From an uncultured Synergistaceae bacterium (GTDB lineage: Bacteria; Synergistota; Synergistia; Synergistales; Aminiphilaceae), in assembly GCA_937868015.1 (NCBI GenBank), contig CALMLW010000030.1, forward strand, positions 1 through 34,256: a DNA stretch of 34,256 bases. Direction: 5' to 3'. Under the pieces are notes generated by a model that worked only from the letters and a program-made list of their open reading frames with translations, was not told the DNA's origin and did no database searches. This document shows positions 1 to 34,256 of this stretch, piece after piece. The translations under genes were made by a program, and so were the position numbers. Position 1 is the stretch's first letter; every line of letters starts with the position of its first letter.

Positions 1-48
1 TCCTTGGCATGGAAGAGGTCGGGGGTTCGATTCCCCCCAGCTCCACCA
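1..48 (+). tRNA. tRNA-Ala (anticodon GGC), 3' part only
   Basis: The 5' half lies outside the window. What remains is the anticodon loop TTGGCAT flanked by TTCC and GGAAG, so the anticodon is GGC (alanine). It is followed by a short variable loop, a perfect T arm (GGGGG, TTCGATT loop, CCCCC at 21-37), the 3' acceptor strand CAGCTCC, discriminator A, and an encoded CCA ending at 48. The identity rests on the anticodon only, because the acceptor 5' strand is not visible. Confidence 0.93.
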
Positions 49-56
49 GTAATAGC

Positions 57-97
57 AAGGGTTCGCGGGGTTTCCTCGTGAGCCCTTTTTCTTTTTT
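57..97 (+). terminator. Rho-independent terminator after tRNA-Ala
   Basis: A 14-bp stem (57-70 with 74-87, including G-U pairs) closes a TTT loop. It is followed by an almost unbroken T run to 97. It sits nine bases after the tRNA CCA end and would stop the tRNA transcript. Confidence 0.88.
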
Positions 98-440
98 CCC
101 TACTTTCGCATTGCCCCGGTCATTTAGATTAAAGATCGGCGTATACCAGAGACACACGACCAGAATCCACAGGGGCTCACGGCGGTGAACCCCCTTCTTC
201 TGCTGGGGGCGCGCATCTTTCAGCGGGATCCCTTTGGTCTTTTTAACCACACTCCATCCTCCACTCTTTTGCCCCTTCGGGTGGTCTGACGGAGCGGAGA
301 TCATGGAGGGAGCGGGAACATCCAAGGGCCCACGATCCTCAGGTTGATTCTCCCGCCCCACCACTCCGGAAATTCCCGTCCCTCGGTCGATGACTTGTCC
401 CCGGGGGCTTCGATGCCTTCTCGCCAAGGCTGGGGAACGG
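98..440. other. Gene-free stretch between tRNA-Ala terminator and gpt
   Basis: No credible gene was found on either strand. A minus-strand frame runs from an ATG at 304 out of the window, but it reads through the terminator and the antisense of the tRNA and is judged spurious. An imperfect hairpin (GGGG-C-TCAC / GTGA-A-CCCC, about 173-194) lacks a T run on either strand. No clear terminator for the minus-strand gpt gene was recognised here. Confidence 0.6.
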
Positions 441-947
441 TCAGGCGGGGTCTTTACTCTGCTGGGCGATGGGGGAGACGAATTCCACGTGGATCTCCGC
501 GTCCCAGGGGAAGAGGATCCAGGTGTCTTGGCTCACCTCGGTGATGTAGGTGTCCACCTCGGGACGGCCGTCGGGCTTCGCGTAGACCGTGGCGAAGTGG
601 GCCTCGGGGAACATGCGCCGCACCACCCGGGCGGTATTGCCCGTGTCCACCAGGTCGTCCACGATGAGCCAATCTTCTGAACACCCTCGAAGATGGGCCG
701 TGTCCTGGAGAAGTTGAATCTCTCCTTGGTTTCTCAAGGTATAGCTGGAGACGCACACCGTGTCAATAACTCGGACGTCCAGCTCTCGGGCCACGATGGC
801 GGCGGGCACCAGCCCTCCCCGGGCCACGGCGACGATCTTCTCCCAGGGACGGCGCCCCATGAGGCGCCATGCCAGGGCTCGGCAATCCCGGTGAAGCTGA
901 TCCCAGGTCACCGGAAAGGTCTTACGGTAACGATCTTCCGTTGCCAT
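441..947 (-). CDS. gpt: Xanthine/guanine phosphoribosyltransferase
   Basis: This 168-residue cytosolic purine salvage enzyme would transfer phosphoribose from PRPP to guanine or xanthine. The whole protein aligns by eye with E. coli Gpt. It has an N-terminal VTWDQLHRDCRALAWRLM block, ARGGLVPAAIVAREL (42-56), DTVCVSSY (62-69), the PRPP-binding motif IVDDLVDTGNT (95-105), FAKP-like YAKPDGRP (122-129), and QDTWILFPWD (140-149), whose Trp148 stacks on the purine in this family. The ATG start has a GGGAGGAG ribosome site nine bases upstream. The prepilin peptidase gene lies 129 bp upstream on the same strand, so cotranscription is possible. The AT-rich stretch at about 970-995 could also hold its own promoter, but no convincing -35/-10 pair was found. 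Confidence 0.93.
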   Translation of the reverse strand: MATEDRYRKTFPVTWDQLHRDCRALAWRLMGRRPWEKIVAVARGGLVPAAIVARELDVRVIDTVCVSSYTLRNQGEIQLLQDTAHLRGCSEDWLIVDDLVDTGNTARVVRRMFPEAHFATVYAKPDGRPEVDTYITEVSQDTWILFPWDAEIHVEFVSPIAQQSKDPA

Positions 948-1076
948 GCTGTTGGACTCCTCCCACTAATATCGAATTTTTACAAAGTCTTATGCGGCCA
1001 CCGAAAGATCTCCGGGGGCTGCCCCCCGTCTCCCGAAAGGTCCTCGCCATTTCCCAATCCTGCCGGATGGCGCCCC

Positions 1077-1859
1077 CTACCAGGGCCACCCCGGAGCCCA
1101 CCCCATCCAGGCCAGGAGCGAGGGCCCCCCTAGGAGGCTCGCCACCCCCCCCAGGGCGAGAAAGGGTCCCAAGGGAATGGCGTCCTTGCGGTGCACCTTG
1201 CCCAGGATCATCATGGGGACGATCACCACTCCCCCCGCCATGATGCCGCCGTAGAAGGCCACCCCGGTCATCTTCCACCCCAGGATTCCTCCCAGGCCCG
1301 CCATGAGGGACCCATCTCCCCATCCCATGCCCTCCTGGCCGCTGAGGACGCGGCTAGCCACGATGACGACGGCGATGATGCCAAAGCCCAGGGCGGCCCC
1401 GAGGAGGCCGTCGATCAAGGCGTCTTTCCCTCCTCCGACCCGGAGGATCAGGCCTAAGGCGCCGGGTGATAGGGCAAAGAGGTCGAAGATGACCCCCTCT
1501 TCCAGGTCCGTGAGGGCGTTGAGGAACAGCGAGAACGCGGCCACCGTCCCGAGGGCCAGGGCCCAGGGAGAGAGCCCCCAGCGCCCCCACACCGCCCCTC
1601 CCAGGAGGGCCCCGACCATCTCCACCGCCGGGTAGCGCCAGGAGAGGGCCCGGGTGCAACCCCGACACCGGCCCCTCTGGAGGGCAAAGGAAAGCAAGGG
1701 GACGAGCTCGGACCAGGGGAGTTCCCTGCCGCAGTGCGGACAATGGGACCGAGAGAGCCCTCCCCAGGGCTCCCCCGCGAGGGATCGGGATGCCACGACG
1801 TTGAGAAAAGATCCCAGGCAGGCCCCTAGCAGGGCCCCAAGAAGAGCTAAAATGACCAT
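1077..1859 (-). CDS. Type IV prepilin leader peptidase (A24 family)
   Basis: An integral membrane aspartic protease that removes class III leader peptides from type IV pilins and pseudopilins. The frame is open from 1919, but the start is placed at the ATG at 1859, which is preceded by GAGGAGG (spacer of about nine bases) and begins directly with the first hydrophobic segment MVILALLGALLGACLGSFLNV. The protein is then 260 residues. Diagnostic features are two zinc-binding CxxC pairs (CPHC and CRGC) in the cytoplasmic loop, the first catalytic Asp in LTDLEEGVIFD, the second in the GxGD motif GWGD, and about six to eight further hydrophobic helices. The family's common GDxKL is GDGSLMAG here, so the Lys after the catalytic Asp is absent. 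No pilin genes are nearby, so its substrates are encoded elsewhere. Confidence 0.93.
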   Translation of the reverse strand: MVILALLGALLGACLGSFLNVVASRSLAGEPWGGLSRSHCPHCGRELPWSELVPLLSFALQRGRCRGCTRALSWRYPAVEMVGALLGGAVWGRWGLSPWALALGTVAAFSLFLNALTDLEEGVIFDLFALSPGALGLILRVGGGKDALIDGLLGAALGFGIIAVVIVASRVLSGQEGMGWGDGSLMAGLGGILGWKMTGVAFYGGIMAGGVVIVPMMILGKVHRKDAIPLGPFLALGGVASLLGGPSLLAWMGWAPGWPW

Positions 1860-1967
1860 CCGTTTTTTCCTCCTCGTCGTGCGGCGGACGTCGGGGGGCG
1901 CTGGGGCCCCATCCTCCACCCTCGAATTGGACGGCCGAAGGGGAGTCCTTCCGTGCCACCTACATCA

Positions 1968-1996
1968 CTTATACCATGGCTTCTCCTTTGCCTCAA
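1968..1996 (-). promoter_or_regulatory. Sigma70-type promoter for the prepilin peptidase gene
   Basis: Read on the minus strand, TTGAGG (1996-1991), a 17-base spacer and TATAAG (1973-1968) form a near-consensus promoter. The start of transcription would be near 1960, giving a leader of about 100 nt before the ATG at 1859. Confidence 0.65.
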
Positions 1997-2130
1997 TTGA
2001 CCTCCGGACCGCCCCTCGGGAAAAAGGTCAGGAGGGTAAGGGGGGAGATGGGCCCCCGGAGCCCGAGGGAGTGTGCTACACTTTTCCCCCGGAAAATGGC
2101 GTCGACAAAAGACGATGGGGGCGATGATCG

Positions 2131-3813
2131 GTGAAGTGGAAGGCGATGGTGGCGGGGGCCTTGGTGACACTGGGGGTCGCGGTGGGAGGGGCCCGGGGGG
2201 AGGCCCGGGAGGATTGGGCGCTGACATTGCTCCGAGGCATGTCTCTGGAAGAAAAGGTGGGGCAGGTGATGGTGGGGTTTTTTCGAGGGGCGGAGCTCTC
2301 GGGAGACCTCCGGGATAGCCTTCGCCGTGTTCGCCTGGGGGGGGTGATCCTCTACTCCTCCACGGGAAACATCGAAAGCCCCGGCCAGGTGGCGAGATTG
2401 GTGCGAGATATCCAGAATTTTTCCGCCCGAGGAGGCCTAGTGCCTCCCTGGGTGGCCATCGACCAAGAGGGGGGGGTGGTGTCCCGCCTGGTCGATGGAG
2501 TGACGGTTTTCCCGGGCAACATGGCCCTGGGGGCGACGGGAGATGGGGTCCTGGCGGAGGCCCAGGGGCGCATCGAGGCCCAGGAGCTTCGCACCCTGGG
2601 GATCACATGGAACTTCGCCCCGGTGGTGGACGTGAACAATAACCCCGCCAACCCGGTCATCGGCATTCGATCCTTTGGCTCTTCCCCGGAGGAGGTGGCC
2701 CGGCTGGGGGCGGCCCTGGGGCGTCCCCACTACGCCGCAGGAGTTCTTTGGACCGCCAAGCACTATCCGGGACATGGGGACACGGACACGGATTCCCACC
2801 TGGGGCTTCCCAGGATCAGCGGAGACCTGGCGCGCCTGGAGCGCGTGGAGCTGGCCCCCTTCGATGCCTTGATCCGGGAAGGAGTCCCCGCCATCATGAC
2901 GGCTCACGTGGTGGTGCCCGCCTTGGAAAGCGGAGATTCCCTGCCTGCCACCATGTCCCCGGCGGTGCTGGGACGCCTGCGTCGCCAGGGCTTCGACGGG
3001 CTCATCGTGAGCGATTCCCTGGGCATGGGGGCTCTGGACAAGACGTGGGGCACCCCGGAGGCGGCGGTGCGCGCCCTGGAGGCGGGGTGTGACGTGCTCG
3101 TCTTCGGCGCGGATAAGGGGCACGATCCGGAAGAACAGCGGGAGATCGCCCAGGCGTTGATTCGGGCGGTGCGCCAGGGGAGGATTCCGGAAAAGCGCCT
3201 CGACGACGCAGTGCTCCGCGTCCTTCGGGCAAAGGCTCGCCTGGGGATCGTGAAAGACCCCTGGCCCCGGGAGGGAGATCTCCCTCTCTTGGCGGCCCCG
3301 GAAAGTCTGGCGGTGGCGGATCGCATCGCCCAAAAAAGCATTACGCTGGTGCGGGGAGGGGTGTTGGGCCCCGATGAAAGGGGCGAGGGGAGCGTCCCCT
3401 TGGTTTGGCCCTCCGATCGGCGGAAAGCGGCGGAGGTCTTGGTGGAGGCCTGTCCGGCCCTCGCGCCGATTTTCATGTCTCGGGATGCCTCTCCGGAGGA
3501 GAGGGACGAGGTGATCCGGCGGGTGGGAGATGCCCCCCGGGTGGTGGTGGGGGGATATGACCTGGGAAGGACCCCCGCCTGGCAGGCCCTGGTGCAAGAG
3601 TTAGGTCCCGTCCGGGTGACCCTTTTGGCCCTGCGCTCCCCCTACGACCTACGGGCCGTCCCCGCTGTGGGGGGATATCTGTGCAGCTACGGAGATCGCC
3701 CCGCTTCGTTGCGAGCCCTGGGGGGGGTCCTCCTGGGCCGGGTGGCGCCCCAGGGGCGACTGCCGGTAGAGCTCCCGGGGTTGTACCCCCGGGGATGGGG
3801 GATGGGAGAGTAG
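2131..3813 (+). CDS. Exported GH3 beta-N-acetylhexosaminidase (NagZ-like)
   Basis: A 560-residue glycoside hydrolase family 3 enzyme, most like two-domain NagZ proteins that cleave N-acetylglucosamine from peptidoglycan fragments. The GTG start is followed by a signal peptide (MKWKAMVAGALVTLGVAVGGARG), so it acts outside the cytoplasm. The catalytic domain has AIDQEGG (Asp111), the NagZ signature KHYPGHGDTDTDSH (210-223) carrying the His/Asp acid-base loop, and IVSDSLGMGA with nucleophile Asp295. Residues from about 380 form a second, GH3-C-like domain, as in Bacillus NagZ. The ribosome site is weak (GGGGGCGATGATCG before GTG). The gene is divergent from pilD and convergent with the zinc-ribbon gene. 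Family membership is clear. The exact substrate, whether muropeptides or wall polymer, is inference. Confidence 0.9.
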   Translation: MKWKAMVAGALVTLGVAVGGARGEAREDWALTLLRGMSLEEKVGQVMVGFFRGAELSGDLRDSLRRVRLGGVILYSSTGNIESPGQVARLVRDIQNFSARGGLVPPWVAIDQEGGVVSRLVDGVTVFPGNMALGATGDGVLAEAQGRIEAQELRTLGITWNFAPVVDVNNNPANPVIGIRSFGSSPEEVARLGAALGRPHYAAGVLWTAKHYPGHGDTDTDSHLGLPRISGDLARLERVELAPFDALIREGVPAIMTAHVVVPALESGDSLPATMSPAVLGRLRRQGFDGLIVSDSLGMGALDKTWGTPEAAVRALEAGCDVLVFGADKGHDPEEQREIAQALIRAVRQGRIPEKRLDDAVLRVLRAKARLGIVKDPWPREGDLPLLAAPESLAVADRIAQKSITLVRGGVLGPDERGEGSVPLVWPSDRRKAAEVLVEACPALAPIFMSRDASPEERDEVIRRVGDAPRVVVGGYDLGRTPAWQALVQELGPVRVTLLALRSPYDLRAVPAVGGYLCSYGDRPASLRALGGVLLGRVAPQGRLPVELPGLYPRGWGMGE

Positions 3814-3855
3814 GCCTTCTTTCGTTCGGCTCCTCGGCGCGAAAGGGAGGGCGGG

Positions 3856-3887
3856 AAAAAAACCGGGAGGGGCTTTACCCCCTCCCG
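3856..3887 (-). terminator. Rho-independent terminator of the zinc-ribbon gene
   Basis: On the minus strand a 9-bp GC-rich stem (CGGGAGGGG / CCCCTCCCG, 3887-3864) with a six-base loop is followed by G and seven Ts (3862-3856). It begins 15 bases past the stop codon at 3902. The same hairpin may also stop the plus-strand GH3 transcript, but the T tract is weaker in that direction. Confidence 0.82.
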
Positions 3888-3901
3888 TGCTCTTTCTTCG
3901 T

Positions 3902-4066
3902 CTAACGGACGCTGTAACTCTTGCTTCCCCACTGCTTTCCCTTCAATGGGGCACCCTCCACGAGCTGGACGAATCGACTCAGGCACTTGGGGCATTTGAG
4001 CGCCTGGGGCTTTTGGTCCTCCTCCTGGAATTCGTGCTTGCATTCAAGACACCGGAACGTTCGCAT
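3902..4066 (-). CDS. Small zinc-ribbon protein (54 aa)
   Basis: A 54-residue protein beginning MRTFRCLECKHEF. It has two CxxC knuckles (CLEC at 6-9 and CPKC at about 31-34) typical of FmdB-like or rubredoxin-like zinc ribbons, and a basic, Ser/Lys-rich tail ending YSVR. The ATG at 4066 is preceded by a near-perfect GGAGGTGA ribosome site six bases away, and a terminator follows the stop, so this is a complete single-gene unit. Its role is unknown; such ribbons commonly bind Zn or nucleic acid. It is divergent from the RNase J transcription unit. It is short enough to be missed by length-filtered gene callers. Confidence 0.85.
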   Translation of the reverse strand: MRTFRCLECKHEFQEEDQKPQALKCPKCLSRFVQLVEGAPLKGKQWGSKSYSVR

Positions 4067-4152
4067 GCCATCTCACCTCCTTCGGGAATGGGGCCTTACT
4101 CCCCGCATTATACGGTTTTTTCCCTCCGAACGCCATCCCCGTCGGAGAGCGC

Positions 4153-4181
4153 TTGACCGGAAGTGCGGGGATGGGTAGTAT
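4153..4181 (+). promoter_or_regulatory. Sigma70-type promoter upstream of RNase J
   Basis: TTGACC (4153-4158), a 17-base spacer and TAGTAT (4176-4181) match the sigma70 consensus well. The predicted start near 4188 would give a leader of about 325 nt before the RNase J ATG at 4514. No comparably good promoter was found closer to the gene, although AT-rich GATAAA and TAAAAT boxes occur at about 4438 and 4480. Confidence 0.65.
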
Positions 4182-4189
4182 GGCCCAGA

Positions 4190-4513
4190 GAGGAATGTGG
4201 GTGACCTGGGTCACCGCTGTTGTGGTGTGGCCTTCGAAAAAACTAAGTCATCGGGGAGGCAAAAGGGCTCGGGCCCCTGTTCGAGGCTTCTCCCGTCTCC
4301 GGGGGGGAGAAGCGGGGATTTGATAACTCCCCCAGGCGTAGGCAAAGAGAGCAAAGGGGGCGCCCGGGGTCGCCGGAGCTTTTTGAGGCGCGGCGGGGAC
4401 GGAAGACCCCGGGCCTTGGGGGTCGCAAAAAATAACGGATAAAACCGGGAGTTCTGCCCCGGAGAAAACGGCGGAACGGGATAAAATTCCCTAATGGTTT
4501 CAGAGGAGGATGC
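4190..4513 (+). other. Long structured leader of the RNase J operon, or small RNA region
   Basis: No reading frame in this stretch looks coding. It contains several inverted repeats: the dyad at 4201-4214, a 9-bp stem GCTTCTCCC / GGGAGAAGC (4286-4294 with 4305-4313), and GACCCC / GGGGTC (4405-4410 with 4419-4424) followed by A-rich sequence. No known riboswitch, tmRNA, 6S, SRP or RNase P signature was recognised. The simplest reading is a 5' untranslated leader. Ribonuclease genes are often autoregulated through such leaders. Confidence 0.45.
4201..4214. promoter_or_regulatory. Perfect inverted repeat just after the predicted RNase J start site
   Basis: GTGACC-TG-GGTCAC is a perfect 6-2-6 dyad. 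It lies about 20 bases downstream of the -10 box at 4176-4181, a position where a dimeric repressor would block transcription. No second copy was noticed elsewhere in the window. The binding protein is unknown, and in RNA the same sequence could form a short hairpin. Confidence 0.4.
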
Positions 4514-6238
4514 ATGACTCGATCGAATGCGCGGGCGAGAAGAAGGAAGGCTTCTCAGGCGGGTAGCGGCAAGGATACCTTGCGCTTTTTCGCCCTGGGA
4601 GGTCTGGGGGAAATTGGGAAGAACATGTATGTTTTGGAGTGCGGCGATGACATCGTAGTGGTGGATTCGGGGCTCATGTTCCCCGACGAGGAGATGTTGG
4701 GCATCGACTTCGTCATCCCTGACATCTCCTACTTGGAGGAAAACAAGCACCGTATCCGGGGACTGGTACTCACCCACGGCCACGAGGACCACATTGGGGC
4801 CCTTCCTTTTGTCCTGCCCAAGTTGGATGTGCCCCTTTACGGCACCTGTCTGACGCTGGGCATGGCGCAGGGGAAGCTCGCCGAAGTGGCGCCGGCGTAT
4901 CGAGCGAAGCTGAACGAGGTGAAAGCGGGCGACGTGGTGGAGCTGGGGGCCTTTTCGGTGCGATTCATCGCCGTGTGTCATTCCATCCCCGACGGCGTGG
5001 CGCTGGCCATCCGCACCCCCTTGGGGACGGTGGTGCATACGGGGGACTTCAAGTTCGATGCCACCCCCATCGATGACCGTCCGACGGACTATAGCGCCTT
5101 TGCGGAGCTGGGGCGGGAGGGAGTGCTTCTGCTCCTTTCCGATTCCACCAACGTGGAGCGAGGGGGTTTCACGCCGTCGGAGCGCATGGTGGGGCGCACC
5201 CTGGAGCAGATCTTCCGATTGCACCGATCCAAGCGCATCATCATGGCGGCCTTTGCCAGCAATCTTCACCGGGTGCAGCAGATGTGCGACGTGTCTGCCA
5301 TGTTCAACCGTAAGGTGGTGCTCATGGGGCGGAGCATGGTGAATAACGTAGAGCTCGCCCGGCGTCTGGGGTACATCAAGGCCGACGACGACCTCTTCCT
5401 GCCCCAGCACGAGGCGGATTCTTTTCCGGCGAATCGGACGGCGGTGCTCACCACGGGGAGCCAGGGAGAGCCCTTCTCGGGGCTGGTGCTCATGAGCAAG
5501 GGAGAGCATCGCTTCCTGAACCTGGGATCCAAGGACCTGGTGGTCATCAACGCCACGCCCATCCCGGGCAACGAGAAGCTCGTGAGCCGTACTATAAACC
5601 GGCTTTTCGTCTGCGGATGCGAGGTCCTTTACGAGCAGGACCGCCAGTTGCACGTCTCGGGGCACGCCTCCCGAGAAGAGCTGAAGATGATGCTGAGCCT
5701 GGTCAAGCCCCAGTACTTCGTGCCCGTCCACGGGGAGTACCGCATGTTGGTGCGACACGCCCAGCTCGCCGAAGAGGTGGGTGTGAACGGCAAAAACGTC
5801 TTTGTGCTCCAAAGCGGCGACGTGCTGGAGATCACCCGGGATAAGGCCCAGGCCAAGGGGACCGTTCCCGCCGGAGGCATCTTGGTGGACGGCATGGCCT
5901 TGGGAGAGGTGGAAGGAAGCCTTCTCAGGGAGAGGCGAGAGCTCTCCGAAGAAGGAGTGGTGGTGGTGTCTCTGGTGGTGGACCGGAAATTTCGCCTCCG
6001 AGGGAAGCCCTTGGTGGAAAGCCGGGGGGCGGTGCACGTGAAAGAATCGGCCACCCTGACCAAGGAAATGGGAGACGCCGTGGTCCAGGTGGTGGAGGGG
6101 GTCTCCCGCCGTCGAGACCGGTCGGAAAAGGAGCTGGCGGAGGCGGTGGGTTCCCGGGTGCGTTCGGTGCTTCGGGGATACTCCCGGAGCTCTCCCACCA
6201 TCCTTCCGATGGTAACCATAGTGGAGGAAGGGGCGTAG
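4514..6238 (+). CDS. rnj: Ribonuclease J
   Basis: A 574-residue metallo-beta-lactamase/beta-CASP ribonuclease with endo- and 5'-3' exonuclease activity in mRNA decay and rRNA maturation. A basic N-terminal tail (MTRSNARARRRKAS) precedes the fold. The zinc motif THGHEDH is at 87-93. Further metal and catalytic residues lie in HSIPDG, HTGDFKFD and SDSTNVERGG. The beta-CASP region includes MAAFASNLHRVQQ, GRSM, TTGSQGEP and ATPIPGNE, then HVSGHAS and the metal-binding VHGEYRML. A C-terminal domain follows LEITRDKA. The length is normal for the family. The ATG has GAGGAGG six bases upstream. The gene heads a run of fifteen co-directional genes; uppP begins five bases after its stop. Confidence 0.97.
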   Translation: MTRSNARARRRKASQAGSGKDTLRFFALGGLGEIGKNMYVLECGDDIVVVDSGLMFPDEEMLGIDFVIPDISYLEENKHRIRGLVLTHGHEDHIGALPFVLPKLDVPLYGTCLTLGMAQGKLAEVAPAYRAKLNEVKAGDVVELGAFSVRFIAVCHSIPDGVALAIRTPLGTVVHTGDFKFDATPIDDRPTDYSAFAELGREGVLLLLSDSTNVERGGFTPSERMVGRTLEQIFRLHRSKRIIMAAFASNLHRVQQMCDVSAMFNRKVVLMGRSMVNNVELARRLGYIKADDDLFLPQHEADSFPANRTAVLTTGSQGEPFSGLVLMSKGEHRFLNLGSKDLVVINATPIPGNEKLVSRTINRLFVCGCEVLYEQDRQLHVSGHASREELKMMLSLVKPQYFVPVHGEYRMLVRHAQLAEEVGVNGKNVFVLQSGDVLEITRDKAQAKGTVPAGGILVDGMALGEVEGSLLRERRELSEEGVVVVSLVVDRKFRLRGKPLVESRGAVHVKESATLTKEMGDAVVQVVEGVSRRRDRSEKELAEAVGSRVRSVLRGYSRSSPTILPMVTIVEEGA

Positions 6239-6243
6239 GCGGC

Positions 6244-7053
6244 GTGTTCGGTGATAGCCTCGTGTTGGGTTTTGTCCAGGGGCTCACGGAGTTCCTCCCG
6301 GTGAGCAGCTCCGCTCACCTGGTGATCATGCAGAGGATCCTGGGGTGGCGTGAGCCCGCCCTGGCCTTCGACCTGATGCTCCACGTGGCCACCATGATGG
6401 CCACGCTGATCTTTTTCCGAAACGACGTGGGGCGCCTGGGGATGGAGTGGCTAGCGGGCTTTCGGGGGAGCGAGGGGCGAAAGCCCGGGTGGCGCTACGG
6501 ATGGGCGGTCATCGCCGCCACCATGGCCACCGCCCTGGTGGGATTGCCCCTAAAACCGCTGGTGGAGAAGGCGTTAAGTTCCACGATGGTCGTGGGCCTG
6601 GGGTTGATCCTCACGGCGGCCCTCCTGGAGGGCGCCATGAGGGCTTCCGAGGGGCGCCGTCGTCTGGGGCTGGGCCATGCCTTCCTGGTGGGATTGGCCC
6701 AGGGAGTGGCGACCTTTCCGGGAATTTCCCGGTCGGGGAGCACCATCGCGGCGAGCGTGTTTTTGGGGATTCCCCGGGAAGAGGCCTTTAGGTTTTCCTT
6801 TCTCCTTTCTCTCCCGGCCATCCTGGGGGCCACGGTTTTAGAGGGTCGCGACCTGGGGGGATGGGGAGCCTTCGGGGCGTCCCTCCCTTCGGGGTGGTGG
6901 GCGGGCATGGCGGTGGCCCTTGTCACGGGGCTCATGGCCCTGGCGGTGCTCCGTCGCCTGGTGATCCAGGGACGCTGGCGGGGCTTTGCGGTCTACTGCG
7001 CCCTTTTGGGAGGGAGTACCGTGGTCTTTTCCCTCCTGTTTCCCGGGGTGTGA
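6244..7053 (+). CDS. uppP: Undecaprenyl-diphosphatase UppP (BacA)
   Basis: A 269-residue polytopic membrane enzyme that converts undecaprenyl diphosphate to the monophosphate. This recycles the lipid carrier for peptidoglycan and wall polymers and can confer bacitracin tolerance. Both family motifs are intact: QGLTEFLPVSSSAH (12-25, with Glu16) and PGISRSGST (159-167, with Arg163). About seven to eight hydrophobic segments follow the expected pattern. It starts with GTG five bases after the RNase J stop, so translation is probably coupled. The GTG is preferred because MFGDSLVLGFVQGLTE matches the usual N terminus. Confidence 0.96.
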   Translation: MFGDSLVLGFVQGLTEFLPVSSSAHLVIMQRILGWREPALAFDLMLHVATMMATLIFFRNDVGRLGMEWLAGFRGSEGRKPGWRYGWAVIAATMATALVGLPLKPLVEKALSSTMVVGLGLILTAALLEGAMRASEGRRRLGLGHAFLVGLAQGVATFPGISRSGSTIAASVFLGIPREEAFRFSFLLSLPAILGATVLEGRDLGGWGAFGASLPSGWWAGMAVALVTGLMALAVLRRLVIQGRWRGFAVYCALLGGSTVVFSLLFPGV

Positions 7054-7107
7054 CCGGGGGCGTCGCGGCTTGTGACGGCTTTCGAAGGCTAGACGGGGAG
7101 GGAAAGG

Positions 7108-7350
7108 ATGGCGTCGCGGGGAATCCCTTGGTGGCTTGTGATCCTCTTGGTATTTTTCGGCACCGTGGTGGGGGTGTTCCTCCAGCGTTTCGACGGGCTG
7201 GATACCCTCTTTCGGGACTTCGCCCGGGCGGGGTTTGACCTTCGAGAGGTCGACCTGCTCTTCGTGCGCTTTGGCCTGTCTTTTTTCTTCCGGATAAACC
7301 TCGGTACGCTGTTGGGAGGGGTGGTGGGGCTTTGGCTTTTATTGAGATGA
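7108..7350 (+). CDS. DUF4321 small membrane protein
   Basis: An 80-residue protein with two hydrophobic helices (WWLVILLVFFGTVVGVFL near the N terminus, and LGTLLGGVVGLWLLL at the C terminus) around a short soluble loop. Size, topology and location directly before maf match the DUF4321 family known from Clostridia and Synergistota; no molecular function is established. The ATG follows GGGGAGGGAAAGG, a good ribosome site. Its TGA stop overlaps the ATG of maf (ATGA), indicating translational coupling. Confidence 0.85.
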   Translation: MASRGIPWWLVILLVFFGTVVGVFLQRFDGLDTLFRDFARAGFDLREVDLLFVRFGLSFFFRINLGTLLGGVVGLWLLLR

Positions 7351-7955
7351 GCCCCTTGCCTCCGTTGGTGCTGGCCTCGGGAAGCCCCCGGCGTCGGGCC
7401 CTTCTGGAGGAGCTGGGATGGAGCTTCGCTGTGGTTCCGACGGAGGTGGACGAGACCCCCGAGGCGGGGGAAAGCCCCGAGGCCGTGGCCCGGCGTCTGG
7501 CCGAGGCCAAGGCGGCCGCCGGGGCCCGGGCTTTCCCCGGGGCGCTGGTCCTGGGGGCGGATACCCTGGTGGCCCTGGGGGATCGATTCCTGGGAAAGCC
7601 TCGACACCGGGAGGAGGCGGAGTGGATGCTATCCTTTCTCCAGGGGAGGGAGCACCGGGTGGTGACCGGGGTGGCTCTGGAATGGGGACCCCGGAAGAGC
7701 AGCGCCGTGGAAGTCACCCGGGTGCGCTTTCGGTCCCTCGATCCCGGGGCGGTGCGGGCCTATGTCGCCACGGGGGAGGGGGACGACAAGGCGGGAGCCT
7801 ACGCCATTCAGGGGCGTGGAGCCCTTCTGGTGGAAGGCATCGATGGGTGTTACTTCAACGTGGTGGGGCTTCCTTTGGGGCGCGTCAGCGTCCTTCTGGA
7901 GGGCTGGGGAGTGTCTTTAGAGCGCCAGTGGACCCCGGGAGGTGAGGGAGCTTGA
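7347..7955 (+). CDS. maf: Maf nucleoside-triphosphate pyrophosphatase
   Basis: A 202-residue house-cleaning NTPase that hydrolyses dTTP/UTP or modified nucleotides to the monophosphate. It has the N-terminal signature LASGSPRRRALLEELG, PTEVDETP, the catalytic ADTLVAL, GKPRHREEA, and the C-terminal AYAIQGRGALLVEGIDGCYFNVVGLPL. The start is set at the ATG at 7347, which overlaps the DUF4321 stop as ATGA. An in-frame TTG at 7332 would add only five residues. The stop overlaps the TTG start of the next gene. Maf proteins have also been linked to septum formation, which fits the division genes downstream, but that link is not shown here. Confidence 0.93.
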   Translation: MSPLPPLVLASGSPRRRALLEELGWSFAVVPTEVDETPEAGESPEAVARRLAEAKAAAGARAFPGALVLGADTLVALGDRFLGKPRHREEAEWMLSFLQGREHRVVTGVALEWGPRKSSAVEVTRVRFRSLDPGAVRAYVATGEGDDKAGAYAIQGRGALLVEGIDGCYFNVVGLPLGRVSVLLEGWGVSLERQWTPGGEGA

Positions 7956-9865
7956 GCCGACGGATTTTGTTCTTCGGAGGCCTGGGATTGGCCCTTTTAT
8001 CGGCCCTGTGGAGCGTCGGTCACCGTTGGGGCGCCGAGTTGGAGCGCCGCCAGGTGGCGTTGGTAGTGGAATACCGAGATATCGTCGCCATGGCGGCGGA
8101 AGAGCACCTGCCCCCCGAGGCGGTGCGGGAGCGATTGCAGCGGGCGGGACTCCAAGGTGTCGTGGTGGGGGAGCTCACGGGGGAAGAACTATCCCAGGGG
8201 GCCTTGCCGTTGTGGTATGGCCCCTTGGGGAGCCTGCCCGGCGAGGCGGGATCGAAGTCCATCGATCTCCCCCCTAATCGAGGAACCCTATGGCTCTCCG
8301 GCCGATCTGGTGCCTTGGCTTCAGCGGTGGAAAAATACGTGGCCCTCAAGTTCCCCGACGCGACGGAACGCGGGGGGCGTTCGGGAAAGGTGTGGGTCCT
8401 TCCCCAGGGGGTGAAAGAGCTCTTCGAAGCGGGGGTCTTCCCCGATGTGGAGGGGCTGTCCTTTGCCGAAAGTCAAGGGCTTCCCACGATCTACCGCCCC
8501 GCTCCGGCCCCCGGCGTGGCTCCGGAGCGAGTGGCCGCCCTGGCGGACGCGGTGTTGGCGGACCACCGTCATGTGGTCTGTTTGGCCCCCTCGGGAGCGG
8601 TGGTGGCGGGATACCCCGATCTGGGGGCCCTGGGCAAGGTGCTGAAATCCCGGGGGGTGGATCTGGCCCAGGTGGAGTTCTCCGCCCAGATCGGGGGGGC
8701 GGCGCTGGAGTCGGGGGCCTTCCCCCGCCTTCTTCCCCTGCATAGCGTGACCCAGGACGAGGTGATCTCCAAACGCCTCTGGCGCCCCCTTTTGGTGGAT
8801 CGTATGATCCGGGCCGCCCAGGAACGATCCGTGCGCCTGTTGCTCATGCGCCCCTACCTTCTGGAGTCCGGGTCTCGCCTGACGAAGCTGGAGCAGGATC
8901 TGGGAAGTGTGGCCGAGGCCCTGCGCCGGGCGGGGTACGCCCTCACCTGGCCTACCCCCTACTCCCCCGGAGCCCAAGATTTCTTCGGTGCCTGGGCTTG
9001 CGCCCTGGGGGCTCTCTTCGGAGGAATCCACTTCTTGTGGCGTTTCCGGGGGATTCAGGATCGGGGGATTCCCGGGGCGAGCTTGGGGGTGCTCCTCGTC
9101 GGGGCCGCGCTTTTGGCCTTTATGGCGCTCCGGATGCCCGGAGTGGCCCGGTGGATCGGGGCGGCGGTGGCGGTGATTACCGTCACCGAGGCTTCTTTGG
9201 AAGCCCTGGAGGGATGGCGCACCCCCCTTCAGGCCCTGGCCAAGGCCCTTTTGGTGCTCCTGGCGGGGGGAATGGCCATCGCGGCGTTCTTCGGCGTGCC
9301 GGAGTACATGCTCCGACTGAAGACCTTCTCGGGGGTCAAGGCCACGCTCCTGCTTCCCCCCCTGCTGGTGTTGCTCCACGACTTTCGACGGCGAATCTAT
9401 CCCGAATCCCTGAAGAGCGTCCTCTCCCGTCCCCCCCTCTGGGGGGAGCTGGCGCTCCTCGGGGGGTTTTTCGTGGGGTTGGCAATCCTGGCGGTGCGTA
9501 GCGACAACGTCTCCCTGGCTCCTCAGTGGGAAATGGCCCTCAGAAGTTCGCTGGAGCAGATCTTGGTGGCCCGTCCCCGAAACAAGGAAGTATTTCTCGG
9601 CTATCCCGCCTTGGTGCTCTGGTATGCCGTCCGCCGGGCGGATCTATCCCCTCGTTACCGGGAGGTACTACGCCTTTGCGCGGTGTTCGCCTTCGCCTCG
9701 GCCCTGAATAGCTTCTGTCACTTCCACACCCCCCTGTACTTCACGCTCTGGCGGGTGGGCAATGGATTTTTGGGAGGGCTCTTGGTGGGGGGCCTTTTGG
9801 TGGCTGTGGGGCGATGGATCATCCTTCCCCTGTGGCGACGCCTGGCCCCGGCGATCATGGCATGA
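7952..9865 (+). CDS. DUF5693 multi-pass membrane protein
   Basis: A 637-residue protein with an N-terminal membrane anchor (ILFFGGLGLALLSALWSVGHRW). A large extracytoplasmic domain of about 330 residues follows. After that come eight or more hydrophobic helices starting near FFGAWACALGALFGG and ending in the C-terminal FLGGLLVGGLLVAVGRWIILPLW. The layout matches DUF5693 proteins, which occur beside csaB in Firmicutes and Synergistota. The function is unestablished. By context it may transport, polymerise or export the wall polymer that CsaB modifies; this is inference. It starts at TTG, supported by GGAGGTGA six bases upstream. It overlaps maf by four bases, and its stop overlaps the csaB start (ATGA). 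Confidence 0.85.
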   Translation: MSRRILFFGGLGLALLSALWSVGHRWGAELERRQVALVVEYRDIVAMAAEEHLPPEAVRERLQRAGLQGVVVGELTGEELSQGALPLWYGPLGSLPGEAGSKSIDLPPNRGTLWLSGRSGALASAVEKYVALKFPDATERGGRSGKVWVLPQGVKELFEAGVFPDVEGLSFAESQGLPTIYRPAPAPGVAPERVAALADAVLADHRHVVCLAPSGAVVAGYPDLGALGKVLKSRGVDLAQVEFSAQIGGAALESGAFPRLLPLHSVTQDEVISKRLWRPLLVDRMIRAAQERSVRLLLMRPYLLESGSRLTKLEQDLGSVAEALRRAGYALTWPTPYSPGAQDFFGAWACALGALFGGIHFLWRFRGIQDRGIPGASLGVLLVGAALLAFMALRMPGVARWIGAAVAVITVTEASLEALEGWRTPLQALAKALLVLLAGGMAIAAFFGVPEYMLRLKTFSGVKATLLLPPLLVLLHDFRRRIYPESLKSVLSRPPLWGELALLGGFFVGLAILAVRSDNVSLAPQWEMALRSSLEQILVARPRNKEVFLGYPALVLWYAVRRADLSPRYREVLRLCAVFAFASALNSFCHFHTPLYFTLWRVGNGFLGGLLVGGLLVAVGRWIILPLWRRLAPAIMA

Positions 9866-10899
9866 CCTCCCGATCCTGGGCCGCCGCGCTCTGCGGCTAC
9901 TATGGCTTTGGAAATTTTGGGGACGAGCTCTTGGCCGAGGCCTTGGTCCGAGGGATGGAAGAGTGCGGGGTGCCCCGGGAACGCCTGGTGATTTTGAGTG
10001 CGGCCCCGGAAAGGAGTGCCCGGGATCTGGGAGTGGCCTCCGTGGATCGGTGGAGTTTCCGGGAGGTCTGGGGAGCGCTGAAACGGTCGGAAACCCTGCT
10101 TCTGGGGGGCGGGGGACTCTTTCAGGATGTCACCAGCCTTCGATCCGTCCTATACTATGCGGGAGTGGTGCACCTCGCCCGCATGGCCGGGTGCCGTCCC
10201 TGGGCCTTCGGCCAGTCCGTGGGCCCCTTGAAGAGCTGGATAGGACGGGCCTTGGCGCGCCGTTCCCTGGGGCGCTGTGCCTTTCGCGGAGTGCGGGACG
10301 CCCCCTCGGAGGCCCTATTGCGCCGATGGGAGATGGAGTGTCGCCGTTCCCCCGATGGGGCCTTTCTTTTAGCGGACGAGGGTAACCCGTCGCCAGCGGA
10401 GACGGGGAAAGACCTTTTGGTCAACCTGCGCCCCTGGGGCGGAAGCCTTTCCCGGGACTGCGCCAAGATCGCCGCAGTGGAGGCCTCTCGGCGTCGGCTC
10501 TCCCTGGTGGGGGTGGCCCTGGCCCCCGAAGACGAAGGGGTTTTAGAAGACCTCAGACGCGACGGCGTTTTTCCCTGCACCAGGGTGGTGACTTTGACCG
10601 ACCTTGTCCAGGCCCGGGAACTCTTCGGCGGGGCGGCGATGGCGGTGGGCATGCGGCTTCACTTCCTGGTGATTTCCGCCGTGATGCGTCGCCCCGCTGT
10701 GGCGGTGCCCTACGACCCCAAGGTGGAATCCTTCGCCCGGGATTGGAGTTTTCCCGTCTGGTACGGTGAGGGGCCTCTCCCCGAGCCTGGGGGGGCGGAA
10801 AAAGACCCCGGCGATGCCCGGCAAGAAGTGAAGGCGGCCCTGGAGAGCGCGTGGCTGGCGAGCTCGCAGGAAGCGAGGCGGCGGGAGGTGGAGGCGTGA
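9862..10899 (+). CDS. csaB: Polysaccharide pyruvyl transferase CsaB
   Basis: A 345-residue enzyme that would transfer pyruvate from PEP to a wall polysaccharide, creating the ketal ligand that SLH domains bind. It has CGYYGFGNFGDELLAEAL (11-28), LLLGGGGLFQDVTS, AFGQSVGPL, DGAFLL, a C-terminal GMRLHFLVISAVMRRPAVAVPYDPKV block typical of the pyruvyl transferase superfamily, and a basic tail. The start is the ATG at 9862, which overlaps the DUF5693 stop as ATGA, rather than an in-frame ATG 48 bases upstream. Its stop overlaps the GTG of the next gene. SLH-bearing outer-membrane proteins are known in Synergistota, which makes S-layer or outer-membrane tethering the likely job. Confidence 0.9.
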   Translation: MTSRSWAAALCGYYGFGNFGDELLAEALVRGMEECGVPRERLVILSAAPERSARDLGVASVDRWSFREVWGALKRSETLLLGGGGLFQDVTSLRSVLYYAGVVHLARMAGCRPWAFGQSVGPLKSWIGRALARRSLGRCAFRGVRDAPSEALLRRWEMECRRSPDGAFLLADEGNPSPAETGKDLLVNLRPWGGSLSRDCAKIAAVEASRRRLSLVGVALAPEDEGVLEDLRRDGVFPCTRVVTLTDLVQARELFGGAAMAVGMRLHFLVISAVMRRPAVAVPYDPKVESFARDWSFPVWYGEGPLPEPGGAEKDPGDARQEVKAALESAWLASSQEARRREVEA

Positions 10900-11747
10900 C
10901 GAGCGCTCCGAGCGCGGCGGAAACGGCCCGGGAAATCAGGAAAGACGTGGTCCGAATGATTTCCCTGACGGGAAGGGGAGGGCTGGGGATTTCCCTTGCC
11001 CTGGCGGACCTTTTGACGTGGCTTTACTGGTCCTACCTTCGCGTCGACCCCCGGAACCCCCGGGGAGAAGACCGGGATCGCCTGGTCCTGGGCACCGGGG
11101 CGGGGGCCCCGGCCCTCTACGCCACCTTGGCCCGACGGGGGTACTTCAGCCGGGAAGAGCTGTGGAACTTCTCCCGCCTGGGGGCCATTCTGCAGGGGGT
11201 TCCCGCCAGGCTTTCCATCCCGGGGGTGGATGCCCCCCTGGCGGAGCGGGGACGGGCCCTGGGGGTGGGGTGTGGCATGGCCCTGGGCCTTCGCCGCAAG
11301 GGAAGCCCTCGCCGCGTGGTGTGCCTGCTGGACGGGGCGGCGTGGCAGGAAGGGCTTTTCTGGGAAGGCGTTCGGCGATGCGGGGCCTGGGGGTTGGGTG
11401 GAGTCACGGCGGTGGTGGCCTCCTCGTCGGAGGGGATCTCCTCGGCGTGGTCCCCATCGGAGGCGGAAAGCGCCTTGATCCAAAGGGGGTGGCGCGTCCT
11501 TCGGACGACGGGGCACTGCGTGGATGTCCTGAGCCGCGAGGTGGAAGACATGGAACGAAAGAGGACTTCGGAGCCCCTGGCGGTGCTGGCGGAAACCACC
11601 CTGGGACGGGGAGTACGTCTGGAAGGGGAGCGGGACGAGCGTTTTCACCACGAAGGACGTCCCTGGGACCGGGGCGTCTTAGGGGAGACGTTGCGGGAGA
11701 TCGACGGCAAAAAAGAGGGGGATTCCGGTGCTCCATTCGTTTTCTGA
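10896..11747 (+). CDS. Transketolase-like N-terminal subunit, catalytically degenerate
   Basis: A 283-residue protein aligned by eye to the TPP (N-terminal) half of split transketolases: DLLTWLYWSYLRVDPRNPRGEDRDRLVL, GAPALYATLARRGYF, LDGAAWQEGLFWEG and LAETTLGRGV. Key residues differ. The usual SGHPGG is TGRGGL (His to Arg27). The KGHAAPALY histidine is Ala69. The GSLGQG loop reads AERGRA. GDG is LDG (Asp146 kept), and the metal-binding Asn region reads ASSSEG. Classical transketolase chemistry is therefore doubtful. The start is GTG at 10896 with GGGAGGTGG upstream, overlapping the csaB stop; a longer open frame from 10851 is rejected. It overlaps the C-half by 20 bases. It could be a pseudoenzyme or an enzyme with altered chemistry. 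Confidence 0.8.
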   Translation: MTSAPSAAETAREIRKDVVRMISLTGRGGLGISLALADLLTWLYWSYLRVDPRNPRGEDRDRLVLGTGAGAPALYATLARRGYFSREELWNFSRLGAILQGVPARLSIPGVDAPLAERGRALGVGCGMALGLRRKGSPRRVVCLLDGAAWQEGLFWEGVRRCGAWGLGGVTAVVASSSEGISSAWSPSEAESALIQRGWRVLRTTGHCVDVLSREVEDMERKRTSEPLAVLAETTLGRGVRLEGERDERFHHEGRPWDRGVLGETLREIDGKKEGDSGAPFVF

Positions 11748-12678
11748 CGCCTCCGGAGCCGTGGAGAGGACCTTTGTCGAAGCGTTCCGGCGGGACGAAC
11801 GATGGATGATGGTCTCATCTTCCTCCGCCGACGCCCTTTCCCGGGCGATTTTTCGAGAGTTCCCGGAGCGGTTCCTGGCCGTGGACGGCGAGGAAAGATC
11901 GGTGGTGCTCACCGCCGCAGGCCTTGCCTTGGAAGGCTTTCTCCCCATGGTAGGGCCGGGGTCGCCCCGTATAGTGACCCGGGCGTACGACGAGATTCGC
12001 GCCGCCGTGGCCCTTCCATCCCTGCCGGTGCTCCTTTTGGGGAGCGGGGGAGGGCTTTTTCGAGGAGATCTGGGGGCCCCCGATCAGGTGGTGGAAGACC
12101 TGGCCCTCATGAGGACACTGCCGGGCATGAGGGTCTTTTTCCCCTCGGACGCATCGGTTTTGGCCGAAATCCTGGCGGGGCCCCACGACGGCCCCGTGTA
12201 CCTCCGGTGGGAACCCTGGGGGGGGGATTCTTCGGGGTCCGGAGGAACCTCTCCCCGGGAAGACCTCCTGGCGGGGGGGCGGATCAGGCGCCCCGGAAGC
12301 GCGGTGACGATCTGTACCTACGGTGCCCTGGTGCGTGAAGCCCTCCGGGCGGCGGAAATCCTCTCTTCTCAGGGGATCGATGCGGAAGTGATAGAATGTC
12401 TCTCGTTCAAGCCCCTTCCAGAAAACCTGATCCTCGCCTCGGGTAGAAGGACGGGGTGCGGCGTGGTGGCGGAAGAGCACGTGACGGAGGGCGGTCTGGG
12501 GGCTGCGGTGGCTGAGCTCATGGGGCGGTGCTATCCGATCCCCGTGCTCTCGGTGTCCCTGGAGGGCCACTTTGGCCAAAGTGGCACCGAGGCGGAACTC
12601 CGGGAGTACTACGCCCTCACCCGGCAGCACATGGTGGGGGCGGCGGTGCAGGCCTGGAGCATGAGGAGGGGCGGTTGA
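11728..12678 (+). CDS. Transketolase-like C-terminal subunit, partly degenerate
   Basis: A 316-residue partner of the preceding gene, corresponding to the pyrimidine-binding and C-terminal domains. Recognisable blocks are TAAGLALEG, TRAYDEIRAAVALPSLPVLL, QVVEDLALMRTLPGMRVFFPSD, GPVYLRW, VTICTYGALVREALRAAEILSSQGIDAEVIECLSFKPLPE and AEEHVTEGGLGAAVAEL. The TPP-activating Glu of the usual GIAEQNM is retained as Glu56 in DGEERSV. The substrate-contacting His in the usual GASHQ is replaced (GAPDQ), and the early LDADL motif is gone (VSSSSAD). The GTG start has AGAGGGGGA just upstream. The stop overlaps the FtsE start (TGATG). Domain family is sure; activity is not. Confidence 0.82.
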   Translation: MLHSFSDASGAVERTFVEAFRRDERWMMVSSSSADALSRAIFREFPERFLAVDGEERSVVLTAAGLALEGFLPMVGPGSPRIVTRAYDEIRAAVALPSLPVLLLGSGGGLFRGDLGAPDQVVEDLALMRTLPGMRVFFPSDASVLAEILAGPHDGPVYLRWEPWGGDSSGSGGTSPREDLLAGGRIRRPGSAVTICTYGALVREALRAAEILSSQGIDAEVIECLSFKPLPENLILASGRRTGCGVVAEEHVTEGGLGAAVAELMGRCYPIPVLSVSLEGHFGQSGTEAELREYYALTRQHMVGAAVQAWSMRRGG

Positions 12679-13373
12679 TGGATATCCGCCTTCAGGGGGT
12701 CTCCAAGATCTTTCCCCCGGACATTCGCGCCCTGGAGGACGTGTACCTATCCATCCCCCAGGGGGAGTTTGTCTACCTCGTGGGCACCACCGGATCGGGG
12801 AAGACCACCCTTTTGCGCCTCATTTCCCGGGAGGCCCAGATCACCCGGGGGCAGATCTATGCGGGATCTTATAATTTGAAAAAGATCCCCACGCTGAGCC
12901 TGGCGATCTACCGTCGGGACATCGGGGTGGTTTTTCAGGATTTCAAGCTCCTCCCCGACCTCACGGTCATGGAGAACGTGGCCTTCGTGTTGGAAGTCAT
13001 CGGCGTGCCTCCCCGGGAGATTTCCGAGCGGGTGGGGGAGGTGTTGGAGCGGGTGGGGATGTGGCGCCGCCGCTTTCTCAGGCCTCCTCAGCTTTCCGGA
13101 GGAGAGCAGCAGCGGGTGGCCATAGCCCGGGCGGTGATCAACTCCCCCGCCGTCTTGCTGGCGGACGAGCCCACGGGCAACCTGGACACCCGCACCGCCG
13201 AGGACATCATGCAGCTTCTTCTGTCCATCAACGCCTCGGGGAGCACCGTGATCATGGCCACCCACAACAAATACCTGGTGGATGCCTACCGCCAGCGGGT
13301 GGTGGAGCTCCGGGCCGGTCGGATCGTCCGGGACGAAAAGCGGGGGAGGTACGACGTCGATGGGGACTTTTAG
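12678..13373 (+). CDS. ftsE: Cell division ATP-binding protein FtsE
   Basis: A 231-residue ABC ATPase that works with FtsX at the septum to control peptidoglycan hydrolases. All ATPase motifs are present: Walker [10 protein letters not shown] (36-44), Q-loop [13 protein letters not shown], signature [14 protein letters not shown], Walker [13 protein letters not shown] and the H-loop ATHNK. The VFQDFKLL segment is characteristic of FtsE rather than other ABC ATPases. The ATG at 12678 overlaps the stop of the transketolase-like C-half; a longer frame from 12528 lies inside that gene and is rejected. The gene overlaps ftsX by 14 bases. Confidence 0.96.
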
Positions 13374-14244
13374 ATATGCCCTGAGGGACGCCTTTCGCCT
13401 TTTGGGACGCCACTGGGGCTTGGCCCTGCTCACGTTGGTCACCGCCACGGCGGTCTTTTTTCTCGTGGGGGGGAGTGCCCTTCTGGTGGTGAATACCAGC
13501 CGCCTGGTGGCTCGGGTGGAGGGAGAACTGGTGATCCACGCTTTTTTAAAAAGCGATAAAAACATGGAGGCCCTGCGGGAAAAGGTGCGGCAGTATCCCG
13601 GAGTGGCGGAGGTCCGGGAGGTGACCCCCGCCGAGGCCATGGACCGCCTGAAAAAATCGATACAAAATCAGGCCCAGGCCTTGGAGATCCTGGGAGAAAA
13701 CCCCCTTCCCCCCAGTTTGGAAATCCGCGTGGAGCGGGCCCAGGACGTGCCGGGGGTGGCCCGGGATCTGCTGACCCTGTCTTCTGTGGACGACGTGGTC
13801 TATCCCGGCGCACTGGCTTCCCGGCTGGCCCGGGTCTCCCGGGTGGTGGTGGAGTTTTCCCTGGTGATCTTGATTATCGCCGTCACCGCCAGTGCCCTGG
13901 TACTCTTTAACACCATACGCATCGCGGTGTACTCAAAAAAAGAAGAGATCTCGGTGATGCTCCTGGTGGGGGCCACGCCGAGTTTTGTGGCCATGCCCTT
14001 CGTGCTCCAGGGAATGATTCTCGGAGTGGCGGGGGCGGCGGGGGCTCTGGGGCTCCTGGGAGGGGCCTACCGGGCCCTGGTGGGGGGCGTGGAGACCTCG
14101 GTGCCCTTTCTCGAGATGGTAAAAGACCCTGACCTCCTGGCGCGCCTGGGGCTCATCCTGGTGGGAGTGGGGATGACGGTGGGATGGGTGAGCAGTTGGC
14201 TTGCGGTGGACCGCTTCATTCGCCGGGCCCTTCGCCCGATTTAG
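13360..14244 (+). CDS. ftsX: Cell division protein FtsX
   Basis: A 294-residue membrane partner of FtsE. It has one N-terminal transmembrane segment (WGLALLTLVTATAVFFLVGG) and an extracytoplasmic domain of about 120 residues (VNTSRLVARVEGELVIHAFL through the LSSVDDVVYPG region). Three further helices follow, with the family's conserved RIAVYSKKEEISVMLLVGAT after the second. The start is the ATG at 13360 with GGGGGAGGT nine bases upstream, not the longer frame from 13282. The extracytoplasmic loop would hold the coiled coil of an EnvC-type hydrolase, which is encoded directly downstream. Confidence 0.94.
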   Translation: MGTFRYALRDAFRLLGRHWGLALLTLVTATAVFFLVGGSALLVVNTSRLVARVEGELVIHAFLKSDKNMEALREKVRQYPGVAEVREVTPAEAMDRLKKSIQNQAQALEILGENPLPPSLEIRVERAQDVPGVARDLLTLSSVDDVVYPGALASRLARVSRVVVEFSLVILIIAVTASALVLFNTIRIAVYSKKEEISVMLLVGATPSFVAMPFVLQGMILGVAGAAGALGLLGGAYRALVGGVETSVPFLEMVKDPDLLARLGLILVGVGMTVGWVSSWLAVDRFIRRALRPI

Positions 14245-14262
14245 CCCGTGAGGGGAGTGGCC

Positions 14263-15561
14263 ATGGCTTTCACCGCCGAGGGTTCGAGAAAAGCCGACCG
14301 AGTAAGGATGATTTGCGCCAGGGTCGTGGTCCTGGGGGCCCTTTTCCTGGGGGCCCTTCCCGTAGGGGCTTTGCGGGGCCAGGCCTGGGGGGCCGCCAGC
14401 GCCGACCTCAAAGCTGACGATGCGGCCAGCGCCGAAGACCTCGAAAAGCGCCTCCGGACGGAAGAAAAGCGCCTGGCCGACATCCAGAAGCGCCTGAAGT
14501 TCCACAAGGGTCAGGTTTCCGTGACCCAGAAAAAGGAAAAGTTGACCCTTTCCGAACTCTCCAAGCTCACGGACGAGATCGGGGAAGCCCAGCAGCAGAT
14601 CAACGTGCTGGAGCTCAGGACCCGGCAGACAAAAAATAAGCTGGCGGAGGTGGAGGCGGAGATCCGAGCCACGGAGGATCAGATCGGAGCCATTCGGGGC
14701 ACCCTGGCGGCGCGGCTGGTGGCCATGTATAAGTACGGCGACGGGGCCAAGATCGACATGCTTTTGGGGGCTCAGGACGCCCAGGATGCCCTTTTGACCA
14801 CCTTTTGCCTCAATCGCATGACCGACCAAGACCGAAGGCTCTTTGCCTCGGCGGTCCAGGCCCAACAGCGCCTGGAAGAGGGGCGGGCCAAGCTCTTGGG
14901 ACACAAGACCCAGCTGGCGATCCAACAGGATCGCATGAGACAGGAGCGTCAACGGTTGGGGCAGGGCATAGCCCTGAGGAACGCCGCCCTGGAGGACCTG
15001 CGAAGCCAGAAGGCCAAGCACGCCACGATGGCCCGTGATTTGGCCCGGCTAGAGGAAGAAATCGAGCGCATCATCCGCACCCTCTTGCAGGAGCGCCAGC
15101 GTATGGCAGAAAAATCCCGCAAGGACCGGGCGGACCAGACGGGGGACAAGACCCTTCTCCTTTCGGCTCCCTCGGGACCATTGATGTGGCCCCATCGGGG
15201 GAAGATCACCAGCCCCTTTGGCAGCCGCATCCATCCCATTTTCAAGACCCGCACGGTGCACACGGGGATCGACATCGATGGAAACATGGGAGACCCGGTG
15301 AAGGCGGCGGCGGACGGAGAAGTGCTCTATGCGGGGTGGCTCAAAGGCTATGGTCAGATCGTCATCCTGGACCACGGAGGGAGCCTTTCCACGGTGTATG
15401 CCCACATGTCTCGCATCAACGTGGAAGAAGGCCAGCGGGTGCGGCGGGGACATGTGGTGGGACGGGTGGGAAGTACGGGAACTTCCACGGGGTCCCATCT
15501 TCACTTCGAGGTGAGGGTGGATGGTAACGCCAAAGAACCCCTGCGCTACCTTAGCCGTTGA
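14263..15561 (+). CDS. EnvC-like murein hydrolase: coiled coil plus M23 (LytM) peptidase
   Basis: An exported protein of 432 residues, with a hydrophobic signal segment (MICARVVVLGALFLGALPVGALRG). A long coiled coil runs from about residue 45 to 290, rich in Lys/Glu/Gln heptads, and a C-terminal M23 domain follows. Zinc ligands are present: His333 and Asp337 in HTGIDID, and His414 in HLHFE (412-416), plus His in VYAHMS. Unlike E. coli EnvC, whose LytM domain is inactive and only activates amidases, this copy should be a working endopeptidase. The start is placed at ATG 14263 behind GAGGGGAG; GTG 14248 has no ribosome site, and ATG 14308 would still include the signal segment. Position after ftsEX suggests direct control by that complex. 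Confidence 0.9.
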   Translation: MAFTAEGSRKADRVRMICARVVVLGALFLGALPVGALRGQAWGAASADLKADDAASAEDLEKRLRTEEKRLADIQKRLKFHKGQVSVTQKKEKLTLSELSKLTDEIGEAQQQINVLELRTRQTKNKLAEVEAEIRATEDQIGAIRGTLAARLVAMYKYGDGAKIDMLLGAQDAQDALLTTFCLNRMTDQDRRLFASAVQAQQRLEEGRAKLLGHKTQLAIQQDRMRQERQRLGQGIALRNAALEDLRSQKAKHATMARDLARLEEEIERIIRTLLQERQRMAEKSRKDRADQTGDKTLLLSAPSGPLMWPHRGKITSPFGSRIHPIFKTRTVHTGIDIDGNMGDPVKAAADGEVLYAGWLKGYGQIVILDHGGSLSTVYAHMSRINVEEGQRVRRGHVVGRVGSTGTSTGSHLHFEVRVDGNAKEPLRYLSR

Positions 15562-15660
15562 TGGGATCCTAAGGGTAAAAGAGGGGGCGAAGGGCCCCAC
15601 GGGACTCGACTTTCATGGAGTGAAGAAGCGAGCGCGGAGGAAGAAAGGTGTGCGAGAGGC

Positions 15661-16848
15661 ATGGGGAAGCGGTGGCGTGATGTGATTTTGGGGGTTTTCC
15701 TGGGAGTGGCGCTGGCGGGAGGGGTGGTGGCGTACGCCGCCGATGTGGACCTGGGGCAGATCGTCCCCTTCCGGGCCCAGTCCCTTTGGCTGATCAAGCA
15801 AGCCCGGGCCATACTGGAGACTTACTATGTCGACGCCGAAGAACCGGTGTCGGAGGATGTGCTGGTGCGGGGGGCCCTGAGGGGCATGGTCTCCTCCCTG
15901 GGAGACCCGTACACCCGATTCACCGATCCAAGACAGCTCCACGAGGAAGAGATCGAGATGCAAGGGGAATACGGCGGGCTGGGGATCTACATCGGCCAGC
16001 GCGACGGGGCCACCCTGGTAATCAGCCCCATCGACGGCACTCCCGCCGACCGGGCGGGATTGAAACCCAAAGACATGATAGTCAAAATCGGCGACACCTA
16101 TATCCTGGATTGGGACCAGGAAAAGGTGGTGAGCCATCTTCGGGGAGAGCCGGGAACCAAGGTCACCATCTGGGTGCGTCGGGAAGGGGAAGACGAGCTC
16201 CTTCGCTTCGACCTCGTCCGGGAGATCATCAACATCAAGGCGGTGCGTTTTGAGATCCTCTCCAAAGACCTGGGATACATCAGGCTGAACCACTTCAACC
16301 AGAAGTGCGTGGCGGAGATGCGGGAGGCCCTGGAGAAACTCAAGGCCCAGAAGGCCCGGGGGCTCATCTTCGACCTGCGCAACAACCCCGGTGGATTGCT
16401 CGATGCGGCGGTGGATATCTCCGACATGTTCCTCGACAAGGGGATCATCGTGGGGATGAAGGGCCGGGTCCCCAAGGCCACGGATCAGATCTTCGCCACA
16501 GGGGGTACCCTCTGGGACAAACCCGTGGTGGTACTCATCAACGAAGGAAGCGCCAGCGCTTCGGAGATCGTCTCCGGGGCACTGAAAGACCATCGCCGGG
16601 CCGTGGTGATGGGGGCCAAGAGCTTCGGCAAGGGATCGGTGCAGACCCTTTTTCCCCTTCAGGACGGCTCAGGACTATATGTCACCATCGCCAAGTACCA
16701 TACTCCCTCGGGGTTTGTCATCGACCACGTGGGCCTTTCGCCGGACATCGTCGTGGAAGGGACCATGGATCGGGAGCTCAGCAAAGACCAGCAGCTTCGA
16801 GCGGCGGAAAAAGAGCTGCGGCGCATCCTGACGGTTCCTCGCCCCTAG
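15661..16848 (+). CDS. S41 carboxy-terminal processing protease (CtpA type)
   Basis: A 395-residue serine protease with an N-terminal membrane or signal segment (VILGVFLGVALAGGVVAYAA), an N-terminal helical part (ILETYYVDAEEPV, SSLGDPYTRF), a PDZ domain (about 95-175), and the catalytic core. The Ser/Lys dyad is Ser299 in GSASASEI and Lys324 in SFGKGSVQ, with supporting Gln328; the strand FDLRNNPGGLLDAAV is also conserved. It acts in the periplasm on C termini of envelope proteins, often wall hydrolases or their regulators. The 99-bp gap upstream is the largest inside the cluster but has no terminator. Genes for an EnvC-like protein, a Ctp protease and a YibQ-like deacetylase commonly sit together in Gram-negative genomes. 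Confidence 0.94.
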   Translation: MGKRWRDVILGVFLGVALAGGVVAYAADVDLGQIVPFRAQSLWLIKQARAILETYYVDAEEPVSEDVLVRGALRGMVSSLGDPYTRFTDPRQLHEEEIEMQGEYGGLGIYIGQRDGATLVISPIDGTPADRAGLKPKDMIVKIGDTYILDWDQEKVVSHLRGEPGTKVTIWVRREGEDELLRFDLVREIINIKAVRFEILSKDLGYIRLNHFNQKCVAEMREALEKLKAQKARGLIFDLRNNPGGLLDAAVDISDMFLDKGIIVGMKGRVPKATDQIFATGGTLWDKPVVVLINEGSASASEIVSGALKDHRRAVVMGAKSFGKGSVQTLFPLQDGSGLYVTIAKYHTPSGFVIDHVGLSPDIVVEGTMDRELSKDQQLRAAEKELRRILTVPRP

Positions 16849-16871
16849 GGGCCCTTTGGCAGGGGTGATTA

Positions 16872-17882
16872 ATGCGCGGGTATCTGAAAAAACGAAAAGA
16901 GCGACTTTATGCCTGGGCGGTGGTGATTTTTATCTTTTCCCTGGGGGGCACCCTTTTGGGCATGGCCCAGTGGCGTCGAGCCCATCTGGACCACTACGAC
17001 GACTGGGAGAAATCCATCCACGAAGCGGTGGAGATGGGGGAAGAAGAGACCCTCATCACCCTCATCGCCAGCGACGATCTGGGAGATCTTCTGTCGTCCC
17101 AGCGAGCGGGGTGGGTACTGGAGCCCTCTCTGCTGGAGGAGGGAAATAAGCACCTTTCCGGAGAGGTGCCTTACCGCTACGCCCGGGAGATATCCTGCGA
17201 CCTTCCCCGGGTGGCCATCGTGGTGGACGACGTGGGTTACAACGCCGCCATGGCCCGGAAGCTAGCTAAAATCCCCATACCCCTCACCTGGGCCATTATC
17301 CCCGGGCTGAAGGGCACCCGTCCTTGCAGCAAGGTGGCCGACGAGGCGAACATCCCCTACATGGTGCACATGCCCATGCAGGCCACGGGGGACAAAAAGG
17401 AGGGGCGTTGGTATGACCTTAGTTGGATCGTATCGGGGCAAAGCGAAGCGGCGGTGCAAAAGGCGGTGGCACGGGCCCTGGAAGAGCTCCCCGATGCCGT
17501 GGGCATGAACAACCACCGGGGATCCCTTTCCACCATGGACGAGGCCCTCATGGTGCCCTTCGTGAAGGCCCTGGGAGAAAGACGGCTGGGCTTTATCGAC
17601 AGCCGGACCATCCGGGGCTCCGTGGCCTACAAAACCGCCAGACATCACGGCGTCCCTGCGGCGTATAACAGCGTGTTTATCGATCACTATAACGACGAAA
17701 AATTCATGAAAGAACAACTGGATCGACTGGTGATGTTGGCCAAGCGCCACGGATGGGCGGTGGGCATCTGTCACATCCGGTCGGGGACCTTGAAGATGTT
17801 GGCCCAATTGGACGTGGCGCAATTTGGAGGGGTGCGTTTCGTCACCGTGCCGGAGCTATTCTCGTGCCTGGGTCGTCCGTAG
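16872..17882 (+). CDS. Divergent polysaccharide deacetylase (YibQ-like)
   Basis: A 336-residue protein with an N-terminal membrane anchor (YAWAVVIFIFSLGGTLLGMAQW), then about 100 residues of linker, then a deacetylase barrel beginning PRVAIVVDDVGYN. Family blocks are VDDVGYNAAMARKLAKIPIPLTWAIIPGLKGT, YMVHMPMQA, VGMNNHRGS, LGFIDSRTI and GICHIR. The Asp pair, the NNHRGS His and the C-terminal His match the divergent polysaccharide deacetylase family, which sits beside envC in many Gram-negative bacteria. The substrate is unproven; peptidoglycan or a wall polymer is likely from context. The ATG follows AGGGGTGA. Confidence 0.9.
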   Translation: MRGYLKKRKERLYAWAVVIFIFSLGGTLLGMAQWRRAHLDHYDDWEKSIHEAVEMGEEETLITLIASDDLGDLLSSQRAGWVLEPSLLEEGNKHLSGEVPYRYAREISCDLPRVAIVVDDVGYNAAMARKLAKIPIPLTWAIIPGLKGTRPCSKVADEANIPYMVHMPMQATGDKKEGRWYDLSWIVSGQSEAAVQKAVARALEELPDAVGMNNHRGSLSTMDEALMVPFVKALGERRLGFIDSRTIRGSVAYKTARHHGVPAAYNSVFIDHYNDEKFMKEQLDRLVMLAKRHGWAVGICHIRSGTLKMLAQLDVAQFGGVRFVTVPELFSCLGRP

Positions 17883-17919
17883 GGGATCGCAGGCTTGCCG
17901 TCATAAGGAGGAGACAAGC

Positions 17920-19206
17920 ATGAAGGGACGAGTGGAAGTCATCGTCGGATCCCAGTGGGGAGACGAAGGAAAGGGGCGAGTGGTGGACGCCCTGGCGGAT
18001 CGAGTGGAAGTGGTGGCCCGTTACCAAGGGGGGGCCAATGCCGGGCACACGGTCATCGTGGGATCGGAAAAATTCGTATTCCACCTTCTTCCCTCGGGGA
18101 TGCTCTACACCGGGAAGGTGTGCGTCATCGGGGGCGGTGTGGTGGTGGATCCGGAGCAGCTCCTGGCCGAACTGGCCGATCTGCAGGCCAAAGGGAGGGA
18201 TCGGGCCCGTCTGGTCATCTCCGGCACGGCCCATGTGGTGATGCCCTATCATAAGCTCCTGGACGAGGCGGAGGAAGGCCAGCGGAGCAGTGGCAAGAAA
18301 ATCGGCACCACCAAACGGGGCATTGGCCCATGCTACATGGATAAGATCAGCCGAGTGGGTATCCGCATGGAGGACTTGCTCCTCCCCGATGTTCTTCGAG
18401 ACAAGCTGACGTTCAACCTCGAGGGCAAAAACCGCCTGCTCACCCGGATGTACGACCGGCGTCCCCTGGCCTTCGACGAGATCTATGAAAAGGCCCTGGG
18501 ATGGGGAAAGTGCCTGGCCCCCTACGTGGGGGACGCATCCTTGGTGATCGCCGAAGCCTTGGACGAAGGCAAGGGGGTGCTGCTGGAGGGAGCCCAGGGC
18601 ACGCTTTTGGACGTGGACCACGGCACCTACCCCTTCGTCACCTCGTCAAACCCCGTGGCCTCGGGGGGGTGCACCGGTACGGGGATAGGACCTCGAAAGG
18701 TCGATAGGGTGATTGGCGTCACCAAGGCCTACTGTACCCGGGTGGGAGAGGGCCCCTTTCCCACGGAGGACCTGGGCCCGACGGGAAATTACCTCCGGGA
18801 AAAGGGAGGGGAGTTCGGTGCCACCACGGGGCGCCCCCGGCGCTGTGGCTGGATGGACATGGTGGCCCTGCGCTATGCGGTGCAAGTTAATGGCATGGAT
18901 GCCATCGCCCTCACCAAACTGGATGTCCTCACGGGAATGAAAGAAATACTGGTGGCGGAGTCGTACGAGATCGACGGGGTATCCACGGATCGCTTCTCCG
19001 GGGCGGCGCACCGCCTGGTCCAGGCCACTCCAGTGTATCGCGCCCTCCCCGGATGGCAGGAAGATCTTTCCTCCTGCCGCCGCTTCGACGAGCTCCCTCA
19101 GGCGGCCCAGAATTACGTCACCTACCTGGAGGAAGCCACAGGTATCCCCGTGGTGCTCATCGGAGTGGGTCCCGCCCGGGAAGCCACCATCCTGCGGGGG
19201 CTCTAG
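17920..19206 (+). CDS. purA: Adenylosuccinate synthetase
   Basis: A 428-residue cytosolic enzyme joining IMP and aspartate with GTP to form adenylosuccinate, the first committed step to AMP. It has GSQWGDEGKGR (10-20, catalytic Asp15), GGANAGHT (His43), GTTKRGIGPCYMDK, EGAQGTLLDVDHGTYPFVTSSNP, GEGPFPTE, GATTGRPRRCGW and ALTKLDVL. The last Lys of the usual GDEGKGK is Arg. The start is ATG 17920 with AAGGAGGAG seven bases upstream; a longer frame from 17824 overlaps the deacetylase and is rejected. It is probably transcribed with the envelope genes upstream, a metabolic passenger in the cluster. Confidence 0.97.
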   Translation: MKGRVEVIVGSQWGDEGKGRVVDALADRVEVVARYQGGANAGHTVIVGSEKFVFHLLPSGMLYTGKVCVIGGGVVVDPEQLLAELADLQAKGRDRARLVISGTAHVVMPYHKLLDEAEEGQRSSGKKIGTTKRGIGPCYMDKISRVGIRMEDLLLPDVLRDKLTFNLEGKNRLLTRMYDRRPLAFDEIYEKALGWGKCLAPYVGDASLVIAEALDEGKGVLLEGAQGTLLDVDHGTYPFVTSSNPVASGGCTGTGIGPRKVDRVIGVTKAYCTRVGEGPFPTEDLGPTGNYLREKGGEFGATTGRPRRCGWMDMVALRYAVQVNGMDAIALTKLDVLTGMKEILVAESYEIDGVSTDRFSGAAHRLVQATPVYRALPGWQEDLSSCRRFDELPQAAQNYVTYLEEATGIPVVLIGVGPAREATILRGL

Positions 19207-19242
19207 GGATCGATTGACCCCAGGGCCTCCGGGGGACCTCCC

Positions 19243-19722
19243 ATGGTGCTTGCCGATATCGACTTCTGCGCGCTAAAGGACGTGGATGCCCTGGAGGCCC
19301 TGGAACACCTCTCTTTTTCCCATCCCTGGGGTCGGGGGATTTTTGCCGCCGACCTGGGAAGGGATCGTCCTGGGGCGCTCTACCTGGGGGCCCGTCTCAA
19401 GGGGGAGTTCGTGGGATACGGGGCTTGTTCCTGGACGGGGGATCGGTTGCATATCCTCCGCTTGGCGGTGCACCCCGACGTCCGGCGCTTTGGCGTGGGG
19501 AGCCAGCTCCTGGTGGCCCTGGGGGAGATCGGCGCGGCGGTACCCTGTCGGAGGGCCTTTTTAGAGCTCCGGCGATCCAATGTGGCCGCCGCAACGCTCT
19601 ATGCCCACTTTGGGTTCGTCGAGGTGGGATTTAAAAAGAGATACTACAGCGATAACGGAGAGGACGCCCTCATTTTGGAAGCCCCCTTGCCCCTCCGAGA
19701 GGTCCCCCCGAAAATCCCTTAG
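19243..19722 (+). CDS. rimI: Ribosomal protein S18 alanine N-acetyltransferase RimI
   Basis: A 159-residue GNAT acetyltransferase. It has SFSHPWGRGIF near the N terminus, LHILRLAVHPDVRRFGVGSQLL (acetyl-CoA binding V-x-x-x-x-R-x-x-G-x-G), FLELRRSNVAAATLYAHFGF, and the RimI-specific tail VGFKKRYYSDNGEDALIL. It would acetylate the N terminus of S18; in many bacteria RimI sits with tRNA t6A genes, but here it follows purA. The ribosome site upstream of the ATG is weak, so coupling to purA 36 bases upstream is likely. It is the last gene of the long plus-strand run. Confidence 0.9.
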   Translation: MVLADIDFCALKDVDALEALEHLSFSHPWGRGIFAADLGRDRPGALYLGARLKGEFVGYGACSWTGDRLHILRLAVHPDVRRFGVGSQLLVALGEIGAAVPCRRAFLELRRSNVAAATLYAHFGFVEVGFKKRYYSDNGEDALILEAPLPLREVPPKIP

Positions 19723-20103
19723 GGCCTGAAAGAGGAGCGGGCGATTCGGGGGAAGGGCCTCGGAGGGCGAAGGCTTTCGGGATCTTTCGCGAGACGCGAA
19801 TCCCCAGATCGGCAATAAGTTTTCCACCGCTGGGGGGTGGGGTTTTCCCCATCCTCCTTTGTGCGCCGGGGGTTCCCCTGGCATGCCCACTCCCTCCCCA
19901 CTCCCTCCGATAGAACCGGCCATCTGCCGATGGTGGGCGTGTTTTAGACGGGGCCGGGGGCGGGAACGACGTCGCGACGGCGGTGGGAGAGGCTTTTGTT
20001 TATTGCCAAAGCGACGAATGTGCCCACGTCCTCGACGCCACACGGGGAAGAAGATGATAAAGTAGTTAATTTTTTTGTTTTGGAGTCCCCGTGGGGTCTG
20101 GAG
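19723..20103. other. Gene-free stretch between rimI and tRNA-Val
   Basis: No credible gene was found. It contains several inverted repeats without a strong T tract: GGGAT..CGCG-AGA-CGCG..ATCCC at about 19778-19804, TGGGG-TTTT-CCCCA near 19836-19849, and CACGGGGA / TCCCCGTG (20041-20048 with 20086-20093) enclosing a T-rich loop. One of these may end the rimI transcript, but none is a textbook terminator. Confidence 0.5.
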
Positions 20104-20132
20104 AAAAAAAATTCGCGGGAAAAACCCGCGAA
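20104..20132 (-). terminator. Rho-independent terminator after tRNA-Val
   Basis: On the minus strand TTCGCGGG, loop TTTTT and CCCGCGAA (20132-20112) form an 8-bp stem followed by eight Ts (20111-20104). It starts 14 bases past the CCA end of the tRNA. Confidence 0.92.
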
Positions 20133-20145
20133 CCCTTGCAATCTA

Positions 20146-20220
20146 TGGTGGGCGACACAGGGTTCGAACCTGTGACCTCTTCCGTGTGAGGGAAGCGTTC
20201 TTCCGCTGAACTAGTCGCCC
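20146..20220 (-). tRNA. tRNA-Val (anticodon CAC)
   Basis: A complete 75-nt cloverleaf. Acceptor GGGCGAC pairs with GTCGCCC, followed by discriminator A and an encoded CCA (20148-20146). The D arm contains TAGTTCAGCGGAAGAACG. The anticodon stem CTTCC/GGAAG encloses CTCACAC, giving anticodon CAC, which reads GTG. The T arm is CACAG-GTTCGAA-CCTGTG-like. It is a single-gene unit with its own promoter and terminator. Confidence 0.97.
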
Positions 20221-20232
20221 ACAACGGAAGGA

Positions 20233-20262
20233 ATTATACCCTCCCTCTCCGAGCCCCGTCAA
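20233..20262 (-). promoter_or_regulatory. Promoter of tRNA-Val
   Basis: On the minus strand TTGACG (20262-20257), an 18-base spacer and a perfect TATAAT (20238-20233) lie 12 bases ahead of the mature tRNA 5' end at 20220, as expected for a stable RNA promoter. Confidence 0.85.
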
Positions 20263-20686
20263 GCCCTATATCGCATATGACCTTCTCGGGCTGGAATCGG
20301 CCTTTCCGCGCCCTCGGCCCCTTGCCCGGACCTCCTAGTTTTTTTCTATTCAGGCCGCGCCCGCCCCTTCTCCCAGAGATTTCGGGCCCTATGATGGCAG
20401 GGGCAAGGGAAGAGCCTTGACGGCGAAGTGATAGAGGGAGTAGCATGGGATCGGTCTTTCCCCTCGTTCTCACGCCTGACATTTTTCGCAGGACAGAGTT
20501 GTGTCGGATGATATTTCCGGTGTCATGGCCTTCTAAAAGAGAAGATCGCCTCCTGGTGTGCCAGGGTAGGGGTGGAGGCGATCAAAAAGGGTCCGTACCC
20601 TAGGCAAGGGGGCCGGAAGGGAGTACGATGTCCGGGAGTAAGTTCCGGAGCCTTCCGGGCGGATAGAGGGCGACGGGGAGGGGGTC
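20263..20686. other. Long intergenic region upstream of the hypothetical gene and cstA
   Basis: No confident gene. A 52-codon plus-strand frame (ATG 20445, stop ending 20603) has GAGGGAG four bases upstream, but its product resembles nothing recognised and it runs through a perfect hairpin. A weak promoter-like pair TTGACG (20417) ... TAGCAT is present. The region probably carries the promoter and leader for the genes at 20687-22835. Confidence 0.45.
20544..20583. other. Nested perfect hairpin in the leader region before the cstA pair
   Basis: GATCGCCTCC (20544-20553) and GGAGGCGATC (20574-20583) form a perfect 10-bp stem. Inside it CCTGG-TGTG-CCAGG makes a second 5-bp hairpin that competes for two of the outer bases. 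On the plus strand only five As follow, so it is not a plus-strand terminator. It may be a leader element, a protein site, or a weak minus-strand terminator. No riboswitch class was recognised. Confidence 0.5.
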
Positions 20687-21157
20687 ATGAAAATCTCGCC
20701 GTGGGACGACGTGCCGGAGTACTGGGCTCATTGGGGATTTGAACCCTGGAGCCATGGCCACCTTCGAGGGGTCCGTAGGAAGGTGATCATGCGCAAGGGG
20801 GGGCTTTTGGGGGACGTGGCCCGCTACGCCGTGTGGGATCACATCCTCTGGGGACACCGGGGGAGGGAGAGCGCCGAAGAGATCCTCCGGGAGGCGAGTC
20901 CCTTGCCCGAGGTGATGACCCAGCGCTACGTGTTGGTGGGGGACGAAGAGGACCCTTTTCGGCTACGCTCTTTTTGGTGGGGGTTTCGGGGTTTCGTGGA
21001 AGTGCTGTGCTACCGCCCCAGAGGGCGGGGTCATCGGAAGTTTGCCGACCTCACGGGGCTGGTAGATGCGCTGGAAGGCTACGTAATCCGGCGAAAAGGG
21101 GAGGTGACGGGAACCAAAGGCGACGGGACGGAGAGCGACGGGGTCGGGGTGTCATGA
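20687..21157 (+). CDS. Hypothetical protein (156 aa) preceding cstA
   Basis: Not recognised. The protein is soluble with no signal peptide. It is rich in Trp, Arg and Gly (PEYWAHWGFEPWSHGHLRGVRRKVIMRKGGLLGDV), and its middle part contains VLVGDEEDPFRLRSFWWGFRGFVEVLCYRPRGRGHRKFADL. The last 20 residues are low complexity (KGDGTESDG...). A GGGGAGGGGG ribosome site precedes the ATG. It ends 25 bases before the cstA start, so the two are probably cotranscribed. It is not the DUF466 (YbdD/YjiX) partner found with CstA in enterobacteria, which is about 65 residues and Cys-containing. Codon pattern and ribosome site support a real gene; homologues beside cstA would settle it. Confidence 0.65.
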   Translation: MKISPWDDVPEYWAHWGFEPWSHGHLRGVRRKVIMRKGGLLGDVARYAVWDHILWGHRGRESAEEILREASPLPEVMTQRYVLVGDEEDPFRLRSFWWGFRGFVEVLCYRPRGRGHRKFADLTGLVDALEGYVIRRKGEVTGTKGDGTESDGVGVS

Positions 21158-21182
21158 TATTATTTTTAGGAGGTGCTTTCCT

Positions 21183-22835
21183 GTGCTGATGACGATGTTT
21201 ATCGTGACGGTGGTCTTTTTTCTGGCGGCCTACGTGCTCTATGGGCGCTTCCAGGTGAAGCTCTACGGCCTTGACGACAGCCGGAAAACCCCCGCCGAGG
21301 TCTATTTCGACGGCATAGACTACGTTCCTACCCATCCTGCGGTGCTTTTGGGGCATCACTTTTCCTCCATTGCCGGAGCGGGACCCATTGTGGGCCCCAT
21401 CACGGCGGCGTCCATGTTCGGGTGGCTCCCCGCCTACCTTTGGTGTCTCATAGGGTCGGCCTTCCTGGGAGGCGTGCACGACATGGGCTCCCTGGTGGCA
21501 TCCATCAGGCATAAAGGGCTCTCCGTGGGCGAGGTGGTGGAGCGCTGGATCGGCCATCGGGGTAAGAAACTTTTTCTGACTTTCACCTGGCTCGCCCTGA
21601 TACTGGTCGTGGCGGTCTTTCTCGAGCTGGCGGCGGGGACCTTCGCCAAAGATCCGGCGGTGGCGTTCTCCGGCACGCTGTACATGCTGCTGGCGATCAT
21701 CTTCGGCGTGCTGATCTACCGCAAGGGACTCTCTCTGCTCTGGTGCACCCTCATCATGCTCCCCATCGTCATCGGGGCGGTGTTCTACGGCAGCAGCTCC
21801 CCCTGGGTGGCCCAACTCTTCTCCTTCGGCTACGACGTGGCCACCAAGGAGGGGCAGGCGTCCCTGCTGGATCTCTGGCGCATTATTCTCATCGCGTACA
21901 TCTTCCTGGCGTCGGTGCTCCCTGTGTGGCTCCTTCTTCAGCCCCGGGACTATTTGGCCTCCTATCTGCTCTACTTCTCCGTGCTCATCGGCGCTGTGGG
22001 GATGATCTTCGGCAAGAGCTTCGAGCCCGTGCTCCCGGCCTTTATGGGATTTTCCAACGCCAAGGGGGAATTCATCTGGCCCCTCCTCTTCGTGGTCATC
22101 GCCTGCGGCGCAATCTCGGGATTCCACGCCCTGGTGGGAAGCGGCACCACGGCGAAGCAGCTCAAGAAAGAGAGCGACACCCTGCTGATCGGCTACGGCG
22201 GCATGCTCATCGAGGGCGTGGTGGCGGTCATCGCCCTGGGCACCATCATCATCGCGGGGCTCCCCGCCGACGGCAGCGCCGTGAACCCCATGGCGATCTA
22301 CGGGGCGGGCATTGGCAAGTTCGCGTCCCTTTTGGGCATCGACCTCAAAGTGGGGGCGTCTCTGGGCCTTCTGGCGCTGAACTCTTTTATCCTGACTTCC
22401 CTCGATACGGCCACCCGCCTGGCCCGCTACCAGTTCCAGGAGTTCTTTGACATGAAGGTGGATCGCTACACCGCCACGGCGGTGGGCGTGGCGGCGGCCC
22501 TCTTCCTGGTGTTCTTCCGGACCGGGGGCAAGGCCGCCTGGACCCTCATATGGCCCGTCTTCGGTGCTTCGAACCAGTTGGTGGCCGCTCTGACCTTGCT
22601 GGCGGTGGGGGTGTGGGTGAAACACGGCCTGGGCAAGAGCGCCACGTTCCTTCTGGCCCCCATGGCCTTCATGTTTGTCACCACCGTGGCGGCCTTGGTG
22701 CTCCTCATCAAGGCCAACCTGGGTAACCCCCTGCTGGCGGGCATTTCCGCCGTGCTCCTGGTGCTGGCGGTTTTGCTGGTCAAAGAGGGTTGGGTGGCGT
22801 TGCAGCGGAAGACGGGGGAACCTCTTAAAGGGTAA
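21183..22835 (+). CDS. cstA: CstA-family carbon starvation / peptide-pyruvate transporter
   Basis: A 550-residue polytopic membrane protein with about fourteen hydrophobic helices. Family blocks are YFDGIDYVPTHPAVLLGHHFSSIAGAGPIVGPI (21-60 region), FLGGVHDMGSLVASIRHKG, LQPRDYLASYLLYF, GFHALVGSGTTAKQL, LNSFILTSLDTATRLARYQFQE and WPVFGASNQLVAALTL. It is shorter than E. coli CstA (701) or BtsT and matches the compact form of anaerobic bacteria. Members take up peptides or pyruvate under starvation, which fits an amino-acid fermenter. The start is GTG 21183 with AGGAGGTG eight bases upstream; an ATG two codons later is the alternative. A strong terminator follows. Confidence 0.95.
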   Translation: MLMTMFIVTVVFFLAAYVLYGRFQVKLYGLDDSRKTPAEVYFDGIDYVPTHPAVLLGHHFSSIAGAGPIVGPITAASMFGWLPAYLWCLIGSAFLGGVHDMGSLVASIRHKGLSVGEVVERWIGHRGKKLFLTFTWLALILVVAVFLELAAGTFAKDPAVAFSGTLYMLLAIIFGVLIYRKGLSLLWCTLIMLPIVIGAVFYGSSSPWVAQLFSFGYDVATKEGQASLLDLWRIILIAYIFLASVLPVWLLLQPRDYLASYLLYFSVLIGAVGMIFGKSFEPVLPAFMGFSNAKGEFIWPLLFVVIACGAISGFHALVGSGTTAKQLKKESDTLLIGYGGMLIEGVVAVIALGTIIIAGLPADGSAVNPMAIYGAGIGKFASLLGIDLKVGASLGLLALNSFILTSLDTATRLARYQFQEFFDMKVDRYTATAVGVAAALFLVFFRTGGKAAWTLIWPVFGASNQLVAALTLLAVGVWVKHGLGKSATFLLAPMAFMFVTTVAALVLLIKANLGNPLLAGISAVLLVLAVLLVKEGWVALQRKTGEPLKG

Positions 22836-22857
22836 GTCCCCGAAGGAGGGCCGCCCG

Positions 22858-22920
22858 TAGAGCCCGAATCGCCCGGGATCGGACGGTGGTCCGCCCCCGG
22901 GCGATTCGGGCTCTATTTTT
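22858..22920 (+). terminator. Terminator after cstA with 20-bp stem and nested hairpin
   Basis: The arms 22858-22877 and 22896-22915 are perfectly complementary over 20 bp. The loop contains a second hairpin (CGGAC-GGTG-GTCCG, 22880-22893). TTTTT follows at 22916-22920. The stem is unusually long for a terminator. It also separates cstA from the convergent patB gene, but there is no T run on the minus strand. Confidence 0.8.
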
Positions 22921-22931
22921 AGGTATCTGGG

Positions 22932-24104
22932 CTAGAGCGATGAACGGGCTTCGGCCAAGCGCCGGAGGGCTTCCATCAAGGTGGTCCGGGGGCAGGCGAA
23001 GTTGAGCCGGGCAAAGCCATCGCCCCCCGGGCCGAAGCTCCGGCCGTCGTTGAGGCCGAGGTGGGCCCGATGAACGAGGAAGGTCCGGAGCTCTTCTCCG
23101 CAGAGAAGGAGGGGACGGAAGTCGAGCCACGCCAGGTAGGTCCCCTCGGGGAGGGAGTACCCCACTTCGGGAACTGTGCGGGCCAGCTCCTCTTGTATGA
23201 GGCGACGATGCCCGTCCAGATAGGTCATGAGGGCGTCGAGCCAGGGCCCTCCCGCCGTGTAGGCCGCCTCGGTGGCGGCGATGCCGAGGACGTTCCACAT
23301 CTCCAGGTCGAGGGCTTCCAGCGTCGACTTCATCCGGCGGCGTACCGTTTCGTCTTGGATCACCGCCATCCCCGACCGGAGCCCGGGGATGTTAAAGGTC
23401 TTTCCCGGGGAGGTGAACGTGAGGGCGATGCGGGCCGCATCGCCTCCCAGCGAGGCAAAGGGGATGTGGCGGTGGGGGGAAAAGAGCAGGTCTTGGTGGA
23501 TTTCGTCCGAAAGGACCAGGATGCCGTGACGAAGGCAAAGGGCTCCAAGGGATTCTAGTTCTTGGCGTTCCCAGACCCGCCCCACGGGGTTGTGAGGGCT
23601 GGAAAGGATCAGCAGGCGGGTGGCGGGGGTGATCCGGCGCTCCAGGTCCTCCAGATCCATGACATAGCGCTTGCCGTCCCAGCGCAGGGGGTTTTCCACC
23701 ACCTCGCGCCCCTGGCGCTCCACCACGCTCCTGAAGGGGGGGTATACGGGGGGCTGGATCACCACCCCATCTCCGGGGGTCGTGAAGGTCTGCACCGCCA
23801 GGGCCAGCAGAGGGACCACCCCGGGGGCCTCTAAAATCCAGTCGGGGTCCACGGCCCATCCGTGGCGCTGGGCCATCCATGCGGCGAAGGCATTATGGGC
23901 TCCTTGGGCCCGGAGGGGATAGCCGAAGATGCCGTGATCGACCCGGGACCTTAGGGCCTCCATCACCGCCTCCGGAGCGGCGAAGTCCATGTCGGCCACC
24001 CAAAGGGGTAACACGTCCTCCGTGCCAAAGACCTCCCTTCGCCCGTCCCACTTGGCGCAGGCCGTACCTTCCCGGCGGTGCCGTAGATCGAAATCGGGGT
24101 TCAT
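22932..24104 (-). CDS. PatB/MalY-type PLP C-S lyase (cystathionine beta-lyase)
   Basis: A 390-residue fold-I PLP enzyme. The order VLPLWVADMDF (31-41), GIFGYP, QPPVYPPF (117-124), SSPHNPVGRVW (168-178, Asn172), VLSDEIHQDL (Asp200), TSPGKTFNIPGLRSG (PLP Lys235) and LNFACPR matches PatB/MalY beta-C-S lyases, which release pyruvate, ammonia and a thiol from cystathionine or cysteine conjugates. The start is set at ATG 24104, since MNPDFDL matches the usual N terminus; a GTG seven codons upstream has no ribosome site. It is monocistronic on the minus strand, with a strong promoter and a leader of about 160 nt. Aminotransferase activity is an alternative, but the sequence favours lyase. Confidence 0.88.
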   Translation of the reverse strand: MNPDFDLRHRREGTACAKWDGRREVFGTEDVLPLWVADMDFAAPEAVMEALRSRVDHGIFGYPLRAQGAHNAFAAWMAQRHGWAVDPDWILEAPGVVPLLALAVQTFTTPGDGVVIQPPVYPPFRSVVERQGREVVENPLRWDGKRYVMDLEDLERRITPATRLLILSSPHNPVGRVWERQELESLGALCLRHGILVLSDEIHQDLLFSPHRHIPFASLGGDAARIALTFTSPGKTFNIPGLRSGMAVIQDETVRRRMKSTLEALDLEMWNVLGIAATEAAYTAGGPWLDALMTYLDGHRRLIQEELARTVPEVGYSLPEGTYLAWLDFRPLLLCGEELRTFLVHRAHLGLNDGRSFGPGGDGFARLNFACPRTTLMEALRRLAEARSSL

Positions 24105-24251
24105 AAAACGGTCACTTCCCTTCACAGGATCGCCGTGCGGGAAAAGCCCGTCGGTTCACGGCGAAAGCCGCCGCAGACGGCAAAAAAAGGCACAAAACCA
24201 AAACGACCGGTCCGCCGGAGCCCTAGGCGGGCCCCATCGGCCGTAAAGCGA

Positions 24252-24281
24252 TTGTGCCACCGACGGCCCTCATGCTACGAT
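24252..24281 (+). promoter_or_regulatory. Possible divergent promoter for the ribose operon
   Basis: TTGTGC (24252-24257), an 18-base spacer and TACGAT (24276-24281) form a moderate plus-strand promoter whose -10 overlaps the -10 of the opposing patB promoter. It would start transcription near 24288, 60 bases before the ribokinase ATG. Weaker than the patB promoter; the call is tentative. Confidence 0.35.
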
Positions 24282-24300
24282 ACGGGGTAGTTTTTGTCAA
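24272..24300 (-). promoter_or_regulatory. Sigma70-type promoter for patB
   Basis: On the minus strand a consensus TTGACA (24300-24295), a 17-base spacer and TAGCAT (24277-24272) lie about 170 bases upstream of the patB ATG. The leader between contains CCGCC-N9-GGCGG and, after about 20 bases, a T7 run (GCCTTTTTTTG), a possible attenuator. Confidence 0.7.
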
Positions 24301-24347
24301 ACGTGAAGGGACCCTGACGGGGCACGGGGGAGAGGAGTGGGGCGAGG

Positions 24348-25274
24348 ATGGCGAAAGTCGTGGTGGTGGGCTCCCTGAATATGGACCTGGTGATGCGGAC
24401 GGCGCGCTTGCCCCAGATGGGGGAGACGTGGCTCGGGGGAGCATTCTCCACCGCCGAGGGAGGAAAAGGCGCCAATCAGGCGGTGGCATGCGCCCGTATG
24501 GGGGCTTCGGTGGCCCTGGTGGGTCGAGTGGGGCGGGACGATTTTGGTCGTCGGCTCGTCGAAGCCCTGGTCGTCGAGGGGGTAGACGTCGGGGGGGTCC
24601 GTTTCGACGACGAACACCCCACGGGGGTGGCGTCGATTTATGTGGTGGAAGGCGACAACGGCATCATCGTGGCTTCCGGGGCGAATGCTGCGGTGTCGGC
24701 GCGGGATGTGCGCGAAGCGCGGTCGGCTTTCGAGGGGGCCCACTGCGCCCTCTTCCAACTAGAGACGCCGCTGGAGGCGCTGGGCGAGGGGCTTAGGGTG
24801 GCCCGAGAGGCGGGGGCGATGACGCTTTTGAACCCCGCCCCCTGGCATGCGCTGCCCGGGGACTTCTTTCCCTTCGTCGATGTCTTCATCCCCAACGGCA
24901 TCGAGCTCGGGCAGTTCGCGGGGACCGCCGATCTCGAGGCGGGGGCGACGAAGGCCCTTGAAGCAGGAGTGGGGGCGGTGGTGGTAACGGTGGGGAGCGA
25001 GGGGGCCTGGCTATTTCGCCCCGGCGTCAAAGAGCATGTGGCGGCGCCGCGCGTCGAGGCGGTGGATAGTACCGGGGCGGGGGATGCCTTTGTGGGATCG
25101 CTGGCGGTGTCGCTGGCCGAGGGGCTTTCGCTTCGCGAATCGATTTCCTTTGCGGTATGTGCCGGAGCGCTGGCCTGTACGCGGCTGGGGGCGCAGCCCG
25201 GCTTGCCGCGCCGGAAAGAGGTGCACGCCCTGCGGCGCGGATGGGCAGGGGGCGAGGGAGGAATGAGATCATGA
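24348..25274 (+). CDS. rbsK: Ribokinase
   Basis: A 308-residue PfkB-family sugar kinase that phosphorylates ribose at O5 with ATP. N-terminal VVVVGSLNMDLVMRTARLPQMGET and the substrate loop GGKGANQAVACARMG (38-52) are typical of RbsK. VTVGSEGAWLF and the catalytic DSTGAGDAFVG (general base Asp246) complete the ATP/anion-hole site. It is the first gene of a six-gene ribose-type operon. Its TGA stop overlaps the rbsD start. Deoxyribose or a related sugar cannot be excluded, but the adjacent RbsD argues for ribose. Confidence 0.94.
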   Translation: MAKVVVVGSLNMDLVMRTARLPQMGETWLGGAFSTAEGGKGANQAVACARMGASVALVGRVGRDDFGRRLVEALVVEGVDVGGVRFDDEHPTGVASIYVVEGDNGIIVASGANAAVSARDVREARSAFEGAHCALFQLETPLEALGEGLRVAREAGAMTLLNPAPWHALPGDFFPFVDVFIPNGIELGQFAGTADLEAGATKALEAGVGAVVVTVGSEGAWLFRPGVKEHVAAPRVEAVDSTGAGDAFVGSLAVSLAEGLSLRESISFAVCAGALACTRLGAQPGLPRRKEVHALRRGWAGGEGGMRS

Positions 25275-25666
25275 TGCGACGGGGGATTTTGCATCCCGAG
25301 TTGGCGGCTCTCCTGGCCGCCTGTGGACACTTGGACGAGATCTGTGTGGCCGACGCCGGTCTTCCCATCCCCCCCGAGATGCCCCGGGTGGACCTGGCCT
25401 ATGCGCCGGGGCGAGCGCCCTTCATCGACGTGGTCGAAGTTATTCTGGGGGAGATGGTCTTTGAGAGAGCCTTGGTGGCGGAGGAGGCGGCGACTCGGAG
25501 CCCCGAGATGCTTGCCCGTCTGCGGGGGATCCTGGGCGCGGTGGCGTGCGAATCTGCCTCCCACGAAGAGTTCAAAAATAGGGTGACTCGGGCTCGGCTG
25601 GTGGTGCGTACCGGCGAGTTCACCCCTTATGCCAATGTGCTCTTGCGCTGCGGCGTTCCCTTCTAA
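25271..25666 (+). CDS. rbsD: D-ribose pyranase
   Basis: A 131-residue enzyme interconverting beta-pyranose and beta-furanose ribose so that ribokinase can use it. The N terminus MMRRGILHPELAALLAACGHLDEICVADAGLPIP aligns with E. coli RbsD, including catalytic His20 and the DAGLPIP motif. C-terminal VVRTGEFTPYANVLLRCGVPF is also typical. The start is at ATG 25271 (GGGAGGAA upstream), overlapping the ribokinase stop; a frame open from 25157 is rejected. Confidence 0.95.
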   Translation: MMRRGILHPELAALLAACGHLDEICVADAGLPIPPEMPRVDLAYAPGRAPFIDVVEVILGEMVFERALVAEEAATRSPEMLARLRGILGAVACESASHEEFKNRVTRARLVVRTGEFTPYANVLLRCGVPF

Positions 25667-25672
25667 CGACCC

Positions 25673-26620
25673 ATGATCATGCGGCGCACCCCCTCCTCAT
25701 CCCGTCTTCCGGTGTTGTTGGCGATCCTCGTGGGGATCGTGGCCCTGCTGGGCTGGCATGAACCGCGCTTTATCGAAATAAACAACCTAATTAACATCCT
25801 TCGCCAATCTTCCATGGTGGGGCTCATTGCCCTGGGCATGACCTTGGTGATTCTCACCGGTGGCATCGATCTGTCGGTGGGCAGCCTGGTGGCGGTGTCC
25901 GCCCTGGCGGGAGCGGGGGCGGCCAGGGCCGGGGTGACCTTTCCGCTCTGTTGGGGGGCGGCGCTGGCCGCCGGGGCGTTGCTCGGGATGGTTAACGGCC
26001 TGGGCGTGGCGCGACTTCGCCTTCCCCCTTTTATCATGACCCTTGGGATGATGGGCTTCGCCCGGGGTCTCGCCTTTATGGTCACCGGGGGGAAGCCCTT
26101 GACGGGCTTCGATGCCTCTTTTCGATGGCTTGGGATCGGTGGGTGGATGGGCCTTCCCCTCCCTATTTGGGTTTTTGGTGGTTTTTTCCTGGTGGTGTGG
26201 GTGCTTCTGGAGCTCATGCCCTGGGGGGATCAGGTGAGAAGCGTGGGGTCTAGCCCCCGGGCGGCCTGGGGCAGCGGCGTCAACGTCCCCGGCGTGACGG
26301 CCCAAGTCTACGTGCTCTGCGGTGTGGCGTCGGCGCTGGTGGGGTTGCTGCTGGCGGGTCGTATCGACTCCGCGCAGCCCACGGCGGGCGTGGGTTACGA
26401 GTTCGGGGCCATCGCCGGGGTGGTTTTTGGGGGTACGAGCTTCTCCGGCGGTCGAGGGTCGCTCGTGGGCACGGTGATCGGCGTGCTGATCATGACGGTG
26501 TTGGAGAGTGGGATGAACATGTTGAACGTGAATCCCTTTGCGGAGCAGGTGGTAAAGGGGGTGGTCATCGCTGCGGCGCTGGTGCTCTATGGACGCACGG
26601 GGCAGGCGCTACGGGGTTAG
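25673..26620 (+). CDS. Ribose-type ABC transporter permease 1
   Basis: A 315-residue RbsC-family permease with about nine hydrophobic helices. It has the family blocks NLINILRQSSMVGLIALGMTLVILTGGIDLSVGSLVA (37-73) and GYEFGAIAGVVFGGTSFSGGRGSLVGTVIGVLIM near the C terminus, which faces the ATPase. It begins six bases after rbsD without a clear ribosome site, so translation is probably coupled. A second, related permease (29186-30139) closes the operon, so the membrane channel may be a heterodimer. Confidence 0.92.
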   Translation: MIMRRTPSSSRLPVLLAILVGIVALLGWHEPRFIEINNLINILRQSSMVGLIALGMTLVILTGGIDLSVGSLVAVSALAGAGAARAGVTFPLCWGAALAAGALLGMVNGLGVARLRLPPFIMTLGMMGFARGLAFMVTGGKPLTGFDASFRWLGIGGWMGLPLPIWVFGGFFLVVWVLLELMPWGDQVRSVGSSPRAAWGSGVNVPGVTAQVYVLCGVASALVGLLLAGRIDSAQPTAGVGYEFGAIAGVVFGGTSFSGGRGSLVGTVIGVLIMTVLESGMNMLNVNPFAEQVVKGVVIAAALVLYGRTGQALRG

Positions 26621-26724
26621 GGGAGGAGATCGCGGAGGGCGCAACGTTCGGAGTTGTTCAGCGATGGCGGCGGCGGCGAAGAGGGCGGCAGGACCGCTCG
26701 GGTAAAAACAGGAGGTGCGTTTAA

Positions 26725-27606
26725 GTGAAGAAGATGATGGCGGCATTTGCGGTGTTGTGGCTGATGGCGGTTCCGGCCTTGGCAGATCAGCCGGTGCTCG
26801 GCCTCGTGGTTTCGACCCTCAACAACCCCTTTTTCGTCAGCCTGAAGCAGGGGGCGGAGGAAGCGGCGGCGAAGGCCCAAGTGTCGCTGGTGGTACTCGA
26901 TGCGCAGGACGACTCGGCCAAGATGACAGCGGCCATCGAGGACTTGATCCAGAAAAAGGTGGCCGTTATCCTCGTGAATCCCACGGACTCTGACGCGGTA
27001 ACTCCGTCCATCATGAAGGCCAACGAAGCGGGCATTCCCATCTTTACCATCGATCGCGGCGCATCGGGGGGTAAGGTGGTCTGCCACATCGCCAGCGACA
27101 ATGTGGCGGGGGGCAAGATGGCGGCGGAGTTCCTAGCCGAGGCCATCGGCCATAAGGGTAACGTGGTCGAATTGATGGGCATCCCCGGCACGTCGGCGGC
27201 GCGCGATCGCGGCAAGGGCTTTAACGATGCCATCGCGGCCTTCGCCGACGTCAAGATCGTCGCCGCTCAGGCGGCGGATTTCAACCGCGACAAGGGGTTG
27301 AAGGTCTTCGAGAACATTTTGCAGGCGCAGCCCGAAATCACGGGGGTCTTTGCACACAACGACGAGATGATCCTCGGTGCGGTGGCGGCGGCGGAAGCGG
27401 CGGGGCGTACGGGCATCGTCTTCGTGGGATTCGACGCGGTCGATGACGCGGTGAAGGCGGTGCAGGAGGGAAAGCTGGCGGCCACCGTGGCGCAGCAGCC
27501 CGCGCTCATGGGATCCACGGGCGTGGAGAAGGCCGTGGCCTTCCTCGGCGGAGCATCGCTTCCCGAGTTCATCCCCGTCGACCTGAAGCTTGTGGTGAAG
27601 GAATAG
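26725..27606 (+). CDS. Ribose-type periplasmic substrate-binding protein
   Basis: A 293-residue periplasmic binding protein. The signal peptide MKKMMAAFAVLWLMAVPALA has a good signal peptidase I site (ALA-D) and no lipobox Cys. The mature part begins QPVLGLVVSTLNNPFFVSLKQGAEEAA and continues with AVILVNPTDSDAV, GIPIFTIDRGASGG, DNVAGGKMAAEFL, GTSAARDRGKGF, GVFAHNDEMILGAV and VFVGFDAVDDAV, the RbsB order of sugar-contacting residues (Asn, Phe, Asp, Arg, Asn, Asp). The GTG start has AGGAGGTG six bases upstream, the strongest ribosome site in this operon, as expected for a highly expressed binding protein. Confidence 0.94.
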   Translation: MKKMMAAFAVLWLMAVPALADQPVLGLVVSTLNNPFFVSLKQGAEEAAAKAQVSLVVLDAQDDSAKMTAAIEDLIQKKVAVILVNPTDSDAVTPSIMKANEAGIPIFTIDRGASGGKVVCHIASDNVAGGKMAAEFLAEAIGHKGNVVELMGIPGTSAARDRGKGFNDAIAAFADVKIVAAQAADFNRDKGLKVFENILQAQPEITGVFAHNDEMILGAVAAAEAAGRTGIVFVGFDAVDDAVKAVQEGKLAATVAQQPALMGSTGVEKAVAFLGGASLPEFIPVDLKLVVKE

Positions 27607-27615
27607 AAAAAAGAT

Positions 27616-27645
27616 GGGTGGGGTGGCCTTCGGGCGGCCCCACCC
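27616..27645 (+). other. GC-rich hairpin between binding-protein and ATPase genes
   Basis: GGGTGGGG (27616-27623) pairs with CCCCACCC (27638-27645), enclosing a GC-rich loop TGGCCTTCGGGCGG. It follows the binding-protein stop by ten bases and has no T run. Such hairpins often shield the 3' end of the binding-protein mRNA or allow partial termination, making the binding protein more abundant than the downstream ATPase. Confidence 0.6.
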
Positions 27646-27693
27646 CGGGTGTTAGATAGGGCGGCGGTCATCCTTTTTCCGTGGAGGAATGTC

Positions 27694-29196
27694 ATGAGCG
27701 CACTGCTGGAGATGAGGAATGTCCACAAACGCTACCCCGGTGTTCACGCATTGAAAGGGATTTCTTTCTCTCTGGAGGAGGGAGAGTTCCACGCGCTGGT
27801 GGGCGAAAATGGGGCGGGCAAATCGACCCTCATCAAGACGTTGGGCGGCGTGGTGCCCCCCGACGAGGGGGGCGAGATCCTCGTGCGCGGCGAGCGGGTG
27901 GCCTGGAGTGGCCCGGGGGATGCCCTCCGGGCGGGGGTGGGCATCATCCATCAGGAGCTTAGCCTCGCGCCGCACCTGTCCGTGGCGCAGAACATCTTTC
28001 TAGGCCGGGAGCTACGCCGGGGGGTTTTTGTCGACTCTCGCCGTATGCGGGAGATGGCAAAAGACCTGCTGGCCCACCTGCGGTGCGACATCGACCCCGA
28101 TAGGACTGCGGGGGAGCTCTCCACCGGGGAGCAGCAGCTGGTGGAAATCGCCAAGGCCCTATCGCAGAAGGTCTCCATACTGGCCTTGGACGAACCCACG
28201 TCGAGCCTTTCGGCCCGGGAGACGGAAAATCTCTTTCGGGTCATCGACGATCTGAAGAGCCGGGGGGTGGGGATCATATACATTTCCCACCGGCTAGAGG
28301 AGATCTTTGCCCACGCGGACCGCGTGACCGTACTCCGCGACGGCGAGGTGACCGGGAGGGGAGCCATCGGGGACTTCGACCCTTCAAGCATGGTGGCCTG
28401 TATGGTGGGCCGTCGGGTGGAGGTGCTCTTTCCGCGAAGCTTTCGAGATCCCGGCGAAGTGCTCCTCGAAGTGCGGGGGATCTCGCGGCGCGGAGTCCTG
28501 CGCGATGTATCCTTCGAGCTGCGTGAGGGGGAGATCGTGGGAGTGGCGGGGCTGGTGGGGAGCGGTCGGACGGAAACCGCCCGATGTCTCGTGGGGCTCG
28601 ATCCCGTTGACGGGGGCGAGGTGAACCTTGTGGGAGGGGCGCTTGCCCTAAGGGGCCCTCGGGAGACGCTTGATCGGGGGATGGTGCTGGTGCCCGAGGA
28701 TCGCAAGCGGCAGGGGCTCTTCCTCAATCGATCCATTCGCGATAACGCCACGGTCATGGAGCTCCTGCACGGCCTGCGCCGGGGGCCCTTTGTCGACCGA
28801 GAGAAGCGGGACGAGGCAGCCCGCCGCCATGTGCGGAACTTTTCGGTGAAGTGTCGCGACATCTTCGATCCCGTTTTCGCCCTCTCCGGAGGAAATCAGC
28901 AGAAGGTGGCCATCGCCAAGGGCCTGGCGGTGGCGCCTCGGGTGCTCATCCTCGACGAACCGACGCGCGGAGTGGATGTGGGAGCCCGGGCGGAGATCCA
29001 CGAGATCATGAACGATCTGGTCCATCGGGGCATGGGAATCCTGATGATTTCCTCCGATTTGCCCGAGGTTCTGGGCATGAGCGATCGGGTGTTGGTGTTC
29101 CGCCACGGAGGTATCGCTGCGTCCTTCGATCGGGGCGATGCGACGGGCGAAAAGGTGATGCTGGCGGCGGCGGGGGGCGGAGTCCATGGCGGGTAA
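27694..29196 (+). CDS. rbsA: Ribose-type ABC transporter ATP-binding protein (two ATPase domains)
   Basis: A 500-residue tandem ABC ATPase of the CUT2 sugar class. Domain 1 has Walker A GENGAGKST, signature LSTGEQQLVEIAKAL, Walker B LALDEPTSSLS and the H-loop ISHR. Domain 2 has the degenerate Walker A GLVGSGRTE usual for this class, signature LSGGNQQKVAIAKGL and LILDEPTRGVDVGARAE. The start is ATG 27694 with GGAGGA; a frame open from 27649 is rejected. It overlaps the second permease by 11 bases. The symbol follows the ribose context; other CUT2 substrates are possible. Confidence 0.94.
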   Translation: MSALLEMRNVHKRYPGVHALKGISFSLEEGEFHALVGENGAGKSTLIKTLGGVVPPDEGGEILVRGERVAWSGPGDALRAGVGIIHQELSLAPHLSVAQNIFLGRELRRGVFVDSRRMREMAKDLLAHLRCDIDPDRTAGELSTGEQQLVEIAKALSQKVSILALDEPTSSLSARETENLFRVIDDLKSRGVGIIYISHRLEEIFAHADRVTVLRDGEVTGRGAIGDFDPSSMVACMVGRRVEVLFPRSFRDPGEVLLEVRGISRRGVLRDVSFELREGEIVGVAGLVGSGRTETARCLVGLDPVDGGEVNLVGGALALRGPRETLDRGMVLVPEDRKRQGLFLNRSIRDNATVMELLHGLRRGPFVDREKRDEAARRHVRNFSVKCRDIFDPVFALSGGNQQKVAIAKGLAVAPRVLILDEPTRGVDVGARAEIHEIMNDLVHRGMGILMISSDLPEVLGMSDRVLVFRHGGIAASFDRGDATGEKVMLAAAGGGVHGG

Positions 29197-30139
29197 GTGG
29201 CAAAGGTTCGGTTCTCTGGCGGTGCTGATCGTGGTGGTGGTCCTTCTCGCGCTGGTCGATCGCGACGTGATCGATCCGAAGAACGTGGCGAACGTGCTTG
29301 CTCAGTCGACGGTGCTGGGGGTCTGTGCCGTCGGCATGACCTTTGTCATCCTCACTGGCGGCATCGATCTCGCCGTGGGGAGCGTGATGGCCCTCTCCGG
29401 GGTGGTGGGCGCCCTGGCCAACACGGCGATGGGGTTGCCCTGGCCCTTGGCCTGGGCTCTTGGTTTGGGGGCGGGGATGATGGCCGGAGCCCTCTCGGCG
29501 GCGTTGATCGCCTGGGGGCGCATGTTGCCCTTTATAGCCACGCTCTGCGTCATGGCCATAGCTCGGGGAATAACGCTGCTTATGACCCAAGGGAGTCCGG
29601 TCTCGGGCCTTTCGCCGGGCTTTACCCATGCGGGGTGGGCGTCGTGGGGTGCCGTGCCGATTACGGCGCTAATCTTTTTACTGCTCGCGACGGTGGCCTG
29701 GGTGGTGCTGGCGAAAACGCCCTTGGGGCCGCACGTGCGGGCCCAGGGAGATAACCCGGAGGCGGCTAGGTTGGCGGGGCTCTCCGCCCCGGGGCTGACC
29801 TTTGCGGTGTACATGACCTCGGGGTTCTGTGCCGGGCTTGCGGGGCTTCTGATGGCGGGTAGGCTATGGAGCGCCCAACCTGCCATCGGGACGGGCATGG
29901 AGCTGGATGCCATTTCGGCGGTGGTGCTCGGCGGTACCAGCCTCTTCGGCGGCGTGGGGAGCATTGGTGGCACGGTGACCGGCACGCTCATCATGGGCTT
30001 TCTCGACAATGGCCTGCGGTTGCAGGGAGTGGCGAGCTACGTGCAGATATCGATCAAAGGGGCGGTGTTTGTGGGGGCGGTCATCCTGGACCTCGCCATG
30101 AAGGGACACTACAGCCGACGAAGAAGCCGGGACGCGTAA
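29186..30139 (+). CDS. Ribose-type ABC transporter permease 2
   Basis: A 317-residue RbsC-family permease related to, but clearly different from, the first one (25673-26620). It has NVANVLAQSTVLGVCAVGMTFVILTGGIDLAVGSVMALSG and MELDAISAVVLGGTSLFGGVGSIGGTVTGTLIMGFLDNGL, and about nine hydrophobic helices. It overlaps rbsA by 11 bases, so it is tightly coupled to the ATPase. The gene ends in the stem of a terminator. Either the two permeases form a heterodimer, or they give two alternative transporters sharing one ATPase. Confidence 0.93.
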   Translation: MAGKWQRFGSLAVLIVVVVLLALVDRDVIDPKNVANVLAQSTVLGVCAVGMTFVILTGGIDLAVGSVMALSGVVGALANTAMGLPWPLAWALGLGAGMMAGALSAALIAWGRMLPFIATLCVMAIARGITLLMTQGSPVSGLSPGFTHAGWASWGAVPITALIFLLLATVAWVVLAKTPLGPHVRAQGDNPEAARLAGLSAPGLTFAVYMTSGFCAGLAGLLMAGRLWSAQPAIGTGMELDAISAVVLGGTSLFGGVGSIGGTVTGTLIMGFLDNGLRLQGVASYVQISIKGAVFVGAVILDLAMKGHYSRRRSRDA

Positions 30140-30156
30140 GGCGCTCCGGCCTTTTT
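30126..30156 (+). terminator. Terminator at the end of the ribose operon
   Basis: GCCGG (30126-30130) pairs with CCGGC (30146-30150). The stem continues inwards with CGC/GCG pairs and one mismatch, and a T run follows at 30152-30156. The left arm lies inside the last codons of the permease gene. Confidence 0.65.
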
Positions 30157-30195
30157 ACCGTGGGGGGCAGTCCCTGGGTCTTTTCCCCACGGGAC

Positions 30196-30223
30196 TTGAC
30201 AGAATCGACGAAGGGGCTATCAT
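30196..30223 (+). promoter_or_regulatory. Sigma70-type promoter for rubrerythrin
   Basis: A consensus TTGACA (30196-30201), a 16-base spacer and TATCAT (30218-30223) predict a start near 30230 and a 33-nt leader. A dyad CCGTGGGG / CCCCACGG (30158-30165 with 30185-30192) lies just upstream and could be an operator. Confidence 0.78.
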
Positions 30224-30262
30224 GTCTGTAAGGTTTTTAGTTCGACAATCGGAGGGATTTCT

Positions 30263-30769
30263 GTGGACGAAAGCAAAACCATGAAAAATCTTGGCGAGGG
30301 TTTCGCGGGAGAATCCATGGCGAACCGCAAGTACCTGGCCTTTGCCCAGCAGGCGGAGGCGGAAGGGTTCCATCGGGTGGCCGTCCTCTTTCGCGCCACG
30401 GCGGAGGCGGAGACCATCCACGCCCTGGCCCATTTCAAGGCCATGGGCAAACTGAAAGACACCCCGGCGAACCTTCAGGCCGCCATCGACGGGGAGACCT
30501 ACGAGTTTACCAAGATGTACCCCGATTTCCTTGTGGACGCCGAGGCCGAGAACAACGCCGCCGCCATCCGCTCCTTCAAGCTCGCCAAGGCGGCGGAGGA
30601 GGTGCACGCCGAGCTCTACGAAAAGGCCCTGAAGAACCTAGAGGGAGAGAAGGCCAAGGCCGCTCGGTTTTTCCTATGCCCCGTCTGCGGTCACATCGCC
30701 GAGGACGAAGCCCCCGAGGCCTGCCCCATCTGTGGAGCAAAAAAGAGCGCCTATAAACTGTACGAGTAA
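30263..30769 (+). CDS. Rubrerythrin
   Basis: A 168-residue non-haem iron peroxidase that reduces hydrogen peroxide in anaerobes. The N-terminal four-helix ferritin-like domain supplies the diiron ligands (GEGFAGESMANRKY, RATAEAETIHALAHF, DGETYEF, AAEEVHAELY). The C-terminal rubredoxin-like domain has CPVCG and CPICG for the electron-donor iron. The GTG start has GGAGGGA six bases upstream. It is monocistronic, with its own promoter and terminator, as expected for an oxidative-stress gene. Confidence 0.96.
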   Translation: MDESKTMKNLGEGFAGESMANRKYLAFAQQAEAEGFHRVAVLFRATAEAETIHALAHFKAMGKLKDTPANLQAAIDGETYEFTKMYPDFLVDAEAENNAAAIRSFKLAKAAEEVHAELYEKALKNLEGEKAKAARFFLCPVCGHIAEDEAPEACPICGAKKSAYKLYE

Positions 30770-30796
30770 ACTGGAAAAGGCAAAGACAAGCTTTCT

Positions 30797-30825
30797 GCTC
30801 CCCCCCGGAAACTCCGGGGGGGAGC
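30797..30825. terminator. Bidirectional terminator between rubrerythrin and the EamA gene
   Basis: A 13-bp perfect stem (GCTCCCCCCCGGA, loop AAC, TCCGGGGGGGAGC) lies between two convergent genes. The surrounding ACAAGC ... GCTTGT extends it. Neither side has a long T run, but the stem stability and position argue for a shared terminator. Confidence 0.65.
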
Positions 30826-30834
30826 TTGTGGTTT

Positions 30835-31743
30835 CTAGGGTGCGGCGTCCGTTTTTGGAAGCAGGCGCCTCACCAGGGGCATGGGGTCGACCTCGGTGAG
30901 GAGCACGGCGGCGAATATGAAGGCGCACCCCAGGATCATCTGCTCCGAAAGGTGTTCTCCCAGTAGGAAAACCCCCGCCAGGGCTCCGAAGAGAGACTCC
31001 AGGCTTAGCAATATGGAGACGTGGGTGGAGGGCGTGTATCGCTGGGCCGTGTTCTGGATCAGGAGGGCCATCACTGTGGGAAAGACCACGCAGTAGGCCA
31101 TGCTCCAAAACCCCGTGGAAGAGATCGTCGTGGGGAAGGTCTCCCAGAGGAGGGCCAGAACCAGGCTCAGGGCGGCGGTGGTGGCGATCTGGCCGAAGGC
31201 GAGGAGAATGGGATCCAAGTGGGGCGCAAAGCGTTCGATGGCCAGGAGGTGGGCGGCGAAAAAGACGGCGCAGGCCAGGGTTAGCATGTCGCCGTAGTTG
31301 ATGACGAAATCGCCCTTTAGGTCCAAGGTGAGAAAGGCCATGCCCACGAGGCAGAGGGCCGAGGCCCCGAAGGGACGTATCCCGGGAAAGACTCGTTTTA
31401 GAGCCCAGGCAAAAAAGGGCACCAGCACCACGTAGACCGCCGTAAGAAAGGCCTGTTTGCTGGCGGTGGTGTAGAGGAGCCCCACAGTCTGGGTGGCGAA
31501 CCCGAGGAACAAGAAGGTGCCGATGATCACTCCCCCTCGCAGGTCCTTCCCGGTGATGCGACGTACCCGGCCGGGAAAGATCAAGGCGATGAGGAGGGCG
31601 GCGGCGGCGAAGCGGATCGTCAAGAGCCAGAAGGGGGGAAAGGACTCCAGGGCTCCCTTCATGGCGGCAAAGCCCAGCCCCCAGACGGCGGCGACAAAAA
31701 GCAGGCTGGCGTCCGCCGCCAGCGTCCGAACATTTTCCCTCAT
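30835..31743 (-). CDS. EamA/DMT-family transporter
   Basis: A 302-residue membrane protein with ten hydrophobic helices in two EamA repeats. The first repeat begins ASLLFVAAVWGLGFAAMKGALESFPPFWLLTIRF; the second begins GDMLTLACAVFFAAHLLAIERFAPHLDP. FVPFFAWALKR- and SLESLFGALAGVFLLGEHLS-type motifs mark the ends of the repeats, the latter being the typical drug/metabolite transporter signature. It probably exports amino acids or other metabolites; the substrate cannot be told. The ATG follows GAGAGGAA. It is convergent with rubrerythrin and divergent from the parvulin gene. Confidence 0.9.
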   Translation of the reverse strand: MRENVRTLAADASLLFVAAVWGLGFAAMKGALESFPPFWLLTIRFAAAALLIALIFPGRVRRITGKDLRGGVIIGTFLFLGFATQTVGLLYTTASKQAFLTAVYVVLVPFFAWALKRVFPGIRPFGASALCLVGMAFLTLDLKGDFVINYGDMLTLACAVFFAAHLLAIERFAPHLDPILLAFGQIATTAALSLVLALLWETFPTTISSTGFWSMAYCVVFPTVMALLIQNTAQRYTPSTHVSILLSLESLFGALAGVFLLGEHLSEQMILGCAFIFAAVLLTEVDPMPLVRRLLPKTDAAP

Positions 31744-31813
31744 GATCTATTCCTCTCCCTCTTAGGGCCCCTCTTCGAAGGGTCATGCCCCGATCATTGC
31801 ATACCATCCCCGC

Positions 31814-31825
31814 CATGGTACCATG
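31814..31825. promoter_or_regulatory. 12-bp perfect palindrome between divergent EamA and parvulin genes
   Basis: CATGGTACCATG is perfectly self-complementary and lies 71 bases upstream of the EamA start and 108 upstream of the parvulin start. It could be an operator for either gene. No regulator is encoded nearby. Promoter boxes in this gap are weak; TGGTAAACT at about 31879 may be an extended -10 for the parvulin gene. Confidence 0.3.
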
Positions 31826-31932
31826 ACGGCCCTCCCTTGAGAACCCGCCAAATGACCTCCCCAAAGGCCCTCCGGACGTGGTAAACTTACCGCGCTTCAA
31901 GAGTACCCATATTGCTCAAGGAGGAATTTTGC

Positions 31933-32790
31933 ATGATGCGTCGAAGTACGTTGGCGGCACTGGCCCTGGGTTTTTCCCTTCTGGCGGGGGGAGCTTTCGC
32001 GAACACCTCGGGGGATGTTTCGGTGGGCGGGACGGTCCAGGCCGATCCCGAGAAGGTCCTGGCGGTGGTGGGCAAGACGGAGATCAAGCAACAGGATGTG
32101 GATGGCATATTGGCGAAGCTCGATCCTCAGCGGGCGGCCTTTTTCTCCACCGAGGACGGCCGGAAAAAGCTCCTGGAGGAGCTGGTGAATCGGGAACTTT
32201 TCCTCCAGTGGGGCGTGGAGAGCGGCGTCGATAAGCAGGAAGACGTGCAGAAAGAGATCCGGAGCAAGACGGAAGACGCCATCCGGAACTACGCCCTCAA
32301 AGGAGTCCTCGACGCGGTGACGGTCACCTCCGAGGACATCAAGAAGTACTACGACGAACACCAGGACGAGTTCAAGACCCCTGAGAGCGTCCGGGCCCGG
32401 CATATCCTGGTGGACAGCGAAGACCAGGCGAAGCAGATCGTCGCGGAGCTCAAGGGAGGGCTGGACTTTGCCGAGGGGGCCAAGAAGTACTCCACCTGTC
32501 CCTCCAAGGAACAGGGGGGAGATCTGGGCTTTTTCTCCGCAGGACAAATGGTGCCGGAATTTGAAAAGGCCGCCTTTGAATTGGCGAACCCCGGCGATAT
32601 GAGCGAACCCGTGAAGACTCAGTTCGGCTGGCACATCATCAAGCTGGAAGAGAAAAAACCCGCTGGCGTGGCCCCCCTCGAAGAAGTGCGGGAGGGGTTG
32701 CAGCAGAAGGTCCTCATGGAAGCCCAAAAGGCGGCCTACGACAAAAAGGTCGAAGAACTCCGGCAGAAATTCGGCGTCACGATGAAATAA
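31933..32790 (+). CDS. Exported parvulin-type peptidyl-prolyl isomerase (SurA/PrsA-like)
   Basis: A 285-residue periplasmic folding factor. The signal peptide MMRRSTLAALALGFSLLAGGAFA is followed by a SurA-N-like helical region (KVLAVVGKTEIKQQDVDGIL; ELVNRELFLQWGVESGV). One PpiC domain (about 155-250) has RARHILV, GLDFAEGAKKYST, GGDLGFFSAGQMVPEFEKAAFEL and TQFGWHIIKLEE. A basic C-terminal helix ends the protein. The start is ATG 31933 with AAGGAGGAA upstream; an open TTG frame seven codons earlier covers the ribosome site itself. There is no lipobox, so it is probably soluble in the periplasm, assisting outer-membrane or secreted proteins. Confidence 0.94.
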   Translation: MMRRSTLAALALGFSLLAGGAFANTSGDVSVGGTVQADPEKVLAVVGKTEIKQQDVDGILAKLDPQRAAFFSTEDGRKKLLEELVNRELFLQWGVESGVDKQEDVQKEIRSKTEDAIRNYALKGVLDAVTVTSEDIKKYYDEHQDEFKTPESVRARHILVDSEDQAKQIVAELKGGLDFAEGAKKYSTCPSKEQGGDLGFFSAGQMVPEFEKAAFELANPGDMSEPVKTQFGWHIIKLEEKKPAGVAPLEEVREGLQQKVLMEAQKAAYDKKVEELRQKFGVTMK

Positions 32791-32810
32791 GGCCCTTTAG
32801 CGATGGCCCA

Positions 32811-32840
32811 GGAATCCCCTTCGGGGGATTCCTTTTTTTT
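32811..32840 (+). terminator. Terminator of the parvulin gene
   Basis: GGAATCCCC, loop TTCG, GGGGATTCC (32811-32832) is followed by eight Ts (32833-32840), a textbook intrinsic terminator 20 bases past the stop. Confidence 0.95.
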
Positions 32841-32881
32841 GCGGCCTGAAGGGAACGGAGGGCTTCGGCGGCGGGGTCACG

Positions 32882-32927
32882 AAAAAGGCGGAAAAGGCGG
32901 AAGAAGGCCCGGGGGCCCTCTTCCGCC
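32882..32927 (-). terminator. Terminator of the decarboxylase gene
   Basis: On the minus strand GGCGGAAGA ... TCTTCCGCC (32927-32896), with additional GGCC pairing inside, is followed by TTTT, CCGCC and TTTTT (to 32882). It faces the parvulin terminator. Confidence 0.75.
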
Positions 32928-32976
32928 CGAGGGGCCTTGCGGCCCTCACGGAATCGTTTGCGGGGGAAGGAACGGA

Positions 32977-34161
32977 TCAGTCGTCCAGGACGTGCATCTG
33001 GAGCGGGGGGAAGCCGTTGAAGTTGACGGCGCAATAGCTCTGGGTGTAGGCCCCTGTGGTGAGAATGGCCACCCGGTCCCCTTCGGAGAGGGACAGAGGC
33101 AGGGCGTACTTGCGATTCTCGTAGAGGACATCCATGCTGTCGCAGGTGGGTCCCGCCAGGATGGCTTCCTCCGAGGGGCCTTCTTTTTCGGAGTAGATGG
33201 GGTAGCGGATGGATTCATCCATGGTCTCGATGAGGCCGTTGAACTTGCCCACGTCGAAGTAGATCCACCGATTGGGGCTGACGCCGGACTTCCGGGAGAT
33301 GAGGACCACCTCGGTGAAGATCACCCCTGCGTCCCCGGCGATGAATCGCCCGGGCTCCACCAGGATCTCCGGGAAGTTGTCCCCGAAGTCCTCCCTCAAG
33401 AATCGGGTGATCTCCTGGGCGTAGGTGGCGGTGGATTGTGTGGGCGCCACGTATTCCGCCGGGAACCCCCCTCCCAGGTTTATCATGCCCAGGGAAATCC
33501 CCTTATCCCGGACGGCGTCGAAGAGGTATCGGCAGTGGGCGATGGCGTGGTCCCACTGGCCGATGTCGCGCTGCTGGGACCCCACGTGGAAGGAGATGCC
33601 ATAGGGCTGGAGCCCCAGGTCGGCAGCCTGGAGGATGAGGCGGTAGACCGCGTCGGGATGGGCGCCGAACTTGCGAGACAGGGGCCAATCCGCCCCGCTC
33701 CCGTCGGTGAGGATCCGGAAGAAGACCCGGGATCCCGGGGCCTGTCGGGCCAATTTTTGTAAGTCGTGGTCGGAATCCGTGGCGAAGAGTCGAACTCCTT
33801 TGGAGAAGGCATAGGCGATGTCTCTTTCTTTTTTGATGGTATTGCCGTAGCTCAGGCGGTCCGGGGTGGCCCCGAGACGCAGCGCCTGGTCCATCTCGTA
33901 AATCGAGGCAAAGTCGAAGCAGCATCCCCGGTCGATGAGGAGTTTTAGCACGTCGTCGTTCGGGTTTGCCTTGATGGCGTAGTAGATCTTGGCGTAGGGC
34001 AGGGACTGGTGAAGCTCGTCGTACTTGGCGGCGATGCGGCGAAGGTCGATGACCAGACAGGGAGTGTCTTTGTCCGCGACGAAGGCTTTGATGCGCTCAA
34101 ACCGTTCCCGGGGCATGTACCGCTCCAGGTCAAAGCCGTACTGCTGCTGATTCGTTTCCAC
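32977..34161 (-). CDS. Fold-III PLP ornithine/lysine-type decarboxylase
   Basis: A 394-residue alanine-racemase-fold decarboxylase making putrescine and/or cadaverine. PLP Lys64 lies in YYAIKANP (60-67). Further motifs are FDFAS, YGNTIKKERDI, FHVGSQQRD, NLGGGFPAEY, LVEPGRFIAGDAG and the active-site GPTCDSMDVLY (Cys340, Asp341), and the C-terminal TTGAYT. Length and motifs fit the eukaryote-like ODC and Selenomonas LDC/ODC group rather than arginine or diaminopimelate decarboxylases, which are longer. The start is GTG 34161 with TAGGAGG seven bases upstream; the frame is open to 34251, but that overlaps the promoter. In Selenomonas, cadaverine made by the related enzyme is attached to peptidoglycan; whether that applies here is inference. 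Confidence 0.9.
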   Translation of the reverse strand: METNQQQYGFDLERYMPRERFERIKAFVADKDTPCLVIDLRRIAAKYDELHQSLPYAKIYYAIKANPNDDVLKLLIDRGCCFDFASIYEMDQALRLGATPDRLSYGNTIKKERDIAYAFSKGVRLFATDSDHDLQKLARQAPGSRVFFRILTDGSGADWPLSRKFGAHPDAVYRLILQAADLGLQPYGISFHVGSQQRDIGQWDHAIAHCRYLFDAVRDKGISLGMINLGGGFPAEYVAPTQSTATYAQEITRFLREDFGDNFPEILVEPGRFIAGDAGVIFTEVVLISRKSGVSPNRWIYFDVGKFNGLIETMDESIRYPIYSEKEGPSEEAILAGPTCDSMDVLYENRKYALPLSLSEGDRVAILTTGAYTQSYCAVNFNGFPPLQMHVLDD

Positions 34162-34222
34162 TCGGAAACCTCCTATCATCCCCCAAAAAATGTCCCCATG
34201 CGTGTGGGTTCGAAGCGCGATC

Positions 34223-34251
34223 AGTGTAGACCGGCGGGGCCCGATGTGCAA
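34223..34251 (-). promoter_or_regulatory. Sigma70-type promoter for the decarboxylase
   Basis: On the minus strand TTGCAC (34251-34246), a 17-base spacer and TACACT (34228-34223) predict a start near 34216 and a leader of about 55 nt before the GTG at 34161. Confidence 0.72.
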
Positions 34252-34256
34252 GGGGG

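What the first reader, a model, noticed from the sequence alone, without database searches (positions are those of the whole stretch)
4190..4513. Long, hairpin-rich leader before RNase J with a palindrome at the start site
A good promoter (TTGACC-N17-TAGTAT) lies about 325 nt upstream of the RNase J ATG. The transcribed gap has no gene but several stems and a perfect GTGACC-TG-GGTCAC dyad about 20 nt past the -10 box. This could be an autoregulatory leader cut by RNase J itself, a separate small RNA, or a repressor site controlling the whole downstream run.
Basis: partly seen in the sequence, partly recalled or inferred. Interest (0 to 1): 0.5.

Follow-up and report, generated by a model that had tools for sequence, protein, structure and literature searches.

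The report
Long leader before RNase J gene
In one family of the bacterial phylum Synergistota, the gene for the RNA-degrading enzyme RNase J is preceded by an unusually long untranslated stretch that begins with a palindrome shared with a sister genus, and this may help the cell set how much of the enzyme it makes, though that is not proven.

Summary
The features are real: a TTGACC-17-TAGTAT promoter at 4153-4181, a perfect 7-2-7 dyad at 4200-4215, and about 326 non-coding nt before the RNase J ATG at 4514. On folding energy or palindrome statistics alone the leader is unremarkable; comparison lifts it above chance. Two species of a sister genus carry the same dyad at the start of their RNase J leader, as the only copy in each genome; none of 54 examined genomes of other families has it upstream of RNase J. 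All four held genomes of this family have promoter-like sites 117-332 nt before RNase J, while 13 of those 54 have an extended -10 only 20-27 nt before it. The third genus lacks the dyad but has an unrelated strong hairpin in the same place. No regulon of such dyads was found, so a general repressor is unlikely; no forward terminator and no coding signal speak against a separate sRNA or peptide. Most likely it is a cis-acting RNA leader tuning RNase J synthesis, plausibly by feedback on mRNA decay (0.4). Against: structure is not conserved beyond the sister genus, the dyad hairpin has a strong competing fold in this species, a weak proximal -10 exists, and autoregulation is untested.

The parts
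4153..4181 (+). Predicted sigma-70 promoter TTGACC-17-TAGTAT; start of transcription assumed near 4188
   Evidence: 9 of 12 matches, 0.5 expected; top site in G000; G002 has TTGACC-17-TACTAT, G001 and G003 an extended TG-TACAAT
4200..4215 (+). Perfect dyad GGTGACC-TG-GGTCACC near the predicted 5' end
   Evidence: single copy and conserved in G001 and G003; pairing probability 0.985 at 33 nt, 0.02-0.08 at 45-60 nt, 0.96 in the whole leader
4224..4232 (+). GGTGTGGCC, shared with G001 and G003 as GGTGTG-K-CC, which in this species can pair with the right arm of the dyad
   Evidence: invariant columns; 45-nt fold
4341..4375 (+). Diverged direct repeat of 4182-4216 (26 of 35 identical), carrying an imperfect copy of the dyad (6 of 7 pairs)
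   Evidence: (0 of 300 shuffles, 0 of 89 other stretches as good)
4286..4313 (+). Stem-loop GCTTCTCCC ... GGGAGAAGC
   Evidence: in the fold
4188..4513 (+). Non-coding leader of the RNase J message (predicted extent)
   Evidence: non-coding by 7-nt and 1-nt indels between G001 and G003
4483..4488 (+). Alternative proximal -10 TAAAAT, 26 nt before the start codon, without a good -35 or TG (approximate place, read from the sequence)
   Evidence: score 8 against 9 for the distal site
4514..6238 (+). RNase J gene (574 aa)
6244..7053 (+). UppP/BacA-family gene 5 nt downstream, probably co-transcribed

Best explanation
The stretch is the long non-coding 5' leader of the RNase J mRNA of a Synergistota family. 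Transcription starts near 4188 and the dyad is written into the RNA as a hairpin close to the 5' end. Inferred mechanism: the hairpin hinders 5' entry by RNase J; cutting of the long, unprotected leader by an endonuclease (RNase E/G, Y or III, all encoded) opens the message to RNase J, so spare RNase J lowers its own mRNA and that of uppP. Shown here by sequence: promoter-like sites, dyad conservation, long leader, non-coding nature, presence of the nuclease genes. Inferred: start site, hairpin in the cell, cleavage, feedback.
For: Dyad once per genome and always at the RNase J leader in G000, G001, G003; absent upstream of RNase J in 54 of 54 examined genomes of other families. Shared 12-mer GGGTGACCTGGG between G000 and G001 leaders, matched in length by 2 of 150 shuffles. 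137 nt around promoter and dyad identical between G001 and G003 while 289 of 322 fourfold sites of RNase J are. Strong 5' hairpins: G001 62 nt z -3.64, G002 40 nt z -3.57 with an unrelated sequence. Spacing change of 1 nt suits a loop better than an operator. No forward terminator. RNase E/G, Y and III each with one match over cut-off in 4 of 4 genomes. Precedent: RNase Y in B. subtilis (PMC10303841, abstract and passages).
Against: The window's leader folds no better than shuffles, and its first 45 nt prefer another pairing (z -0.36). The G001/G003 model does not find G000 or G002 in the order scan and gives the window dyad only 10.8 bits, fourth of four matches. Arms are identical, not covarying, between G000 and G001, as a protein-binding site would be. 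Only three independent leaders (three genera) were available. No expression, start-site or cleavage data.
Confidence: 0.4

Rival explanations
1. The long leader is real but has no dedicated regulatory role: the promoter was displaced upstream by drift or internal duplication, and the 5' hairpin is at most a general mRNA stabiliser.
For: Leader length varies (predicted 326, 249, 255 and 111 nt); most of the sequence is not alignable between genera; folding is ordinary in G000; an internal duplication is visible.
Against: The 5' element is kept between two genera and invariant over 137 nt between G001 and G003.
Confidence: 0.25
2. The dyad is a DNA operator: a dimeric repressor or activator binds just downstream of the start site and controls rnj and uppP.
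For: Perfect palindrome with arms identical in two genera; in G000 the RNA hairpin is not the best fold at 45-60 nt.
Against: One copy per genome with 7-bp arms; with 6-bp arms one more in G003, inside a 499-codon open frame. In the order 17 of 180 genomes have the pattern (reversed control 3 of 180); of 18 sites in 14 genomes of other families I looked at 14, one per genome: 9 lie in stop-to-stop frames of 200 codons or more, 3 are cores of terminator-like hairpins, 2 are unresolved. Arm spacing differs, and G002 lacks it.
Confidence: 0.17
3. The main start site is proximal (TAAAAT, 26 nt before the ATG), as in several relatives, and most of the gap is not in the message.
For: In 13 of 54 genomes of other families an extended -10 lies 20-27 nt before the start codon; G000 has TAAAAT at 26 nt scoring 8 against 9.
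Against: That site has no TG and no good -35; among the top three sites of G001, G002 and G003 none lies within 100 nt of the start codon; it does not explain the conserved distal element.
Confidence: 0.13
4. The leader region encodes a separate small RNA or a short peptide.
For: Promoter, stems, and an open 81-codon frame from GTG at 4197.
Against: No + strand terminator-like site in 4188-4513; no Rfam or Pfam match; 7-nt and 1-nt indels between G001 and G003 would break a frame there.
Confidence: 0.05

Closest known systems
RNase Y autoregulation in Bacillus subtilis (rny 5' UTR, 164 nt; PMC10303841, abstract and passages seen)
   Same: Long leader of a decay nuclease message; leader cuts there give RNase J1 an entry point. 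RNase Y and RNase J are both encoded here.
   Different: The regulated nuclease would be RNase J itself; cutting of this leader is untested; control of rny also uses sites in the coding region.
RNase E autoregulation through a stem-loop of the rne 5' UTR in E. coli (passages in PMC3997798)
   Same: Long leader with a hairpin ahead of a nuclease gene.
   Different: No binding or cleavage shown here; no sequence relation tested beyond the Rfam scans, which found nothing in the leader.
RNase III autoregulation by cutting a stem-loop of its own message (passages in PMC3997798 and PMC4419217)
   Same: Stem-loop in a nuclease message; RNase III is encoded here.
   Different: The window's hairpin is short (6 pairs in the fold), and cutting is untested.
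5'-terminal stabilising stem-loops (E. coli 5' stem-loops, B. subtilis aprE leader; titles in the reference list of PMC3997798)
   Same: Hairpin near the predicted 5' end in three genera.
   Different: Overhang of 12 nt in the window's species by prediction; mRNA stability unmeasured.

Membership tests
Ribonuclease mRNA autoregulatory leader (rne/rny/rnc kind) | Long untranslated leader ahead of a ribonuclease gene | tested here: met
   Predicted 326 nt, by promoter consensus only
Ribonuclease mRNA autoregulatory leader (rne/rny/rnc kind) | RNA structure conserved among relatives | tested here: inconclusive
   Dyad shared by two genera, one compensated pair between G001 and G003, but the model does not carry over to G000 or G002
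Ribonuclease mRNA autoregulatory leader (rne/rny/rnc kind) | Message level falls when the nuclease is in excess | not testable with these tools
   Needs expression experiments
Known Rfam riboswitch or leader family | Match over a family's gathering score | tested here: not met
   Gathering scan of the window: two tRNA matches only; permissive scan of 4080-4530: best 13.1 bits against a gathering score of 49.5
Transcription-factor operator of a regulon | Further copies ahead of other genes | tested here: not met
   no series of promoter sites in the copies looked at (14 of 18 sites outside the family); a single-target factor is not excluded
Stand-alone small RNA | Intrinsic terminator on the + strand within the leader | tested here: not met
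   none on the + strand in 4188-4513; one on the - strand at 4462-4445

The most novel reading that the evidence does not exclude
A family-specific RNA leader lets RNase J meter its own 5' exonuclease capacity: a 5' hairpin, replaced by an unrelated one in another genus, guards the message, and leader cleavage opens it. In this species the right arm of the dyad may also switch between two partners, the left arm and the downstream GGTGTGGCC.
Probability: 0.18. Interest if true: 0.55.

Novelty: new member of a known kind. Interest (0 to 1): 0.33.

Why it matters
Several decay nucleases are known to control their own messages, but the paper searches run here surfaced no such case for RNase J (open-access papers only). 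A short 5' element present in one bacterial family, and absent upstream of RNase J in the other families examined, would give a compact and testable system for how a 5' exonuclease sets its own level in bacteria that encode RNase E/G, Y, III and J together.

Tried and rejected
Rfam scan of the window and a permissive scan of 4080-4530: nothing credible in the leader. Further copies of the leader in the own genome: besides itself 23 matches of about 15-23 nt with E from 0.43 up. Operator regulon: pattern searches in family and order gave no series of promoter sites in the copies looked at. Pattern scan of viral contigs: 20 stretches, about what I would expect by chance in so large a collection (my own rough estimate); contexts not examined. 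Covariance model R1 from G001/G003: 54 rows in the order scan, of which the two source leaders score about 98 bits; the other 52 go down from E 7.0e-6, include two antisense matches at the same sites, and come from 32 genomes in all. I looked at seven of them (L191-L195, L197, L198): all long GC-rich hairpins, five with A and T runs at the base like two-way terminators; the row for L196 in that call was read at the wrong place, and the other rows were not inspected.

Rows dropped: of 61 genomes searched with RNase J, G039 had no match, and G028 (partial, contig edge) and G040 (partial match) were left out of the 58 upstream contexts. One search read minus-strand loci in the wrong orientation and is superseded. 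In one search the G000 fold began too far downstream and is superseded. Alignments A1 to A3 misplace the right arm of the dyad by a gap, so no pair counts were made on them. Structure prediction, the PADLOC and PHROGs libraries, and the plasmid, phage and E. coli collections were not used.

Full report
What is there. The window is the whole of contig C30 of an 83.8%-complete genome. Its order includes G054, whose contig C36 has the same length (40,253) as the named record JAUSOU010000129.1, Thermovirgaceae, a family of Synergistota. On the + strand the RNase J gene (4514-6238) is preceded by a 447-nt divergent gap (4067-4513); on the other side a 54-aa zinc-ribbon-like protein reads leftwards (3902-4066; Pfam matches all below cut-off). 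A TTGACC-17-TAGTAT promoter ends at 4181 and the dyad GGTGACC-TG-GGTCACC lies at 4200-4215. A UppP/BacA-family gene starts 5 nt after the RNase J stop.

Chance. The promoter is one site where 0.5 is expected. The leader folds no better than shuffles (z -1.16, 9 of 100 as good). A palindrome this good occurs somewhere in 179 of 1000 shuffled leaders, but in the first 40 nt of only 10 of 1000. On the single sequence the finding would be marginal.

Comparison within the family. The search set holds four genomes of the family: G000 (the window), G001 and G003 (one sister genus) and G002 (another). The pattern GGTGACC-N1-5-GGTCACC occurs once in each of G000, G001 and G003, each time at the start of the RNase J leader, and not in G002; the reversed control gave none in the four. 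With 6-bp arms one further site appears, in G003 inside a 499-codon open frame. G000 and G001 leaders share the 12-mer GGGTGACCTGGG; 2 of 150 shuffles reach that length. The arms are 2 nt apart in G000 and 3 nt apart in G001 and G003. A second shared string, GGTGTG-K-CC, follows. Between G001 and G003, 137 nt (64 before the -10, 73 from its first base) are identical, while 289 of 322 fourfold sites of RNase J are; beyond the 64 nt the upstream sequences are unrelated. Their leaders differ by 16 substitutions in 251 aligned positions plus one 7-nt and one 1-nt indel, so they are not coding. In the consensus fold of those two sequences no substitution breaks a pair: 10 are unpaired, 4 one-sided, and 2 make one compensated pair; but that fold was derived from the same two sequences.

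Third genus. G002 has TTGACC-17-TACTAT 117 nt before its start codon, though another site at 235 nt scores the same in that scan. From nt 7 of its predicted RNA it has an unrelated hairpin, UCAAGGGGC...GCCCCUUGA, z -3.57, 2 of 200 shuffles as good. The pairing probability of the 5' stem is 0.999 or more at all lengths tested in G001, G003 and G002, but in G000 it is 0.985 at 33 nt, 0.02-0.08 at 45-60 nt, 0.32 at 80 nt, 0 at 100-200 nt and 0.96 in the whole leader. So the hairpin is firm in the relatives and contested in the window's own species.

Other families. Upstream contexts of 58 of the 60 genomes with a match were examined, 54 of them outside this family. In 13 of the 54 (families f5, f6, f10) an extended -10 lies 20-27 nt before the start codon and is among the three best sites; the other 41 show no such site in their top three. 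None of the 54 has the dyad within 450 nt upstream of RNase J. A long leader with this element is thus a feature of this family as far as held, but promoter calls are consensus matches only, and G000 itself has a weak TAAAAT at 26 nt.

Operator or RNA. For an operator: identical arms in two genera, and a contested hairpin in G000. Against: single copy; in the order 17 of 180 genomes have the pattern against 3 of 180 for the reversed control, and of the 14 (of 18) sites outside the family that I looked at, 9 lie in stop-to-stop frames of 200 codons or more, 3 are cores of terminator-like hairpins and 2 are unresolved; changed spacing; replacement in G002 by another hairpin. I lean to RNA without excluding DNA.

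Leader growth. The 35 nt from 4182 recur at 4341-4375 with 26 of 35 identical; 0 of 300 shuffles and 0 of 89 other 381-nt stretches of the window do as well. In the second copy 6 of 7 arm pairs still pair, one of them through a double change (T-A to C-G), while one is lost (A-T to C/T). This suggests growth by internal duplication, but it was noticed after the fact.

Limits of structure conservation. Model R1 from G001 and G003 finds those two at about 98 bits; in the order scan G000 and G002 have no match at E 1 or better, while other genomes have weaker matches from E 7.0e-6, of which the seven looked at are ordinary long GC-rich hairpins. In the window the model scores 10.8 bits over the dyad, fourth of four matches.

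Mechanism. RNase E/G, RNase Y and RNase III each have one match over the family cut-off in 4 of 4 genomes. Known: B. subtilis RNase Y cuts its own 164-nt leader and RNase J1 then trims to the ribosome (PMC10303841, abstract and passages); rne, pnp and rnc control their own messages in E. coli (PMC3997798, passages); Synechocystis RNase E is suggested to (PMC7283877, passages); cuts are mapped in the messages of RNases Y and III in B. subtilis (PMC11780869, passages). By analogy I propose a guarded 5' end, leader cutting and RNase J entry. Six paper searches ran and passages of nine papers were seen; in these I saw no report of RNase J controlling its own mRNA, which is no proof of absence, since most subscription papers are not held.

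Verdict. A real, family-specific leader with a conserved 5' element; a regulatory role is plausible and unproven.

Noticed in passing
window 4182-4216 and 4341-4375: Direct repeat, 26 of 35 identical, linking the 5' element to a second, imperfect dyad inside the leader.
   Followed up: partly
G000-G003 genomes: RNase E/G, RNase Y, RNase III and RNase J are all encoded in each of the four family genomes.
   Followed up: partly
window 3902-4066 (- strand): Small divergent zinc-ribbon-like protein of 54 aa, below all Pfam cut-offs.
   Followed up: partly
window 3864-3887: Strong hairpin flanked by T runs on both strands, a likely two-way terminator between the glycoside hydrolase family 3 gene and the zinc-ribbon-like gene.
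   Followed up: no
L010 and L011, upstream of RNase J: Sequence identity between the two sister species stops abruptly 64 nt before the -10; what lies upstream is unrelated, a rearrangement or assembly breakpoint.
   Followed up: no
L176, L177, L178: In three genomes of family f4, GGTGACC-N5-GGTCACC is the core of a longer perfect, terminator-like hairpin.
   Followed up: no
window 1-45 and 20146-20220: The window begins inside a tRNA (Rfam only) and holds a tRNA-Val (cac) on the - strand.
   Followed up: no
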